From positions 1,240,001 to 1,304,000 of the forward strand of contig NZ_CANLVF010000001.1 of assembly GCF_947494555.1 (NCBI RefSeq): a stretch of 64,000 nt of DNA. The letters are read 5' to 3'. The notes beneath the pieces are model-generated. The model was not told the origin of the DNA. It saw nothing but the letters and a program-made list of their open reading frames with translations, and ran no database searches. Of the stretch, positions 1-64,000 are shown piece after piece. The DNA is from an uncultured Roseibium sp. Its GTDB lineage: Bacteria; Pseudomonadota; Alphaproteobacteria; Rhizobiales; Stappiaceae. The first letter of the stretch is position 1. The number at the start of each line of letters is the position of its first letter. The translations under genes and the position numbers were made by a program.

Positions 1-2162
1 GCCGCCTGATCCCGGTCAACCTCGAGCAGTAGCTGCGGCTGGTTGATCTCGTTGACAAGCTGGACGTTGGCAAAGGCCGGATCGTCCTCCATCTTCGCGA
101 TCAGGGCATTGGTCAGATCGCCCAGTTCGTCGTATTCCTTGCCGACAACGGCGAACTGGACGCCGCGCCCGGCGCCACGTATGCCCAGACTGTTGGATGC
201 CCGCAAGGAGATGAAGGCCCCCGGGATCCGGCTGACGGGGCCTTGAATTTCCGCCGCGATCTCCTGTTGGCTGCGCGCCCGGTTCTCCCACTGATCCAGG
301 CGGACAAATACGAGGGCAAAACTCGTCGATCTCAACCCAATGAGTGACTGAACGGCGATCACTTCTCCGGACGCGACATAGGGTTCGAGGATCTTTTCAA
401 CGCTGGCCACCTGCTGGCTTGTATATTCCAGACTGGCCGAGGAGGGCGTGCGCAGGGCAATCATGATCGTGCCCCGATCTTCGGAGGGTGTGATCTCCTG
501 GGGCAGGTAATCGTAAAGCGCCAGGGAGCCTCCGGCAAAAACGAGAGCTGAGAGAAGAACCAGATACCTTGCTTTCAGGATAACCGCGATCAGTCGCTCG
601 AATGCGGTCACGACGGCGCCGCTGCCTTGCTGCGGTTTCAGATCAGTGGTTTCTGTTTCGGGCTTGCCCGGATCGACGAAGGCGCAAAGCGCCGGGCTGA
701 GCGTCAGCGCAACAAAAGACGAAAGCGCGACGGAAAATGCGAGCACAAAACCGAATTCGCCGAAAATTCCACCGGCCTGTCCCGGAAGGAAAGAGATCGG
801 AATGAACACGGCGGCAAGCGTTGCGGTCGTTGAAATCACGGCGAAAAAGACTTCCCGCGTGCCGACTGCGGCAGCCGCGAATGCGCCGAAACCCTGTTTC
901 CGCCGCCGCACAATATTCTCAAGCACAACGATGGCGTCATCGACGACCATGCCTGTGGCCAGAACCAGTGCAAGCAATGTGATTGTGTTGAGCGAAAATC
1001 CCGCGGCCCAGATCGCTGCAAGCGTTCCGATCAGGGCAATTGGAACGGCGACCGCCGGAATGACCACCGCGCGCAGCGAGCGCAGGAACAAAAAAATCAC
1101 GGCCACCACGATGACAACCGCCAGCGCGATGCTCGTGACGACGCCGGAAATCGAGCGTTCGACAAAGACACCGTCGTCGGCAACTATGATCAGATTGGCG
1201 CCCTCGGGCAGTTCTTCCTGGAGATCGGCAACTGCAATTCGCGCAGCATTTGAGATCGAAAGCGTGTTTGCATGGGACTGGCGGATGATGTTCAGTCCGA
1301 CGGACGGTTGACCGTTGATGCGGGTGATCACGGACGGGTCGTCGGAGGAGAACTGCACGAAGGCAACATCGCCGATCACGGTCTCCCGGTTGAGGCGGAT
1401 CGCCGATATGGTTTCTTCGGTCGTCGTTGAAGCGACAGAGCGTACCACGAGCTCCTGAGTTGGCGTTTCCAGCGCGCCGAGCGGAATATCCAGGTTAGCG
1501 CTGGCCAGGGCTGCGCGCATATCTGCAAGGGAAATGCCCCGGCTCGCGAGCGCTACCGGAAAGAACGTGACGCGCATGATGCGGGCATAGTCGCCCGCGA
1601 CCTGCACCTCCGAAACGCCGTCGATGGCCAGAAGCCGATCCGAGACGATGCCCTCCGCCAATGAAGCGAGATCTGTCAGTGGCAGGCTTCCACTGAGGGC
1701 AAGACGGACAATCGGGTCCGCATCGGCATCGCTCTTTTGCACCGTCGGGTCTTCGACATCGTCCGGCAGGTTCCGCTGCGCCCTGGACACGAGATCGCGC
1801 GCGTCATTCGCCGCCTCGGTGACATCGGTCGAGGTGTTGAGCTCCAGCGTCAGGCTGGAGCTTCCGTAAGACGATGTCGCGGAAATGTTCTCAAGACCTT
1901 CCAATCGCGCAAGGGCATCTTCAAGCACGCTGGTAACTTCTGCATCCACGGTACTGGCCGCAGCTCCCGGATATGTCGCGCGAACCGATATGACCGGATT
2001 GGAGACATTCGGAAGTTCCCGGACTTCAACACCGCTGAACGCTGTAACGCCCGCAATGATGACAAGCAGATTGAGAACGAGCGCCAGGATAGGCCGGCCG
2101 ACAAATGTTGCGGCAAATCCGAGCTGGCTGCGCGAAAAGCTGCCGGGCCCGGTATCATCCAT
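1..2162 (-). CDS. RND (AcrB-type) efflux transporter, 3' end off the window
   Basis: Inner-membrane proton-driven RND transporter that, with its fusion protein and an outer-membrane channel, exports drugs or other hydrophobic compounds. About 720 N-terminal residues are present of the roughly 1,030 usual for the family; the gene runs off the left edge. Reading the minus strand from ATG at 2162 gives a first transmembrane helix, a periplasmic porter domain, then the block of helices with the typical VLATGMVVDDAIVVLENI stretch that carries the proton-relay aspartates. The start overlaps the stop of the upstream membrane fusion protein by 8 nt, so the two are translationally coupled. No outer-membrane channel or local regulator is visible in the window. 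Family call is secure; the substrate is unknown. Confidence 0.93.
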   Translation of the reverse strand, partial: MDDTGPGSFSRSQLGFAATFVGRPILALVLNLLVIIAGVTAFSGVEVRELPNVSNPVISVRATYPGAAASTVDAEVTSVLEDALARLEGLENISATSSYGSSSLTLELNTSTDVTEAANDARDLVSRAQRNLPDDVEDPTVQKSDADADPIVRLALSGSLPLTDLASLAEGIVSDRLLAIDGVSEVQVAGDYARIMRVTFFPVALASRGISLADMRAALASANLDIPLGALETPTQELVVRSVASTTTEETISAIRLNRETVIGDVAFVQFSSDDPSVITRINGQPSVGLNIIRQSHANTLSISNAARIAVADLQEELPEGANLIIVADDGVFVERSISGVVTSIALAVVIVVAVIFLFLRSLRAVVIPAVAVPIALIGTLAAIWAAGFSLNTITLLALVLATGMVVDDAIVVLENIVRRRKQGFGAFAAAAVGTREVFFAVISTTATLAAVFIPISFLPGQAGGIFGEFGFVLAFSVALSSFVALTLSPALCAFVDPGKPETETTDLKPQQGSGAVVTAFERLIAVILKARYLVLLSALVFAGGSLALYDYLPQEITPSEDRGTIMIALRTPSSASLEYTSQQVASVEKILEPYVASGEVIAVQSLIGLRSTSFALVFVRLDQWENRARSQQEIAAEIQGPVSRIPGAFISLRASNSLGIRGAGRGVQFAVVGKEYDELGDLTNALIAKMEDDPAFANVQLVNEINQPQLLLEVDRDQA

Positions 2163-3279
2163 CGGTCGTCTCCGCGACGTCGACGGCGACAGTCACACCC
2201 TGGCTGACCTTGAAGGCACCGTCCCTGATCACCTCGTCGCCTTCCTTCAGATCGGCCTCAAGCCAGACATTGTCGCCGAGCCGGTGTCGCAGGACGACGT
2301 CAATTCGCTCCGGCTGGTTTTCCGAGCCGAGCTTCCAGACATAGGCTCCATTCGGGCTCCACAGGATCGAGACCGCCGGAACCATCGGCATGGGCTCGTC
2401 TTTGCTCGCAAGACTGACGCTGAAGGTCATCCCGGGCAACAGAAGGTTCTGCGGGTTCTGGACTTCCGCACGGACGCGGATTGTTCGGAATTCCTCGTCA
2501 ATGGAACTGTCGAAAGAGGTGACCTCACCATTGAAGACCCGTCCGACGAGCGCGGGTGTCGTCAGGCGAACGGGTACGCCCGTCCTGATCTGGCTGATCG
2601 CTGTCTCGGGAACCGTGAACTCCACAAGAAGGCTGCTGGCGTCCACGAGCGTCACGATTTCCGCACCCTGAGGCAGATAGCTGCCGACGGTCAGGTCATT
2701 GAGGTTGATGCGGCCGGAAAACGGCGCTCTGATGATCCTGCGGTCGTATTCGTACTGAGCCTCGGCAACCTTTGCTTCGGCGACGGCCAGGGAGGCTCTT
2801 GCTTCGTCAACTTGCGCCTGGGAAACGGCATTGCTGCTCTGATCCAGGAGGGTTTGATAGCGATTGAAGGACGCTGACTGCTGGTCCAACTCCGCCTTCG
2901 CGCTTTCCAGCAGAATTTGCTGGGTCTTGCGTTCCAGCGTCACGATCGGGTCGCCTGCTTCGACATCGGTGTTCGGCTGAACGTGAATTTCCTCAACCGT
3001 GCCGGCTACGTCCGCGGTGACATGAATCAACCGGATCGCCTTTCCGGTTCCGATCGACTGGATCCGGGAACGGGGAGGGGTAAAGGCAACGGGTGTTGCC
3101 GTCACGACAATGGCGTTGGTCGGAAACGCCGATTGCGATGAAGCGTCATTTGATGCTCCATCCGCCGAGTTTTCCCGCGGTGGGCCTTCGCTTGAGAAAA
3201 ACAGGCCGCTTGAGGAAACCCATACCCCAAGAGCAAAGGCGCAAACCAGCGCCAGTATCCAACCCGTCAGCCGGTTCAT
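2155..3279 (-). CDS. RND efflux periplasmic adaptor (membrane fusion protein)
   Basis: HlyD/AcrA-type adaptor of 374 aa that links the RND pump to the outer-membrane channel. An N-terminal hydrophobic anchor (residues about 5-27) is followed by a low-complexity linker, the split biotinyl-lipoyl domain (TADVAGTVEEIHVQPNTDVE near 95 and the IIRAPFSGRINL half near 190), a coiled-coil hairpin between them (AKAELDQQSASFNRYQTLLD), and beta-barrel and membrane-proximal domains. It is the first gene of a two-gene operon with the transporter, whose ATG overlaps its TGA. Upstream is a 463-bp intergenic region, so its promoter probably lies there. Confidence 0.93.
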   Translation of the reverse strand: MNRLTGWILALVCAFALGVWVSSSGLFFSSEGPPRENSADGASNDASSQSAFPTNAIVVTATPVAFTPPRSRIQSIGTGKAIRLIHVTADVAGTVEEIHVQPNTDVEAGDPIVTLERKTQQILLESAKAELDQQSASFNRYQTLLDQSSNAVSQAQVDEARASLAVAEAKVAEAQYEYDRRIIRAPFSGRINLNDLTVGSYLPQGAEIVTLVDASSLLVEFTVPETAISQIRTGVPVRLTTPALVGRVFNGEVTSFDSSIDEEFRTIRVRAEVQNPQNLLLPGMTFSVSLASKDEPMPMVPAVSILWSPNGAYVWKLGSENQPERIDVVLRHRLGDNVWLEADLKEGDEVIRDGAFKVSQGVTVAVDVAETTDG

Positions 3280-3742
3280 CCATGTTCCTCCAAGGGCTCT
3301 CAGGAATAGTTTGTCGAAGTCAAAAGATCACAGTGTTGCCGCCATTCGCAAGGTGTATGCGACCGGCGTGCAGGTCAATTTGCAAAGCAGTGCGCAGCAA
3401 AGTCTTCCTGTGAAGGTTGATTGCATCTTTTGTAATATGTATCGTAATTATACTTAAAAATTCAAAACAATTTCGAATTATAGCTTCCGTTATTTGATGC
3501 GTTAAGTTTGCGTTGTGGAAATGTATTTTAATTTTACTTGTGAGCGAATCGCATTCTTCATAGGTTGGAATCCATGAAACGTCTTCGGGTAATCGGGCAT
3601 CTATCGACACCTGACGTCTGCGATGAGGTGGAGCTTTTGTGCAGTGGTGCTGCGTTTGCAGTGCGCTGCCTTTTTTGTGGCCGGCGCTTCGCCGCTATCG
3701 CGTTTCATGAGGTCTGACAAGAATAAATGAGGTAAGTACGAC
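3280..3742. other. Intergenic region between the efflux operon and the M10 peptidase
   Basis: 463 bp without a convincing gene. The part from about 3430 to 3560 is clearly AT-richer than the surroundings and probably holds the promoters for the divergent efflux operon (minus) and the metallopeptidase (plus). A GAGGT ribosome-binding sequence lies about 10 nt before the peptidase ATG at 3743. I see no clean inverted repeat. Confidence 0.5.
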
Positions 3743-5782
3743 ATGTGTGATCTCTGTGTTGCGACCGGCCGCACCTCCGAACTTCCTGTTGTCGCCGGCT
3801 TCAGCTGCGATGACGGTGTTGGCTCGGGGGCCAATGCGTTGGCGGACGGGTCCGCCGTTTCTTTGGCACCGCTACCTGTTTTTACAAACGACCAGATTGC
3901 GGATCAGCTGACGCAGGAAACATCCAACGGTTCTCCGATCTCCTTCAACGCCGGTCCGGGTGACACGATCACAGTGGACATTACCGGTCTGACCAACGAC
4001 GGGAAATTCCTGGCGACAAACGCGTTGGAAGCCTGGGAGAACGTGACGGGCCTGAATTTTTCCTTCGTCACAAGCGGTGCGCAGATCACATTTGATGATG
4101 AAGATTCCGGAGCCTATGCCAGTTATTCCTGGTGGAGCAACGGTGACATGATCACCGCCGATGTCAACGTTTCGAAGGCATGGCTGAATTCCTACGGAAC
4201 CAGCATCAACAGCTATTCTTTCCAGACGTATATCCACGAGATCGGGCACGCGCTCGGGCTGCGGCACGGCGGAAACTACAACGGATCGGCGACATATGGC
4301 GTCGACAATCACTATCTGAACGATTCCTGGCAAGCGACCGTGATGTCCTATTTCAGCCAGACAGAAAACACATACATCAACGCGAGCTACGCTTATGTGA
4401 TCACGCCGATGGTCGCAGATATCGTCGCGATCCACGATCTTTACGGCACTCCGGCCAGTATCCGCACCGGGGCAACGGTCTACGGCAACAACTCCAATGC
4501 CGGCGGCTATCTGGAGACGTTTTTCGATTCAAATCAAACCGCTGCGATGACTATCTACGATAATGGTGGAACGGATCTGTTCGACTTTTCGCATGTCGGT
4601 TCCAATCAGCGTATCGACCTGAACCAAGAAGCCATCTCGAATGTCGGCGGTTTGACCGGGAACCTGATCGTTGGGCGCGGTACCATCATTGAAAACGCGA
4701 ACGGCGGCAGCGGCAACGATGAGCTGATCGGCAACGGTGCCAACAACACGCTCCTGGGCAATGATGGCGATGACGACCTCATCGGCGGCGGTGGAAACGA
4801 CATCCTGCGCGGTGGCTACGGCAAGGACAACATGTCCGGCGGCTCCGGCAATGATATCGTCTACTATACAAATGGCGATACTTTCTGGGTCAACGGGACA
4901 CCGAAGGATGTCGGTGGGAGCGGGACAGATACGCTCATCATGGAGAACGGATCGGTCTTCAACACCAGCGGGCTTTCCTGGTACGGATTCGAAAAGTTCG
5001 TTGGTGCGGGGCGCGATGACCGCGTCGTCGGCAACGATGGCTCGGTGAATTATGTACTTGAAGGCGGCGGCGGCAACGACACGCTCATCGGCAATGCCGG
5101 AGATGATGAGCTGCTGGGTGGTGCCGGTAACGACTTTCTTCGGGGCGGCTGGGGCAGCGACACGTATTCTGGTGGTGCAGGCAACGACACGATCTATTAT
5201 GGCAGCGGGGATAAGTTCTGGGACAACGGCACACCGCTGGATATCGGCGGCATCGGCACGGACAAGCTCATTATCGAAGCGGGGTCGAAATTCAACACGT
5301 CCGGGCTTTCCTGGTACGGGTTCGAGCAGTTTCAGGGTGCGGAGAAGGACGATCGTGTTGTCGGCAACGATGCCAGCATCGACTATTGGATGAATGGCGG
5401 TGGCGGCAACGATATCCTGAAGGGAAGCGGCGGCACCGACACGCTGATAGGCGCTGCTGGCAATGACACTCTGGATGCCGGCGGCTCTGCGGGCGGTTGG
5501 CAGAAACTGGAAGGCGGTGGCGGCGACGACACTTATGTCGTTTCATCGGACGGAGGCTGGATCGATATTGTCGAACTGATTGGAAACGGCATCGACACGC
5601 TGTTCTTTAAAGATCTTCAGGTTTCCGATGTCGAAGCTTCAACGGACAGCACCAGCAACATGCTTTTATCCTGGGCAAGTGGAGCCGGTCAGGTCCGCAT
5701 CAACGATTTGGGAGCCCATGTGGACAATTTCGAGTTTTCGGATGGATCAGTGCTGCAACCGGACGACTTTGTGTTTGTCTGA
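3743..5782 (+). CDS. Serralysin-like RTX zinc metallopeptidase (M10)
   Basis: Secreted zinc endopeptidase of 679 aa. The zinc site is HEIGHALGLRH, with ligands H165, H169 and H175, followed by a MSYF Met-turn about 35 residues later: the HExxHxxGxxH...Met pattern of M10B serralysins. The C-terminal half (from about residue 320) holds several blocks of RTX calcium-binding nonapeptides (GGSGNDELIGNGANN, GGGGNDTLIGNAGDDELLGG and similar). There is no Sec signal; the C-terminus ends in acidic and hydrophobic residues (DDFVFV), as in type I secretion substrates. The N-terminus starts MCDLC, an unusual CxxC. No type I exporter genes are nearby, so export would rely on a system elsewhere. The gene appears to be monocistronic. 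Confidence 0.92.
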   Translation: MCDLCVATGRTSELPVVAGFSCDDGVGSGANALADGSAVSLAPLPVFTNDQIADQLTQETSNGSPISFNAGPGDTITVDITGLTNDGKFLATNALEAWENVTGLNFSFVTSGAQITFDDEDSGAYASYSWWSNGDMITADVNVSKAWLNSYGTSINSYSFQTYIHEIGHALGLRHGGNYNGSATYGVDNHYLNDSWQATVMSYFSQTENTYINASYAYVITPMVADIVAIHDLYGTPASIRTGATVYGNNSNAGGYLETFFDSNQTAAMTIYDNGGTDLFDFSHVGSNQRIDLNQEAISNVGGLTGNLIVGRGTIIENANGGSGNDELIGNGANNTLLGNDGDDDLIGGGGNDILRGGYGKDNMSGGSGNDIVYYTNGDTFWVNGTPKDVGGSGTDTLIMENGSVFNTSGLSWYGFEKFVGAGRDDRVVGNDGSVNYVLEGGGGNDTLIGNAGDDELLGGAGNDFLRGGWGSDTYSGGAGNDTIYYGSGDKFWDNGTPLDIGGIGTDKLIIEAGSKFNTSGLSWYGFEQFQGAEKDDRVVGNDASIDYWMNGGGGNDILKGSGGTDTLIGAAGNDTLDAGGSAGGWQKLEGGGGDDTYVVSSDGGWIDIVELIGNGIDTLFFKDLQVSDVEASTDSTSNMLLSWASGAGQVRINDLGAHVDNFEFSDGSVLQPDDFVFV

Positions 5783-5838
5783 AAGAGCGTCGTGAGCGGC
5801 AGGCTTCCATTTCATTTTTTGGATGCCTGCATCCGAAC

Positions 5839-7110
5839 TCAAAGCGCTGCCTCGACCACTTTCGCGCAGGCCAGAAGCTGATTGTCGCGGCCTCCGCCCG
5901 CGACCAGCATTGCGCTCAAGGTTTTGCCACCATGCCGGTAGGGAAGGGCAATTGCGCAGGCGTCGGCGATATTGGCAAGCGACGGATTGCGAAGGGCCAG
6001 AAGATTGAACCGGTTGAAGTCCGCGTCATCGGCAAGGTCTTCAACGCGCGGCGGCAACTTGGGAGTAGTCGGCAGCAAAAGCATGGCCGATCCGAGCTCT
6101 TCGCGGAATTCTGAAATGAATTTCTCGCGCCTGTTCAGTGTCTGCCGATACTCGACCGCTGTTACTTCCTCTGCGCGTGCCATCCGGGCATGGACACGCG
6201 GGTCGAAGTCTCCGGCAGAGTTTTGGAAATAGTGTTCGTAGTGGGCGCGGGACTCCACGGACGTCATATGCCAGGGCGGAAGATGCTCATAGTGGGACAG
6301 CGCCGCAATTTCCTGTTCCACGATCTCCAGTCCGGCATCGCGAAGGGTCCGGACCACGGTATTGAACCCGTTTGCCACATCTGCATCGATCTCGTCGAAG
6401 CCGAAATTAGCCGGTATGACCAGTTTTGCTGCTGCCGGGGATGATGGATCGGTGTCATGTCCTGCCATGATCTGCCAGGCAACCTCGCATTCCGCCACCG
6501 TTTTCGCCATTGGACCGAAACTGTCCAGGCTGTCCGAGAGCGGCTTGCCGCCCGCCATCGTCACGGTGGATTGCGTCGGTTTGAAGCCTGTAATGCCCGT
6601 GAAGGCCGCCGGTATGCGCAACGAGCCGCCGGTGTCGCTGCCAATCGCGATGTCGCAGAAACCGAGTGCCACCGAAACAGCCCCGCCACTCGTGGAGCCT
6701 CCCGGTGCGCATCCGGGATAGGCGGGGTTTTGAGGGGTGCCGTAGTGCGGATTCAGTCCCAGGCCGGAATAAGCGAATTCGGACATGTTGGTCAGACCGA
6801 CGAAAACGGCTCCGGCCGTGTTGAGGCGGGCAATGGCCGTCGCATCGGTGCTCGCGGGAGGATCGTTTGCCAGCACTTTCGTCGCGGCCGTTGTCGTCTC
6901 ACCCTTTACGTCAAACAGTGCTTTCACGCTGATCAGTGCACCAGCGAGCGGGCTAGCCGCCTGAGCAGCGTTTCCAGCCTGCGCTTTTGCTCTCGAGGGC
7001 AGAAGTTTCAAGAACACAGATTGTGCGGAAGCATCACCGGATATTCTTTCAAGCGTTTGTTCCAGCCGGCGTTCGGCACTTTCGGGCGTCCAGGGAAAGG
7101 GTGCGCTCAT
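5839..7110 (-). CDS. Amidase signature family hydrolase
   Basis: 423-aa amidase (GatA/malonamidase type) that hydrolyses C-N amide bonds. The Ser-cisSer-Lys triad is readable: K63 in SVKALFDVKG, cis-Ser S139 in PGGSTSGG and nucleophile S163 in GSDTGGSLRIPAA; the spacing matches compact bacterial amidases. It is the last gene of a minus-strand operon with DUF1445, TRAP transporter and DUF2848 genes, 36 bp after the DUF2848 stop. The context suggests that it releases ammonia or an acid from a compound imported by the TRAP system; the substrate cannot be read from sequence. The alternative label GatA is unlikely, since no gatB or gatC is nearby. Confidence 0.9.
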   Translation of the reverse strand: MSAPFPWTPESAERRLEQTLERISGDASAQSVFLKLLPSRAKAQAGNAAQAASPLAGALISVKALFDVKGETTTAATKVLANDPPASTDATAIARLNTAGAVFVGLTNMSEFAYSGLGLNPHYGTPQNPAYPGCAPGGSTSGGAVSVALGFCDIAIGSDTGGSLRIPAAFTGITGFKPTQSTVTMAGGKPLSDSLDSFGPMAKTVAECEVAWQIMAGHDTDPSSPAAAKLVIPANFGFDEIDADVANGFNTVVRTLRDAGLEIVEQEIAALSHYEHLPPWHMTSVESRAHYEHYFQNSAGDFDPRVHARMARAEEVTAVEYRQTLNRREKFISEFREELGSAMLLLPTTPKLPPRVEDLADDADFNRFNLLALRNPSLANIADACAIALPYRHGGKTLSAMLVAGGGRDNQLLACAKVVEAAL

Positions 7111-7146
7111 CTGGTGGGTCCTGTGTTTGAAACGTCAGCGGGGAGG

Positions 7147-7800
7147 TTACGAGATGATCCGGAGATTAGTGGTTCGGTAGCGCCAGTCAATCGACTGGCC
7201 GTTTGTCGGATCACTCAGTGACATCCTGAAACCTGCCGATGGCCTGACACCGCCGATTGCCGGCAGCGTGCCGCACAACATGGCGCTTCCGTCGGTAAGT
7301 CCAGCACCTTCGATCAGGTGTCTGAGCGGCAGGATCGAAGCGAGCGTTCCCTCCTGATAGAGCGTCCAGCTGCCGTCTTCTTCAATCCAGGACCTCAAGA
7401 CATAATCGTCGAGGTTGGGTTCAACCTCGTCGAACCGCCAGAGTGTTTCGGCCACCGGCTTGGCGCAAATCTGCTTGGACGCCGCGACAGAGTGGGCTTC
7501 CAGGGCGCGGTCCGTATGGTCCGAGGCAAGACCCAACCAGATCTGGCCGTTGAGCCGAAGAAGAAACGGTTCGGCTTCTCCGGACGTCTTGGTGCCGAGC
7601 GCATGGATTTCGCTTTCTTGGGTCAAGAGGGCAGGTGCGCACTCGTAGTAGAGCGGCACACTCGATGGCGCCGGAACCCCGAGCTCTGCCAATTCAGCGA
7701 TGTGATGATCGACGGAGGAAAGGTCTCGGCCGGTCCATCCGGCCACGATGAGCCGGTCGGGAGTGCATGAAAGCACTCCGTTGCTGGTCTGAAATTTCAT
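7147..7800 (-). CDS. DUF2848 family protein
   Basis: 217-aa soluble protein resembling the DUF2848 family, possibly with a fumarylacetoacetate-hydrolase-like fold (motifs LYYECAPALLTQESEI, LGLASDHTDRALEAHSVAASKQ and RSWIEEDGSW). I chose ATG at 7800 (MKFQTSNGVLSC). The longer open frame to 7902 reads back through the end of the dctM gene and adds a non-conserved stretch, while an AGAGACG ribosome-binding sequence precedes 7800. It sits 11 bp after dctM and before the amidase. Role inferred from context only: a catabolic enzyme acting on the TRAP substrate or its hydrolysis product. Confidence 0.8.
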   Translation of the reverse strand: MKFQTSNGVLSCTPDRLIVAGWTGRDLSSVDHHIAELAELGVPAPSSVPLYYECAPALLTQESEIHALGTKTSGEAEPFLLRLNGQIWLGLASDHTDRALEAHSVAASKQICAKPVAETLWRFDEVEPNLDDYVLRSWIEEDGSWTLYQEGTLASILPLRHLIEGAGLTDGSAMLCGTLPAIGGVRPSAGFRMSLSDPTNGQSIDWRYRTTNLRIIS

Positions 7801-7811
7801 GAGTTCGTCTC

Positions 7812-9092
7812 TTAGAGGGTTGATGGCAGGAACAGGGCCAGTTGCGGCATCAGGATGAGCAGGCCGACCATTGCAAGCATGGCGAGCGCATAGGGAATGC
7901 ATCCCAGCATGACATCGCTGAAACTGCCCGATTTCCGCGCTGCCTGGACGACATAGAGGTTGAGGCCGACCGGCGGTGTGATCAGCGCCATTTCGACCAG
8001 AATGATCATCAGGATGCCGAACCAGATCTTGTCGTAACCGAGCTGGACGATGATCGGCACCACGATGGGTATGGTCGCGACCATGAGAGAGAGGGTCTCG
8101 ATGAAAAAGCCGAGCACGATGTAGATCAGGATGATGACGAGCAGCGTTTCAAGCGCGCCAAGGCCCAATCCGGTCAGGAGGTCCTGCAGAGCGCGGCTCA
8201 CGCCTGCCGCGGTGAGTGCAAAGTTCAGCACATAAGCGCCGATCACGACAAGCATGATCATCGCGGATGTCTTGACCGAACCGCGCAGGGCGTCCTGCAG
8301 CATCTCCCAGGTCAGTGCCCGTTGATGTGCGGCGATCAGAAGCGCAATGGCAACGCCAACTGTGGCGGCTTCTGTCGGAGTGGCCCAGCCGGCATAGATC
8401 GAGCCGACGATGGCACCGAACAGCCCGAAAATAGGAAGGAGATCGGTCAAACCACCGAGCTTTTCCGCAAGCGAACTGGAGCGGCGCGGCCCACCAAGAC
8501 CGGGCCTGACAACGCACATGATCACCGTGATCAGCATGAAGAGACCCGCCAGGAAGAGGCCGGGCACCAGACCGGCGAGAAACAGTTGCGGGATCGAGCT
8601 TTCGGTCAGGAAGCCGTAAACGATCAGGTTGATGGAAGGCGGGATCATGATCCCGAGCGTTCCGCCGGCAGCGATTGCCCCGGAAAAGAGCTTCTGGTTG
8701 TAGCCAAGGGTCTTGGCCTGCGGCATGGCAACGGTGGCAACGGTCGCCGCTGTTGCGACTGACGAGCCGGATGTTGCCGAAAACATCGTCGAAGTCGCGA
8801 TATTGGCGTGGATCAGCCCACCAGGCATCCAGGCTACCCATTTTTCAAGGGCGGCGTAGGTCCGCTTTGCAACGCCGCTGCGCACCAGGATTTCACCCAG
8901 CAGCACAAACATGGGAATGGCGATCAGCGTCGCGCTGTTGGACGAGGACCAGACAACCTGGCCGAGGCCGCGCATCAGCGGAAAGGGGCTGAAGAATTCG
9001 TCGATGCCGAAGGCAAGAAGAAAGAGCACAATGCCGACGGGGATGGAAAGTGTCAGCAGGCCGAGAAGGCCGACGGATGTGAACGCGATCAT
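7812..9092 (-). CDS. dctM: TRAP transporter large permease (DctM)
   Basis: 426-aa integral membrane subunit of a tripartite ATP-independent periplasmic transporter, the ion-coupled translocation channel. About 12 hydrophobic helices, with family motifs including IPMFVLLGEILVRSG, ATSTMFSATSGSSVATAATV and GGTLGIMIPPSINLIVYG. Start at ATG 9092 (MIAFTSVGLLG): it overlaps the dctQ stop by 4 nt (ATGA), and the extra 47 residues of the longer frame are an unlikely arginine-rich sequence. Second last transporter gene in the order dctP-dctQ-dctM. Confidence 0.93.
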   Translation of the reverse strand: MIAFTSVGLLGLLTLSIPVGIVLFLLAFGIDEFFSPFPLMRGLGQVVWSSSNSATLIAIPMFVLLGEILVRSGVAKRTYAALEKWVAWMPGGLIHANIATSTMFSATSGSSVATAATVATVAMPQAKTLGYNQKLFSGAIAAGGTLGIMIPPSINLIVYGFLTESSIPQLFLAGLVPGLFLAGLFMLITVIMCVVRPGLGGPRRSSSLAEKLGGLTDLLPIFGLFGAIVGSIYAGWATPTEAATVGVAIALLIAAHQRALTWEMLQDALRGSVKTSAMIMLVVIGAYVLNFALTAAGVSRALQDLLTGLGLGALETLLVIILIYIVLGFFIETLSLMVATIPIVVPIIVQLGYDKIWFGILMIILVEMALITPPVGLNLYVVQAARKSGSFSDVMLGCIPYALAMLAMVGLLILMPQLALFLPSTL

Positions 9093-9622
9093 GCTTCCCC
9101 CCTTGCACCGGCAATCGAGTCGACGGACTTGTAATCGGACGAGGCGAATTTCACGAGGACGGTCAAGAGCAGTATGCAGGCTGACACGGCAAACCAGACC
9201 CAACCGGCCCACCAGAGCAGCTGCGGTATCCAAAGCGGCGTTTCGAGCGGCGTGTTCGCTCGCGCACCGGTCGACAGTGTTTTTTCCAGAACACCCCAGC
9301 CTCTCCAGGCAACCACGATGGCCGTTCCGGAGAGGCAGAGGAGGGACAGAATGTCAAAAATGGCCCTGCCGAGCGGAACCAGGCGCTGGCGGAGCAGGTC
9401 GATGCGCACATGCGCCTGCTCCGTCAAGGCGTAACTGATGCCCCAGCTTGTGGTCACCGCCATGACATAGCCAGAGATTTCATCAACTCCCCCGAGCGAA
9501 CCACCCAGGCGCCGGGCGATGATCTCCACGAGTGTGAACACGACGCAGGCAAGCAGAACCAGGCCGACCACGATTGCGAGACGGTCATTTATCCGCCTGA
9601 GCTGCGATGCCAGGGAAGTCAT
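9089..9622 (-). CDS. dctQ: TRAP transporter small permease (DctQ)
   Basis: 177-aa, four-helix membrane subunit that partners DctM. Hydrophobic segments lie near residues 17-35, 50-68, 87-107 and 133-158. The conserved feature is VDEISGYVMAVTTSWGISYALTEQAHVRIDLL. Overlaps dctM by ATGA, and follows dctP by only 12 bp, so all three subunits are co-transcribed. Confidence 0.92.
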   Translation of the reverse strand: MTSLASQLRRINDRLAIVVGLVLLACVVFTLVEIIARRLGGSLGGVDEISGYVMAVTTSWGISYALTEQAHVRIDLLRQRLVPLGRAIFDILSLLCLSGTAIVVAWRGWGVLEKTLSTGARANTPLETPLWIPQLLWWAGWVWFAVSACILLLTVLVKFASSDYKSVDSIAGARGEA

Positions 9623-9634
9623 TGAAATCCTGCC

Positions 9635-10690
9635 TTAGTTGGTTTCGAGTTTGACGCCGGTAACCTTGCCGACACTGTCGCTCCAGCGGCTGGCCCAGTC
9701 ACCACCGGCGCGCTCGGCCCAGTCCGGCAACACTTCGCTGATGAGCACATCCTTGGCCTTGGCCTGGTCGGCTTCGCTTGCCTCGACAAGGATCAGACCA
9801 CGCGCTTCGCCGTAGGGGCACTCGCCGTTGCCGGTGAGGCAGGCGACATCATTTTCAAGCGCATTTTGAGCCGTTTCCCAGGCCTTCGCCTCCAGGTTTT
9901 CCTTCACGCCTGTTTCCAGCGTCGCTTTTTGAGCGTCCGAAAGAGTGTTCCACTTGTCCAGATTGATGGCGGTCACGACCGGGTCCCATCCGCCGAGCGG
10001 CAGCGGCATCAGGTGTGTTGAAACTTCCCACCAGCCGGCATTGTAACCGGATCCGGCTCCTGTGATGGCGCAATCGACGACACCACGCTGCAGGGCGCCC
10101 GGAACTTCACCGAAGCCGACATTGACGCCTTCTGCGCCCAGGGCTTCCAGAAACTTGGCTGTCATCCGGCCGGAGGCGCGCACTTTCTTGCCCTTGAGGT
10201 CGTCGAGAGACCCGATCTCGGCGTTGCAGAAAACGACTTGTGGCGGGTAGGGCGCAATGCCCAGAACCTTGGCATTGAAGACGTCGCGGTAGATGTCATC
10301 GACCATCGGACGTGCCGCCTCGACGGCCTTCTGCGCCGTGGATGCATCGGTGGCAATGAGCGGAACGTCCAACCCCTCGAGCGCAACACTGTCCGAAACG
10401 GCGTAGTCGGCAACGGTCATACCAACATCGAAGACACCCTGCGAGAGAAGACGGAAGACGTCACCGCCACCGATGCCCATCTGGTCGTGGGTCGTAAGAG
10501 AAGCGGTCAGATCGCCGCCGGAGAGTTCGGGCAGTTTTTCGGTCCAGAAAGGGGCTTCATACTGCTTGTGGAGCGGCAATCCGCTCCAGCTGCCGACAAC
10601 GGCCAGCTCTTCAGCCTGTGCAGCGGTTCCTGCAGCGAACGCGATCAGTGAGCTCGCGGACAACAATACCAGTCTGTTCATTGCGTTCAT
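9635..10690 (-). CDS. dctP: TRAP transporter substrate-binding protein (DctP)
   Basis: 351-aa periplasmic binding protein that captures the substrate for DctQM. N-terminal Sec signal peptide MNRLVLLSASSLIAFAAGTAAQA with cleavage near residue 26; the mature part has the DctP core including DDLKGKKVRASGRMTAKFLEALGA, with the conserved Arg that binds the ligand carboxylate, and GEVPGALQRGVVDCAITG. ATG at 10684 is an alternative start two codons downstream (MNAMNR). The conserved carboxylate-binding Arg implies a carboxylated ligand; identity unknown. Confidence 0.92.
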   Translation of the reverse strand: MNAMNRLVLLSASSLIAFAAGTAAQAEELAVVGSWSGLPLHKQYEAPFWTEKLPELSGGDLTASLTTHDQMGIGGGDVFRLLSQGVFDVGMTVADYAVSDSVALEGLDVPLIATDASTAQKAVEAARPMVDDIYRDVFNAKVLGIAPYPPQVVFCNAEIGSLDDLKGKKVRASGRMTAKFLEALGAEGVNVGFGEVPGALQRGVVDCAITGAGSGYNAGWWEVSTHLMPLPLGGWDPVVTAINLDKWNTLSDAQKATLETGVKENLEAKAWETAQNALENDVACLTGNGECPYGEARGLILVEASEADQAKAKDVLISEVLPDWAERAGGDWASRWSDSVGKVTGVKLETN

Positions 10691-10714
10691 CCTCTGTTTT
10701 TCTCAATCTTTCAG

Positions 10715-11542
10715 CTAGTTATCGTTATAGGGGTAGAGCGGGTCCGTGTGCTCTCCGACATCGGCGATGAGCATGGCGCCCGGGGAATGGGTCATTGAAA
10801 GTGGCGGTCTGGACCGCATGATCGCGGCCTGTGGCGTGACCCCGCAGGCCCAGAACATCGGGACTTCGTCGTCCGCGAAACTGACGGGCTCGCCCCAGTC
10901 CGGGTTATCGAGATCGGCAATGCCGATCGCCTGCGGATCGCCGACATGGACCGGCGCACCGTGAGCAAGTGGATAGCGTCTGCAGATCTCTTTGACTTCG
11001 CTAAGACGCGCTTCCGGGATCGGCCGCATCGAGACGACCATTTCGCCTTGGAAGGGGCCGCTTTTCGTTGTTTCAATTGAAGAGCGGAACATCGGCACGG
11101 TGACGTTGCTGTCGATGTGGCGCATTGCGATCCCGGCGTTGCGCAGGGCGTCCTCGAAAGTGAACGAGCATCCGATTGCAAAGGCGACAAGGTCATCGCG
11201 CCAGTGATCGTAAAGATCAGGGACCTGTGCCTCCAAAACGCCATTGCGGTAAATGTTGTAGCGGGCGGCATCGGTGCGAAGGTCGATATCAGCTCCGAGC
11301 CGTGGGAGCGTCACGTCGCCGGGCTTCGAAACACCGGCAAGCGGACATGCCTTCGGATTGAGCCGGCAAAAGGTGTGAAAATCCTCCGCCAGATCACCGG
11401 GCAAAATCGCCAGATTGCACTGAAGACGTCCCTTGGCGAGACCTGCTGTGTGGCCCGTGTAACGCCCTTCGCGGATCAGACTGCGCTGCGTGGCAGTGTC
11501 CAAGTCAAACAGGTCTGGAAGCAGGGCGTTCTGGTGCGTCAT
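10715..11542 (-). CDS. DUF1445 family protein (putative hydro-lyase / D-glutamate cyclase-like)
   Basis: 275-aa soluble protein of the DUF1445 (YcsI-like) family; some relatives are D-glutamate cyclases, others are annotated hydro-lyases. Motifs: FAIGCSFTFEDAL, GEMVVSMRPI, MFWACGVTPQ and the C-terminal SMTHSPGAMLIADV. Start placed at ATG 11542 (MTHQNALL), which has AGGTGG directly upstream; the longer frame starts with TTG at 11566. First gene of the operon, 24 bp upstream of dctP, and divergent from the LysR gene. Together with the amidase it suggests that the imported compound is a lactam, cyclic amide or D-amino-acid derivative. That is inference. Confidence 0.83.
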   Translation of the reverse strand: MTHQNALLPDLFDLDTATQRSLIREGRYTGHTAGLAKGRLQCNLAILPGDLAEDFHTFCRLNPKACPLAGVSKPGDVTLPRLGADIDLRTDAARYNIYRNGVLEAQVPDLYDHWRDDLVAFAIGCSFTFEDALRNAGIAMRHIDSNVTVPMFRSSIETTKSGPFQGEMVVSMRPIPEARLSEVKEICRRYPLAHGAPVHVGDPQAIGIADLDNPDWGEPVSFADDEVPMFWACGVTPQAAIMRSRPPLSMTHSPGAMLIADVGEHTDPLYPYNDN

Positions 11543-11586
11543 GTCCACCTCGAAATTCGGTGGCAAAATGCTGCGGCGGATCTATT

Positions 11587-11604
11587 ATCAAGTCAAATCG
11601 TGAT
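11587..11604. promoter_or_regulatory. Candidate LysR operator in the divergent promoter
   Basis: An ATCA-N10-TGAT dyad (11587-11590 and 11601-11604) lies in the 114-bp AT-rich gap between the DUF1445 start (minus) and the LysR start (plus). A second TGATCA occurs at 11618-11623. This placement suits autoregulation and operon activation by the LysR protein. Short arms make this tentative. Confidence 0.4.
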
Positions 11605-11656
11605 TTTCTGTCCAAAGTGATCAAATTTTTTTATCGCTTTTCGGGGGGTGGCAACC

Positions 11657-12529
11657 ATGACCTTTGAGCAACTCAAGACCTTCCTGACCGTCGCACGCAT
11701 GGGCGGTGTGCGCCGGGCGGCGGAGCAGATGAACGTCTCTCAACCGGCTGTTTCCACAAGGATTTCAAGCTTGGAGTCCTATCTGGGCACCGAGTTGTTC
11801 AGCCGTGTTTCGACCGGTGTGGTGCTGACCCGAAATGGCGTGCTGCTGCAGAACCATGCCGAACAGATCATGGCGATCATGGAACGGATCAAGGGAGACG
11901 TGATGGCGGAGGACAGCATCAGCAGCCTCCTGCGCCTCGGTGTCGCTGAGACTGTGGCGCAGACATGGCTGCCCGATTTCCTCCGAGAACTGCACCACAG
12001 TTTTCCCAAACTCAAGATCGAGGTGTCAGTGGATATTTCGGTCAACTTGAGGGAAATGCTTCTGGACAGATCACTTGACCTTACAATCCTGATGGGCCCG
12101 ATTTCCGAATACAGCGTCGACAATCTGGACCTGCCGCCGTTCGAGCTGTCCTGGTATCGGCCCGTCGATCTTGTAGACCCCGATCTCAGCACGACGCCGG
12201 TCATCACGTATAACCGCAACTCGCGACCGCACCGGGAGCTGACACAGGAACTGCGTGACCGGTACGGCAGCACCGCACAGGTCTTTCCGACCAACTCCCT
12301 CTCAACCGGATTTGAGATGGTCGCATCCGGGATCGGCGTTGGTATCCTGCCGCATGTTCTGGGCCGGCGCCTTGTTGAGGAAAACCGGATCACAACCTTC
12401 GACCCTGGCTGGCAGGCAACCCCCTTGCACTTCACGGCAACCTATATCGGCGAACCCAGAAACGAACTGATCGCGCGTGCAGCGCGGGTCGCACAGAAGG
12501 TGGCGTGGGCGTTCGGGGAGGCGGTTTGA
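11657..12529 (+). CDS. LysR-family transcriptional regulator
   Basis: 290-aa regulator with an N-terminal winged helix-turn-helix (FEQLKTFLTVARMGGVRRAAEQMNVSQPAVSTRI) and a C-terminal periplasmic-binding-like effector domain. ATG at 11657 is preferred over the GTG at 11648 because a GGGGGGTGG ribosome-binding sequence lies 5 nt before it. Divergent from the TRAP/amidase operon, so it is the probable local regulator that senses a pathway substrate. No other candidate regulator is adjacent. Confidence 0.92.
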   Translation: MTFEQLKTFLTVARMGGVRRAAEQMNVSQPAVSTRISSLESYLGTELFSRVSTGVVLTRNGVLLQNHAEQIMAIMERIKGDVMAEDSISSLLRLGVAETVAQTWLPDFLRELHHSFPKLKIEVSVDISVNLREMLLDRSLDLTILMGPISEYSVDNLDLPPFELSWYRPVDLVDPDLSTTPVITYNRNSRPHRELTQELRDRYGSTAQVFPTNSLSTGFEMVASGIGVGILPHVLGRRLVEENRITTFDPGWQATPLHFTATYIGEPRNELIARAARVAQKVAWAFGEAV

Positions 12530-12973
12530 AAAGGTGACCCACTTGAGTGAGCGCGCCTGCAAGGCTGCGTCAAAACCTGTTGGGCGCGATAAACCTCAAG
12601 AGAATTTCCGAAGACGGACGGACGTTTTTTGCGTGCATCCGGGCACGCTGAGCCAGCTTTCGGGACAAGTGCAGGATTTGGACAAGCTGCTGAACCGTCA
12701 GCGTCGCGGTCCACAGCCAAGTCGGTAGCCGTATGCATATCATTGCAACATGATCGTGCAGTTATTCCAATTCAAGAAGGCGCGGTCGTGAACTAGGTTC
12801 GGCACGACATGTGTTGAACGCATCGATTCTGCGAAGCTCGAGCGTTTGAACGAAGACACTTTGAGGCAATCAGGTCGAAAATCAGTCTGCCGGCGGCGGA
12901 GCTTCCTGCCTTCAAGTCAATGATTCCGTCGTGCCTGGCATGTCGGAATTTTTATTATTTATGGACCGCAAAG
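12530..12973. other. Intergenic, no gene recognised
   Basis: About 440 bp after the LysR gene. Short open frames here have no recognisable protein pattern. The open frame of the next gene extends back to an ATG at 12920, but that segment (MIPSCLACRNFYYLW) does not look conserved and has no good ribosome-binding site. Confidence 0.4.
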
Positions 12974-14338
12974 ATGTTGGAAAGAATTCAGATTGAAAGA
13001 TCCGTTGGTCATATGGCGCGTAACAACATGGCCGACGTTCGAAAGGTGCAGGAGCGGCTGAATGAGTTGCTCGAGCCGAGCCGGTCCCGATTGGTGCCGG
13101 ACGGTATCAATGGGCCGCAGACAAAGGATCTCATCGGAGACTTTCAGACGAAGGTTGTCGGCTTCAATGTCCCAGACAAACGCGTCGACCCTGTTGGAAA
13201 AACGATCTCCGCGCTGAATGACATTGCCTCGAAGGCAATTTGGAGAGGGCAGCCGGTCGAACCAAAACCAGTTAACCCGGGAAAACCGGATCCGGAGTCA
13301 CCGGTGTCGTTCGACAAGATGCCGAAGATTGGCGTCATCGGTCCGGTGGATCAGAATGGCGGGTTTGATACCTATCCGCCGCCGGCACAAGTGCTTGGGC
13401 CGTCACAGGTCAACACAATGGTAGATCGTGACGGTGCGTGGATCATGGTTCCTGTCGGTGGTGAGCGGGAGATTTCGCTCGATCTCGATCCGGACAAACC
13501 GGTTCAGTTCCACACTCTCGGTATGGATGAAAACGGTGTCGTCAACTCGATCATGCGCGATCGGTTGCTGAGGGCGACGGTCAACGGAAGAAACCTGAAA
13601 ATCAAGGGCCTGACACCGTGCAAGGATTGCAGGCTCGACATCGTCCAAAACGGCAGACACCTGAGGCTTTATGTTTCGGTCAAACCACTTCGGATCCTGC
13701 CTCTCTTTGCCTTTCGGGTCGATCACGGGCGGCGAATGAAGACCCGTGTTTCCTCGTCGGAACTGCGATCAATCGTGCAAATGGCCAACGCGGACATTTT
13801 GCGGCATCAGTGCAACATCGAGTTCGACCTCAAGGACGACAGAGAGTTGTCGACCGAGGAAATCGGGCGCCGCATCGGTCGGTCCCTAACCGTCAGCTCA
13901 TTTAGCAGGGACGAATTGCAGTATCTTACGCCGTTTGCCGTCAACAGAACCCTTCCGCAGCCTCATGGTGCGGAGGAGGTGAAAACAGTCAACCTGTTTT
14001 TCGTCCGGGAAATCAGAGACCTTGCACAGAAAAGTGCGGACATCAGAGGTTTTATGAAGGACCAAGGTCTTCCCTCAGGTATCTGCGTGATTGATGACCA
14101 TTCCACCCGCCATTCGACGGACGTAAAAGCGCTCGCCCGCATACTTGCGCATGAGGTTGGTCACATGCTGATCGGCGATATCTATACGCATGGTAGCGCC
14201 ATCAATCAGGCCGAGGTGCACAACCCATACAGGGATGCACTGATGTTCAGCTACACAAATGGCGGCTACCGGCTGTACAGAGTTGAAATCGAGACGATGA
14301 ACCCCACAAAACGTCAGCAGCCAATGATGCTATTCTAA
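12974..14338 (+). CDS. Metzincin-like metallopeptidase with peptidoglycan-binding-like N-terminus
   Basis: About 454 aa. The N-terminus (VRKVQERLNELLEPSRSRLV then DGINGPQTKDLIGDFQ) resembles a PG_binding_1 repeat. A Pro-rich linker (VEPKPVNPGKPDPESPVSFD) follows, then a beta-rich middle domain with a CKDC pair, and a C-terminal domain with HEVGHMLIGDIYTH (H393, E394, H397, H406 by this start) and a possible Met-turn DALMFSY. The third histidine is 8 residues after HExxH, not 5 as in classical metzincins. There is no signal peptide. Start uncertain: ATG codons at 12920, 12974, 13013 and 13028 are in frame, none with a strong ribosome-binding site. Monocistronic. Function unknown; a cell-wall-associated or exported protease is inferred. 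Confidence 0.7.
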   Translation: MLERIQIERSVGHMARNNMADVRKVQERLNELLEPSRSRLVPDGINGPQTKDLIGDFQTKVVGFNVPDKRVDPVGKTISALNDIASKAIWRGQPVEPKPVNPGKPDPESPVSFDKMPKIGVIGPVDQNGGFDTYPPPAQVLGPSQVNTMVDRDGAWIMVPVGGEREISLDLDPDKPVQFHTLGMDENGVVNSIMRDRLLRATVNGRNLKIKGLTPCKDCRLDIVQNGRHLRLYVSVKPLRILPLFAFRVDHGRRMKTRVSSSELRSIVQMANADILRHQCNIEFDLKDDRELSTEEIGRRIGRSLTVSSFSRDELQYLTPFAVNRTLPQPHGAEEVKTVNLFFVREIRDLAQKSADIRGFMKDQGLPSGICVIDDHSTRHSTDVKALARILAHEVGHMLIGDIYTHGSAINQAEVHNPYRDALMFSYTNGGYRLYRVEIETMNPTKRQQPMMLF

Positions 14339-14593
14339 AACCGCCAGAATGCGTTCAAGTTCGGGTTTCAGAAAACACTTTTGAAATGAGGCTCGACTTG
14401 CTTCTCACTGTATTATTGTTTGAGACATGTCTGTTTTTTGTGACCGCCTCAGCGCCTCCAGCCGGTACTTGCAGATGGGCAGGACTTTTATCAATTTTAT
14501 TCGGACACAATTGTCTTTCGCCGAAGATCAAATCGCTTCGAACAAGTCCGGAAAGAGAAGCAAACAGCCAACCTTAGTGATCTCAATACCCGC

Positions 14594-15040
14594 CTAGTCC
14601 AGGGGCGGCAGTCTGTTTTCGAAAACGAAGGACTTCACTATGGAGGTGTTTGTTTCTGCGCGGTCATGGAACGGCAGCAGAATGTCATCCAGTTCCGCCA
14701 CGTCCCTGAGAAGCAGCCTGGCAACATAACAATCGTCGCCGGTGACCCGGTCGCAAGATGTGAACCGCGGCTCTTCCTGGATCATTTTTTCGACGGTGTG
14801 AAGCTGCCCGCTGCGCGGTTTGATCCTGACGAGCGCCTGGATTGTGTAGCCGAAACGGCGCAGGTCGATCCTCGCGCCGAACCCAATGACGAAACCGCGC
14901 TCCTGCAGACCACGCAGCCTTTCACCGACCGCCGGACCTGAAAGACCCACCTCTTTGCCGATATCGGCGAGACTGGTGCGGCCATGGACATCGAGAATCT
15001 CGACAATTCGACGGTCTGTTTGATCAAGATCTTTTGACAT
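14594..15040 (-). CDS. Lrp/AsnC-family transcriptional regulator
   Basis: 148-aa regulator. N-terminal helix-turn-helix (DLDQTDRRIVEILDVHGRTSLADIGKEVGLSGPAVGERLRG) and C-terminal RAM ligand-binding domain (TIQALVRIKPRSGQLHTVEKM, RVTGDDCYVARLLLRDV). Divergent from a PhzF-like isomerase and a LysE-type exporter, with 123 bp between the starts. Lrp regulators next to LysE exporters commonly control amino acid export, so it probably controls that pair in response to an amino acid. Confidence 0.93.
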   Translation of the reverse strand: MSKDLDQTDRRIVEILDVHGRTSLADIGKEVGLSGPAVGERLRGLQERGFVIGFGARIDLRRFGYTIQALVRIKPRSGQLHTVEKMIQEEPRFTSCDRVTGDDCYVARLLLRDVAELDDILLPFHDRAETNTSIVKSFVFENRLPPLD

Positions 15041-15163
15041 GAAAACAATTTAAATCAGATGGAATTGATACGAAAGAGAAAACGCCGAAAAGCAATCGAT
15101 GTTGCGGGGACAATCACGCTGCATGTCAACTAAGATCCAGCAACGAAAAGACAGGAGTTTCCA

Positions 15164-16003
15164 ATGGATGTTCAACGAATTGCGGCGTTCAGCCAAGGAT
15201 CTGAGGGTGGTAATCCGGCAGGTGTTGTGCTGTTGCAGAGCGCTGTCAGCGAAGATGAGATGGCGCGCGTCGCTGCCGAAGTGGGGTATTCCGAAACGGC
15301 TTTCGCCACCGAGCAAGGAGATGAAGGCAGAACGTGGCGGGTCCGTTACTTCTCGCCCGAATCCGAAGTACCGTTTTGCGGACATGCGACTATCGCCCTT
15401 GGCGCAGCATTGGGAAAACAAAACGGCGCAGGCACCTATACCCTCGTTTTGAACGACGCCACGATCACCGTGGACGCTGTATCGACGCCGGAAGGAATGA
15501 TGGCGACCCTGTCATCCCCTCAAACGAAAAGCCGTGCGATGACCGAGGCGGAAGCGCAGGACGTCATGTCGCTGTTCGGATTGACTTCGGACGATCTCGA
15601 CCCACGGCTGCCCGCAGCACATATCCATGGTGGCGCCAACCACGTCGTGTTGCCCGTTAACGACCGCGCGCGGCTCGCAGCAATGGACTACGACCTCGAC
15701 AAAGGACGCGCCGTGATGCGCAAACATGACCTGGTAACGGTGATGCTGGTCTTTATTGAGGAGAACCAAACTTTTGTCGCTCGCAATGCTTTCGCCTCAG
15801 GGGGCGTTCTTGAAGACCCGGCAACGGGTGCCGCCGCTGCTGCTTTCGCAGGCTACCTTCGAGACAGTCGCTGGCCACACAATGGCGCCTTTACGATCCG
15901 GCAGGGTGAAGACATGGGCAGTCCGTCCCTGATCAAGGTTTCGCTGGACGACACGAAAGGCGCGTCCGTGCGGGTTTCGGGCGGTGCGCGTGACATCAAA
16001 TGA
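15164..16003 (+). CDS. PhzF-family isomerase/epimerase-like protein
   Basis: 279-aa protein of the PhzF fold (diaminopimelate-epimerase-like). Signature parts: GNPAGVVLL, the base EVGYSETAF (Glu45 region), RYFSPESEVPFCGHATIALGAAL and EDPATGAAAAAFAGYL. Good ribosome-binding site (AGGAG) before ATG 15164. Not part of a phenazine cluster; stand-alone PhzF proteins have mostly unknown substrates. It lies 26 bp upstream of a LysE exporter and divergent from an Lrp regulator, which hints at metabolism of an amino acid or related compound. Confidence 0.9.
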   Translation: MDVQRIAAFSQGSEGGNPAGVVLLQSAVSEDEMARVAAEVGYSETAFATEQGDEGRTWRVRYFSPESEVPFCGHATIALGAALGKQNGAGTYTLVLNDATITVDAVSTPEGMMATLSSPQTKSRAMTEAEAQDVMSLFGLTSDDLDPRLPAAHIHGGANHVVLPVNDRARLAAMDYDLDKGRAVMRKHDLVTVMLVFIEENQTFVARNAFASGGVLEDPATGAAAAAFAGYLRDSRWPHNGAFTIRQGEDMGSPSLIKVSLDDTKGASVRVSGGARDIK

Positions 16004-16029
16004 ACGCGCTGCCGCCTCGTAGGTGAACC

Positions 16030-16626
16030 ATGTTGGATCAGCTCTGGGCGCTTGTCGTGTTTGCGTTGATAGCCACAGGTTCACCCGGTGGCGCAACCAC
16101 GCTTGCCACGGCATCCGGCGCGCGGTTCGGCTACCGGCGCAGCATTCCCCTGATCCTGGGCATCGCGTTTGCGCTTGCCGGCCTCGTGGCTGTGTCCGGA
16201 GCCGGTCTCGCCACATCACTCCAAGCGATGCCGCTTTTGGAGCTGGGCGTGAAGGCGGTCGGCTCAATTTACCTCCTCTGGCTTGCCGCGAAGGTTGGCT
16301 TGGCTGGTCCGCCCGCACCTGCTCAGGTCGATGACGAGCAACCCATCAGTCTCTTCAGGGGAGCCATGTTGTTGACCGTAAATCCGAAAGCCTGGGCAAT
16401 GGCTTTGGGCGTGGCGTCGTCCTTTGCAGAATTGGCGAATGAGCCCCTGCTACTCGGCGGCATCCTTGCGCTGGTGTTCGGTCTTTCGGCACTGGTGTCG
16501 CTGACGGTCTGGGCTCTGGCCGGTGGTCTTATTGCACGGTGCTTGAGCACCGATCAGCACTGGCATCTGTTTAACGGAACCATGGCCGTCCTGCTCAGTG
16601 CCTCGATCATCCAGTTCTGGGTTTAA
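16030..16626 (+). CDS. LysE/RhtB-family exporter
   Basis: 198-aa membrane protein with about six hydrophobic helices, beginning LDQLWALVVFALIATGSPGG, with the LysE-family Pro-Gly loop after the first helix, LGVKAVGSIYLLWLAAKVG and the conserved NPKAWAMALG motif. Exports amino acids or small derivatives. Follows the PhzF-like gene by 26 bp and is probably co-transcribed under Lrp control. Confidence 0.9.
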   Translation: MLDQLWALVVFALIATGSPGGATTLATASGARFGYRRSIPLILGIAFALAGLVAVSGAGLATSLQAMPLLELGVKAVGSIYLLWLAAKVGLAGPPAPAQVDDEQPISLFRGAMLLTVNPKAWAMALGVASSFAELANEPLLLGGILALVFGLSALVSLTVWALAGGLIARCLSTDQHWHLFNGTMAVLLSASIIQFWV

Positions 16627-16718
16627 TTGGACAGGTAGTACCGGCAATCTAGAAAAATGAGCGGAATGACCAGTGCTATTTTTTGTGAAAGCACTCGCCA
16701 CTGTTTCTTAACTGAACT

Positions 16719-16826
16719 GATCCCGATATTTTCAAGAAACTGCTGCGCAGCCTTTTCAAGCGTTTTGTCGCCGGTTCAAAACATCAGCAGCACAGAAAGA
16801 CGCCAACGATTGCTCGTTGCACCCTC
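16719..16826 (-). pseudogene. Decayed fragment of a YafY/WYL-type regulator
   Basis: On the minus strand this stretch reads LSVLLMF-stop-TGDKTLEKAAQQFLENIG. The intact regulator at 17506-18183 has LSLLSRTGDKTLQKAAQRVLSKIG in the same region. The match is about 18 residues with high identity, interrupted by an in-frame TGA; upstream of it the similarity continues only with a frame change (an IVGV-like stretch aligned to IVVG). No helix-turn-helix or WYL domain remains. It is a relic of a duplicated or exchanged WYL regulator gene lying about 0.7 kb from the intact one. Confidence 0.65.
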
Positions 16827-16882
16827 CGGCGCCAATGCCTGAGCTAACATGATGTGGCCGAAGTCATTGAAAGGTGGACAAG

Positions 16883-17419
16883 TTGAACAGCACTTTCATC
16901 CTTTTGACCGGCTGCTCATGTGGCGGAAAATCAACACTGCTGGAGGCATTGCGCAAACGCGGGTTTGCAACCGTTCCAGAGCCCGGGCGGCGCATCGTCT
17001 CGGAAGAAAACGCTGGCAACGGCCAAGCTTTGCCTTGGGTGAATTTGAGGGCGTTTGCGCTGCGTGCGGTCGAAATGGCGAAGTCCGACCTGACATCAGT
17101 CCGGGATGCTAAAGGCCTTGTTTTCTTTGATAGGGGCCTAATCGATGCGGCTGTCGCTTTGGAACAATCAGGCGGCCAAACGGTGAAAGAAACACTTGAT
17201 GGGTGCCGGCCTTACGCGAAAAAAGTCTTCGTTGTCCCGCCCTGGAAGGAGCTCTTTGCGAAAGACGCCGAGCGCAAGCATGATTTCAAAACGGCGGTTC
17301 AGGAATATGACCGTATCAACCGGACCCTGGATGATCTGGGATACACAATTAGAGAGTTGCCGCAGGCACCGGTGTTCGAAAGGGCAAACACGATATTGCA
17401 CGAGTGCGGCGCCCTTTAG
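16883..17419 (+). CDS. AAA_28-like P-loop ATPase/kinase
   Basis: About 178 aa. P-loop LTGCSCGGKSTLLEALRKRG near residue 10 and a Walker B-like VFFDRGLID near residue 80; between them VPEPGRRIVSE, typical of the AAA_28 family of small P-loop proteins. I placed the start at TTG 16883 because AAGGTGG lies 5 nt before it; a GTG at 16874 is the alternative. Stand-alone gene. Probably a nucleotide-binding kinase-like protein; substrate unknown. Confidence 0.82.
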   Translation: MNSTFILLTGCSCGGKSTLLEALRKRGFATVPEPGRRIVSEENAGNGQALPWVNLRAFALRAVEMAKSDLTSVRDAKGLVFFDRGLIDAAVALEQSGGQTVKETLDGCRPYAKKVFVVPPWKELFAKDAERKHDFKTAVQEYDRINRTLDDLGYTIRELPQAPVFERANTILHECGAL

Positions 17420-17505
17420 CTTCAGGTGAAATCAATGCCGGTTTTCGCGACTAGGCGCTGGATCAGCGAGCGTGCGGAAAGGGACGCTGCGCAGTGGCCA
17501 TTACG

Positions 17506-18183
17506 CTAGTGTTCGAACCCAGCCTTCGCTGTCTCCATGTCCTGCAGTTTTTCCCGTAGCTTTGTACCCGCGCCCACAAACCCATCATCCGACAGATTGC
17601 AGCGCTCGATGCGATCGATGCGGAAGTGTCTGAAATCGGACCGCAATTCACACCATGCCGCAAGTACCGCAACTCGGACGTAGTACGTAATCGAAAGGGG
17701 CAGAACTTTGCGGCTTGTTTCTATTTCGGCGAGGTCCTTATAAGAAATTTCGACCTTTCTTTCTTCCCTGACAGCTGTTCGAAGTGCGCCGATGATAGCC
17801 GGGTCGATTTCCTCGATGCCCCAGTCGGAAACGCTCAGCGTCTCGGATGATGCTTTTGTGGTGCCGATTTTTGAAAGCACCCGCTGTGCCGCCTTTTGAA
17901 GCGTCTTGTCACCGGTGCGGGACAACAGGCTCAAACCGACAACAATCGCCTCGATCTCTTCGCGGCCAAAATTCAAGGGCGGCAGGTCGTAGCCGTCGGC
18001 CATGACATACCCGACACCGACCTCTCCCTCGATGGGGATGCGCATGGACTGTAGCGTGACGATATCACGGTAGATGGTCCGTTGAGAGACTTCCAGCTGC
18101 GCAGCGAGGTAGGTGGACGGCACCGGTTCGCCCTGCCGTCTCAACAGTTGAATAAGCTCAAATAGCCTGTCTGTTCTTTGCAT
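17506..18183 (-). CDS. YafY-type HTH/WYL-domain transcriptional regulator
   Basis: 225-aa regulator. N-terminal DeoR-like helix-turn-helix (RTDRLFELIQLLRRQGEPVP, LAAQLEVSQRTIYRDIVTLQ), central domain, and a WYL-like ligand domain (EERKVEISYKDLAEIETSRKV followed by YYVRVAVLAAWCELRSDFRHFRIDRI). Divergent from a PPOX-family gene with a 10-bp-arm inverted repeat between them, which is the likely operator. A decayed partial copy lies at 16719-16826. Confidence 0.92.
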   Translation of the reverse strand: MQRTDRLFELIQLLRRQGEPVPSTYLAAQLEVSQRTIYRDIVTLQSMRIPIEGEVGVGYVMADGYDLPPLNFGREEIEAIVVGLSLLSRTGDKTLQKAAQRVLSKIGTTKASSETLSVSDWGIEEIDPAIIGALRTAVREERKVEISYKDLAEIETSRKVLPLSITYYVRVAVLAAWCELRSDFRHFRIDRIERCNLSDDGFVGAGTKLREKLQDMETAKAGFEH

Positions 18184-18215
18184 CGCGCTTTGCCTTTTTC
18201 GCGCATCGGCATCAG

Positions 18216-18241
18216 CATACTGACAGCCTGTTGTCAGTATG
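18216..18241. promoter_or_regulatory. Inverted-repeat operator for the WYL regulator
   Basis: Perfect 10-bp arms, CATACTGACA (18216-18225) and TGTCAGTATG (18232-18241), with a 6-nt spacer. It lies between the divergent WYL regulator (start 18183) and the PPOX gene. CTGACA/TGTCAG half-sites are typical of YafY-like regulators. Its position argues for the downstream PPOX start (18296), as the ATG at 18239 would fall inside the operator. Confidence 0.75.
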
Positions 18242-18295
18242 TCTCGTTTACAAATCCCGCAAACAGATCAACCCGGGACGGAACAGGCTCCTTTC

Positions 18296-18847
18296 ATGGC
18301 AACTGCACATTCTCTCAATTCAACCCTGCGTTCGTTTATCGATCGCCAGCACATGTTCTTTGTCGCAACGGCAGACGTGGCCGGACGCGTCAATGTCTCA
18401 CCGAAGGGCATGGACACACTCCAGATTCTTGAAGACACCCGCGTGCGATGGCTGAACCTCAGCGGAAGCGGGAATGAAACCGCCGCGCATGTTCAGGCGA
18501 CAGGCCGCATGACCCTGATGTTCTGCGCGTTCGAAGGGGCGGCGATGATCCTGCGCCTTTATGGCCAGGCAAAGGTTCGGCATCCCCGCGATGAAAGCTG
18601 GCCAGTGTTGCTTGAGGATTTTCCGGAGATTGCCGGAAGCCGCCAGGTGTTTGATCTTTCGATAGATCTCGTCCAGACGTCTTGTGGAACCGGGGTTCCT
18701 TTGATGGACTTCAAGGCCAATCGTGCTGACGCCGAACTTGTTCCATTTTATGAGAACATGGGAGAAGACGGTGTACGCGACTACTGGAGGCGCAAGAACA
18801 TGCTCACAATCGACGGGAAGCCGACTGGTATCTTCGATGAGCTTTGA
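18296..18847 (+). CDS. Pyridoxamine 5'-phosphate oxidase-family (split-barrel flavin) protein
   Basis: 183-aa protein with a PNPOx-like split barrel that binds FMN or F420-like flavins. Features: FIDRQHMFFVATADVAGRVNVSPKG, WLNLSGSGNETAAHVQATGRMTLMFCAFEG and the C-terminal FYENMGEDGVRDYW. Start at ATG 18296 (MATAHSLN) fits family length; the ATG at 18239 lies in the operator. Divergent from, and probably repressed by, the WYL regulator. Overlaps the GNAT gene by 11 bp. Confidence 0.86.
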   Translation: MATAHSLNSTLRSFIDRQHMFFVATADVAGRVNVSPKGMDTLQILEDTRVRWLNLSGSGNETAAHVQATGRMTLMFCAFEGAAMILRLYGQAKVRHPRDESWPVLLEDFPEIAGSRQVFDLSIDLVQTSCGTGVPLMDFKANRADAELVPFYENMGEDGVRDYWRRKNMLTIDGKPTGIFDEL

Positions 18848-19388
18848 CATCCGGCTGGCAACGTGGGCCCACTTTGAGGCCGTGATGGGCGAAAAAGGTG
18901 GCTGCGGCGGCTGTTGGTGCATGTTGTGGCGGCAGACGGCCCAGGAAATGGAGGCAGGGAAGGGCGAGGGCAATCGAGTCGCGATGAAGGCCCTCTTCAC
19001 CAGTGGCGAGGTCCCCGGGTTGGTTGCGATGAGCGGTGAACGAGCCGTCGGCTGGATCCAGATTGACCGGAGATCAGCCTTTCCCCGCCTTGCCGCTTCA
19101 CGAATACTGAAACCGGTCGACGATCAGGATGTCTGGAGCGTTTCCTGCTTCTTTATCGACAAGGGCTTTCGACGCCAGGGGCTGTCTCTAGCCTTGTTGA
19201 ATGCTGCGACAGACTGGGCGCGCGCCCAGGGTGCCTCTGTCGTTGAAGGCTATCCTATCGACACACCTAAAGAGAAGTACCCGCCTGTATACGCTTGGAC
19301 CGGTTTTCTCGAAACGTTCAAACGAGCAGGTTTTTCCGAAGCCGCACGTCGCTCACCAACGCGGCCGATAATGCGAAAACATCTCTGA
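18837..19388 (+). CDS. GNAT-family N-acetyltransferase
   Basis: 183-aa acetyltransferase. N-terminal CGGCWCMLWRQ motif of one GNAT subgroup; acetyl-CoA-binding motif A near VSCFFIDKGFRRQGLSLALL (residues about 101-120), then AQGASVVEGYPID and a YAWTGFLETFKRAGF end. Start ATG 18837 overlaps the PPOX stop by 11 bp; the longer frame to 18723 only reads inside the PPOX gene. Substrate unknown. Co-transcribed with the PPOX gene under the WYL regulator. Confidence 0.88.
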   Translation: MSFDIRLATWAHFEAVMGEKGGCGGCWCMLWRQTAQEMEAGKGEGNRVAMKALFTSGEVPGLVAMSGERAVGWIQIDRRSAFPRLAASRILKPVDDQDVWSVSCFFIDKGFRRQGLSLALLNAATDWARAQGASVVEGYPIDTPKEKYPPVYAWTGFLETFKRAGFSEAARRSPTRPIMRKHL

Positions 19389-19641
19389 GAACTTAAGCAA
19401 AATGCGGTTCCTAAAGCCTGCTAAGGACTGCGTACCGTGCGATCAGCCTTGGCTATCCTGACGGGGTCAGTTCCACACGCAGATCGAAGGGGAGCTACGC
19501 TTACCTGGTACAGCGTTGACGAAGATAAATTTTTTTAAATTTCAGGCTCTAGGCTGGCCGACATAATCGCGTCACATAAGCAAACTTCTATTCAATTTTA
19601 GCGAGCTTCAAGAGCGTGACTCAACCAATGGTGAAGGAATT

Positions 19642-20178
19642 ATGATGGCCATCAAGTCTATTTTTGCGGCAAGCACAGCGCTTTCCTTCTTGTTTGCAGG
19701 TGCAGCCTTTGGTCAGGGCATTTCAACGCAAGCCGTCATCGATGCCCAGAAAGACTGGGGCGAGGGCATCGTTGAGATAGCGAAACTGCATGAAAAAGGA
19801 GCCGACTTCAAAGCGCGAGCAGAAGAACATATCAACACACTTTATGCCTATGGCGACGCAGACGTTATGTTTAAACCAACGTTGGCCGCAGAAGATCAAT
19901 TCCGAGGAACGTTTGACGAAGCGCTGAGCTACTTCATTGGAACTGAAGGGTCGGAAGACAGCGGTTTTGCAACCAAGGGGTGGACTAAGGTTCGCTGGGA
20001 AAACATCGGGATCCACACAGCGGATGATACCGCAATGGCGATGGGCAACTACTTCTTTACCGGGCCTGACGGGAAGGAAGTCAAGGTAGAGTACACTTTT
20101 GGATACGTGCAAGACGAATCAGGTGACCTGAAAATCATCCTTCATCACTCCTCTCTGCCTTACGATCCATCCAACTGA
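19642..20178 (+). CDS. Probable iota-class carbonic anhydrase (periplasmic)
   Basis: 178 aa with a Sec signal peptide (MAIKSIFAASTALSFLFAGAAFG, cleavage near residue 25). The mature part is a SnoaL/CaMKII-association-like fold with WGEGIVEIAKLHEKG, HINTLYAYGDADVMFKPT, FDEALSYFIGTEGSEDSGF and WTKVRWENIGI, ending in VEYTFGY and the HHSS motif (H168-S171) with Pro two residues later. This HHSSxP ending is the hallmark of bacterial iota-carbonic anhydrases, which hydrate CO2. Older databases may label such proteins as SnoaL-like or DUF4440. Ribosome-binding site GAAGGA precedes the tandem ATGATG start. Single gene. Confidence 0.8.
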   Translation: MMAIKSIFAASTALSFLFAGAAFGQGISTQAVIDAQKDWGEGIVEIAKLHEKGADFKARAEEHINTLYAYGDADVMFKPTLAAEDQFRGTFDEALSYFIGTEGSEDSGFATKGWTKVRWENIGIHTADDTAMAMGNYFFTGPDGKEVKVEYTFGYVQDESGDLKIILHHSSLPYDPSN

Positions 20179-20223
20179 GGTGGTCGCGGGAGCCTCGGCG
20201 AGCAATAAGGCCAATACTGACTA

Positions 20224-20255
20224 AAGACCTTTGTGACCCGTGTCGCACAGGTCTT
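20224..20255 (+). terminator. Possible terminator after the carbonic anhydrase gene
   Basis: AAGACC (20224-20229) pairs with GGTCTT (20250-20255), extended by TGTG/CACA with a small bulge, followed by TATTGATGTTG. The stem is reasonable but the T-tract is poor. Confidence 0.4.
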
Positions 20256-20386
20256 ATTGATGTTGTGAGGTTTTGGTTCCCGGTTTTGTAAGGATCGGCG
20301 CTCTTACCGCCGGTTGGCAGATGCGAAACTTGTGAACGCTAAAAGCCGATTCAGTGTCGACACTGAAGCAAAAATCATCAGGCTCG

Positions 20387-21097
20387 TTAACTGCTGATGC
20401 CTGGTTTGAACCGGTACCGCCCGGTAATCTCAAATTCGAAGAGCGTGTCTTCCAGACGCGTGCCGGCGCCAATGTTGTGAATGATCAGCGGCCGCTTGCC
20501 ATCCTGAGACCGGTGCTGCGTGACGATCGCCATGTGCGGCAGATTGCCGGGTAACATCTGTGAGACAACATCACCGGGAAAGTAGTCTCCGGACCGGTCA
20601 CTGACCGGGAGTGATGCGCCTTTGCGCTCGAAGAATGTCCGAAGGTTCGGAACGCGCCGGTGATCAATGTTGCGGTCCGGCCGCTTGAGGCCCCAGATCT
20701 TCGGGTAGGAAGCGAAATGGCGTTTCATGTCCGCATTGACCTCTTTTTGAAGGTCAAATCCGAACGCGTCTCGATAGGCGCGCACGACCACGTCGGTACA
20801 GACACCGCGTTCCCGGGGCAGGTCACCGTTCGGAAAGCTGAGGCCGACATAGGCGGGATCATAGATCAGCGTGACACCAATCTGGTCCTCGGCTGCCGAA
20901 ATCAGTTTTTCAGCCCAGGGCTCCGGTTGGAGAAGGTCCCGCTGAAAATTGATCCGGACCAGCGGATCCTTGCGGGTGTCAATGGCGCTTTGCGCCAGCT
21001 GCAATCCCGCTTCCAGTTGACCGGGTATCATGGCCGCCGTCGTCAGGCCGCCTCCCGCAACAACGCCGGCTCCGATCAGAAAGTCTCTGCGCTTCAT
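20387..21097 (-). CDS. DUF1287 domain protein with twin-arginine-like signal
   Basis: About 236 aa from the start MKRRDFLIGAGVVAGG. The RRDFL plus hydrophobic stretch resembles a Tat signal. The body is a DUF1287 domain: ISAAEDQIGVTLIYDPAYVG, RGVCTDVVVRAYRDAFGFDLQ (with the conserved Cys), DRNIDHRRVPNLRTFFER and a NLPHMAIVTQ histidine motif, resembling NlpC/P60-like cysteine hydrolases. Likely a periplasmic peptidase or amidase-like protein; no activity is established. The longer frame upstream begins with TTG and adds a non-conserved 28 residues. Confidence 0.82.
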   Translation of the reverse strand: MKRRDFLIGAGVVAGGGLTTAAMIPGQLEAGLQLAQSAIDTRKDPLVRINFQRDLLQPEPWAEKLISAAEDQIGVTLIYDPAYVGLSFPNGDLPRERGVCTDVVVRAYRDAFGFDLQKEVNADMKRHFASYPKIWGLKRPDRNIDHRRVPNLRTFFERKGASLPVSDRSGDYFPGDVVSQMLPGNLPHMAIVTQHRSQDGKRPLIIHNIGAGTRLEDTLFEFEITGRYRFKPGISS

Positions 21098-21362
21098 ACA
21101 ACATCCATACGTTCTCGCCCGGAACCCGAAATAAGCGGATTCTGAGTCAGGAATGGGGCGATGCGGCGGATTTTCTTTCAAATTTCAATCAAGATCCTGT
21201 TGCGGGCTTAAAAAAGGCTGCGAATGGACCTGGGATTTGAGACACCGAACGCTTGATGCCGTTTTGGAAGGGTCTGCGGCGAGAGATGTCATTTCGATCA
21301 CGCCGATCAACCGGAACTCGTACGGTCAAGATCGGCAGGGTTATTTCTGGTTGCAAAGGCGT

Positions 21363-21379
21363 GTACAATTCAATTGTAC
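21363..21379. promoter_or_regulatory. Perfect palindrome upstream of the NTF2-like gene
   Basis: GTACAATT (21363-21370), one central C, AATTGTAC (21372-21379): a perfect 8-bp-arm palindrome 26 bp upstream of the ATG at 21406, immediately before the ribosome-binding site. This is the right position for a repressor operator. The binding protein is not identifiable here; the TetR protein downstream has a different motif. Confidence 0.6.
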
Positions 21380-21405
21380 CTAATACACGGTCCGGGGAGG
21401 CAAAA

Positions 21406-21825
21406 ATGACTGCGAGCGAAAATTTGAGCGCTTTGAAGCGCTGCTATGAATTGTGGAACGACACGAAGGGCGGCAGCGTCGATGCCTGGCTGGATCTATT
21501 TGCCGACAACATCGATTTCAAGTCGCTCGCGATGGCGCAGGATCCGGCTATTGATTTCACAAAACCGAGCCAGGGCAAAGCAGAGGTTATCCAGTATCTT
21601 GAAGGTCTGAAATCCGACTGGTCGATGGACCACTACACGATTGCCGATTATGTCGTTGACGGCAATACGATCTGCGCCTTCGGCTCGACGGCCTGGACCA
21701 ACAAGAAGACCGGAAAGTATATGGATACGCCGAAACTCGACTACATTAAGTTCGAGAACGGCAAGATCGTCTTCTTTTTCGAGTTTTACGACACGGCTTC
21801 GCTGATTTCCTGCGCCTGCGACTGA
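21406..21825 (+). CDS. SnoaL/NTF2-like protein
   Basis: 139-aa cone-fold protein (nuclear transport factor 2 superfamily): LKRCYELWNDTKGGSVDAWLDLFADNIDF, GKAEVIQYLEGLKSDWSMDHYTI, and LDYIKFENGKIVFFFEFYDTASL. Start ATG 21406 has a strong GGGGAGG ribosome-binding site; the longer frame runs through the palindrome. Ends with a CAC cysteine pair. Such proteins bind or isomerise small hydrophobic molecules; function unknown. Confidence 0.85.
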   Translation: MTASENLSALKRCYELWNDTKGGSVDAWLDLFADNIDFKSLAMAQDPAIDFTKPSQGKAEVIQYLEGLKSDWSMDHYTIADYVVDGNTICAFGSTAWTNKKTGKYMDTPKLDYIKFENGKIVFFFEFYDTASLISCACD

Positions 21826-21892
21826 CAAAGTCTGCGTACAGGATTTGGGATCGTGGCGGTCTTTTGGACCAACGTGCGAGCCGACTTCGTTC

Positions 21893-22486
21893 CTAGCCTT
21901 TCAGGATCCCTGACAGCAGTGACAATGTTGCGCGTTCGTAGGCTTCCCGATCTTCACCGTTGGCGATGGCCAGTGCTGCGCGGTCGAAGGACGAGGACAG
22001 GAGGTCTGCAAGCGGCTCGAGCGGGATGCCCTCAAGTGCGCCGTGCGCGGCAGCATGTTGAAGACCTTCCAGGAGTGTCGCGCCGCCTGTTTCCCTGTCG
22101 ATAACAGCCATCTCCTCGACACCGAGGACTGCGGGTCCTTCCAGCAACAGGATTCTGGCGCGGCCCGGTGCCGACATGGCCGTGAAGTAGGCACGTGCCC
22201 CCGCCATGAACGCATCGAGAGGTGTCTGATCCGTGCTGGTATCGGCGTTTATCTCGGTCGCGATGGCTGCGGCTTCCTGGCGCACAAGCGCACGCATCAG
22301 GTCCGCCTTGTCGGCAAAGTGATGATAGAGCGCGCCTCTGGTGACTTCGGCCGCCTTCACAATGTCGGGTGTTCCCGTTTCCGCATACCCCTTTTCCACA
22401 ATCAGCTTGCGCGCGGCACGCAGGAGGGCGCGCCGTGTTTCAGCCCGGCGCTCGGCTTGAGATCGGCGAGGTTTTTCAACTTGCAT
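21893..22486 (-). CDS. TetR-family repressor
   Basis: 197 aa. N-terminal TetR helix-turn-helix ([43 protein letters not shown]) and an all-helical ligand domain ([18 protein letters not shown]...). Divergent from a VOC-family gene, with two palindromes in the gap whose first arm starts right at the regulator start, so it is likely autoregulated. Confidence 0.94.
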
Positions 22487-22503
22487 ACATGCAGCCTGTA
22501 TGT
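22487..22503. promoter_or_regulatory. TetR operator 1 (imperfect palindrome)
   Basis: ACATGCAG-C-CTGTATGT, one mismatch from a perfect palindrome. It touches the start of the TetR gene and shares its half-site with the second palindrome 29 bp away centre to centre. Confidence 0.75.
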
Positions 22504-22515
22504 TAATTTATTTTT

Positions 22516-22532
22516 ACATACAGACTGTATGT
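22516..22532. promoter_or_regulatory. TetR operator 2 (perfect palindrome)
   Basis: ACATACAG-A-CTGTATGT, perfect 8-bp arms. It lies between the TetR gene and the VOC gene, within AT-rich sequence that probably holds both promoters. Confidence 0.8.
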
Positions 22533-22604
22533 CTTTTTATGCCGAAGGAAAAGCCTGAATGTCTCAAGAGCGTGGATAGTTCGGGAAAACGAAGGAGAAA
22601 TGCC

Positions 22605-23033
22605 ATGAAATGCACTCAATACTATCCCGTTCTCATGACGGAAAACGTCGGCGAGACGGCCCGTTTCTACCTAGATAACTTTGGCTTCAGGGCTGCGTTC
22701 GAAGCCGACTGGTATGTCCACCTGCAGTCCGAGGAAGACGAAAAGGTCAACCTTGCCATTCTCGATAAAAACCATGAGACCGTTCCTGAAGAGGGGCGGG
22801 GACGTGAAGCTGCGGGGCTTCTTTTGAATTTCGAAGTGGACAATGTGGACGATCTCTACGAGCAGCTTTCAAAGAAAGGCCTGCCGATCCTGCTGGCTCT
22901 TAAAGATGAGCCCTTCGGTCAGCGTCATTTCATCACGAAAGATCCGAATGGCGTGATGATCGATGTGATCAAGCCGATCCCGCCAAGTGCTGAGTTTCTG
23001 GCCCAATATTCGCCGGACGCAGTGCCCGCCTGA
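22605..23033 (+). CDS. VOC (glyoxalase/dioxygenase) superfamily protein
   Basis: 142 aa. Vicinal-oxygen-chelate fold with paired beta-alpha-beta-beta-beta modules: [23 protein letters not shown] at the N-terminus and [20 protein letters not shown], then [20 protein letters not shown]. Start ATG 22605 has a GAAGGAG ribosome-binding site; the longer frame from 22500 would begin inside the operator region. Probably derepressed by the TetR ligand; could be a detoxification or resistance protein. Substrate unknown. Confidence 0.88.
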
Positions 23034-23256
23034 ACAGCGCAAGGTCATGGATTTGGAGCGCGGACAGGACGGCCGCGCTTCAAACCGACTGTGCAGATTG
23101 TGCAAGGAGGGAATGCCTTGGGTTTTTACCAAATGACCGGAAATCGGATGTGTTCACAAAAAGGCATTCCCATTTGTAGTATCCCTTTGAATAGCCATAT
23201 GACGGCTCAAGCCCGTTTTATGAAACGGCTGTCACGCGTTGGATTGAAAGGGCACC

Positions 23257-24921
23257 ATGAAACGCATTGCGTTTGCCGTTCTTCTGCTTCTCTGCGGTAT
23301 TGCGGCGCTACTCCTGGTCGGCAAACCTTTTGACCTTCGGACGTCGTCGACGGCGCTGGCATCACTTGAACCAGCGTTTCAGTCTGAGCGGGATCGCGGC
23401 ATAGCTACCTTCGGTTTCGGCGATTTCGGTGCGCTGAGCACAGACACACTCAAAACCTCGGCGGTTCCTTGGAAACTCGCCGTCTCGGCTTTGGCTCTGC
23501 AACAGACGCATGGGGATTTGAATGCCGTTGGCGAGGTGGATATCAGTGCACTTTTCCGCACTTTCGGGTTTCACAGTCCCGGAAAGATTGCGAACTGGCC
23601 AAGCGGGCTGTCGGAGCCGGATCTGTCCAAGCCGGTAGGCCTCAACACAGGCCTTGCAAGCCACGATTTTCTGCCGACAGCTGTCACCATCGCCAATACC
23701 GGATGTGCCGCCTGCCATGCGAGCGTGACCTACACGGCAGACGGAACGCCGGACACCGAGCGGATCTGGCTTGGCATGCCAAACAGTTCGATCAATCTGG
23801 AAGCTTATGCGTCTGCGCTTTTTTCCGCTTTCAAAACCTATGGTGACGACAGCGGCCTTTTGCTGGAAACCGTTCAGCAGCTTTTTCCCGAGACGACCTG
23901 GCAGGAGCGGCAGACCTTGCGTATTGCGATCCTGCCCCTTCTTCAAAAGGAGATCGTTGAGCGGCAAAAAACCTTTGGCCGGTTGCTGCCATTCTCGGCC
24001 GGGCTGCCCGGAGCGACGAATGGTCTGGATGCCCTTAAAAACCAGTTGGACCTCATTCCGGACGGCGCAACCGTCGAGAAGAGCGCCTTCAACTCCATCC
24101 CGGATCTGGGTGAACGGCACTGGAGGCGAAGCTTCCTGAATTCGGCCGTTTATGCGCCGCCTGGAAGTGATCTCCAATCGGAGACGCGACCGGAGGATCT
24201 CGACAACAAGCATCTCCAGGAAATGGCGTCTGTTATCGCCTATTTCACTGTTCCGAGCATGGGTGTTAGCGGGGAGGTTGCCGAGGCGCATATCGAAGAT
24301 GCGGAAGCCGTCCTCCAATGGCTGACAACTTATCGGCCTCAACCGTTTCCGGGGCAGATAGACAGAACACAGCTGCAACTCGGGCAGTCGGTCTATGCTG
24401 CAAAGTGCAGTCGCTGTCATGGCGTTTACAACAGCAGTCTCGAAACACCTGAACTCATCTCGTTCCCCAATTGGTTAGGCGATGTCGGAACCGACAGACG
24501 GCTTATGGAACTGACAGACGAAAGTGTCGCGGAGGCGGTCAATGCCGGCCTGTTCGGTCGTTACATCAGCGCCAAAAGCACAGGTGCCTATGCTGCCCCG
24601 CCGCTAACCGGCATTTGGGCTAGCGCGCCTTATCTCCACAATGGCAGTGTTCCAACGCTGTGGCACCTGATGCGTCCGGACCAGCGTCCGCACAAATTTG
24701 TTGTCGGTGGGCACTCTCTCGATATGAAAAAGGTCGGCATACGCGGGCAAAAAGATGGAAATGGAGGATGGATGCCAGGCAACGAGCACATCCCCTGGTC
24801 GCTTGCAGCGGAGATCGATGTCAGTACATACGGCCTTGGGGCTCAGGGGCACGAAAGCGAGTTCAAAAACCTTACGGAAGACCAGAAAGACGCGCTTCTG
24901 GAATACCTCAAGCTTCTATGA
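23257..24921 (+). CDS. Periplasmic di-haem c-type cytochrome
   Basis: 554 aa. N-terminal signal/anchor (MKRIAFAVLLLLCGIAALLL). Two CxxCH haem-binding motifs: CAACH (C150-H154) and CSRCH (C384-H388). The C-terminal part with YAAPPLTGIWASAPYLHNGSVPTLWHLM resembles the cytochrome c peroxidase/RoxA-like superfamily, where this region supplies a distal haem contact. The N-terminal half is less familiar. It could be a peroxidase, a RoxA-like dioxygenase or an electron carrier; I cannot decide. Convergent with the nitroreductase-like gene, overlapping its end by 14 bp. Confidence 0.82.
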   Translation: MKRIAFAVLLLLCGIAALLLVGKPFDLRTSSTALASLEPAFQSERDRGIATFGFGDFGALSTDTLKTSAVPWKLAVSALALQQTHGDLNAVGEVDISALFRTFGFHSPGKIANWPSGLSEPDLSKPVGLNTGLASHDFLPTAVTIANTGCAACHASVTYTADGTPDTERIWLGMPNSSINLEAYASALFSAFKTYGDDSGLLLETVQQLFPETTWQERQTLRIAILPLLQKEIVERQKTFGRLLPFSAGLPGATNGLDALKNQLDLIPDGATVEKSAFNSIPDLGERHWRRSFLNSAVYAPPGSDLQSETRPEDLDNKHLQEMASVIAYFTVPSMGVSGEVAEAHIEDAEAVLQWLTTYRPQPFPGQIDRTQLQLGQSVYAAKCSRCHGVYNSSLETPELISFPNWLGDVGTDRRLMELTDESVAEAVNAGLFGRYISAKSTGAYAAPPLTGIWASAPYLHNGSVPTLWHLMRPDQRPHKFVVGGHSLDMKKVGIRGQKDGNGGWMPGNEHIPWSLAAEIDVSTYGLGAQGHESEFKNLTEDQKDALLEYLKLL

Positions 24922-25882
24922 GGAGCTGGCGCGCAGCCAATCGGGCTTTTGGCGGTTGCCTGTTTCCCGGATGTGGTCCAACGCGCAGTACCGTGGTCAG
25001 GTCGCGGTTATCGGGCAAGCGGTAAAGGCGAACAACCTCTTGCCGCGCGGCTGCATTGTCCGCAAGAACGGCCATCGGCCAGGCGGCAAAACCTGCCTGG
25101 GTGAGGGCGATCCAGAAATCATAGAACCTGCCACCGCTCGTCCAGCGGTCTTCCCCCTGTGGCCTGTGAAAGGCGACCAGGCCCGTTGCGGTTACGGTCT
25201 TGCTGTGTTCGGAAACCACGGCCTTGGCAAAACCGATGCGATCGATCAGTTCAAACATGGGGCGGCGCAACACCAGCCCAGCGGCCCGGGCCTCCAGCCC
25301 TGACATTGCAAGCGCGTCTGCAGATAGTCCGTCGGTGTCCCAGTGCGGGTTAGACCGGCTCAACCGCATCCAATCCAAAAGTTCGCGCCGGAAGTCGGGC
25401 GCGCGCATGATTGCCAGACTCGCCTGATCATTCCATTCGGACAGCGCCTCGATCTGGTCCTTCGCCTGGGTCAGGGCCGTATCGTCTCTGGAGGCGCAAA
25501 TCTCCTCAAGCGCTTTGCGGGCGTCGATTGAAGGTGCTTCAAATCCAGCTCTGAAGGTGGTTCTCTTATTGAGCAATTCAGCCGGTAGCACGGGACCCGC
25601 GTCGGAAGATAGCTGAATGCGGGCGCGATCCCCGTCGGCTTCCCATCCTGACGTTCCCATGCCATTGCGGGCCAGAGCCAGGATTGTCCCGTAAAGGGCG
25701 GCGCCCCCACTCAAGCGCGCATCCTTGTTTTCAGGGTCGCCGATCGGGAGCAGCCGAGAAGGCTCCAGACTAAGAAGAATGGCGTTGTCGCCGTCAGCCT
25801 GCCAGCGCGTCGGTTGTGTGTTGTGTGCCGACGGTGCCAGATTGGCTTCTTCGGCGATCCTTTCAAGAAAGTCCGGGGTCAC
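24908..25882 (-). CDS. Acg-type nitroreductase-like flavoprotein
   Basis: 324 aa from GTG 25882, which overlaps the stop of the upstream GNAT-like gene by 4 nt; the longer frame to 26197 is a shadow inside that gene. Nitroreductase-fold features of the Acg-like branch: AEEANLAPSAHNTQPTRWQ at residues about 9-27, DPENKDARLSGGAALYGTIL and a C-terminal ALTQAGFAAWPMAV. FMN-dependent oxidation or reduction of a small molecule is likely. Last gene of the five-gene ThiF/GNAT operon, where a flavin oxidoreductase would act on an adenylated or acylated product. Confidence 0.82.
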   Translation of the reverse strand: MTPDFLERIAEEANLAPSAHNTQPTRWQADGDNAILLSLEPSRLLPIGDPENKDARLSGGAALYGTILALARNGMGTSGWEADGDRARIQLSSDAGPVLPAELLNKRTTFRAGFEAPSIDARKALEEICASRDDTALTQAKDQIEALSEWNDQASLAIMRAPDFRRELLDWMRLSRSNPHWDTDGLSADALAMSGLEARAAGLVLRRPMFELIDRIGFAKAVVSEHSKTVTATGLVAFHRPQGEDRWTSGGRFYDFWIALTQAGFAAWPMAVLADNAAARQEVVRLYRLPDNRDLTTVLRVGPHPGNRQPPKARLAARQLLIEA

Positions 25883-26988
25883 TTGAGCACCTTTCTGAAA
25901 AGGTGCGTGCGGTGAAGCTGATGCCCTCCGGCCTTTTCCGTTTGAGCAAGGCTCGCCGGATTGACGTCGGCGATCCAGGTGTTGCCGAGTGTCTCGTAAC
26001 CGGTTGCCTTCATGGACAGAATGACTTGCCTCAGCACGACCGGATTGATGCCTTTCCCGTGCATGTCGGCGCGCACGGCGGCATAAATCAGAATGGCGCG
26101 GCGGTTGGTGAACCTGTGGCGCAGAAAGTGCCACGGCATCGACAGGCCCGGGCGTGAGCGAATGCGTTGAAGAAACGGGTTCAGATCCGGAACGCAAAGT
26201 ATTGTCGCCACAGGCTCGCCGCGATAGGTCAGCAGGGCAGAGATCCTGGGATCGATGATCCAGACCATGTCTTTGGCCTGGAAATTGTATTCCTCGGCGC
26301 TCACCGGAACGAACATGGGATTTTTGGCAAAAGCGGAATTCAACAGGAAGCGCGCCTGTTCCATTCGCTCCTTGATGTTCCAGCGCGAGATCTTTGCAAA
26401 CTGGAAGTCCGGATCGTCCAGGACTGCCTGCTGCTTCGGCCCGATCGCCGGAGCTTCTTTTTTCTTCAGATCGATCTCGAAAGTTGCCATCGGGAATTCA
26501 GCCGAATAGCCGAACTCCTCCAGAAATTGCGTAATGTGTGGAGGATTCCAGACCTGATCGGTATAGGGCGTGTTCTCAAACCCGTCGGTGACGACACCGA
26601 TCTGCTGCATGGCCGTCAGATTGAAATTTCCGGCGATTTCCTCAAGCTTGCGCTCTCGCGCCCAGTTTTCTGCCGCGTTCAGGAGAGCGCCAGCCGCCTC
26701 CTTGTCTTCCGCGCAGTCAAAGTATCCGAAATAGGCGCGCCGCAATCCGTGCAATTCATTTGAGGCAGTGTGGACATGAGCAGTAATGCGGCCAATAGGG
26801 CGGTCGTCTCTGAGCGCAGTGAATATCGAAATCTCGCCCTGATCTGAAAACAACGGGTTCTTGTCATGCGACACGAACCTCTGCAAATCGGAGCGCAGGG
26901 GCGAGACGAAGGGACTCTGCGAACCGTAAGCATTGAAGGGTGCTTCGAAAAAATCGTCGAAGTTACCAGTCTCAATCCGCAGGTTCAT
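25879..26988 (-). CDS. GNAT-like acyltransferase (YghO-like)
   Basis: 369 aa. Contains an N-terminal segment QSPFVSPLRSDLQRFVSHDKNP, ADELHGL-like acceptor region (ASNELHGLRRAYFGYFD), FNLTAMQQIGVVTDGFENTP and a second GNAT-like half (ILIYAAVRADMHGKGINPVVL), as in the E. coli YghO group of N-acyltransferase-superfamily proteins. Overlaps the membrane-protein gene upstream and the nitroreductase gene downstream by 4 nt each. Function inferred: acyl transfer to an amino compound. Substrate unknown. Confidence 0.78.
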   Translation of the reverse strand: MNLRIETGNFDDFFEAPFNAYGSQSPFVSPLRSDLQRFVSHDKNPLFSDQGEISIFTALRDDRPIGRITAHVHTASNELHGLRRAYFGYFDCAEDKEAAGALLNAAENWARERKLEEIAGNFNLTAMQQIGVVTDGFENTPYTDQVWNPPHITQFLEEFGYSAEFPMATFEIDLKKKEAPAIGPKQQAVLDDPDFQFAKISRWNIKERMEQARFLLNSAFAKNPMFVPVSAEEYNFQAKDMVWIIDPRISALLTYRGEPVATILCVPDLNPFLQRIRSRPGLSMPWHFLRHRFTNRRAILIYAAVRADMHGKGINPVVLRQVILSMKATGYETLGNTWIADVNPASLAQTEKAGGHQLHRTHLFRKVLK

Positions 26989-28193
26989 ACCGTATCCTTC
27001 AAGATTGAATCGCGCTGGGCAATGACGCGGGCGATTGCGAAAGCAGACCGCAGACTGCTGCTTGATGTTGCGGCGAAACCTGCGGGCGACCCCACCGCTA
27101 CGGTCAACGGCGTTTCGGCAACGAGAATGACTTCATTACCGCCGACGCGTGAAAGCAATTCCCTCAGCTGGCTTTGCGCTGCCGTATCGTGAGACTTGTT
27201 TTTGGGAAGGTCTGACAAGGCAATCGCACCACTCGGTTTCAAATGATTGAAAAGCGTCTCCCTGTCGTAGTCCTGAAGTTCGTCTCCCCGGATCATGGTG
27301 TATCCTGCCGTCAGACCGTAGCGATCAAGTGCTGCAAGAAAGTCTTCAAGGCTCTCCGTTTTTCGCATGGCTCCAAGCAAAGAGGTTTGCCGGCGGTCTC
27401 GGCGGATGGCAGCAGACGACAGACCGAGAACAAGCACGAGCATCAGCGACACGACGATTGCCAGCGTTTCCAGCGTTTCCTTTGCGGAAAGCCCGGTTTG
27501 GAGATCGATCAGCCACGCGGCAAGTCCAGCGGTCAGGGCGATTGCGGCGACTGCAAAAAATACGCGCGCCGCACTCGCTATTCGCGCTTCCAGCGTTACC
27601 GCAACCCAGGCGACGGTCAACGCACCAAGGCCGGAAAGGTACGGCAGGTGTTCAGGCGGCAGAAGGTCGTAGTCCGACAGGAGAAGGATCATGACGATCG
27701 GAATTGCGATTGCAAAGCGGTTGATCGCGATGTTTTCCGTCTGTGACAGGCTTTGCCGGTCACGCGTCACGAGCAGATAAAAGACGAGTGCAAAAGACAC
27801 AAACTGATAGATCAACACCAGATACAAAAAGGTTGGTGAGAAAGTGATCGCGCTGGGCAGAAACAGGGCCGTAAACCCGATCGCTCCCATACCTGCAACT
27901 ACCATCAGTTTGACAAACCCGGGTGCGTGCCGCCGCAAAAAGCCTTCGGCAAGCAGCAGTGCCGCAACGGGTATGAGTGCTGCCGCCAAAAACATGGCGC
28001 TGCGGATAAAGTCGATTGTGACCAGCCAGCTGGCAGCCCGCAGAAAATAGAACGCTGCAACGACCATCAGGGTAAAGCGGAAACGGCCCGCGACACCGCC
28101 GCCTGCCGGATCGATCTGGTAGCGGACAATCAGAAGACCTGCCACCGCCGACAGGGTCACCGTCAGATCGGTTACGAGTTGCGATTCAGTCAT
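26985..28193 (-). CDS. Polytopic membrane protein of the ThiF/GNAT operon
   Basis: 402 aa, about eight or nine hydrophobic helices in the first 260 residues (for example FRFTLMVVAAFYFLRAASWL, LYLVLIYQFVSFALVFYLLV and TLAIVVSLMLVLVLGLSSAA), followed by a soluble C-terminal domain of about 130 residues (RRDRRQTSLLGAMRKTESLE...). I do not recognise the family. The layout resembles membrane sensors or transporters with a cytosolic domain, but no kinase or cyclase motif is visible. Overlaps thiF-like upstream by 8 nt and the GNAT-like gene downstream by 4 nt. Confidence 0.75.
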   Translation of the reverse strand: MTESQLVTDLTVTLSAVAGLLIVRYQIDPAGGGVAGRFRFTLMVVAAFYFLRAASWLVTIDFIRSAMFLAAALIPVAALLLAEGFLRRHAPGFVKLMVVAGMGAIGFTALFLPSAITFSPTFLYLVLIYQFVSFALVFYLLVTRDRQSLSQTENIAINRFAIAIPIVMILLLSDYDLLPPEHLPYLSGLGALTVAWVAVTLEARIASAARVFFAVAAIALTAGLAAWLIDLQTGLSAKETLETLAIVVSLMLVLVLGLSSAAIRRDRRQTSLLGAMRKTESLEDFLAALDRYGLTAGYTMIRGDELQDYDRETLFNHLKPSGAIALSDLPKNKSHDTAAQSQLRELLSRVGGNEVILVAETPLTVAVGSPAGFAATSSSSLRSAFAIARVIAQRDSILKDTV

Positions 28194-29067
28194 CGGACGA
28201 CCCGATCATGCCAGCCAGTTGCCGGCGCACGAACGGTTCCAGGATCGCGGCAAGCGGGCGTGGCAACGGTCGCTCGATCTTTGCTTTATAAGGATTGAAA
28301 AACCATCCGCGTTCGTCGGTGCTGTTCGGCAAATCGAGCAGCAGTCCAAGCGCTTCGTAGGCCATCAGCGCTCCGGTGTTGATCACCATCGGGGCAAACG
28401 ACATCCGGCTGCGCCGTCCGGCCGCAACCTCTGCTGCAAGGTCCAGATCGATGTAGTGCCGGGATGACGAATTCAGCATCACGAACACGGCTTCAGCGAA
28501 AAACGCTTCGCTGCGCTGCGTGTCCGTGATGGCGTCCCATTGCGTCTGTGTTGTCGGATACCGCAGGCGTTCCTCGGGTGTCGGCCGCCCGGGCCTGGTG
28601 ACATAAACCGACGGTAATGGCGATGCGTAGGCGTCGATCACCGGTCGGCCGAGTTTACGCGCGGTGCGATACAGAAGCAGGGTCGCAGCAAGATTGTCGG
28701 TGCCGTTCACAACAACCGCGGCTTTCGAGATGAGTTCTGAAGCCGCATTCGTCCAGGAGGCATCGAAAACATCGATCTTGGCCTCTGGGTTGATCTCCAG
28801 GCACTGGTCTCTTGTCGCTTCTGCCTTTGGATGATCAAGAGAGCGGAGGTTGGCAAAGACCTGCCGGTTGAGATTGGACGTCTCAAAGCAATCGAGATCG
28901 GCCAGTATCAGGTTTCCGACGCCGGAGCGTATGAGCGACTGGATCGCTGCGCCCCCCATGCCCCCGGTTCCGCAAACAAAGACGCAGGCGTCGTTCAGCT
29001 TTTGCTGCTGCTGTTCGGTGACGAAACCGATGTTGCGAGTGGTAAATTCGGAGTAGGTAAAGGTCAT
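28186..29067 (-). CDS. E1/ThiF-like adenylyltransferase without catalytic cysteine
   Basis: 293 aa. Rossmann ATP site CGTGGMGGAAIQSLIRSGVG (GTGGMGG, residues 33-39), ribose-binding D57/D59 in LADLD, Arg finger in NLNRQ (residues 65-69), K81 in DHPKAEATRDQC and NGTDN after strand beta5. Only four cysteines are present (28, 32, 60 and 89), all in the nucleotide-binding half; there is no CxxC zinc knuckle and no cysteine in the C-terminal half where ubiquitin-type E1s and MoeB/ThiF have theirs. So it probably adenylates a carboxylate without forming a thioester, as MccB-like enzymes do. No ubiquitin-like gene is adjacent. Overlaps its neighbours by 4 and 8 nt. Confidence 0.88.
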   Translation of the reverse strand: MTFTYSEFTTRNIGFVTEQQQQKLNDACVFVCGTGGMGGAAIQSLIRSGVGNLILADLDCFETSNLNRQVFANLRSLDHPKAEATRDQCLEINPEAKIDVFDASWTNAASELISKAAVVVNGTDNLAATLLLYRTARKLGRPVIDAYASPLPSVYVTRPGRPTPEERLRYPTTQTQWDAITDTQRSEAFFAEAVFVMLNSSSRHYIDLDLAAEVAAGRRSRMSFAPMVINTGALMAYEALGLLLDLPNSTDERGWFFNPYKAKIERPLPRPLAAILEPFVRRQLAGMIGSSDD

Positions 29068-30002
29068 CGCGCCCGCAAAAGTCCGTAGTCTTTTTTCGAA
29101 TTGAACCAGTGGGCCACCGGTAGGAAAACCCGCCGCGTGATAACAAGGACACCCAATGCGGCGAGTTGTATCAGAGACCCCCGCGGAACGGACCGGGAAA
29201 CATATCTTTGTGCCGCTGCGAGATCGATCAGGCCGATCTGCAACAGGTCGTCACCACGGTCGTAGTTGAGCTCCCGCGCGCACCAGACATTGTATTTCTC
29301 GTCGCGATGTTTTGATGCTTCTTCGATGGTTTTTTTCAGATCATCCGAACCGCCGGTATAGGCGTTTTTGATGAGAAAGCGTTTCTCATCAAATTCAGCG
29401 TCAGTACCAACGCCGAACACGCTGCGATGGGATCGCATGATCTCACGGGCAATCAAGACTTTGCGAAAATCTCTGGGTTCCGGCTCTTCCGGTGTCGGGC
29501 TTACTTCCGAAAAAGTGTCCGTGACCATGCCGACAACGGCGGGCACTTGCGTAACGTTGGAAACATAAAGGGGCCGCAAGCCGCCGCGAATGAACAGCAA
29601 AAGGCATGTCAGGCCGTACAGGATCCATGACAGTCCCTTTTGGCGCTCTGACGGATCCACCATGACCAGACCGAGATGGATAACGCGCCTCAAGGTCCCG
29701 GACTGCTGAACATCCATGAGCGACAACGCATTGAACGCGATCGGTTTTTGATCTTTCGAGCGACGGACAAGGGTGATGATCGCGTTTTCGAGCCGTTCGC
29801 GCTTGCCGGACAAAACTCCATAGTCGAGCGCGCCGCTCTCAAGAGAGGCGGTCGCGACGGTTAGCAGATCCGATTGGAAGCCCTTAAGGCGATCAGTGTC
29901 CATCCAACGGCCCGGGCGCTCGACGATCTCAACGGTGTTGGCGCCGCTCTTGAACGACACATTGAGGTATTCCCTACTGATTGCTTTGGCGATCAGCCTC
30001 AT
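29064..30002 (-). CDS. GNAT-like protein, first gene of the ThiF operon
   Basis: 312 aa. A GNAT motif A-like stretch LGLVMVDPSERQKGLSWILYGLT (around residue 129) follows a beta-rich N-terminal half with IAFNALSLMDVQ; the C-terminus has a helix (LIQLAALGVLVITRRVFLPVA) that could be a membrane anchor. I cannot assign a subfamily. The stop overlaps the thiF-like ATG by 4 nt. As the first gene after a 162-bp gap, its upstream region probably contains the operon promoter. Inferred role: acyltransferase in the same pathway. Confidence 0.75.
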   Translation of the reverse strand: MRLIAKAISREYLNVSFKSGANTVEIVERPGRWMDTDRLKGFQSDLLTVATASLESGALDYGVLSGKRERLENAIITLVRRSKDQKPIAFNALSLMDVQQSGTLRRVIHLGLVMVDPSERQKGLSWILYGLTCLLLFIRGGLRPLYVSNVTQVPAVVGMVTDTFSEVSPTPEEPEPRDFRKVLIAREIMRSHRSVFGVGTDAEFDEKRFLIKNAYTGGSDDLKKTIEEASKHRDEKYNVWCARELNYDRGDDLLQIGLIDLAAAQRYVSRSVPRGSLIQLAALGVLVITRRVFLPVAHWFNSKKDYGLLRAR

Positions 30003-30164
30003 CAGAACCTGCTCATGTGTGTCTTGGGGAACTGTGCCTTTAAAGCAAGGCGCCGGTTCCCGGTACGCGGACTATCTCTTGTCAGACACCTCTCAGATGC
30101 CCAGTTGGATCTAAAGATTCCATGAATCCCGATTGAACGAGTCGCCGCTCAGGATCCTGTTGGA

Positions 30165-30656
30165 TCAGGACGCGATCCGCGGGCAGGGGCTGCCTTGCTC
30201 TGCCCTGGACTTGAGACCCTGCAGGCTCTGCAGTGTGTTGGGGTTGCCCGGAAGCACGAAACTCTGTTCCAGGGCGGTGCGGACATTGTTGATCACGGCA
30301 AGATCCTGGACCGCAAGTGTCTGGCACTGCGAACCGGTGAACCGTACTCTAATGCGAATGACGCGATCGCCATTGTCGGATGGACCGAACTCGCTGTCGA
30401 GTGTCGGGTTCTCACCGGCCATCGGGCGTTCCAGGATCACCATGTTGGGCTGGTTCTGGAGGATCGTGGTTCCCCGTTCCTGTGCACTCGACACCAGTGC
30501 CGTGCGTACCGCGACGGGGTCGGCAGCGATGTTGACGCTTTGGGCTCCCGCGGGAACATCAAGTCGCGGCTGGTTGCCGAGCGAAGCCGTCTGGTTGGTG
30601 GACTGGCAGGCAGCGAGGGCGAGGGCGCAAAAGCCGAAGATTACGATGTGTCGCAT
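30165..30656 (-). CDS. Small lipoprotein of unknown function
   Basis: 163 aa from ATG 30656 (MRHIVIFGFCALALAAC); the longer frame begins with TTG at 30668. The lipobox LALAAC places the lipidated Cys at residue 17. The mature part (DPVAVRTALVSSAQERGTTILQNQPNMVILERPM) has a small alpha/beta domain seen in other short alphaproteobacterial lipoproteins, and ends with a CPRIAS tail. Membrane-anchored, probably outer membrane or periplasmic face. Same strand as, and between, the coiled-coil gene set and the ThiF operon. Confidence 0.78.
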   Translation of the reverse strand: MRHIVIFGFCALALAACQSTNQTASLGNQPRLDVPAGAQSVNIAADPVAVRTALVSSAQERGTTILQNQPNMVILERPMAGENPTLDSEFGPSDNGDRVIRIRVRFTGSQCQTLAVQDLAVINNVRTALEQSFVLPGNPNTLQSLQGLKSRAEQGSPCPRIAS

Positions 30657-30826
30657 AAGGTGGTCCAAAGTTCAAAAGATGTGTTTTTCAGTCCGGTCAA
30701 ACCATGTTCTAGTCCAGGTCCAGTCATTGACACAACTACACTTCACGCATCTCACGATACGTTGTTTCAGGTCTGGCCAGTCAATGCTACCGAAAGCTTG
30801 TGGCAAATAGCGGGCAAATGATGAAT

Positions 30827-32281
30827 TCAGAACTGATCGCCGGTCTTGAATCCACCACCGCCGAAACTTCCCCCGCTCTTGAAACCACCGCCTCCGAACT
30901 TGCCGCCCCTGCCGCTGGATCTGCGGCCGGATCGTCCGAAACCGCCCATCGATTTCGGTAGTCCCGTGCCGTTTGGAAAAGCCACCTTGCGACCGCGCGG
31001 CTTGCGGCGCCGGTGCGACCGCTCTGCGCGTGCCCAGTAGTCGGCACCCGTGATAGCACCCTTGACCAGCTCGCCGAGCAGAACCGTGGTGAGTTTGTCG
31101 TCGGAGAACGTGGATTCCCAACTGCCATAGCCTTTGGATCGGAAACGCTTGATCACATCTGCAAGTTCAGCTCGCCGGCGGCCGATATCGCGCTGTAATT
31201 CGCGGTCCTGGCGTATTTCCCGCGCGACCTGTTCAACTCGGTCCCTGAAATCTTCTATGCGCTGAACGATCTTTTCATCTTCGGGAGAGGGGGTGTCGAT
31301 GGCCGCCTGCCAAAGATCATGCAGATCATCTGCCTTGAGCGATTCCGACAGATGCCGCTCGGCTTTCTGGAAATCAGCATCCTCGCCGCTGGAAAATTCG
31401 GCAAGAGCGCCTGAAAGCGTTTCGATCTGCCGGTCCAGCTTTTCTAGATCGGTATCAATCTGTTCGATTTCGTCACTATAGGTTTCGATCGAGCCGACGA
31501 GATCCGTTCCGGCAGCATCCGTCATCGCATTGCGGCTGAATTCCGCGAGCTTTTCCTCTTCCGCAGCTGCAATTTCTGCGCAGCGTTCCGCGTGCCGCGC
31601 CATGCGTCCGGGAATTCCCGTCAACATGGCATAATTTGCCCTGGCATCATCGAAGCGGATCAGGCCGGCGACCCAGCGGTCAAGGGACCGGGTAAGGCCC
31701 CGGTACTGGTAGTCCGGCGTGCCATAGCCGCGTTGCCAGAGATAAACGAAGAGCGGATCGGCATCATAGGCCTTGCCCTTGACGTCACGATCCTGGTCTG
31801 ACGTCCTGGCCTTCTCTTCCGCCGCTTCCGCTGTCGCGATGGCGCGCTCGGTGGCATCGCGCTGCGCCAGATACGATTTGTCGCTTTCCAGGCGCCCGTC
31901 GACCGCTTCCATCAGGTCGTCCATCTGGTTCTCGGCCGCATCGCGTGCGTCATCGAGTTCCTGACGCTTTTTCTGGTTCTGGCTGCGCTCCGTCTCGCTT
32001 TGGCGCAGTTGCTCGCTCAAAACCTTGTAGTCGTCGCTGCGCTTGTCGAGAAGGCGCCTGGCCTCGCGCGCTGCGCTGTCCAACCGGGTGTTGAGCGTTC
32101 CGGCAGCGTCCGTGTCCAGCCGGAACCGCGCCAGATCGCGGTAGGCCTCACTTTGCCGTTCCTGCAGGTCCGTCACGGCCCGCGTCGAACGCTCGATGCG
32201 TTTGCTCAGCTCTGCTTCTTCACGCCTGAGATCTGCGAGCGACTGTTCGATCGTGCCAAGGGTCTGCCGCCCGGTCAGCAT
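30827..32281 (-). CDS. Long coiled-coil protein with Gly-rich tail
   Basis: 484 aa. The first roughly 160 residues are heptad-rich coiled coil (IEQSLADLRREEAELSKRI, EQLRQSETERSQNQKKRQEL), followed by a YLWQRGYGTPDYQYRGLTRS globular segment, a second coiled coil, and a low-complexity basic and Gly-rich C-terminus (GRSGRRSSGRGGKFGGGGFK...). No signal peptide or transmembrane segment. I do not recognise a family. Third gene of a set with a single-pass membrane protein and a TelA-like coiled-coil protein, 37 bp after the preceding gene; likely part of one membrane-associated assembly. Confidence 0.78.
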   Translation of the reverse strand: MLTGRQTLGTIEQSLADLRREEAELSKRIERSTRAVTDLQERQSEAYRDLARFRLDTDAAGTLNTRLDSAAREARRLLDKRSDDYKVLSEQLRQSETERSQNQKKRQELDDARDAAENQMDDLMEAVDGRLESDKSYLAQRDATERAIATAEAAEEKARTSDQDRDVKGKAYDADPLFVYLWQRGYGTPDYQYRGLTRSLDRWVAGLIRFDDARANYAMLTGIPGRMARHAERCAEIAAAEEEKLAEFSRNAMTDAAGTDLVGSIETYSDEIEQIDTDLEKLDRQIETLSGALAEFSSGEDADFQKAERHLSESLKADDLHDLWQAAIDTPSPEDEKIVQRIEDFRDRVEQVAREIRQDRELQRDIGRRRAELADVIKRFRSKGYGSWESTFSDDKLTTVLLGELVKGAITGADYWARAERSHRRRKPRGRKVAFPNGTGLPKSMGGFGRSGRRSSGRGGKFGGGGFKSGGSFGGGGFKTGDQF

Positions 32282-32318
32282 GTGCGGGTCACCGGTGTTG
32301 CCGCAGGGCCAAGCCTTG

Positions 32319-33254
32319 CTACCATGTCGTTATCGCTCCATCCTGAACGCCGCCGCGCCAATTGATGTCGATCTCGCCGCGCCGTTTCTGGCCGAGAACT
32401 CCCTTCTGGACGATGCCATCTTCCATCTTGTCCCGCCGTACGGCGTCATAGATCGCTTCCGAGACGCGCTGGCCCCATTTATCGACGGTCTCGGAAGTAC
32501 CCGATTCCTCAGACAGGATCGTTTGGCTGATGGTGTTTCCATCAGGATCGATCGCCTCGACGACAATGTAGAAATTTTCCGAATTCGGATTTGCCTCCGG
32601 AATGCGTGTCAGTCCGGTCGGTTCGCCCTGGCGCGACACGATCTGGACTTCGAAGACTTCCTGCAGCCGGCCCGCCAACGACCGAAGGTCGGCTTCCGCC
32701 TTGAACGCGGCTTCGTTGTTGCCGTCCTGTAAAGCAAGGCGGCCATCTTCGGCGAGCGAAGCAGCCTTTGCTTCGACGGTGCCGTCTTCCGTCAATCCGT
32801 CAATGCGCTGAACAAGCTCTGTGTAATTCGAGGACAGAGCTTCAAGCCGTGCGAGTAGCTCCGCTTCGGCACGTTGCTGCGGCATGACGACGAAAAAATA
32901 CCATGCTGCGGCGGCAACAATGACGACGGCACCGGCGGCCGCAAGCCATTTGGACCACGTGCCGCGGGAGATGTAGATCATCGCCAGGGAACGCTGAAAC
33001 CCGGTGTTGGGCGGCGAGTAGACAAAGCGATCCCGCTTGAGGTTTTCAACACCGGCTTTCAGGATGTGATCGGGAACCTCGATGCCCTGCGAGGCATAAA
33101 CCTGCCGCAACCTCTCAAGCATTGCCGCATCGTGGTTGCCGGCTTTCAATTCCCGGGTGACCTGGCCTTCCTCGTGACGGAGCGTGTCGACCACGTCCAT
33201 CACCATCATGAGGTCGTCGAGAGGGGCGTCGGATTTGTTCGCCGTGCTTGCCAT
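32319..33254 (-). CDS. Single-pass membrane protein (DUF6384-like)
   Basis: 311 aa. N-terminal cytoplasmic helical domain (DDLMMVMDVVDTLRHEEGQV; LRQVYASQGIEVPDHILKAG) of about 95 residues, one transmembrane helix (WLAAAGAVVIVAAAAWYFFVV, residues about 103-123), a short coiled coil, and a periplasmic beta-rich domain (NFYIVVEAIDPDGNTISQTI). This matches my recollection of DUF6384-type proteins. Sits between the TelA-like gene (63 bp upstream) and the coiled-coil protein (37 bp downstream). Confidence 0.75.
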   Translation of the reverse strand: MASTANKSDAPLDDLMMVMDVVDTLRHEEGQVTRELKAGNHDAAMLERLRQVYASQGIEVPDHILKAGVENLKRDRFVYSPPNTGFQRSLAMIYISRGTWSKWLAAAGAVVIVAAAAWYFFVVMPQQRAEAELLARLEALSSNYTELVQRIDGLTEDGTVEAKAASLAEDGRLALQDGNNEAAFKAEADLRSLAGRLQEVFEVQIVSRQGEPTGLTRIPEANPNSENFYIVVEAIDPDGNTISQTILSEESGTSETVDKWGQRVSEAIYDAVRRDKMEDGIVQKGVLGQKRRGEIDINWRGGVQDGAITTW

Positions 33255-33317
33255 CGATACCTGTCTTCAATCACGACCTTGGGCCGGCGAACGCCGGCCG
33301 CAAGCGATCTAATGTTA

Positions 33318-34523
33318 TCAGAGGCCTTGTCCCTGAGCGGTCAGCTTGGCCAAGCGGCGTTTGCCTTCTTCGACCGCATTGCGAATTTCCTCTGAATTCT
33401 TGGTCGACATGTCGCGCATCTCGGAAATGATCTCGCGCGACTGGACCTGGAAATTCACCACGGAATCGACCAGCTTCTTGACCGAAGCCGCTGCGACCGT
33501 CGGACCATAGCCCGCCTTCAAGGCTTCCTTCTGCACTGCGTCGCCGATCTCAGCGAGCGTTTCCAGGCTTTTGTTGATCCCGTCTTTCATGGCGTTCAGC
33601 GTTTCGGTGGATTCATGAAGTCCCTGCAATCCTGTGAAAGAAGCGTTCAGAGCTGTCAAAACGGATTCGTTTGTCGAAAAGAAGCTGACCGATTGGGCAT
33701 AGACCCGCTCTTTGGCGTTGGTCGTTTGAACAAGCCGCGCCATGATGACCTCGGACGTGTTGTAGCCGACCGTCAGGTTGTCGGAGAGATCCTTGGCGAT
33801 CTGGTAGCGCTTTTCCTCGTCCTGCATTTCGCGCAGGCGCTCGTCGCGCGTAAGCTCCAGGCGCGCCTTCTGGGCCGGATCTTCACCCGTATAGGCTTCG
33901 ACCTCATTGGAGGCCGATTCCAGAGCGAGCTTTTTGCCGTTGAGCTGTTCCGTTGCCATGTTCAGCAATTCGAGCGCCGTGACTTCGGCCTGCTTCAATG
34001 CTCCGCGGAAATCGCGGTAGGCCTCCAGAATCGTCTGCTCGCGTTCGATCTGATCTTTGGTCGCGTGTGCAACTTCTTTGTATGTTCCGCGGATGTCCTG
34101 GAAGCGGTCGGAAATGGTTCCCCGACGCATGTCACGCCACTTGTTGGCCATGTTCTCAGTAAAGGAGATCTTGCCGTCGGCGAGCTGGTCGACAAGGCTC
34201 TTTGCGTCGTCGCGAATGGAGTTGAACGCCTCGGTGATTTCCTCATAGCGCTCGCCGATATCCATTTGCTGGACCTGGGTGCGTACAACTTCATTGAAGT
34301 TCGACGCCTGGCTGAGCGTGCGCGAGATTACCAGAACCTTGTCTGGCGAAAGGTCCGAAATCTGTTCGAGAAGAGCGTTGATCGGGGCGTCTGCTTCCGA
34401 TTCCGGAGATATCCCTATGTCTCGCAATGTCGATAATGCACGATCCAGATATTGAAGAGGTGAAAAGCTACCGGCGGGGGCCGCCGCTGTTTCCGTGCTT
34501 GCTGGTGTAGACGCGTCTGTCAT
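33318..34523 (-). CDS. TelA-like coiled-coil protein
   Basis: 401 aa from ATG 34523, which has an AGGAGG ribosome-binding site 7 nt upstream; ten further codons upstream are unlikely. Mostly alpha-helical (QYLDRALSTLRDIGI, NKWRDMRRGTISDRFQDIRG, KDQIEREQTILEAYRDFRGA, SVSFFSTNESVLTALNAS). The pattern is like the TelA/toxic-anion-resistance family, whose members are linked to membrane stress; I rate this at moderate confidence. First gene of a three-gene minus-strand set. Confidence 0.68.
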   Translation of the reverse strand: MTDASTPASTETAAAPAGSFSPLQYLDRALSTLRDIGISPESEADAPINALLEQISDLSPDKVLVISRTLSQASNFNEVVRTQVQQMDIGERYEEITEAFNSIRDDAKSLVDQLADGKISFTENMANKWRDMRRGTISDRFQDIRGTYKEVAHATKDQIEREQTILEAYRDFRGALKQAEVTALELLNMATEQLNGKKLALESASNEVEAYTGEDPAQKARLELTRDERLREMQDEEKRYQIAKDLSDNLTVGYNTSEVIMARLVQTTNAKERVYAQSVSFFSTNESVLTALNASFTGLQGLHESTETLNAMKDGINKSLETLAEIGDAVQKEALKAGYGPTVAAASVKKLVDSVVNFQVQSREIISEMRDMSTKNSEEIRNAVEEGKRRLAKLTAQGQGL

Positions 34524-34883
34524 TTTCGACCTCCTCTTCCAAACATTCTTCAACAGCTCCTGTATTCTAGCTGGGCTGCCGGGCCGTCCCCTTTACACTA
34601 TTGTGCCGCAAGTAAGGGCAGGCTTACGCCGCTCTGTCAACGGCTTACGGTCTGCCGGAAGCCGTGCATCATCAATGCTGGAAAAACGTGCTTGCGCGAA
34701 AATAGCCTTAAGCCCGCTTTGCAACAGCTCTCTATCGCCTGGCCGCATCACGTTTCCGGATCTCGGAAATGTCTGACCAACTTGTTTGACCGCGACATGT
34801 GTCACCCCCGGAATGATCTTGCTCGTCGAAGACCCGGTACCTGAATGCCCAGTACCCGAATACCAACTACATTTCCGGCCTCT
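34524..34883. other. Intergenic between psuG and the TelA-like set
   Basis: 360 bp without a convincing gene. It should hold the promoter of the minus-strand TelA-like set near its left end and the downstream region of psuG near its right end. GTACCTGAATGCC and GTACCCGAATACC at about 34838-34866 form a short imperfect direct repeat of no known meaning. Confidence 0.4.
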
Positions 34884-35816
34884 TCAGACAAGTTCCGCCG
34901 CGATTCTGGCTGCAAGGCGCGCATTGTTGCGCACGAGTGCGATGTTCGTTTCGAGACTGCGGCCTTCGGTGAGTTCAAAAATGGCCCCGAGCACGTAAGG
35001 GGTGACGTCCTTTCCCCTGATGTTTTCCGCAGCAGCCTTGGCTAGTGCAGCATCGATAAATCCGCTCATCTCCGAGCGTGCAATTTCGTCTGCCTCGGGT
35101 ACCGGATTTGCGATCAAAACGCCGCCATGGTCAGGGAATTTTGCACGCATCTTCAAAAGAGCGCCAATTTCGGTGGCCGTATCGAGGCGATAAGGTGCCG
35201 GTAGTCCGCTGCTTCGGGACCAGAAGGCCGGTAGATCATCCGTGCCGAAGGCGATCACGGGAACCCCCTTCGTTTCCAGGACTTCAAGCGTTTTGGGGAT
35301 GTCGAGAAGTGCCTTTGCTCCCGCGCTGACGACGCAAACGGGCGTTCGTCCCAACTCGTCAAGGTCTGCCGAGATGTCGAACGTGTCCTCCGCTCCCTTG
35401 TGGACACCGCCGATGCCGCCGGTGGCAAACACTTTCAGCCCCGCCAGATGCGCGGCCATCATCGTCGCGGCAACCGTTGTCGCGCCGTACCGGCCAGTCG
35501 AAAGCGCGAATGTGAGGTCCGCACGCGAGCATTTCATCACGTTTTCAGCCTGTGCGAGCCGGTCGAGTTCCGCGTCGCTGAGGCCGACATGGATCTTGCC
35601 GTCCATGATTGCGATTGTTGCAGGAACAGCGCCTTGCGAGCGGATGTCGGCCTCCACGAAACGAGCTGTCTCAACATTTCTCGGGAAGGGCATGCCGTGT
35701 GTGATGATTGTCGATTCAAGCGCAACGACCGGCAATCCCTCTTTCAGGGCGCTTTGAACTTCGTCGCTATATACCAGCAGCTGGGCCAGAGCGGCATTGT
35801 CGGCAGAATGGGTCAC
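34884..35816 (-). CDS. psuG: Pseudouridine-5'-phosphate glycosidase
   Basis: 310 aa. Reversible cleavage of pseudouridine 5'-phosphate to uracil and ribose 5-phosphate, part of pseudouridine catabolism. Family signatures: VALESTIITHGMPFPRN, AIMDGKIHVGLSDAELDRLA, KCSRADL, GATTVAATMMAAHLAGLKVFATGGIGGVH, CVVSAGAKALLDIPKTLEVLETKGVPVIAFG and TPYVLGAIFELTEGRSLETN. Full length for the family. Located 116 bp downstream of a PfkB-type kinase on the same strand, the usual psuK-psuG pairing. Confidence 0.95.
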   Translation of the reverse strand: MTHSADNAALAQLLVYSDEVQSALKEGLPVVALESTIITHGMPFPRNVETARFVEADIRSQGAVPATIAIMDGKIHVGLSDAELDRLAQAENVMKCSRADLTFALSTGRYGATTVAATMMAAHLAGLKVFATGGIGGVHKGAEDTFDISADLDELGRTPVCVVSAGAKALLDIPKTLEVLETKGVPVIAFGTDDLPAFWSRSSGLPAPYRLDTATEIGALLKMRAKFPDHGGVLIANPVPEADEIARSEMSGFIDAALAKAAAENIRGKDVTPYVLGAIFELTEGRSLETNIALVRNNARLAARIAAELV

Positions 35817-35932
35817 GTTTCAGGGCCTTTCCGTTGAGGCTGTCACCGAACAAATCCAAAAGGGTCAAAGTGACGCCCTTAAAGGTGCGCGCTTCCGGGC
35901 GCAAGGCTATTGCTTGTCCGTCTGGTCAAAAT

Positions 35933-36847
35933 CTAGAGTGCGTCCCATGAGAGGTGCTGCGCAAAGGCGCCCGTGCTTTGCAGTGTCAGTTGTGCGGCCC
36001 GCATGCCGTAAGGAACTGCTTGGTTCAACGTAAACCCCCTCGCAAGTGCTGCAATCGTCCCGGCAGTCAGTGCATCGCCCGCACCCGTCACGTCGATGAT
36101 TTCGGTTGATGGCGGCACCATTTTTTCAATCCCTGTGCCCGTCTGCACAAGAAGCGCGTCTCGCCCGCCCGTGAGGACGAATTTTCTCAATCCGGTCTCG
36201 ATCAGAGCATTCGCGAGATCCTGCGGTGCTGATGATGGTGCCTTTTGCAAGAGAGCTGCGGCTTCACCGTGATTGAGCGTCAGGCAATCGATCTTTGGAA
36301 GAAGCTTACGCAGACGAGGGGCTTTTGCATCTGAAACGGCGTTGGCGAACAGGAAACCTTTCCCCAATTTGCCGACGACATGAACCAGCATCTCTTCCGG
36401 TAAATTCGCGTCGAGAAACCAAATCGTTTGCATCGCCGTGTTTTGCATCGCGGCTTCGATCACACCGTCAAACACTGTCTCGGGCGCTTCGGTCAGGATC
36501 GTGTCGTCGACGCAGGCGGCTGCAAGCGATCCATCCGGATCGTGAAGCGCTAGATACCGGCCAGTCGCAAAACCATTTCTTTGTACGAGCTCGAGCTTGA
36601 GGCTTTCGTCCGTCAACTGATCGGCAAGTTCGCGCGCCGCCGCATCCGTTCCCGTAAGACCGATCAGTGTGGTGTCGACACCCAGGCGCGAAACCGTTCG
36701 GGCAATATTTGTTGCAACGCCGCCGGGCCTGGTGTTGAAGCGGGCAGGGGTGGACGTCTCGCGGTGAACGTTTATGCGTGCATGCGCGATCGTATCTTGA
36801 TGAACCGCGCCAATCGAGATTAATCGGCAGTCTGGTTGTGTCGACAC
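35933..36847 (-). CDS. psuK: PfkB-family pseudouridine kinase
   Basis: 304 aa from GTG 36847 (VSTQPDCRLISIGAVHQDT); the open frame continues to 37216 but overlaps the recA promoter and start, so it is not used. Ribokinase/PfkB features: RPGGVATNIARTVSRLGVDTTLIGLTG (substrate loop) and IIDVTGAGDALTAGTIAALA (ATP/anion hole with catalytic Asp, residues about 245-264). It would phosphorylate pseudouridine to feed PsuG. The specific substrate is inferred from its position upstream of psuG. Divergent from recA; the intergenic region is shared. Confidence 0.87.
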   Translation of the reverse strand: MSTQPDCRLISIGAVHQDTIAHARINVHRETSTPARFNTRPGGVATNIARTVSRLGVDTTLIGLTGTDAAARELADQLTDESLKLELVQRNGFATGRYLALHDPDGSLAAACVDDTILTEAPETVFDGVIEAAMQNTAMQTIWFLDANLPEEMLVHVVGKLGKGFLFANAVSDAKAPRLRKLLPKIDCLTLNHGEAAALLQKAPSSAPQDLANALIETGLRKFVLTGGRDALLVQTGTGIEKMVPPSTEIIDVTGAGDALTAGTIAALARGFTLNQAVPYGMRAAQLTLQSTGAFAQHLSWDAL

Positions 36848-37020
36848 TTGTCTGGCGCTTCCGGTTTGCGCGCGCCCCGCGGGCCGCTGCGGTTGCTGAA
36901 CGGGGTGCGGGCTAGCAGATCGTTTTGCCCTCGGCAACTCCAATCCGGCCGAGTGATTCTGCAGCAAGGAAGAATCACGCCATGTTTGCTGCTTGTTCTG
37001 ATACCCGGTGACCAAGACTG

Positions 37021-37035
37021 GAACCATTTCAGAAC
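37021..37035 (+). promoter_or_regulatory. LexA SOS box upstream of recA
   Basis: GAAC (37021-37024), 7-nt spacer CATTTCA, GAAC (37032-37035): exact match to the alphaproteobacterial LexA box GAAC-N7-GAAC. It is 129 bp upstream of the recA ATG, suggesting a normal LexA-repressed promoter. Confidence 0.88.
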
Positions 37036-37164
37036 ATATTGGAAACAAAGGTCCATTTCTACTGAAAAACCAATTGCTTCGCGAGGCTTGTGCAATTGGA
37101 ACAAATAGTGTACAAACCCATCCATTGAAACAACGCGTCCATCGTGGAATAAGGAGCGTAAGCC

Positions 37165-38253
37165 ATGTCGCAAAGTACACTTCGTCTCGTAGAAAGCAGC
37201 CAGATGGATAAGACAAAAGCGTTGGATGCAGCGCTCAGCCAGATTGAACGCTCCTTTGGCAAGGGTTCCATTATGCGGATGGGCCAGGGGCAGGCCGTTG
37301 AAGTGCAATCTGTCTCTACCGGTTCCCTTGGGCTCGATATCGCCCTGGGCATCGGCGGACTGCCACGCGGCCGTATCGTAGAGATTTACGGTCCTGAATC
37401 GTCCGGTAAAACAACTCTTGCCCTTCATGCCGTTGCTGAGGCTCAAAAGGAGGGCGGTATCTGCGCGTTTGTCGATGCAGAGCATGCGCTTGATCCGCTT
37501 TACGCCCGCAAACTCGGCGTTGATATCGACAATCTTCTGATTTCACAGCCGGATGCGGGAGAGCAGGCTCTCGAAATTGCCGACACGCTGGTTCGGTCCG
37601 GGGCCATTGATGTGCTGGTGATCGATTCCGTTGCCGCGTTGACGCCGAAAGCCGAGCTGGAAGGCGAGATGGGCGACAGCCTTCCGGGAATGCAGGCCCG
37701 CCTGATGAGCCAGGCGCTGCGCAAGCTTACCGCCTCGATTTCGAAATCAAACACGATGGTGATCTTCATCAACCAGATCCGGATGAAGATTGGTGTGATG
37801 TTCGGATCCCCGGAAACCACGACCGGTGGTAACGCGCTGAAGTTTTACGCTTCCGTCCGCCTGGATATCCGCCGGATCGGGGCGATCAAGGATCGTGACG
37901 AGGTTGTTGGCAACCAGACCCGGGTCAAGGTGGTCAAGAACAAGCTGGCACCTCCCTTCCGGCAGGTCGAGTTCGATATTGTCTATGGTGAAGGCGTCTC
38001 CAAGATGGGCGAACTGATCGATCTTGGCGTCAAGGGCAATGTCGTCGAAAAGTCCGGATCCTGGTTCTCCTACAACAGCCAGAGGCTTGGTCAGGGACGC
38101 GAAAACGCCAAGCAGTTCCTGAAGGAAAATCAGGAAATTGCCGAGGAGATCGAGTTGGCGATCCGCCAAAACGCTGGACTAATTGCAGAAGCGATCATTG
38201 ATCCGGAAGGCGCGGAAGGCGCGGAAGGCACGGAAGAGGCTCTGGAAGACTAA
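37165..38253 (+). CDS. recA: Recombinase A
   Basis: 362 aa. Homologous-recombination and SOS co-protease ATPase. Walker [21 protein letters not shown] [49 protein letters not shown] (Walker B) and the [30 protein letters not shown] loop L2 region are all present. The acidic C-terminus carries a short 9-bp tandem repeat. An SOS box precedes it; a terminator follows at 38303. Confidence 0.98.
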
Positions 38254-38302
38254 GCCAGGCTGTGCCCTGATTTCGTCAAGTGCGGAACAGCGCATGATTT
38301 TC

Positions 38303-38340
38303 AAAGGCTCGCTCCAGGCTGGAGCGGGCCTTTTTCATTT
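38303..38340 (+). terminator. Rho-independent terminator after recA
   Basis: AAAGGCTCGCTCC (38303-38315) pairs with GGAGCGGGCCTTT (38321-38333) around a short AGGCT loop, followed by TTTCATTT. Ends the recA transcript before alaS. Confidence 0.88.
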
Positions 38341-38522
38341 CTGCGAAGTCACTAAAGCGCGTTTAGAGTGCCCCTGAAATTGTCCGGATGAAGTTCAACT
38401 GCTGGACAGGGTTTGAGGTCAAAGTTAAAAGGCTGTTCCGGCGTGGGTCCCTTGGAGGGACAGTGATGCCGGCAGACTTTCAATCGGCCTGATTTTCTGG
38501 CCTGGACTGATGCGAGATCCGA

Positions 38523-41180
38523 ATGACCGGCGTAAATGAAATCCGTTCTACATTTCTGGACTATTTCGACAAGAACGATCACGAAGTGGTCGCGTCCGGA
38601 CCGCTGGTGCCGCGTAACGATCCTACGCTGATGTTCGCGAATGCGGGCATGAACCAGTTCAAGAACGTGTTCACGGGACTTGAAACGCGTCCCTATAAAC
38701 GCGCCGTGACGGCCCAGAAAGTGGTGCGGGCAGGCGGAAAGCACAACGATCTCGATAATGTCGGCTACACGGCCCGGCACCACACGTTTTTTGAAATGCT
38801 CGGCAACTTTTCCTTTGGCGACTATTTCAAGGAACGTGCGATTGAGCTCGCCTGGAACCTGATCACGAAGGAATACGGACTTCCGGCGGACCGGCTTCTT
38901 GTGACGGTTTATGCCGAAGACAATGCCGCGGCCGGACTGTGGAAGACAATCGCGGGTCTGAGCGACGACAAGATCATTCGCATTCCCACGTCCGACAATT
39001 TCTGGTCAATGGGCGATACCGGTCCCTGCGGCCCATGTTCCGAAATTTTCTATGACCATGGCGATCACATCTGGGGCGGCCCTCCCGGATCGGCTGAAGA
39101 GGACGGTGACCGGTTCATCGAGATCTGGAACCTCGTCTTCATGCAGTACGAGCAGACAAGCGAAGAGCGCCTCGACCTGCCAAGCCCGTCAATCGACACC
39201 GGTATGGGTATCGAGCGTCTTGCGACGATCTTGCAAGGCGTGCACAACAATTATAAGATCGATCTCTTCAAGGCTCTGATCGCCGCGTCCGAACATGAAA
39301 CCAATGTTGCGGCCGAAGGCGACGCGCTCGGTAGCCACAGGGTGATTGCAGACCACTTGAGATCGACCAGTTTCCTGATCGCGGATGGTGTTTTGCCCTC
39401 CAACGAAGGCCGTGGATATGTCCTGCGCCGCATTATGCGGCGCGGCATGCGCCATGCGCACCTCTTGGGGGCCAGCGAGCCGCTGATGCACAAACTTGTT
39501 CCCTCGCTCGTCAGGGAAATGGGCAGGGCCTATCCGGAACTGTCCCGCGCCGAGGATCTCATTACGGAAACGCTGAAACTTGAGGAAACGAGATTCCGCA
39601 AGACGCTGGAGCGCGGGCTTGGCCTGCTCGACAATGCAACGGCGGACCTGTCGGCCGGTGGCCAGCTTGACGGCGAAACGGCCTTCAAGCTCTACGACAC
39701 CTACGGCTTTCCTCTTGACCTCACGCAAGATGCCTTGAGAGCGCGCGACATTTCCGTCGACACCGGCGGATTTGACGCCGCCATGGAACGCCAGAAGGCT
39801 GAAGCCCGTGCGGCATGGTCGGGTTCCGGCGGCGCGGCAACCGAGGCCGTCTGGTTCGCGCTGAAGGAAAAGCACGGCGCGACGGACTTTTTGGGATATG
39901 AGACCGAAAGCGCGGAGGGCGTTGTCGACGCAATCGCCTCGGACGATGCGGAAATCGCCAAACTGTCTGCGGGCGAAAGCGGCTATGTGGTCTTGAACCA
40001 GACACCGTTCTACGGCGAGAGCGGCGGTCAGGTCGGCGACACCGGCAAGATGCTCGCCCCGGGAGTTCGTGCGACCGTCACCAATACGCAGAAAAAGGCC
40101 GATGGGCTGTTCGTGCACAGCGTGACAGTGAAAGAGGGCGAACTTGTTCCGGGCCTCGCGCTGGAACTGAAGGTTGACCACGCACGCCGCAGTGCTGTGC
40201 GCTCCAACCATTCCGCCACCCATCTGGTGCACGAAGCCCTTCGCGAGGTTCTGGGTTCTCATGTGGCGCAGAAAGGCTCGCTCGTCTCTCCGGATCGCCT
40301 GCGCTTCGATTTCTCCCATCCAAAGCCGATGGACGAACAGGAACTGGCAACGGTTGAGACCTACGCCAATGAAATCATCCTGCAAAACGCACCCGTAGAG
40401 ACGCGCCTGATGGCGGTCGATGATGCCATCGAAGCAGGCGCAATGGCGCTTTTCGGAGAAAAATACGGCGAAGAAGTCCGTGTTGTCTCCATGGGAACGG
40501 CTTTGCACGGCCCCAAGGAAGGTAAACCCTACTCCCTTGAACTTTGCGGCGGAACGCATGTCAAACGAACCGGGGATATTGGTCTCGTGACGCTCGTGTC
40601 CGAAGGTGCGGTTGCTGCTGGTGTCCGGCGGATCGAGGCCCTGACAGGCGCAGAAGCACGCACCTATCTGGACGCACAGGACAAGCGCATGCGCGAAATT
40701 GCGGCACTTTTGAAAATTACGGCAGATGATGTGCCGGCAAAGGTTTCGCAACTGGTGGATGAGCGCCGCAAGCTGGAAAAGGAACTTGCGGATGCCAAGA
40801 AGAAACTGGCCATGGGTGGCGGAGGCAACGGCGCGGCGCCTGTGAAGGATGCCGGTACCTTCAAGCTGATGGCACGGACCGTGGAAGGCATCAATCCGAA
40901 GGATCTCAAGGGCATGGCTGACGACGCCAAAGCACAACTCGGATCCGGCGTTATTATCCTGATCAATGTTGCTGAGGATGGCAAAGCTGCAATCGTGACG
41001 GCAGTCACCAACGACCTGACGGATAAAGTCAGCGCTGTGGATCTTGTGCGCATTGGCTCAGAAGCGCTTGGCGGACGCGGCGGTGGCGGGCGACCGGACA
41101 TGGCCCAGGCCGGCGGGCCGGACGGTGCCAGCGCCGAAAAGGCGATCGCTGCGATCGAAACCCATCTGAGCGCGCTGTGA
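38523..41180 (+). CDS. alaS: Alanyl-tRNA synthetase
   Basis: 885 aa, full length. Class II synthetase that charges tRNA-Ala and edits Ser and Gly. Motifs: [32 protein letters not shown] at the N-terminus, [20 protein letters not shown] (motif 2), GMGIERL (motif 3), the editing domain [13 protein letters not shown] (zinc HxxxH) with CGGTHV near residue 675, and a C-terminal oligomerisation domain with the [16 protein letters not shown] tail. A hairpin terminator follows. The recA-alaS order fits Hyphomicrobiales. Confidence 0.98.
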
Positions 41181-41210
41181 TCTGCCAGCTGTTCGAACAA
41201 TCGTCCATGT

Positions 41211-41250
41211 AAAATGAAAAGGCGTGCCCAGTGGCACGCCTTTTTCATTT
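41211..41250. terminator. Bidirectional terminator after alaS
   Basis: Perfect stem GGCGTGCC (41221-41228), CAGT loop, GGCACGCC (41233-41240), flanked by TTTTTCATTT on the right and AAATGAAAA on the left. It can terminate alaS (plus) and the small gene at 41268-41393 (minus). Confidence 0.9.
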
Positions 41251-41267
41251 GAGAGACCTGGTATTTC

Positions 41268-41393
41268 CTAGTGAAGGGCTGCGGTCACCGCGAGCGCTGC
41301 GGCCGTCAGAAAAGTCGAAACAATCAGCATCTTAAGGACAACGTGATGCGGCGACGTTTCGGCGGCGCGGACCTTGTTCGTTTCTATCGTCAT
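41268..41393 (-). CDS. 41-residue small membrane protein (not otherwise annotated)
   Basis: ATG 41393 to TAG 41268, 41 aa. Starts MTIETNKVRAAETSPHHVV and ends in a hydrophobic segment (KMLIVSTFLTAAALAVTAAL, then H), which would make one transmembrane helix. AAAGGAGGGAATT is a near-perfect ribosome-binding site before the ATG, and the bidirectional hairpin at 41221-41240 lies just after the stop. It falls on the strand opposite the supposed N-terminal extension of the channel gene, which supports the later channel start. I do not recognise a family. Confidence 0.72.
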   Translation of the reverse strand: MTIETNKVRAAETSPHHVVLKMLIVSTFLTAAALAVTAALH

Positions 41394-41579
41394 AATTCCC
41401 TCCTTTCAGGGGTTCACCCACGCTCAATGATGTGGGGTGCGCGACAATTTAACCCAATCACATTGGCGCAGGCTCTGTTCACAGCTTCGCGTGGATGTCG
41501 TGAATTCAGCGGAACGGGCAACTTTGTCCTGAACCGATCTTCGGCTATTCATGAATCAGAGTTTTTCACGACGGAGCAG

Positions 41580-42869
41580 ATGGTGCAGGACGAAAGCTTC
41601 AAACGCGCGCTCTATGAAGTGCTTGAAGATACGGGAAAGCGAAAGCTTGCGGCCCGTTCGCTGCGCCACTTTCTTGTTTTCCTCATCCTGTTCAATATCG
41701 TGCTTGCCGTACTTGAAACCGTGCCGGAAATCCGCGCCACATTCGGTCCGCACCTTAGATTCATCCAGCTGGGGAGCGGATTTGTTTTTCTGGTCGAATA
41801 TGTGCTGCGTCTTTACGTGGCGGACATGCACCCGCCGCTGCGCCGTTACGGTCCTGTCTGGTCGCGCCTGCGTTATGCGGCGCATCCCGACGCGATTATC
41901 GACCTGATCGGCGCTCTTCCGCTGCTCTTCGTTCTGTTTTTGCCCAATCAGGCGGTCACCGTCGTCGTCATTTTACGACTGCTCCGCTTCCTGAAACTTG
42001 CGCGGTATTCCCCGGCGCTACGCTCGCTGATCTCGGCTGTCGTCGGAGAAAGGAAAGCGCTTCTGGGATCAAGCATGATCATCTTCGGCGTGATCCTGTT
42101 GTCCGCGACCCTGATGTATCTGGTCGAGCATAACGAGCAGCCCGAAAAGTTTCGCAGCATTTTGCACGGCACATACTGGGCGATTACGACAATCACCACG
42201 GTGGGCTATGGTGACGTCGTTCCCGTCAGCAATCTGGGAAAAATGATCGGCGGCTTCGTCATGCTGATGGGATACGGCTTGATTGCCCTGCCTGTCGGTA
42301 TCATTGCGTCGGCTTTTGCGCGTGAAATTCATTCCCGCGATTTCGTTGTCACCTGGTCGATGGTCGCAAGAGTGCCGTTGTTTGAAGATCTTAAGGCCAC
42401 CGAGATAGCCGAGGTGTCAAAGCTGCTGCAGGCACAGAAAGTGCGCAAGGGGGGCGTGATTGCAGAACAGGGCGATGTGGCAGACAGGATGTACTTCATT
42501 TCGGAGGGCGAAGTTGCGATCAAGCTGGCCCATGACACAGTCTATCTGGGTGAGGGGAGTTTTTTCGGGGAACTGGCCTTGATCAACCAGAGCAGGCGAA
42601 CAGCCACCGTCATGGCCTATCGGGACTGCCAGCTGCTCGTCCTGGAATCAGATGCCCTGCAGCACCTGATGGACAAGGACGAAACGCTCGCCAAAAAAAT
42701 CATGGACGAAGCCAGGGAGCGTGTCCGTGCAGGCAAGAAGGTGCTCGGTGAGCTGGCCGAGGAAGAGTTGCAACAGGCCGGTGTCTACGCTTCGGTCGAT
42801 AGCTCCGACGAGGAGCCGGAGCTTTCCTTCAACGACGGCCCGGAAACGGATCGCACACCCGCGAAGTGA
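41580..42869 (+). CDS. Cyclic-nucleotide-gated potassium channel
   Basis: 429 aa. About six transmembrane helices, S4-like VVVILRLLRFLKLARYS, and the selectivity filter TTVGYGD (T206-D212). The C-terminus has a cyclic-nucleotide-binding domain: VIAEQGDVADRMYFISEGEV then GEGSFFGELALINQSRRTATV, with the phosphate-binding GEL and Arg. Similar in layout to MloK1. Start ATG 41580 (MVQDESFKRALYEV) has CGGAG just upstream; the open frame to 41271 overlaps the small minus-strand gene and is not conserved-looking. Regulated by cAMP or cGMP by inference. Confidence 0.92.
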   Translation: MVQDESFKRALYEVLEDTGKRKLAARSLRHFLVFLILFNIVLAVLETVPEIRATFGPHLRFIQLGSGFVFLVEYVLRLYVADMHPPLRRYGPVWSRLRYAAHPDAIIDLIGALPLLFVLFLPNQAVTVVVILRLLRFLKLARYSPALRSLISAVVGERKALLGSSMIIFGVILLSATLMYLVEHNEQPEKFRSILHGTYWAITTITTVGYGDVVPVSNLGKMIGGFVMLMGYGLIALPVGIIASAFAREIHSRDFVVTWSMVARVPLFEDLKATEIAEVSKLLQAQKVRKGGVIAEQGDVADRMYFISEGEVAIKLAHDTVYLGEGSFFGELALINQSRRTATVMAYRDCQLLVLESDALQHLMDKDETLAKKIMDEARERVRAGKKVLGELAEEELQQAGVYASVDSSDEEPELSFNDGPETDRTPAK

Positions 42870-42936
42870 AGCTCAAAAGATTTGCTCTTTCGGGGGCGGG
42901 CGACCAAAGCGCTCTTATACGGTAACGACCTGGACG

Positions 42937-43407
42937 CTACCGCACCAAGCCCGGTGGAAGCCGTGCGTAAAGCGGGTCGCCGTGCCAGAAGGCATCTGTT
43001 GGTCCAACGGCAAAATCAATCAGGTTCCAGCGGTCATACTGAAAACGCAGCAAGGCGAAAGTTGTTGCGCCATCCATATACTCCGCCTGTTCAGAATAAG
43101 TTGTCTGGAAGAGGTCGATCGGTGCGCCTCCAGGCCGCTGGGGACTTAACACGACAAAGGCCCAACCCGACCCCGAGCGCATCCAGTTCACAACAAATTC
43201 CACCGGTGGCCCCACTCTGGCTTCCAGCATCGGGCGGACGGCGTTGAGGATCTCGCTTCGTTCAGCTGTCCCCCGCGCGGGTTCATGGACCGCCTGCGCC
43301 GAAGCGGTTACGGTCAAGACCGACATCAGGAACGCACCAAATAGAAGGCGAGCAAGTCTGCGAAAGATTGTGAAGAAAGGTGCTTCTTCAGGAAATGTAT
43401 CAGGCAT
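42937..43407 (-). CDS. Secreted protein of unknown function
   Basis: 156 aa. N-terminal arginine-containing region then hydrophobic LLFGAFLMSVLTVTASAQ, a likely Sec signal peptide with cleavage after ASA. Mature part contains AERSEILNAVRPMLEARVGPPVEFVVNWMRSG, WAFVVLSPQRPGGAPIDLF and LLRFQYDRWNLIDFAVGPTD: a pattern I have seen in hypothetical proteins of marine alphaproteobacteria, but with no known function. Convergent with the channel gene. Confidence 0.75.
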   Translation of the reverse strand: MPDTFPEEAPFFTIFRRLARLLFGAFLMSVLTVTASAQAVHEPARGTAERSEILNAVRPMLEARVGPPVEFVVNWMRSGSGWAFVVLSPQRPGGAPIDLFQTTYSEQAEYMDGATTFALLRFQYDRWNLIDFAVGPTDAFWHGDPLYARLPPGLVR

Positions 43408-43463
43408 GAATACCCCATTTAGATGTCATGACGGCATGTGGGCAAAAACGGTGAAGGGCTAAC

Positions 43464-44159
43464 ATGAAAACCATTGGTCTGCTTGGCGGGATGAGCTGGG
43501 AAAGCACTGTCATATACTACCAGTATCTGAACCGCATGGTTCGTGAACGGTGTGGCGGTCTTCACTCTGCACAGTGCCTACTCTGGTCCTTTGACTTTGC
43601 CGAAATCGCGGCGGCACAATCTTCCGGAAATTGGGAAAAGGCAACCGAATTGATGGTGGTTGCTGCAAGGAATCTCGAGCGTGGCGGTGCGGACTGTCTC
43701 GTTATCTGCACCAATACCATGCACAAGATGGCTGCTGATGTTGGCGCTGAAGTCGATATCCCGCTTCTGCACATCGCTGATGCTACGGCCCCTGCGATCA
43801 AGGAAGCAGGGTGCCAAGAACCTCTCCTGCTGGCGACCGCATACACCATGGAGCAGGATTTCTATAAAGGCCATCTGCAAGAAAAACATGGTGTCACGGT
43901 GCGTGTGCCAGCATCTGACGCACGGCAGGAAGTTCATCGCATCATTTACGAGGAGCTTTGCAAGGGCGAAATCTGGGCCGATTCAAAGCAGACATTTCTT
44001 GAGGTTGTCGAACACGAACTCGGAGCTGGCGCGGATGGTGTGATTTTCGGCTGCACGGAAATCGGTCTTCTGGTCTCACAGAAAGACTTCTCCATTCCGG
44101 CCTTCGATACCACGGCGCTTCACGCAAAAGCCGCGCTCGACTTCGCTTTTGACGGTTGA
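43464..44159 (+). CDS. Aspartate/glutamate racemase family protein
   Basis: 231 aa. Two-domain cofactor-independent racemase fold: IGLLGGMSWESTVIYYQYLN at the N-terminus, CTNTMHK (C82) and GCTEIGLL (C197) as the two catalytic cysteines. Interconverts L- and D-amino acids or a related acid; substrate unspecified. The ATG at 43464 follows 56 bp after a minus-strand gene start, so a divergent promoter is likely. Confidence 0.92.
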   Translation: MKTIGLLGGMSWESTVIYYQYLNRMVRERCGGLHSAQCLLWSFDFAEIAAAQSSGNWEKATELMVVAARNLERGGADCLVICTNTMHKMAADVGAEVDIPLLHIADATAPAIKEAGCQEPLLLATAYTMEQDFYKGHLQEKHGVTVRVPASDARQEVHRIIYEELCKGEIWADSKQTFLEVVEHELGAGADGVIFGCTEIGLLVSQKDFSIPAFDTTALHAKAALDFAFDG

Positions 44160-44162
44160 TCT

Positions 44163-44801
44163 TCAAGTTGGCGTCTTTGGTTCGGTGGTTCGGAAGCTTT
44201 CGCGTAGTGTGAACTGCTCCAGCCAGGCGGAGAGCTTCGGCGCTCCTTTCAGGATCATCTGACCTTCTTCGGCCTTTTGAAACAGATGAAACATCGGGGC
44301 CGCGTGACAGTCCGCAAGGCTTGGCCGTGACCCCAACAGAAAAGGGGTTGCTTCCGACAGGCGTTCCAATTCGGTCACGATCCTGCGTGCAGGGCCAAGA
44401 GCGGACAGGATCCTCACTTCGTCAGCGGCGCTTCCATCACTCGGTTTGACCACACGTTCGACAAAAACCTCCCAGACAAGCGTCTGATAGGCGTAGGCGT
44501 TCAAGATGGACAGGATCTGGTTCATTCTCGCCCGTTCGCGCGGATCCACCGGTTGCAGGGCAGGCGCAGGGTGGGTTTCGTCCAGAAAGCGCAAGATGGC
44601 ATCGGTCTCATAGAGAGTGAAATCATCTGTCTTCAGAACCGGTATCTTGCCGAAGGGCTGCATCTCCAGATAATTGTCTGCAGGACCACCGGGGGCGAAG
44701 ATATCGATTGGCACCAGACTGTATGATAGCCCTTTTTCCGCAAGAGCAATCCGGACAGATCGGACGTAAACCGAATAGTCCGCGCCGTGAACTTCGATCA
44801 T
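44163..44801 (-). CDS. Glutathione S-transferase family protein
   Basis: 212 aa. N-terminal thioredoxin-like domain (VHGADYSVYVRSVRIALAEKGL, FGKIPVLKTDDFTLYETDAILRFLDE with the Pro-Val and Glu-Thr-Asp GSH-binding elements) and C-terminal helical domain (PRERARMNQILSILNAYAYQTLV, LGSRPSLADCHAAPMFHLF). Likely a soluble GST for detoxification; substrate unknown. Convergent with the racemase gene, with a 3-bp gap. Confidence 0.93.
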   Translation of the reverse strand: MIEVHGADYSVYVRSVRIALAEKGLSYSLVPIDIFAPGGPADNYLEMQPFGKIPVLKTDDFTLYETDAILRFLDETHPAPALQPVDPRERARMNQILSILNAYAYQTLVWEVFVERVVKPSDGSAADEVRILSALGPARRIVTELERLSEATPFLLGSRPSLADCHAAPMFHLFQKAEEGQMILKGAPKLSAWLEQFTLRESFRTTEPKTPT

Positions 44802-45401
44802 CGTGATCCTTTCTCACTTACTCGATCGTGATCCCGCAGCAGCATCGGTGCTGCTGCTGCTTTCCATATCCATCGTAAATGAGATTTGTGCCGTTTGGTG
44901 TGACCCTGACCACGGCAATCGCAATTCCGGCGCCCTGTCCTTTCACCCTTCGCTGCTTTGTCCCTTGCCGTGCAAACCAAAACTTGAATGAACATTGCGT
45001 GCCGGCATGAGGGTTGAAGGGTTATTGATAATTTTTACTATGGGTTTTCCGGCAATCTTTTCTGCGCTGCGGCAAGTCAACAATACGGTCTCGTGAGGCA
45101 CGAAGCGGCGCAATTTCAAAGGTTGTAGGGTTTTGACGCGTTACTGATCCGGAATTGCAGCTGTTTTTTTCTCTGTAAATAAACTCGATGTAAAATTTAA
45201 ATTTTTCCGTGTAGTCAGAGTGTGTTTTTCTTCATAAAAACTACACAAGAAATATGTACTCGGAAAAAAATATTTCCGATTAATACTTTTATTCGTTATT
45301 GCGACTTGAGCTCTCTGATACCGTTAATAATTGTACCCCCGGCCATATTTTAGGCTGCGTGTATATTTCATGGAAAAATGACTTTTCTAGGGAGAGTTAA
45401 A
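44802..45401. other. AT-rich intergenic region before the subtilase
   Basis: About 600 bp without a recognisable gene, distinctly AT-rich from about 45160 to 45360. It should carry promoters for the GST gene (minus) and the protease gene (plus), and may contain upstream regulatory sequence. GGGAGAG, the ribosome-binding site for the protease, lies 5 nt before its ATG at 45402. I see no long inverted repeat. Confidence 0.45.
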
Positions 45402-46949
45402 ATGAGTAGTGGAGAATATGAGGTAATCGCTACGGTCTCGCCTCGCTCGCTCGGCCCGACTTCTTTATTTGACGCAGAGGAAGCGATCACAAGTGATAAT
45501 GTAAAGCAGTTCAATTCAGACCCCTCCGACACGCGGGACGCGAAACGGGCGCTCGCCCGGGCCGGTTTTCACGTCTTCGAGGATGCCTCGAATGAAACCA
45601 CCATTTCGATCGGCGGAACCGCGAAGCTTTTCAAGGACTTTTTCGGTGCGAAACTGACCAAGCAGAAAGCGGAAATTCGTCCTGCGACAACTGTTGAATT
45701 CATGGCAACGAGCGAAGAGCCGGAAGCGGCTTTGATGAATGCGCCCGATGAGTTCAGTTCGCTGATCGAGGGCGCCGTGGTTGCAAGGCCGCCGACCTAT
45801 TTCGCAACCCATCCGATCCCGCCGCTCGCTCCGGTGCACAAGGATGCCTATCCCTACATGATGGTTCCTGACGGCGTTGCAGTGGTTTTGCGCGCGGCCA
45901 GGGTGCACCGTCTCGGTGTTACGGGCAAAAACATCGTGGTCGGGATGCTCGACACCGGGCACTATCGGCATCCATTCTTCAGTTCACGCGGCTACAGGCT
46001 CCTGTCCACGATCCTGGCACCGGGTGCATCCGACCCCGCCGATGATGCCAATGGGCACGGAACAGGAGAAAGCGCGAATGTTTTTGCCTGTGCGCCCGAT
46101 TGCAAATTGCGCATGACGAAGATGGGCAACGATACGGTTGGGGCGATCAACGCTTCGCTGAATGCCAATCCCAAACCGCACATACTGACCAACAGTTGGG
46201 GCTACAGTGTCGACCAACCGGGCACAACGATCCCCAACTGGCTGAAACCGCTGGAAGCGGCCGTTGCCAATGCGGTTTTGCAGGGTGTTGTTGTCTGCTT
46301 TTCTGCCGGGAACGGTCACTTTGGTTTTCCGGGCAGCCATCCGGATGTGATTTCGGTCGGTGGCGTTCACGTCAATCTGCCGGATGAAAATGACCTTGAA
46401 GCCTCCAGCTACGCTTCAAGTTTCAATTCGACCTGGTATCCAGGGCGGCAGGTTCCTGATCTTTGCGGTTTGACCGGCAAGGGTGTGAACATCAGCGGCA
46501 CCAAAGCGCCCAGTATCATGTTGCCGGTTCAGTCAGGCGCTTCGCTGGATGCAATCGCTCCCTCAACCGGCTCGAACACAGACGGGTGGGGGCTGTTTTC
46601 CGGAACATCTGCAGCCTGCCCGCAGATCGCCGGCATTTGCGCACTGATCCTGGAAAAGGACGGGTCACTGACACCGGCGCAGGTCAAGGACAAGCTGGTA
46701 AAGAGCGCCCGTGACATCAAGAAAGGTACGACGCAGATGGGGCACACAGCTACAAGCGGACCTGACCTTGCCACAGGTGCCGGGCTCGCTGATGCGAAGT
46801 GGGCCTACATCAACACGATGGGCGATGTTGCTGCGACTTTCTTCAACGCGACCAGGGAAAAGCAGCTGGCAATGGTGTCCTCCGGGTCCATGCCGGAATT
46901 TTCCAAGGAATTCATCGATGACATGATTGATACCTTGCGTTCGCGGTAA
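45402..46949 (+). CDS. Subtilisin-like serine peptidase (S8) with sedolisin-like prodomain
   Basis: 515 aa from ATG 45402. Catalytic triad: D184 in VVGMLDTGHY, H219 in ANGHGTGES, S403 in LFSGTSAACPQIAG; ILTNSWGY and FSAGNGHFGFPGSHPDVISVGG fit the oxyanion Asn region. The first 130 residues form an N-terminal prodomain-like region (TSLFDAEEAITSDNVKQF..., DAKRALARAGFHVFED..., FKDFFGAKL) with no signal peptide. The next gene, 84 bp downstream, encodes a homologue of this prodomain alone. Function: an endopeptidase, cytoplasmic or exported by a non-Sec route; the substrate is unknown. Confidence 0.88.
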   Translation: MSSGEYEVIATVSPRSLGPTSLFDAEEAITSDNVKQFNSDPSDTRDAKRALARAGFHVFEDASNETTISIGGTAKLFKDFFGAKLTKQKAEIRPATTVEFMATSEEPEAALMNAPDEFSSLIEGAVVARPPTYFATHPIPPLAPVHKDAYPYMMVPDGVAVVLRAARVHRLGVTGKNIVVGMLDTGHYRHPFFSSRGYRLLSTILAPGASDPADDANGHGTGESANVFACAPDCKLRMTKMGNDTVGAINASLNANPKPHILTNSWGYSVDQPGTTIPNWLKPLEAAVANAVLQGVVVCFSAGNGHFGFPGSHPDVISVGGVHVNLPDENDLEASSYASSFNSTWYPGRQVPDLCGLTGKGVNISGTKAPSIMLPVQSGASLDAIAPSTGSNTDGWGLFSGTSAACPQIAGICALILEKDGSLTPAQVKDKLVKSARDIKKGTTQMGHTATSGPDLATGAGLADAKWAYINTMGDVAATFFNATREKQLAMVSSGSMPEFSKEFIDDMIDTLRSR

Positions 46950-47033
46950 AACTTGGAGAAGTTCGAATGAATGAGGGCATGTGCGCCCGCGCGCATGCCC
47001 GCTCCCTGGAGATCGTCTTGAAGGCAGAGACCA

Positions 47034-47387
47034 ATGACGGACGACAACGTGACCTATGGTGCCCAGGTCGTACTGAAACGGGCGGACGGAACTTCCATAC
47101 TGGACGTACAGGAATCCGTCACCGCCAGCGTGCTCGACAAATACAGGGTGCCGGAAGACACGGTTGCCGCTGCTGCCAGGGCACTTGAAGCGCTTGGATT
47201 TCGTATCTCCGGAAACGATGGGACGACGCTTTCGATTGAAGGCTCCCGCCAGGCATTTATCGATGTTTTCGGCCTGGAAGTGGGGGCGCAAGCCGCTGGC
47301 GTTGCCGCGCACGCAACACAGGTGCCCGATGAGATCAAGCCATATGTTGCCGATGTGATCGTTCCGCCCGGGCCGACCTTTTTCTAG
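47034..47387 (+). CDS. Free-standing prodomain-like protein (possible protease inhibitor or chaperone)
   Basis: 117 aa. Aligns along its whole length with the N-terminal region of the S8 peptidase encoded just upstream: TSILDVQESVT with TSLFDAEEAIT, AARALEALGFRISG with AKRALARAGFHVFE, TTLSIEGSRQAFIDVFGLEV with TTISIGGTAKLFKDFFGAKL, and DEIKPYVADVIVPPGPTFF with DEFSSLIEGAVVARPPTYF. No signal peptide. By analogy with I9-type and sedolisin prodomains it could inhibit or fold the protease. Same strand, 84 bp gap, so probably one operon. The relationship is read from sequence; the function is inferred. Confidence 0.8.
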   Translation: MTDDNVTYGAQVVLKRADGTSILDVQESVTASVLDKYRVPEDTVAAAARALEALGFRISGNDGTTLSIEGSRQAFIDVFGLEVGAQAAGVAAHATQVPDEIKPYVADVIVPPGPTFF

Positions 47388-47404
47388 AAAGGCACAGCCT
47401 CCGG

Positions 47405-47438
47405 GCGCCCCGTCTGCAACGACGGGACGCACATTTTG
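47405..47438 (+). terminator. Possible terminator after the prodomain-like gene
   Basis: CCCGTC (47409-47414) pairs with GACGGG (47421-47426), extended by GCG/CGC across a mismatch, followed by ACATTTTGTT. Moderate stem and short T-tract. It lies between convergent genes. Confidence 0.5.
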
Positions 47439-48656
47439 TTACAGATCCGCCATCGCCTTCGCCAGGTTTTCGTCGATCTTGTCGAGAAAACCGGTCGTCG
47501 TTAGCCAACCCTGATCGGGACCGACCAGAAGCGCGAGATCCTTCGTCATGTAGCCGGACTCCACCGTATTGACGCAGACGCTCTCCAGGGTCTTTGCGAA
47601 CCGTGCGAGCTTGTCGTTGCCATCCAGTTTCGCCCGGTGCGCCAGCCCGCGGGTCCAGGCGTATATGGAAGCAATGGAGTTGGTGGATGTGCTTTCGCCG
47701 TTCTGGTGCTGCCGGTAGTGCCGTGTGACCGTTCCGTGGGCGGCTTCGGCTTCCACCGTCTTGCCGTCCGGTGTCATCAGCACGGACGTCATCAGGCCGA
47801 GCGATCCGAACCCCTGCGCGACGGTATCGGATTGCACGTCGCCGTCATAGTTCTTGCAGGCCCAGACGTAGCCGCCGGACCATTTGAGCGCGGAGGCGAC
47901 CATATCGTCGATCAGACGGTGCTCATACCATATGCCTGCATCAGCGAATTTTTCCTTGAATTCGGCATCGTAGACCTCCTGGAAGATGTCCTTGAAGCGT
48001 CCGTCATAGGCCTTGAGGATCGTATTCTTCGTGGAAAGGTAACAGGGGACTTTTCTTTGGAGCGCGTAGTTCAAGGAGGCGTGCGCGAAGTCGCGAATGG
48101 AATCGTCCAGATTGTACATCGCCATCGCAACGCCGGAGGAGGGCGCGTCAAAAACGTCCCGTTCAATTTCGGTTCCGTCTTCGCCGACAAATTTGATCGT
48201 CAGCTTGCCCTTGCCGGGGAATGTGAAATCGGTTGCCCGGTACTGATCACCGAAGGCATGCCGGCCCACGATAATCGGCTGTGTCCAGCCCGGTACCAGG
48301 CGCGGGACATTCTGCATGATGATCGGTTCGCGAAAGATAACACCACCCAAAATATTGCGGATTGTTCCGTTGGGTGACCGGTACATGCGCTTGAGGCCGA
48401 ATTCCTCAACGCGGGCTTCATCTGGCGTAATGGTGGCGCATTTGATGCCGACGCCGTGCTCTTTGATCGCATTGGCTGCGTCGACCGTGATCTGGTCATC
48501 CGTCTCGTCCCGCTTTTCGATAGACAGATCGTAATAAAGAAGGTCGACGTCGAGGTATGGATGGATCAGCTTGTCCTTGATGAAGGCCCAGATGATGCGC
48601 GTCATCTCATCGCCATCTAGTTCGACGACCGGATTATCGACTTTGATCTTTACCAT
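47439..48656 (-). CDS. icd: NADP-dependent isocitrate dehydrogenase (homodimeric type)
   Basis: 405 aa. TCA-cycle enzyme converting isocitrate to 2-oxoglutarate. Features: [43 protein letters not shown] (substrate-binding Ser and Arg), [21 protein letters not shown], and [38 protein letters not shown]. It belongs to the eukaryotic-like subfamily II. Its presence downstream of recA-alaS is usual in Hyphomicrobiales. A second, monomeric-type enzyme is encoded at the right end of the window. Confidence 0.97.
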
Positions 48657-49223
48657 GGACGGGTTTACCTCACGAAGTTAGCTGCGGGAACAGGTGAAGG
48701 TCATCTCACGGGACGAGTTGTACCGGAAAACTATTGTGTGCGCTTGTATGCAATAAAATCCATCGAGGCAATACGAAGCTTTTCGGGTTTGCTTTTTGCT
48801 TATGCCGCTGTGCGGAAGCTGTAATCCTGTACAGATCACGCATCCAAGAGACGAAAATCGAACGATTTTCTCACTTTTTTCCGTGCGGTTCCGGCAGACG
48901 TATCAACTAGGCCGCGTCTGCGAACTTGGATATCTAGCCTTATTCATCGGTAAATTTACTGGTGTTTTGGTTCGAAAAGGCATTTGTTTCAAATGCTTTG
49001 ATGTGTAGTGATTAGATTAATATCTGATATTTACTTTTAGTTAACTATAGTAATTTGGCAAAATGGATAGACAAGATTCAAATTTTAAAAAATTATACTT
49101 TGCAATTCTGATTTTTATATACCTTTGATTGGTGGAATATTTTGATTAGGTGACTCAGAGTAGCCGGAGTCCGCCACGTTTCCGTGTTGAGCGCTTCGGG
49201 AGAAACCTGTTTTGAGAGCCTCC
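48657..49223. other. AT-rich intergenic region before the giant M10 gene
   Basis: About 565 bp with no convincing gene. The segment 48990-49140 is strongly AT-rich. It should contain the icd promoter (minus) and the promoter of the large peptidase gene (plus). The peptidase ATG at 49224 has GAGAG 5 nt upstream. Confidence 0.45.
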
Positions 49224-52200
49224 ATGCATCCGGCATTTTCCTTTGGATTGAAAAACGGTCCGACCATCAAAAAAGCGGCATTCGCATCTCCGTTTGCAGC
49301 CAAATTCAAATCAGGCCAGTGGCAATCCGAGCTCTCACAAGGCTTGTCGGTCAGTGAACCAGATGCGGACGATGTCTCTGGTGGTGGTTCCTTCGGTGCG
49401 CGTTGGATGCAGTTTTTGGGAGCAACGCCGTCCTGGAAACCTCTTATGTCCGATGAAGACATTAGCTTCGAAGCCGGTACCGGCGCTCGCGAAAATGGTA
49501 TCGAAGAAACCGAAGCCGTTGAACTGCAAAGTGAGGCGGATGGCGTCAGTCCGATAAAGGCACTTCTGGATTCGCTTTTTGAAAGCAGCGGCGGTGACAA
49601 CGCCGATGCCGGAGTGACCGTTGCCGAAGCGCTGGCTGCAGTTTCATTAGAACCGGCTAATCTGCGAGAGCCCGTACCTCAGGACGAGGAAACGGCAACG
49701 GCGGAAAGCTCGGAAGGCAGTGCCTTCCCGACTTTCGAAGCCTTTGCCCCGGTTATCGGCGAAGACGGTGTCGTTCTGCACGATCAGGCCTGTCCGTGTC
49801 CTGGATGTGGGGCTCGGGAGGAAGACAGCGTCACCCTGAATATGGAGTCCGAGGCCGGAACCAGTTCGTCAGGAACAAGTGGGGCTGCCGCTACGCTTGG
49901 TGACATGGCCGAATATCTCACCAGTGGATACTGGGCGGACAAGGGCCTCAATGTCTCCAATTCGGAAGGAACGCTTTCCCATAACCTCGGCAGTTCCGGA
50001 ACAGACGCAAACAACGGTGTTCTCTATTATAACGTTTCCGGCTTTTCGTCCGACAGCAACGGAATCTCCGAGGAGCGCAAGGTGCTTGTCCGCGAAGCGT
50101 TCAAGCTGTTTGAGGCGACGCTGGGGATCGATTTTGAAGAAACGACGTCAACGAACACGTCGGAAGTCGACTTCTTTTTCAGCGACAACTCTTCGGGTGC
50201 CTGGGCCAATTACAGCTACTACAGCAACGGCACGATTGCAGCCAGCTATGTGAATGTTGCCAGTTCCTGGTCAGGCGGTACATCGACCTACAACGACTAT
50301 ACGCTGCAGACGATCTTCCACGAAATCGGTCACGCCCTCGGCCTGGGTCACCAGGGCAACTACAACGGCTCGGCAACGTTCGGCGTCAGCAACGATTTTG
50401 CGAATGACAGCTGGCAGGCATCGATGATGTCCTACTTCAGCCAGAGCGAGAACACGAATGTCGACGCGTCTGGGGCTTTGTTGCAAACACCCATGTCCGT
50501 CGACTGGATGGCGCTGGACGCGATTTACGGCTCGCAGGGCTACGGTGTTGCGAACGCATTCACCGAGAATACGACCTGGGGCTTCAACACGACGGTCACA
50601 TCAGATGTCAGCGATATCTGGGCACAATGGTCGAGCTATGCCAACAAGACGGCGTCTACAATCGTGGATAGCGGCGGTAACGACACGCTGGACCTGTCCG
50701 GCTACGGCAACAATTCGGTGATCAATCTGGCACCGAGCGATAGCCAGTCCTCAGGACCTTCTGCGTCCAGCATCGGCGGCAGAACCGGCAATCTGACGAT
50801 TGCCGAGGGAACGATCATCGAAAACGCCATAGGGGGATCGGGTTCTGAAACGTTCTATGGCAATAGTGCAAACAACATCCTGACCGGCAATGGCGGCAAC
50901 GATACATTCCACGACAGTGAAGGGTCCGATACCTATCTGGGCGGAGCCGGGACGGATTCGGTCCTCTTTGAGGGCAATTTTGCCGACTACAGCTTTGCCA
51001 TTAGCGGTTCGTTTCTGCAGGTCATAAATGTCGCTGTAGACCTCGTCGAGTTCACAGTTGAAGCGCTCGGATTCTCTGATCAGACAGTCAGCTATCAGGA
51101 GATCGTCGATTCACTCACGGCGATGCCGAACGCTGATCCTGAAGCGGAAAACGATAGTTATTTCGTCGATGAAGACGGTTTGCTAACCGGTCAGAATATT
51201 CTGGCGAACGATACAGATACCGATGGTGACAGTCTGACGGTCGCCTCGGTGAACGGCTCTGCTGCTTCGGTTGGATCCGAAATCGTATTGGAGTCGGGTG
51301 CATTGCTGACGGTCAATGCGAACGGTACGTTCTCCTACGACCAGAACGGTGCCTACGACTATCTCGGCGATGAAGAGAGTGCGGAAGAAACCTTCACCTA
51401 TGTTGCGACGGACAGCGAGGGGAACTCCGAACCGGCAACGGTCACGATCACCATTGAAGGCTCGCACGACAACACCGCCCCGGTCTCTGCAGACGACAGT
51501 TACACCGTCGACGAAGACGGGTTGCTGTCAGGCCAGAACCTCCTCGCCAATGACACGGATGCTGATGGCGACGGTCTGACGGTTGCCTCCGTCAATGGTT
51601 CCGCCGCCTCGGTCGGTTCCCAGATCATGCTGGAGTCCGGTGCATTGCTGACCGTCAACGCGGACGGCACGTTCTCCTACGACCAGAACGGTGCGTACGA
51701 CTATCTCGGCGACGAAGAGAGTGCGGAAGAAACCTTCACCTATGTTGCGACGGACGGCGAGGGGAGTTCCGAACCGGCAACGGTCACGATCACCATCGAA
51801 GGTTCGCATGACAACACGGCGCCGGTGTCCGCCGACGACAGTTACACCGTCGACGAAGACGGGTTGCTGTCAGGCCAGAACCTCCTCGCAAATGACACGG
51901 ATGCCGATGGCGACGCACTAACGGTCGCCTCGGTGAACGGCTCTGCGGCCTCGGTTGGATCGCAGATCGTGCTGGAGTCGGGTGCTCTGCTGACAGTCAA
52001 TGCGGATGGCACGTTCTCTTATGACCAGAACGGTGCCTACGACTATCTCGGCGACGAAGAGAGCGCGGAAGAAACCTTCACCTATGTTGCCACCGACGGA
52101 GAGGGGAACTCGGAACCGGCAACTGTCACGATCAGCATTGAAGGCTCGCACGACAATACCGCACCGGTCTCTGCCGATGACAGTTACACAGTCGATGAAG

Positions 52201-54023
52201 ATGGCATGCTGACAGGCCGGAACCTCCTTGCGAATGACACGGATGCCGATGGCGACGCACTAACGGTCGCCTCGGTGAACGGCTCCGCCGCCTCGGTCGG
52301 GTCGCAGATTGTGCTGGAGTCGGGTGCATTGCTGACGGTCAATGCGAACGGCACGTTCTCCTACGACCAGAACGGTGCCTTCGACTATCTCGGCGACGAA
52401 GAAAGCGCGGAAGAGACCTTCACCTATGTTGCCACCGACGGCGAGGGGAACTCGGAACCGGCAACTGTCACGATCAGCATTGAAGGCTCACACGACAACA
52501 CGGCGCCGGTCTCTGCAGACGACAGTTACACTGTCGACGAAGACGGGTTGCTGACAGGCCTGAACCTTCTGGCCAATGATACGGACGCTGATGGTGATGG
52601 CCTGACAGTAGCCTCCGTCAATGACTCCGTCGCCTCCGTCGGGTCCCAGATTATGCTGGAGTCGGGCGCACTTCTGACAGTCAATGCGGACGGCACGTTC
52701 TCCTACGACCAGAACGGTGCGTTTGAAGCGCTTGAGTCCGGTGAGACAGGAAATGACAGTTTCACCTATCAGGTTTCAGACGGCAAAGGTGGTTTTGACA
52801 CCGCGACCGTCACTCTGACAATCGATGGCGTAAGCGATCCGGTTGACGATCCGCTGCCCGGCCCCGAACCGGTTGTAGAGAAGCCGGTTGTGATCGATTT
52901 CGAAGGCCTTGCGCCGGGCGCTTACGCCGGTAAGACGGGTATATCGCTTGCGGGTGTTGATGTCACGACGAGCGGTCAATTGGCCGGAAGCCTTTCCGGG
53001 GCAACGTCCGGCTTTACGATCAGCGCAGGTGGCGAGGACTTCGATCTGGACAGCCTGCTGCTTCAGTCAGAAACGCGCCGTGCGCGTATCAAGCTTGAAG
53101 CTTTTGACGACGGCGTTCTGGTCGGTTCGATGAAGGTACGCATCAATTCCAAAGGCGCTTTTGAACTTGAACTTGACGATCGTTTCGACGGCGTCGATGA
53201 AATTGTTGTCAGCAGCCGGCGGGACAAGCCGTTCTACGTGGATGACCTCGCCCTTGTGACATACCAGTCAGGGTCGGCAGGCGGAAACGAAGATCCGAAT
53301 GCGGCTGACGATGCCTATGCGACCACCGAAGACGCGACTGTTGGCGGTAATCTTCTGACCAATGACCGGGATCCGGAAGGTGAGGGCGTCTCGCTGCTTT
53401 CACTTGCGGGGCAGAGCGGAGGCGTAGCCGTCCTGGCATCCGGCGCGATCGTCACGTTCGCGAGCGACGGTACGTTCACCTATGATCCGAACGGGGCATT
53501 CAACGGTCTTTTTGACGGCGACACCGCGACAGAGGCCTTTGTCTATGAGGTCTCGGATGGCAATGGCGGCGCCGATACGGCAGAGGTCACCGTCACGATT
53601 GTTGGCGAAGGCACTGCGCCGGTTGAAACGCATATCGGCTTCGAAGATGGATCGCTTTGCGGCTGGTTCGATGAGGAAGATGAATTTGTCTTTGCCGACA
53701 CATACGTAACCGGCCGCAATCGTGGTGTTTCGGAAGGTGAACTTGCCGGCCGGAGCTACGGCGACAGCCTCTCGTTTTCCCGCGCCGATGGTGAAAGTTT
53801 CGACTTTGAAGAGGCCGTCTTTACCGCAATGGGCCGGGGCAAGGTCACGCTGACGGTCGAAGGATATCTGGATGGCGAGCTTGTCGGCAGCGAAGACTTC
53901 AGTGTTCGTGCAAACCGGGAGAAAAAGCTGGCTCTGTCGGATTCGAAATTCGACGAGGTCGATGAAGTCGTCGTCCGATCCAACTACGGGGTAATTCTGG
54001 ATGACATGACCCTGCTCGTCTAG
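49224..54023 (+). CDS. Giant M10 metallopeptidase with tandem VCBS/cadherin-like repeats
   Basis: 1,599 aa from ATG 49224 (a TTG at 49212 is the alternative). Order: acidic N-terminal region with a Cys cluster (CPCPGCG near residue 190); serralysin-like catalytic domain with HEIGHALGLGH (H366, E367, H370, H376) and MSYF Met-turn; one short RTX block (GGSGSETFYGNSANNILTGN); five 114-residue repeats with the VDEDGLLxGQNLLANDTDADGD core; a beta-sandwich-like domain (VIDFEGLAPGAYAGKTG); another, more divergent repeat (TTEDATVGGNLLTNDRDPEG); and a second beta domain. It ends in LDDMTLLV, a likely type I secretion end. No Sec signal. Probably a cell-surface or secreted adhesin-protease. Confidence 0.9.
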   Translation: MHPAFSFGLKNGPTIKKAAFASPFAAKFKSGQWQSELSQGLSVSEPDADDVSGGGSFGARWMQFLGATPSWKPLMSDEDISFEAGTGARENGIEETEAVELQSEADGVSPIKALLDSLFESSGGDNADAGVTVAEALAAVSLEPANLREPVPQDEETATAESSEGSAFPTFEAFAPVIGEDGVVLHDQACPCPGCGAREEDSVTLNMESEAGTSSSGTSGAAATLGDMAEYLTSGYWADKGLNVSNSEGTLSHNLGSSGTDANNGVLYYNVSGFSSDSNGISEERKVLVREAFKLFEATLGIDFEETTSTNTSEVDFFFSDNSSGAWANYSYYSNGTIAASYVNVASSWSGGTSTYNDYTLQTIFHEIGHALGLGHQGNYNGSATFGVSNDFANDSWQASMMSYFSQSENTNVDASGALLQTPMSVDWMALDAIYGSQGYGVANAFTENTTWGFNTTVTSDVSDIWAQWSSYANKTASTIVDSGGNDTLDLSGYGNNSVINLAPSDSQSSGPSASSIGGRTGNLTIAEGTIIENAIGGSGSETFYGNSANNILTGNGGNDTFHDSEGSDTYLGGAGTDSVLFEGNFADYSFAISGSFLQVINVAVDLVEFTVEALGFSDQTVSYQEIVDSLTAMPNADPEAENDSYFVDEDGLLTGQNILANDTDTDGDSLTVASVNGSAASVGSEIVLESGALLTVNANGTFSYDQNGAYDYLGDEESAEETFTYVATDSEGNSEPATVTITIEGSHDNTAPVSADDSYTVDEDGLLSGQNLLANDTDADGDGLTVASVNGSAASVGSQIMLESGALLTVNADGTFSYDQNGAYDYLGDEESAEETFTYVATDGEGSSEPATVTITIEGSHDNTAPVSADDSYTVDEDGLLSGQNLLANDTDADGDALTVASVNGSAASVGSQIVLESGALLTVNADGTFSYDQNGAYDYLGDEESAEETFTYVATDGEGNSEPATVTISIEGSHDNTAPVSADDSYTVDEDGMLTGRNLLANDTDADGDALTVASVNGSAASVGSQIVLESGALLTVNANGTFSYDQNGAFDYLGDEESAEETFTYVATDGEGNSEPATVTISIEGSHDNTAPVSADDSYTVDEDGLLTGLNLLANDTDADGDGLTVASVNDSVASVGSQIMLESGALLTVNADGTFSYDQNGAFEALESGETGNDSFTYQVSDGKGGFDTATVTLTIDGVSDPVDDPLPGPEPVVEKPVVIDFEGLAPGAYAGKTGISLAGVDVTTSGQLAGSLSGATSGFTISAGGEDFDLDSLLLQSETRRARIKLEAFDDGVLVGSMKVRINSKGAFELELDDRFDGVDEIVVSSRRDKPFYVDDLALVTYQSGSAGGNEDPNAADDAYATTEDATVGGNLLTNDRDPEGEGVSLLSLAGQSGGVAVLASGAIVTFASDGTFTYDPNGAFNGLFDGDTATEAFVYEVSDGNGGADTAEVTVTIVGEGTAPVETHIGFEDGSLCGWFDEEDEFVFADTYVTGRNRGVSEGELAGRSYGDSLSFSRADGESFDFEEAVFTAMGRGKVTLTVEGYLDGELVGSEDFSVRANREKKLALSDSKFDEVDEVVVRSNYGVILDDMTLLV
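51153..52830 (+). repeat. Five 342-bp tandem repeats inside the giant M10 gene
   Basis: Units begin at 51153, 51495, 51837, 52179 and 52521, exactly 342 bp (114 codons) apart. The first four are near-identical in protein; the fifth diverges in its second half (ALESGETGNDSFTYQVSDGK). Each unit reads DSYxVDEDGLLxGxNxLANDTDxDGD, then LESGALLTVNAxGTFSYDQNG and ETFTYVATDxEG. Typical of VCBS/cadherin-like extracellular repeats. Unit count may vary by recombination. Confidence 0.93.
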
Positions 54024-54102
54024 GCGTCATTCACATGGTCAGATCAACGCCGGGGCGCATTCATAAAGCTGCGCCCGATAGCCTCCTTCCGACACGGGGC
54101 CG

Positions 54103-54516
54103 TTACGGCCCCTCGCAGGTGATGCCGACAGGTGTTGAAGCGCCGAACTGCAGCAGGCCGATTTGGACGGGCTCTTCATCATCGTTGAAGTGCCGCAACA
54201 CTCTCACCGTCGCAAGAAGCGTGTCGGCCTGATCGTTTATGAGTTGCATGCGAAGGTGTTCATCATCTGCGGAAAACTGAACGATCGTAGCATCTTCGGC
54301 ATTTTCGCGGTCCCGGGTGGAAATGGCTTTCCCGTCAAAATAGATGTCGGCTTCCAGAGGCGCCAGGACCGGACCGGCTCCAAACAGGATCGTAACGTCC
54401 GTATCGGAATCAATGCCGCTGCAGAACATGTTGTGTGTCGCGTTGGCCTGACTTGTCAGGAGCAGAAAAAGAAAAGCGAATGCAAAGTGACTGAATAGAG
54501 CTTTGGGTGAATTCAT
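54103..54516 (-). CDS. Small secreted protein of unknown function
   Basis: 137 aa. Sec signal peptide MNSPKALFSHFAFAFLFLLLTSQANA with cleavage near residue 26. Mature part acidic, with two cysteines (CSGIDSDTDVTILF and GITCEGP) that could form a disulfide, and DIYFDGKAISTRD, LLATVRVLRHFNDDEEPVQIGLLQF. No family recognised. Located between the giant peptidase and a LysE-type gene. Confidence 0.72.
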   Translation of the reverse strand: MNSPKALFSHFAFAFLFLLLTSQANATHNMFCSGIDSDTDVTILFGAGPVLAPLEADIYFDGKAISTRDRENAEDATIVQFSADDEHLRMQLINDQADTLLATVRVLRHFNDDEEPVQIGLLQFGASTPVGITCEGP

Positions 54517-54713
54517 TGCGGCCTCTTGTCGGTTGGCTTCTCCGAAGATAAGCGCTTCCGGCGGATGTTGCCAGCGATGGCGTCGATACCATTGTGATTG
54601 GAGTGGCAGAGCCTGGCTGTTTTGGAGATTGGTCCGGAAGAGGTCGTTTTTGTGAGCGGTTGGCGAGAAAACGCAGGCCGCTCAAAGCAATCAGTCTCGC
54701 TCCGACTGCAGCA

Positions 54714-55331
54714 TTAAGCACCAAGACCGGTGACCACCAAAGCAGCACCGAAACCGACCAGTATGGTCCCGAATACGCGATCGATCAGATGGCGAGCCGC
54801 TTCAAAGATGCGTTGCATTGTCTTCGCCGAAAAGAAGACTGCGACAAGTGAAAACCAGATCCCGTGTGTCAGCGATATGAACAGCCCATATGCAATCTGA
54901 ATTGCGAGTGGCGTTGCCGGACTGACCACTTGCAGAAAGAGACTGATGATGAATACGGATGTCTTGGGGTTCAAGGCGTTGGTCAGGAAACCCATTCGCA
55001 GGGCTTCCATGGCAGACATGCCGCGCTCCGATTGTCCGCTGTCCGCGCGTTTGCCACGAGACAGGATCAGCGTCAGTCCCAGCCAGACGAGATAAAGCGC
55101 TCCTGCAAATCTGAGGACCTCCAAAAGCACCGGCGACTGCCGGATGAGTATTCCAACCCCCAAAAGCGTGTATCCAACGTGGACGAACACGCCGAGTGCG
55201 ATGCCGATGGCCGTCAGCACTCCGGTCTGCCGTTTCGTCAAAAGGCTGTTTCGGCTGACAATTGCGAAATCCGGCCCCGGGCTGATGACGGCAAAAATCG
55301 TAATCGTGACGACAGCGAGCAGCTCGGTCAT
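54714..55331 (-). CDS. LysE/RhtB-family exporter
   Basis: 205 aa from ATG 55331 (GGAGG ribosome-binding site); the upstream extension to 55373 is not conserved. Six-helix membrane exporter with VITITIFAVISPGPDFAIVSRNSL, GVFVHVGYTLLGVG and FLTNALNPKTSVFIISLFLQVV. Exports amino acids or derivatives. Divergent from a LysR regulator. Confidence 0.92.
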   Translation of the reverse strand: MTELLAVVTITIFAVISPGPDFAIVSRNSLLTKRQTGVLTAIGIALGVFVHVGYTLLGVGILIRQSPVLLEVLRFAGALYLVWLGLTLILSRGKRADSGQSERGMSAMEALRMGFLTNALNPKTSVFIISLFLQVVSPATPLAIQIAYGLFISLTHGIWFSLVAVFFSAKTMQRIFEAARHLIDRVFGTILVGFGAALVVTGLGA

Positions 55332-55428
55332 GGATGCGCCTCCGGTTTCGATCCGAACTGTCAGTAGCGTCAAAATATGGTTTTCACTAACGATGACTTC
55401 TCACTTGATTTGTGATTAAAACTGACAG

Positions 55429-56301
55429 ATGCGTCAGCCAATCACGTCGTTGCCTTCTTTGAATTGCTTTCGTGCCGCTGCTGAGTTTGAAAGCTTCAGC
55501 GCAGCAGCTGATCGTTTGAATCTGACGCATGGTGCGGTGAGCCGGGCTGTGAGACTGCTGGAAGACGACCTTGGTGCTGCTTTGTTTGAAAGGCGCAACC
55601 GGAGAGTTTTTCTGACAGAGAACGGTCGACGGTTGGCCCGCGCAGTGGACGAGGGCTTTATCCGGATCGAACAGGCCATCGCGGATATCAGACAAAGCGA
55701 AGCCGGCGTACCGGTGACGCTGTCTTGTGAACCGACATTGCTGATGCGGTATCTGATCCCGAGACTTCCGGATTTCCGGTCGCGTTTTCCCGATATCACG
55801 CTGCAATTGGTTGCCGGTGGTGGCCCGGTCCGTCTCGATACCAACATTCAGTTTGCGATCAGGCGAAACGATTTCAGCATTCCGAACCGGTATCGGACCA
55901 CTGAATTGTTCGATGAGGAAATCGGGCCTGTTTGCCGTGCCGACCTTGTGGCGTTGTTTTTCGAAAGCGGTCAATTGAAGCGGGAGGCTCCGTGTCTGCA
56001 CACGCGCACGCGGTCGCAAGCCTGGACGCAATGGTCCGAAATGACCAGCGCCCGCAGAGCTGATTTCGCAGGACAGCACTTTGAGCATTTTTATTTCAGT
56101 TTGCAGGCCGCCGTTGCGGGCCTTGGCGTGGCGATAGGGCCGAAGCGGCAGGTTCAGGACGATATTGAAAGCGGTCTTCTTGCGGCGCCAACGGGATTCA
56201 TAAAAGATGGAAGCCACTATGTGCTTTTGTCTGAGCGGTCATCGCCACCAGGGCGAGTGGAAAAAGCGCTGCTGTCCTGGCTAGGAGAGACATCGCGGTA
56301 A
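55429..56301 (+). CDS. LysR-family transcriptional regulator (GcvA-like)
   Basis: 290 aa. Helix-turn-helix PSLNCFRAAAEFESFSAAADRLNLTHGAVSRAVRLLEDDLG and a substrate-binding domain starting VPVTLSCEPTLLMRYLIPRLPDFR; the layout is like GcvA. Divergent from the LysE-type gene (97 bp between starts), so it probably controls it. Its 3' end overlaps the convergent HAD gene by 21 bp. Confidence 0.92.
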   Translation: MRQPITSLPSLNCFRAAAEFESFSAAADRLNLTHGAVSRAVRLLEDDLGAALFERRNRRVFLTENGRRLARAVDEGFIRIEQAIADIRQSEAGVPVTLSCEPTLLMRYLIPRLPDFRSRFPDITLQLVAGGGPVRLDTNIQFAIRRNDFSIPNRYRTTELFDEEIGPVCRADLVALFFESGQLKREAPCLHTRTRSQAWTQWSEMTSARRADFAGQHFEHFYFSLQAAVAGLGVAIGPKRQVQDDIESGLLAAPTGFIKDGSHYVLLSERSSPPGRVEKALLSWLGETSR

Positions 56302-57006
56302 GTCAGACGCACTTGGCAAAATGATATCCGCATGTGTCTCAAGATCTTCCTGTGCGCTGGTTCCTGTCAAAACGCCAATCGTCAGCCCGGCTCCGGCAGC
56401 TTTTGCCATGTCGATATCGTGCATGTTGTCTCCGACGACGGCTATCTTGGCGGGTGGAAGACCGATTGCACTGGCGAAGCCGAGAACCATGCCTGGCTCC
56501 GGTTTCGGGCCATGCCCGGTGTCATAGCCTGTCACGAATTCGAATTTCGGGGCCAGTCCGGAACCCTCGAGGAAAGCCCTGATCGCAGCTTCGCTGTCAC
56601 TGGAGGCGACCCCAAGTCGAAAGCCGCGATCAAGGAGCCAGTCAACTGTCTCGCGGATACCGGTCAGCGGTTTTGCGTCATGCATCTTCGAAACGAAAAT
56701 CCGATCGAGTTCACTGGTCAAATCGTCCAGACTGAAGTCGGCGCCACCCGCAATCCAGGCCTCCGCAATTTCCTCTGAATTGCCGGCGGCAAGCAAAGAC
56801 CCGGCTGCTGAATTTCGCGTTTCCAGGTCCAGCCCGGTCTTCTCAAGAAAGCGCTCTGCCTCAGACAAAATGCCTTTCGATGCAAATCTTGCGGCTTCCT
56901 CGTAAGCCGGCGTCCAGGTGGCGTCAAAGTCCAGAAGGGTGCCATCCTTGTCGAACAGAATGGCTTCTATGCCGGTTGTGTTGATTCTTGGTATTTCAGA
57001 CGTCAT
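56281..57006 (-). CDS. HAD-superfamily phosphatase
   Basis: 241 aa. Motif I ILFDKDGTLLDFDATW, motif II GVASSDSE, Lys region FVTGYDTGHGPKPEPGMVLGFA and motif IV VVGDNMHDIDMAKAAG. Phosphoglycolate-phosphatase-like architecture with a helical cap; the substrate is unknown. Ends against the LysR gene. Confidence 0.92.
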   Translation of the reverse strand: MTSEIPRINTTGIEAILFDKDGTLLDFDATWTPAYEEAARFASKGILSEAERFLEKTGLDLETRNSAAGSLLAAGNSEEIAEAWIAGGADFSLDDLTSELDRIFVSKMHDAKPLTGIRETVDWLLDRGFRLGVASSDSEAAIRAFLEGSGLAPKFEFVTGYDTGHGPKPEPGMVLGFASAIGLPPAKIAVVGDNMHDIDMAKAAGAGLTIGVLTGTSAQEDLETHADIILPSASDLPRCLS

Positions 57007-57136
57007 CCGTGGTCTCTGATGCGAACTGTCACTGTCTCATCGCTTTCGGCACTCTATTCGAAATCTCACAAAGCGTGATGGCAATTTCGGCATATTCGAT
57101 TGGAAGGCGGCTATTTGCCTTCATGCTGCTGGCACT

Positions 57137-57745
57137 CTAAGCCGGTGCAATCTCAAAACTCTTCAGGTCGAGATCTCCACTCCATCGCCAAGCACCGAGA
57201 AACGGTTCATCAAGGGTTCGCCGGCCATGCATTTCCCAAGCCGGATGATGGATCATGGAACCGGGTGGAACCCGTCTGTAGGGTGCTTTGCCGAGGACCC
57301 ACTCGGCTTCTCCGGCGATCGCGAAATAGGTCTCCTCACCGGAGTGCCTGGAGAGCGGGTAGTCAGTGTGCGCCTCTGAGACAAGCAATCCGACACGAAC
57401 CTCGTCGTCCCGGATATGCCCGTCCGGTCCGAGAAGTTCAGTTGTGTAAAGGCTGCTGGAAACATTGTCGGACAGTCCAGAGCCTTGCCAGTTCTCCCAG
57501 TGCAGGCAAGGCGCGGTTTCAAGGACCAGTCCGGCCCAGTCGACGGCGGTGTCGAGTGCACAGGCCCGTTGCAGCAGGCCGCGTGGATACTCTTGCGCTT
57601 CAGCGGTGGAAAAGGGGCGGTTCGCTGCGTCCCGAAGCCTGGCTGCCGCCACGTTGCCACCGGGCCTGCCTTCCGCGTCGAAAACCGATGCGATCTCGAT
57701 CAGAAGCTTGTCGACGGCCTGGCGTTTATTGTCAGATAACGTCAT
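57137..57745 (-). CDS. Cupin protein of the DMSP-lyase-like family
   Basis: 202 aa. C-terminal cupin: [50 protein letters not shown], then [18 protein letters not shown]. This resembles the DMSP-lyase (DddQ/DddL-like) cupin family. The first metal histidine of the usual HxH pair appears to be serine (S-R-H), while the later E-E-x-Y and HHPxxxxH are kept. Its ATG overlaps the prfH stop by ATGA, so it is the last gene of the rtcB-prfH operon. A function in DMSP cleavage is not assured; given the context it may act on another substrate. Confidence 0.75.
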
Positions 57746-58401
57746 TTACGACCTCCGGTGTTGCTTGCCTCGGCAAAACGCTCCCCCTTGAAGACACGCA
57801 CAGGATTGCCGCGTTCCAGTTGTCTGTGCAACTGGTTCTGCGCCGACCGGTCCGTTGCAAGGCTCTCTTCGCGCTTCAGAAGAAAGCGCGCTTTCAGCCG
57901 GTCGAGGGCGACTTCACGGTTCCGGTGCTGGGATCGTTCATCGGTCGAAATAGCAACAAGCCCGGTTTTAAGGTGCGTGATCCGGACACCACTGTCTGTG
58001 GTGTTCTGATGCTGACCGCCAGGACCGCCGGAGCGGAAGGTTTCGATCTTGAGAGCACCCGGCGACAGATCAACCTCCGGAAGATCGCCATGCTCGACCG
58101 CGAAAACGCCAACGAACCAGTTCCGGCGCTTGTGATGCGGGCGGAAGGGGCTCTTGCAGACCCATTGGATTGTGCCGCACCAGCGTCGCGAAAGCTCAGC
58201 TGACTTGCTGCCGGACAATGTGATCAGTGCGGAGTTAGGGTCGTTGCCTTCGTTCTCCTGCGGCAAGTCAGCCGTGAACCGGACATCGGACTGCGCGGCC
58301 TCCCGCGTCATCTGACGAACGACATGGGCAACCGCCCGTTGGCATTCGCGTGGACCATCCCCGCTTGTTACCAGGAGATGGAATTTCTTGGGCGGCGTCA
58401 T
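57742..58401 (-). CDS. prfH: PrfH release-factor-like protein
   Basis: 219 aa. A short class I release factor homologue with the catalytic GGPGGQ (residues 125-130) in [19 protein letters not shown], and [21 protein letters not shown]. The N-terminal domain is much shorter than in RF1 or RF2 and lacks stop-codon recognition. PrfH rescues ribosomes with damaged decoding sites, working with an RtcB-type ligase. Overlaps rtcB upstream by 4 nt and the cupin downstream by 4 nt. Confidence 0.92.
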
Positions 58402-59594
58402 CGCATGCCCCTCCGGTTTTTGAGGCGGTCGCGTTTGTCCTGGCGTGCGTTTGCAAGTGCCTCACTGACTGCTTTCTTGAACGTCAGCAAGGGCTTGAGG
58501 GTTGCGACTGCCCGTGCCAGACCAGCAGCCTGAAGATCGTTCAGGACCTGCTTTGGATCCTTGTAGGCATTCGGAGCTTCCTCGATCAGCAGCTGTCGAT
58601 CCTCGCAGATCACCTGTCCGCCGAAGGATGTTCTGGCAAGACTTTCCCGATCGGAACGCGTTGCACCTGCGCGGCCAAGCATCGACCGGCGATCGTATTT
58701 GCGGCCCGAACCGTGCGCGAGCGAGGCAAGGGCGTCAGGATTGCTACCTTCCGGCGCGAGGACGAAGCTGAGCGCATCGCGCGACCCGGCGAGGGGCACC
58801 AGCGGAAGATCGGCCTTAGCCGCTCCCTTTCTGTGTAAAAACTGACCGTCGTGTTCCTCAATCAGATTGTGAGGCGCGTCCGATACCAGACGAAGATCGG
58901 ACCTGAGGGCCCGCGCGGCTCTTTCTGCGATCAGCCGCCTGTTGAGGCTGGCCCATCGGACGGCGTCCCTGTGTGCCAATAGATAGGCCTTGCCCGAATT
59001 GCTATCCGGATCCATCCCCGAGAACTGTTCCAGCACCGCGCTGAACACCGTCATTCCCAGTGAGCGGGAGCCGGAATGCACCAGCAGCATCAGATCGCCT
59101 TTTTTGATTTCATGATCAGCGAGCAGATGCTCGTCGGCGGCGGCTTCGACTTCCTGCAGCTCGCAGAAATGATTGCCGCCGCCGATGGTGCCGAGTGACT
59201 GTGGGTCCAGATCGGCTGGCAGACCCTCATTCAGGAGACGAGCGGCCGCGTCTCCATCCCACACCCCTTCGAGGGATCGAAATTTCTGCCCCGCCTTGTC
59301 AAGCCGCAGCTTGCGGGCCGGCAGGTCGAGCACGAAGAGGCTCATGCCACAGCCGATATCGTTGCCGATCAGCTGCGGATAGATACGATCGGCGAGGACT
59401 GCGCTGCCGACCGGACCGTATTTGCCTGGGTGCAGGTCCGGAAACGCTGCGACCTGCGAGACGCCGGACATTTTCGACACAACGTCCAGCTGCTCTTCGG
59501 CTGCGCCTTCGATCCAGGCGGTTTCAGAAAAAAATCGATGGATGGGCGCGGCTTCTTGTGAAGACGCGTGCCCTTCCTTTTGAGAAGTGCCCAT
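58398..59594 (-). CDS. RtcB-family RNA ligase (RtcB2 type)
   Basis: 398 aa. 3'-phosphate/5'-OH RNA ligase. Manganese and guanylylation features: [53 protein letters not shown], and the guanylylated-His region [16 protein letters not shown] near residue 310. The pairing with prfH is the known RtcB2-PrfH module that releases and reseals ribosomes cleaved in 16S rRNA. First gene of the operon, with a long 5' region (59595-59959). Confidence 0.93.
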
Positions 59595-59803
59595 GTTGGG
59601 AACCCTTTTGAAAACAGGAAAGCGTCAGGAGCAAGTCGGTCTTGCCCCGATAGCCTTTGCCGCACTGCTGCCGCAGATCAGCTCAGGTTTGCCGCCGTCT
59701 TGGGCGCGCAGAACATGGTGGTCATGTTGTAGTCCCGTTTTCAAAAGTCATCATCGTGCCGCGTCGCGCGGTGGCAATCACATAGGCGCTGTGATGGCTT
59801 TGC

Positions 59804-59817
59804 GCAACCTGTCTGCC
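59804..59817 (-). promoter_or_regulatory. Candidate sigma-54 promoter for rtcB
   Basis: On the minus strand GGCA-N6-TTGC, with exactly the GG-N10-GC spacing of -24/-12 promoters, preceded by C. The match to TGGCACG-N4-TTGCA is partial. E. coli rtcBA uses sigma-54 and RtcR, but no rtcR is in this window, and the 5' leader would be long. Confidence 0.33.
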
Positions 59818-59883
59818 GTTGAAACGGGCTGTTCGCTCCAGAGTGTTGTGGCTGTGCAACGTGGCCAAACAACATGCCTTTGT

Positions 59884-59917
59884 TCAATCAAATAGGCGCG
59901 CCCAATCGGGCGCGCCT
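59884..59917 (-). terminator. Hairpin terminator after the YHS gene
   Basis: AGGCGCGCCC (59894-59903), AATC loop, GGGCGCGCCT (59908-59917): a perfect 10-bp GC-rich stem. Reading the minus strand it is followed by ATTTGATTG, a weak T-tract. It lies 42 bp past the end of the YHS gene. Confidence 0.68.
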
Positions 59918-59959
59918 GATCCTTGGCCAAGGTTTGCACCTGAAGGGAAGCAGACCTTG

Positions 59960-60445
59960 TCAGAGGTCCTTGGCAGCGGTTGAGCGGATCTTTACCCAGT
60001 TCTCCTCGGCCTTGGCGATGGTGCCTGCCTCATCCTTCAGGAACGCGCGGAAGATCTCCTCGTTCAGGAAGAGATAGAGCTTGTCGTCGACGATGGCAGC
60101 AAATTGCGGGTCGCCGTCAAATTTCTTTCCAACCGAAACACCGAATGTGCAAAAGCCACCATTTTGCGGCAGGTACGCGGCTGGATCTGCTGTGAACTTG
60201 TCCATGGTTTCCTTGGAGGAGAAGTAGTAGGCAACGCCGTCGTGCAGAGCCGTATGACGGGCGGCGCCATCGATCCGGTTGCCGAGATTGACGAAGGCAA
60301 CAGGATCGACGCCGTGCATGCCGAGCGGAGCGCCTGCAGCGGTCAGACCGCTGGAGGTGTTGTATTCGTCGGCGGCAAGGGCTGGCCCCGACAGGTTTGC
60401 AATGCCAAGAAGCGTGACGGCTACGAGTGTTTTTGAGAAGGACAT
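59960..60445 (-). CDS. Periplasmic YHS-domain protein
   Basis: 161 aa. Sec signal peptide MSFSKTLVAVTLLGIANLSGPALA, cleavage near residue 24. YHS-type core: LGMHGVDPVAFVNLGN, AYYFSSKETMDKFTADPAAYLPQNGGFCTFGVSVGKKFDGDP. YHS domains often bind metals; the role is unknown. AGGAG ribosome-binding site precedes the ATG. A 46-bp site shared with the AraC/SPW promoter lies 84-129 bp upstream, so it is probably in the AraC regulon. Confidence 0.87.
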   Translation of the reverse strand: MSFSKTLVAVTLLGIANLSGPALAADEYNTSSGLTAAGAPLGMHGVDPVAFVNLGNRIDGAARHTALHDGVAYYFSSKETMDKFTADPAAYLPQNGGFCTFGVSVGKKFDGDPQFAAIVDDKLYLFLNEEIFRAFLKDEAGTIAKAEENWVKIRSTAAKDL

Positions 60446-60528
60446 TTAGATTACTCCTGATCTGGATCTGAATGATGTTCGGCCGGCCTGAGCGCCAGCC
60501 ACATATACTTTGCGTTCATCTTGCTGAT

Positions 60529-60574
60529 TGATCCATGCGCGAAACGCCGCCTGAGTTTGCAGATCGTCCGGGAG
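60529..60574 (-). promoter_or_regulatory. Shared 46-bp site A (upstream of the YHS gene)
   Basis: Matches site B at 61088-61133 over exactly 46 bp: identical TGATCCATGC at one end and GATCGTCCGGGAG at the other, with a more variable middle (CGAAA kept). Located 84 bp upstream of the YHS start in the same orientation to it as site B is to the SPW gene. Likely binding site for the AraC-type regulator. Confidence 0.72.
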
Positions 60575-60579
60575 CGTCG

Positions 60580-60610
60580 AAAAAAGAAAAACACCGGCTG
60601 AGAGCCGGCG
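60580..60610 (-). terminator. Terminator after the SPW-like gene
   Basis: On the minus strand CGCCGGCT (from 60610), CTC loop, AGCCGGTG (to 60592), followed by TTTTTCTTTTTT. A good rho-independent terminator separating the SPW-like gene from the YHS gene. Confidence 0.85.
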
Positions 60611-60643
60611 TTTTCAGGTCTGGGTACAGGGAATGTTACTGTT

Positions 60644-61015
60644 TCACGCCAGCCGCGGTTCGCTGACCTCCGGCTTGTGAAGAGACACGACGGTCAGGAC
60701 GGCAAGCGCGTTGACGATGTAGTAGGCGAAGTCGATGCCTTTGAAGCCGAGGACGAACGGGGCTGCGAGGAAGACGACACCGACCGCAAAATCGACGATC
60801 AGGTGAAACGAATAGGGCACGACCCGGATCAGGCCGGTCTCGTGGTCTGTCAGAATGGTCAGGGCCAGCGCCGCAATGCCGGTGACAACCGACAGCCAGA
60901 AGGCGACCGGGCTGGACTGACCGAGACCGAGCACCATCGGCAGGGCGATGAGGGCAATGGCGACAGGGTAATCGAGATAGGCGTGGATGGTTTTTGTGAC
61001 AAAGCGAATATTCAT
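60644..61015 (-). CDS. Small four-helix membrane protein (SPW-repeat-like)
   Basis: 123 aa. Hydrophobic helices at about 15-33 (YPVAIALIALPMVLGLG), 38-56, 71-89 (HLIVDFAVGVVFLAAPFVLG) and 94-109. The two halves resemble each other (LIALPMVLGLGQSS and FLAAPFVLGFKG), as in SPW-repeat proteins. Function unknown. Divergent from an AraC regulator, with shared site B between them. Confidence 0.75.
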   Translation of the reverse strand: MNIRFVTKTIHAYLDYPVAIALIALPMVLGLGQSSPVAFWLSVVTGIAALALTILTDHETGLIRVVPYSFHLIVDFAVGVVFLAAPFVLGFKGIDFAYYIVNALAVLTVVSLHKPEVSEPRLA

Positions 61016-61087
61016 GTCGAACTCCTGGATAAAGACTGTTGGGAGGCGAGTGCCTCTCGTGCCTTAAGATGATCCGTGCCAGGCGAC

Positions 61088-61133
61088 TGATCCATGCACG
61101 AAAGTCCCCGAAAATTGACCGATCGTCCGGGAG
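61088..61133 (-). promoter_or_regulatory. Shared 46-bp site B (between SPW-like and araC genes)
   Basis: Partner of site A (60529-60574), 46 bp, with conserved TGATCCATGC-CGAAA and GATCGTCCGGGAG ends. 73 bp upstream of the SPW-like start and 63 bp upstream of the AraC start, so it could serve activation of the first and autoregulation of the second. Confidence 0.72.
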
Positions 61134-61195
61134 GCTTGCGGCGCATGTCCATACATCGCAAAACAGTGCCGTTACGAACCGGACGATGGAAAAAC

Positions 61196-62134
61196 ATGAG
61201 ACATGATGCCCTCAGCCAGATCCTTGACGCGCTGAAGCTGCGCGGATCGATCTACTTTCACACCAGCTTTTCGCCGCCCTGGGCAGTGGAAGTACCTTCG
61301 TTCGGAAACGTCGCGCGGTTCCATATGGCAATGCGCGGCGCCTGCTGGCTGAAGGTCGAAGGACATGCTGCGCCGATCTACCTTTCGACCGGCGACCTGG
61401 TGGTGATCCCGCATGGTGCGGCGCACGTCCTGTGCGACGAACTCGGGCGGGAGGCGACGTCCGTCGACCGGGTGCTTCAGGAGACGGGCTATACGGGTGA
61501 GGGCGCGCTTTATTTCGGCGGACCGGACGAGGAACAGAGCTGCAAATTGTTTTGCGGGCATTTCGAGTTTGAAGACGGCTCGGTACATCCGATCCTCGAC
61601 GCGCTGCCTGAGGTCATTCATGTGCCGAATACGGAAACGATGAACGCATTCTGGCTCGAAACGGTGATGCGTTTTGTCGCCAGCGAAGTCCGGGCGACCC
61701 TGCCGGGGTCGGACGCAATCGTGCATCGGCTGACAGAGATCATCTTTATCCAGGTCGTGCGCACGTTTGTCGATCAGCAGGGCGACCGGGCAGGGTGTCT
61801 CGCTGCTGTCCTCAATCCGAAGCTGGGACGCTCCATGTCGCAGATCCATCTGGCGCCCGAGCAGCCCTGGACCGTTGAGACGCTGGCACGCGAGGCCGGC
61901 ATGTCACGGACGGTTTTTGCCGAACGCTTCACAGACCTCGTCGGCATGACGCCACTTGCCTATGTCACGCACTGGCGCATGGAAAAAGCCCGCAAGGACA
62001 TCCGCGAAACCGACCTGCCGCTGATCGATATCGCGGAGACGATCGGCTATGCCTCGGAAGCCGCCTTCAACCGCGCCTTCAAGCGCCAGTTCAACCAGAC
62101 GCCGGGCCAGATGCGGCGCATGGGGGAAGGGTGA
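61196..62134 (+). CDS. AraC-family transcriptional regulator
   Basis: 312 aa from ATG 61196 (MRHDALSQILDALKLRGSIY); longer starts at 61094 or 61145 would cross site B or lack conserved sequence. N-terminal cupin sensor (AMRGACWLKVEGHAAPIYLSTGDLVVIPHGAAHVL) and two C-terminal helix-turn-helix motifs (WTVETLAREAGMSRTVFAERFTDLVGMTPLAYVTHWRMEKAR and LIDIAETIGYASEAAFNRAFKRQFNQTPGQMRR). CupA-type AraC, ligand unknown. Likely regulates the SPW-like and YHS genes through the shared 46-bp sites. Confidence 0.93.
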   Translation: MRHDALSQILDALKLRGSIYFHTSFSPPWAVEVPSFGNVARFHMAMRGACWLKVEGHAAPIYLSTGDLVVIPHGAAHVLCDELGREATSVDRVLQETGYTGEGALYFGGPDEEQSCKLFCGHFEFEDGSVHPILDALPEVIHVPNTETMNAFWLETVMRFVASEVRATLPGSDAIVHRLTEIIFIQVVRTFVDQQGDRAGCLAAVLNPKLGRSMSQIHLAPEQPWTVETLAREAGMSRTVFAERFTDLVGMTPLAYVTHWRMEKARKDIRETDLPLIDIAETIGYASEAAFNRAFKRQFNQTPGQMRRMGEG

Positions 62135-62221
62135 TGCCGGACCGGGCAATGTCCTTCGGTGGATGGCCTTCGATTGGAAGACCGGTAAGTGACCGGCACC
62201 AGTGATTTCTGAGGTTGTCGG

Positions 62222-62564
62222 CCCATCCTTCGAGACGCCGCTGGCGCGGCTCCGCAGGATGAGGTGTGAGGGTGTGTTGACGTTTGATTGCGGACCACAA
62301 CGGACGCTGAAATCCCGAGTAGGCACTAGCCAATCCTTCGGCCTTATCCTGAGGAGGATCGTTAGATCCGTCGCGAAGGGTGCACGGCATGCTCAAAGTT
62401 GGTTTCCCACCCTTCGAGACGCCGCTGGCGCGGCTCCTCAGGATGAGGGGTGAGGGTGTGTTGACGTTTGATTGCACTGAAACGGATGCCGAAACTCACA
62501 GCAAGCACTCGTCAATTCTCTGGCCTCATCCTGAGGAGGATCGTTAGATCCGTCTCGAAGGATG
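62222..62564. repeat. Duplicated REP-like inverted pairs
   Basis: Four palindromic elements of about 40 bp: R1 62224-62264, R2 62343-62382, R3 62408-62448, R4 62524-62564. R1 and R3 are in one orientation with a CCGCTGGCGCGG apical hairpin; R2 and R4 are inverted with a GATCTAACGATC-type apical hairpin; all share outer arms built from CATCCTTCGAGACG and CCTCAGGATGAGG. The R1-R2 pair plus its spacer start (GTGAGGGTGTGTTGACGTTT) is repeated as R3-R4 about 184 bp later. Resembles a BIME-like mosaic repeat of the genome; it lies between AraC and the IDH gene. Confidence 0.85.
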
Positions 62565-62720
62565 TGCTGAAAATTCTTTGCTTCACCTTGTCCTTCAGGC
62601 GTCAACAAGCACGCAGCGGAGTGAAGGTCAGGGCCCCAATCGTTTTCAGAGCCCGTCTTGGGCACGCCCGAAACTGTCTCTGTCTTCCGTCACTCATCAG
62701 TCCACCGTGGGCCACCGTCG

Positions 62721-62752
62721 ATTGGATCCCGAATCAAGCTCGGGATGTCACA
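62721..62752. repeat. Second short palindromic repeat type
   Basis: ATCCCGA (62726-62732), 7-nt loop, TCGGGAT (62740-62746) within ATTGGATCCCGAATCAAGC... This motif resembles dispersed GATCCCGG...CCGGGATGACA repeats of many alphaproteobacterial genomes. Confidence 0.6.
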
Positions 62753-62794
62753 AGCGGTAACTGCCCAAATCTTGGGGGCGCATGACTTTCATTT

Positions 62795-62820
62795 AAAAAA
62801 GGGGCGGAAAAATCCGCCCC
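62795..62820 (-). terminator. Terminator of the monomeric IDH gene
   Basis: GGGGCGGA (62801-62808), AAAA loop, TCCGCCCC (62813-62820); on the minus strand it is followed by TTTTTT (62800-62795). A textbook rho-independent terminator 27 bp after the IDH stop. Confidence 0.92.
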
Positions 62821-62846
62821 TCAAGATCCTTGTCGTGACCGGTCGA

Positions 62847-64000
<1,154 letters not shown>

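What the first reader, a model, noticed from the sequence alone, without database searches (positions are those of the whole stretch)
24908..30002. Five-gene translationally coupled locus: GNAT / Cys-less E1 / membrane protein / GNAT / Acg-type nitroreductase
All junctions overlap (4, 8, 4 and 4 nt), so the five proteins are made together and probably form one pathway. The E1-like enzyme has an intact ATP site (GTGGMGG, LADLD, NLNRQ) but no cysteine after residue 89, no CxxC, and no ubiquitin-like partner. With two acyltransferase-like proteins and a flavin oxidoreductase this looks like a small-molecule or peptide-derivative pathway using direct adenylate attack, as MccB does. The polytopic membrane protein may export or sense the product. 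I know of no described system with this exact set.
Basis: partly seen in the sequence, partly recalled or inferred. Interest (0 to 1): 0.8.

Follow-up and report, generated by a model that had tools for sequence, protein, structure and literature searches.

The report
Five-gene lipid-making cassette, likely oxazolone-type
A tightly linked set of five bacterial genes, found scattered through many marine and soil bacteria, most likely attaches a fatty chain to an amino acid and then closes and oxidises it into an unusual ring-containing lipid, much like a pathway recently found in other bacteria but built from different enzyme lineages and with extra parts.

Summary
In detail: five minus-strand genes (24908-30002) with overlaps of 4, 8, 4 and 4 nt. 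The E1 has an intact ATP site and no cysteine after residue 89. The cassette is real: 60 of 80 fetched relatives carry A-B-C-D-E in order. Another 13 carry A-B-C-E, and all 13 of those genomes keep one D elsewhere.

Best reading: a lipid pathway that works like the described acyl-oxazolone pathways (oxzAB, tyzACB, trzAS). A (GNAT fold) makes an N-acyl amino acid, B adenylates and cyclises it without a cysteine, E (FMN) desaturates it. The reactions are inferred; nothing was assayed.

It is not filed as a member of that family. E forms its own clade apart from ThiF-linked enzymes, B its own clade, and A has no sequence match to FeeM-type synthases. D is a full-length relative of E. coli YghO, the bacterial ceramide-synthase family. 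C is an unnamed 8-9-helix membrane protein with a soluble domain. A RoxA-like dihaem cytochrome overlaps E convergently; it lies near the cassette in 21 of 80 relatives and near D in 4 of the 13 genomes where D has moved.

The MccB-like peptide reading is not supported. New variant of a known kind.

The parts
29064..30002 (-). Gene A: GNAT-fold acyltransferase, 312 aa; proposed N-acyl amino acid synthase; hydrophobic C-terminal helix (residues 274-298)
28186..29067 (-). Gene B: ThiF/E1-type adenylating enzyme without conserved catalytic Cys, 293 aa; proposed cyclase
   Evidence: PF00899 3e-36; best NCBIfam model NF006077/PRK08223, 102.8 bits, then ThiF 94.6 and MoeB 89.7, all below their cut-offs; own clade 99/98
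28951..28971 (-). ATP-binding glycine loop GTGGMGG of B (residues 33-39)
   Evidence: translation; G33, G35, G36, G38, G39 invariant in the seven aligned cassette E1s
28861..28875 (-). NLNRQ motif of B (residues 65-69)
   Evidence: N65, N67, R68, Q69 invariant in the seven aligned cassette E1s; N65, R68, Q69 shared with MoeB/ThiF/TcdA
26985..28193 (-). Gene C: polytopic membrane protein, 402 aa: 8-9 helices of membrane-spanning length (3-233), long helix 237-278, soluble-looking alpha/beta domain 282-401
   Evidence: model pLDDT 92, pTM 0.84; no family over a cut-off; fold matches are 7-helix bundles only, no Foldseek hit at 0.001
25879..26988 (-). Gene D: YghO / bacterial ceramide-synthase (bCerS) family N-acyltransferase, 369 aa
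   Evidence: Acetyltransf_1 2.9e-5; full-length match to E. coli BL21 YghO, 3e-25, 23% identity, hhalign 99.8%, 2e-28
24908..25882 (-). Gene E: oxidoreductase of the nitroreductase superfamily (flavin-dependent oxidase type), 324 aa, GTG start; proposed desaturase
   Evidence: NF047509 1.5e-32, 113.4 bits, below the cut-off of 199; NF005901 (Rv1355c/TrzS family) 4e-14; solved relative 2YMV Acg 1.3e-13; own clade 100/98
25802..25840 (-). LAPSAHNTQPTRW signature of E (residues 15-27)
   Evidence: L15, A16, P17, H20, N21, Q23, P24, R26, W27 invariant in eight aligned members; aligns with APSLHNTQP of Acg 2YMV
23257..24921 (+). Linked gene, convergent and overlapping the 3' end of E: RoxA-like c-type cytochrome, 554 aa, two CXXCH; probable partner of D
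   Evidence: PF21419 2.6e-21; within the flank (up to 10 kb) of 21 of 80 relatives, two CXXCH in 20 of 20 clustered members, and within about 1 kb of the detached D in 4 of 13 genomes

Best explanation
The cassette makes an amino-acid-derived lipid by acyl-oxazolone-type chemistry. Steps, all inferred from family and context: (1) A transfers a fatty acyl group from acyl-CoA or acyl-ACP to the amino group of an amino acid. (2) B binds ATP and adenylates the carboxylate of the N-acyl amino acid. With no conserved catalytic cysteine and no ubiquitin-like partner found, the amide oxygen attacks the adenylate within the molecule and closes a five-membered oxazolone (azlactone) ring. (3) E, with FMN and O2, introduces the alpha-beta double bond, before or after ring closure. 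(4) D, a ceramide-synthase-type N-acyltransferase, adds or supplies a second acyl group; it is kept even where its gene has left the operon. (5) C, a membrane protein with a soluble-looking domain, anchors, senses or moves the lipid. In some lineages a RoxA-like dihaem cytochrome, probably periplasmic, further oxidises the product together with D's step. Shown here: gene order, homology, conservation, ATP-site residues, absence of a conserved Cys. Inferred: every reaction, the cofactors, the substrates, and the roles of C, D and the cytochrome.
For: Same triad of enzyme classes as the proven pathways: acyltransferase + ThiF + FMN oxidase give acyl-oxazolones in PMC10404671 and PMC12856293 (sections read), and a NAS + ThiF + nitroreductase cluster is linked to N-acyl dehydrotyrosines in PMC12479983. 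B's best NCBIfam model is PRK08223, whose over-cut-off members in two Pseudovibrio-group loci (L024, L026) lie divergently beside a PF21926 FeeM synthase. B and E match the corresponding halves of the Rv1355c (= TrzS) model NF005901 (46.0 and 51.8 bits), though weakly and not specifically (see against). B residue D124 sits at the ThiF/MoeB Asp position; TrzS D217, described in the same terms, is needed for cyclisation (that the two are the same position is inferred). Cassette order A-B-C-D-E in 60 of 80, A-B-C-E in 13 of 80. One D-type protein elsewhere in 13 of 13 A-B-C-E genomes. On plasmids, D at 49.5% identity or more occurs in 10 of 44 D-family records, the same 10 that carry A and B; the other 34 reach 27.3% at most. 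In 35 of 80 loci one or more of an Aas-type acyltransferase (25), PspA (20), YiaA (16) and a TetR regulator (26) lie nearby; two of the 35 have TetR alone.
Against: The NF005901 matches are not specific: the genome's own MoeB (41.9 bits) and its Acg-family enzyme (44.2 bits) score nearly as high. A has no detectable sequence relation to FeeM or exosortase-type synthases, and FeeM is not among the 50 listed structural rows (inconclusive). E is not in the ThiF-linked clade. B is about equally distant from acyltransferase-linked E1s (24.5% mean identity), MoeB/ThiF (24.1%) and TcdA (22.7%), so homology alone does not choose the reaction. No oxazolone cluster in the papers I read is described with D or C. 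In PMC12479983 no oxazolone was seen from the ThiF-bearing N-acyl-tyrosine clusters, so the ring may not be the end product. L064 (a metagenome bin of unstated completeness) has A-B-C with neither D nor E at the locus and no D in the genome; L060 has B-D-E without A and C at the locus.
Confidence: 0.58

Rival explanations
1. The adenylate or oxazolone made by B is not the end product but an activated acyl donor that is opened by an amine, giving an N-acyl (dehydro)amino acid amide or dipeptide-type lipid. Direct adenylate attack is kept; the end product is an amide, possibly two-chained through D.
For: D is a ceramide-synthase-family N-acyltransferase, kept in 13 of 13 A-B-C-E genomes, and is not explained by a plain oxazolone pathway. 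Oxazolones are readily opened by acid and alcohol (PMC12856293). No oxazolone was seen for related clusters (PMC12479983).
Against: No amide-forming enzyme other than A and D in the cassette; D-family enzymes are described as acyl-CoA N-acyltransferases in the passages I read, not as users of azlactones.
Confidence: 0.2
2. The product is a diffusible signal and C is its receptor: a helix bundle joined by a long helix to a soluble domain, with A, B, D and E as the synthase, comparable to an acyl-homoserine-lactone circuit.
Against: Helical bundles reach such Z by chance; Foldseek gave nothing at 0.001. No output domain is recognised, and no DNA-binding or kinase gene belongs to the cassette.
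Confidence: 0.12
3. B is a MoeB/ThiF-type or ubiquitin-like activating enzyme in a cofactor or protein-modification branch, and the neighbours are incidental.
For: B matches ThiF/MoeB models and solved ThiF and MoeB, and is no more distant from them than from the acyltransferase-linked E1s.
Against: No universal Cys after residue 89 and CxxC in 1 of 67; no Ubl match among the 15 proteins scanned; a separate MoeB exists in the same genome (L029); the neighbours are conserved in 60 of 80.
Confidence: 0.04
4. MccB-like: B activates the C-terminus of a short ribosomal peptide.
Against: No conserved short ORF between 30003 and 30164 in the three near genomes compared; the cassette holds two acyltransferase-like proteins.
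Confidence: 0.02

Closest known systems
Acyl-oxazolone pathways OxzAB (Pseudoalteromonas rubra), TyzACB and TrzAS (mycobacteria, Rhodococcus)
   Same: Acyltransferase, ThiF-type E1 and nitroreductase-superfamily FMN enzyme encoded together; use of the adenylate for ring closure (there shown, here inferred)
   Different: Here all five genes are separate and overlap; A is not recognisably FeeM-like by sequence; B and E form their own clades; D and C are extra
N-acyl dehydrotyrosine clusters (NasY + ThiF + nitroreductase; stieleriacines, thalassotalic acids, kyonggic acids)
   Same: Same three enzyme classes; overlapping or nearly touching ORFs in two of them
   Different: No ceramide-synthase-type D or membrane protein C in the section I read; other taxa
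Bacterial ceramide synthase bCerS / YghO (Aca)
   Same: D is a full-length homologue of YghO
   Different: Here it sits with an E1 and a flavin-type enzyme; no serine palmitoyltransferase in the cassette and only 31-34% identical relatives of that enzyme in the genome
TcdA / CsdL (cyclic t6A synthase)
   Same: E1-type enzyme that dehydrates a small carboxylate into a ring (recalled; only abstract starts in a search listing seen)
   Different: Acts on tRNA; about 23% identity to B
MccB
   Same: E1 fold, direct adenylate chemistry (recalled)
   Different: Peptide substrate with a precursor gene (recalled); none found here
Acg family FMN oxidoreductases (NF047509)
   Same: E shares the PS.HNTQP signature; Acg 2YMV is its best solved match
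   Different: E scores below the family cut-off and falls outside the Acg clade

Membership tests
Acyl-oxazolone pathway (Oxz/Tyz/Trz) | ThiF-type E1 with intact ATP site | tested here: met
Acyl-oxazolone pathway (Oxz/Tyz/Trz) | Nitroreductase-superfamily enzyme fused to the E1 or encoded with it | tested here: met
   same operon, two genes away; E in order in 60 of 80 plus 13 of 80 loci
Acyl-oxazolone pathway (Oxz/Tyz/Trz) | That enzyme belongs to the ThiF-linked desaturase lineage (FDO-A) | tested here: not met
   E clade 100/98 is apart from six ThiF-linked enzymes (100/99) and ten Acg-family enzymes (95/89).
Acyl-oxazolone pathway (Oxz/Tyz/Trz) | N-acyl amino acid synthase of FeeM / AHL-synthase-like fold | tested here: inconclusive
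   A has a GNAT fold; no sequence match to FeeM or TIGR03694
Acyl-oxazolone pathway (Oxz/Tyz/Trz) | Product is an acyl-oxazolone | not testable with these tools
   needs metabolite analysis
Bacterial ceramide synthase (bCerS/YghO) | Full-length homology to YghO/Aca | tested here: met
Bacterial ceramide synthase (bCerS/YghO) | Genome also has serine palmitoyltransferase | tested here: inconclusive
   best own-genome hits 34% and 31% to E. coli Spt, may be other enzymes of that superfamily
MoeB/ThiF cofactor E1 | Conserved Cys after the adenylation half, and a CxxC zinc site | tested here: not met
   no universal Cys column after residue 89; CxxC in 1 of 67
MoeB/ThiF cofactor E1 | Ubiquitin-like partner encoded nearby | tested here: inconclusive
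   none among the five genes and ten flanking ORFs scanned; short ORFs not scanned
MccB | Short precursor peptide gene beside the E1 | tested here: inconclusive
   nothing conserved between 30003 and 30164 in three near genomes; a gene elsewhere is not excluded
Acg family (NF047509) | Score over the curated cut-off of 199 bits | tested here: not met
   113.4 bits

The most novel reading that the evidence does not exclude
A deep or independently assembled lineage of oxazolone-type lipid synthesis, scattered through many genera of Alphaproteobacteria, in which a ceramide-synthase-family acyltransferase and a RoxA-like dihaem oxygenase turn the activated N-acyl amino acid into a two-chain, periplasmically matured membrane lipid or signal, with C as its membrane receptor or carrier: a lipid class not yet described.
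Probability: 0.25. Interest if true: 0.82.

Novelty: new variant of a known kind. Interest (0 to 1): 0.62.

Why it matters
Oxazolone lipids were tied to enzymes only recently and their physiological role is unresolved (PMC12856293, discussion). If this cassette does the same chemistry with enzymes of other lineages, the chemistry reaches beyond the described clusters, into tractable marine and plant-associated bacteria (Roseibium, Ruegeria, Ensifer, Shinella, Bosea, Bradyrhizobium). It is broad but sparse: 8 of 398 Pseudomonadota genomes and 3 of 385 of the window's class. The ceramide-synthase-type partner, the unnamed membrane protein and the dihaem cytochrome point to a further processed lipid. 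A, C and E are annotated 'hypothetical protein' in all three annotated plasmid records I read, so the pathway is largely invisible to present annotation.

Tried and rejected
Precursor peptide: all frames of 15 codons or more in 29991-30260 were compared with the upstream regions of four loci (L016, L017, L018, L034; L017 and L034 are the same genome, so three genomes). In the closest relative (L016) many frames match because the DNA is 83% identical throughout. In the next (L017/L034) DNA similarity stops near 30165, at the end of the upstream coding stretch, and resumes only in the last 36 nt at A; in L018 nothing aligns as DNA. So no peptide is conserved next to A in these.

A as FeeM: profile-profile comparison gave probability 0.2%. 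The FeeM profile had only five members, so this is weak. An earlier run used a wrong hhalign option and wrong-strand ORFs and is discarded. In the structural second look FeeM was not in the 50 listed rows; this shows nothing either way.

TrzS family model in 249 Pseudomonadota genomes at E<=1e-40: none, and no control rang, so no conclusion.

C as PrsK-like kinase sensor, as transporter or as acyltransferase-3: no family support (scattered weak hits in one or two members only).

E1 tree: cassette clade 99/98, acyltransferase-linked clade 80/97, MoeB/ThiF apart (branch 100/97), the four cofactor rows together only 70/9; TcdA has a very long branch and the tree is rooted only at the midpoint, so I claim no sister group. 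'Acyltransferase-linked' is my label for 16 E1s: a family scan named the acyltransferase for L171, L172, L174, L176, L024 and L026; for the rest it was judged by eye or not judged. NTR tree: three clades, unrooted; it does not say which two are sisters.

Rows left out: trees used 28 of 67 cassette E1s (random plus chosen loci) and 15 of 61 cassette NTRs (random, under 380 aa, plus the window). Alignments A6 and A7 used 36 and 32 rows. L022 (gene A in two frames; B cut by a run of N) was left out of all protein alignments. The ORF picker behind searches misses real genes (D in 38 records, against 63 C/D junctions), so neighbour counts from it are lower bounds. The 80 loci are the best 80 of 119 confirmed. 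Near relatives count twice: G033, G068, G048, G024 and G049 recur as L034, L045, L079, L087 and L098, judged from contig lengths.

Not tested: whether the TetR-PspA-YiaA-Aas block is common in these bacteria without the cassette; the base rate of D on chromosomes of genomes without the cassette (only plasmids gave a control). The Aas family is named from plasmid annotation, not from a family scan of mine.

Change made on checking: confidence in the best explanation lowered from 0.60 to 0.58 and the cofactor rival raised from 0.03 to 0.04, because the NF005901 matches of B and E are hardly above those of the genome's own MoeB and Acg-family enzyme.

Full report
WHAT IS THERE. Five genes on the minus strand fill 24908-30002 with overlaps of 4, 8, 4 and 4 nt. 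In order of transcription: A (312 aa), B (293 aa, ThiF/E1), C (402 aa, membrane), D (369 aa, GNAT), E (324 aa, nitroreductase superfamily).

IS IT MORE THAN CHANCE. In the window's own family, 13 of 87 genomes have an E1 match at 1e-20 or better; 8 of them (the window's included) are close (57-100% identity) and 5 are at 33-35%. All five genes stand in order in six of the seven other close genomes; in the seventh (G049) B runs into a run of N and continues at the start of another contig, and A lies in two frames. A wider scan returned 80 named loci, mostly Alphaproteobacteria, one of them Lysobacter. Of these 80: A-B-C-D-E in 60, A-B-C-E in 13, B-D-E in 1 (L060), A-B-C in 1 (L064), A-B in 1 (L098, the G049 assembly gap), and four cut by contig edges (L041, L090, L099, L110). 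4-nt overlaps are the commonest form of every junction in the cassette order. Gene A was found in 8 of 398 Pseudomonadota genomes, all of the window's class, and in 3 of 385 genomes of that class in a broader draw, the window's own counted in both: broad but sparse.

D IS KEPT. In the 13 A-B-C-E genomes D is not lost but has moved: each of the 13 has exactly one D match at 1e-8 or better, with E from 3e-172 to 5e-197. On plasmids, D at 49.5% identity or more occurs in 10 of 44 D-family records, and these are the same 10 records that carry A and B; the other 34 reach 27.3% at most. Exception: L064, a metagenome bin of unstated completeness, has neither D nor E at the locus and no D in the genome.

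WHAT THE PROTEINS ARE. B: ThiF family (3e-36), best curated model PRK08223 but below its cut-off. Its ATP-site residues are shared with MoeB, ThiF and TcdA; no universal Cys follows residue 89 and CxxC occurs in 1 of 67. E: nitroreductase superfamily, with the PS.HNTQP signature of Acg, below the Acg cut-off. D: a full-length relative of E. coli YghO, 3e-25 by BLAST and 99.8% by profile. YghO is listed as the acyl-CoA N-acyltransferase gene (aca) of dihydroceramide synthesis in PMC9386255 (passages); bCerS is the corresponding cytoplasmic, peripheral-membrane acyltransferase in PMC11087976 (passages); that the two names cover one family is partly recalled. A: no named family, but a GNAT fold in the model, with two GNAT Pfam models each weakly hit by 5 of 32 relatives. 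C: 8-9 helices, a long helix and a soluble-looking alpha/beta domain, model pLDDT 92, no named family.

HOW IT LIKELY WORKS. In the described pathways an acyltransferase makes an N-acyl amino acid, a ThiF-type enzyme cyclises it with ATP, and a flavin-dependent oxidase of the nitroreductase superfamily desaturates it with O2 (PMC10404671, abstract, results part 1 and discussion; PMC12856293, abstract and sections 4, 7, 8). The clusters for N-acyl dehydrotyrosines have the same three classes, in two cases with touching or overlapping ORFs (PMC12479983). I found such clusters in unnamed Pseudomonadota genomes too: acyltransferase, E1 and oxidoreductase in a row in L172, L174 and L176, and by eye in L181; E1 and oxidoreductase adjacent in L173; an E1-oxidoreductase fusion with an acyltransferase nearby in L171. 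In two Pseudovibrio-group loci a PRK08223-type E1 lies divergently beside a FeeM synthase (L024, L026). The window's A, B and E fit those three roles, and this is my best reading, at 0.58. Against it: B and E match the TrzS-family model hardly better than the genome's own MoeB and Acg-family enzyme do.

WHERE IT DIFFERS. None of the three core proteins falls inside the lineages I could compare. E forms a clade (100/98) apart from six ThiF-linked enzymes (100/99) and ten Acg-family enzymes (95/89). B forms a clade (99/98) apart from the acyltransferase-linked E1s (80/97) and from MoeB/ThiF, and is about as distant from each. A shows no sequence relation to FeeM or exosortase-type synthases. So the cassette either split off very early or was assembled independently from the same enzyme classes. 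The data do not decide.

NEIGHBOURS. Two kinds of neighbour recur. A RoxA-like c-type cytochrome with two CXXCH lies in the window convergent to E and overlapping it (23257-24921), and within the flank of 21 of 80 relatives; it also lies within about 1 kb of the detached D in 4 of 13 genomes (L211, L212, L216, L217), so it seems to follow D. In 35 of 80 loci one or more of an Aas-type acyl-ACP/phospholipid acyltransferase (25), PspA (20), YiaA (16) and a TetR regulator (26) are present; two of the 35 have TetR alone (names). Only L039 has both kinds; 55 of 80 have one or the other. These neighbours point to membrane lipids; whether the second block is common without the cassette was not tested.

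WHAT IS NOT SHOWN. No reaction, substrate, cofactor or product was tested. The roles of C, D and the cytochrome are guesses from family and context. The literature library holds open-licence papers only.

VERDICT. A real, conserved, largely unannotated five-gene system that works like an acyl-oxazolone pathway but is not filed as a member, because the desaturase-lineage test was not met. New variant of a known kind; interest 0.62.

Noticed in passing
window 23257-24921 (+): RoxA-like dihaem c-type cytochrome, convergent with and overlapping E; it lies near D in 4 of 13 genomes where D has left the cassette.
   Followed up: partly
L024:2729-5162, L026:6432-8904 (and, by likeness only, L027:7469-9902): In Pseudovibrio-group genomes a FeeM N-acyl amino acid synthase lies divergently beside a PRK08223-type E1; no nitroreductase is obvious by eye among the neighbouring ORFs.
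   Followed up: partly
L171, L172, L173, L174, L176, L181: Other oxazolone-type clusters in unnamed Pseudomonadota genomes: TIGR03694 or FeeM-like acyltransferase with E1 and nitroreductase, one of them an E1-nitroreductase fusion.
   Followed up: partly
L065, L072, L075, L077, L086, L108 (upstream of A): In six Octadecabacter-like A-B-C-E loci two genes that look like formate dehydrogenase FdhA and FdhD (named by eye from sequence, not by a family search) stand upstream on the same strand.
   Followed up: no
L060 (Yoonia sp.): Only B-D-E plus the cytochrome are together; whether A and C lie elsewhere in that genome was not searched.
   Followed up: no
G000:C2:462136-463068 (L196): The same genome has a true Acg-family FMN oxidoreductase (245 bits, over the cut-off) outside the cassette.
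   Followed up: no
window 30827-34553 (-): Genes upstream of the cassette, including a DUF6384 protein (32319-33254); in the 81 records clustered their families recur only in L034 and L098.
   Followed up: no
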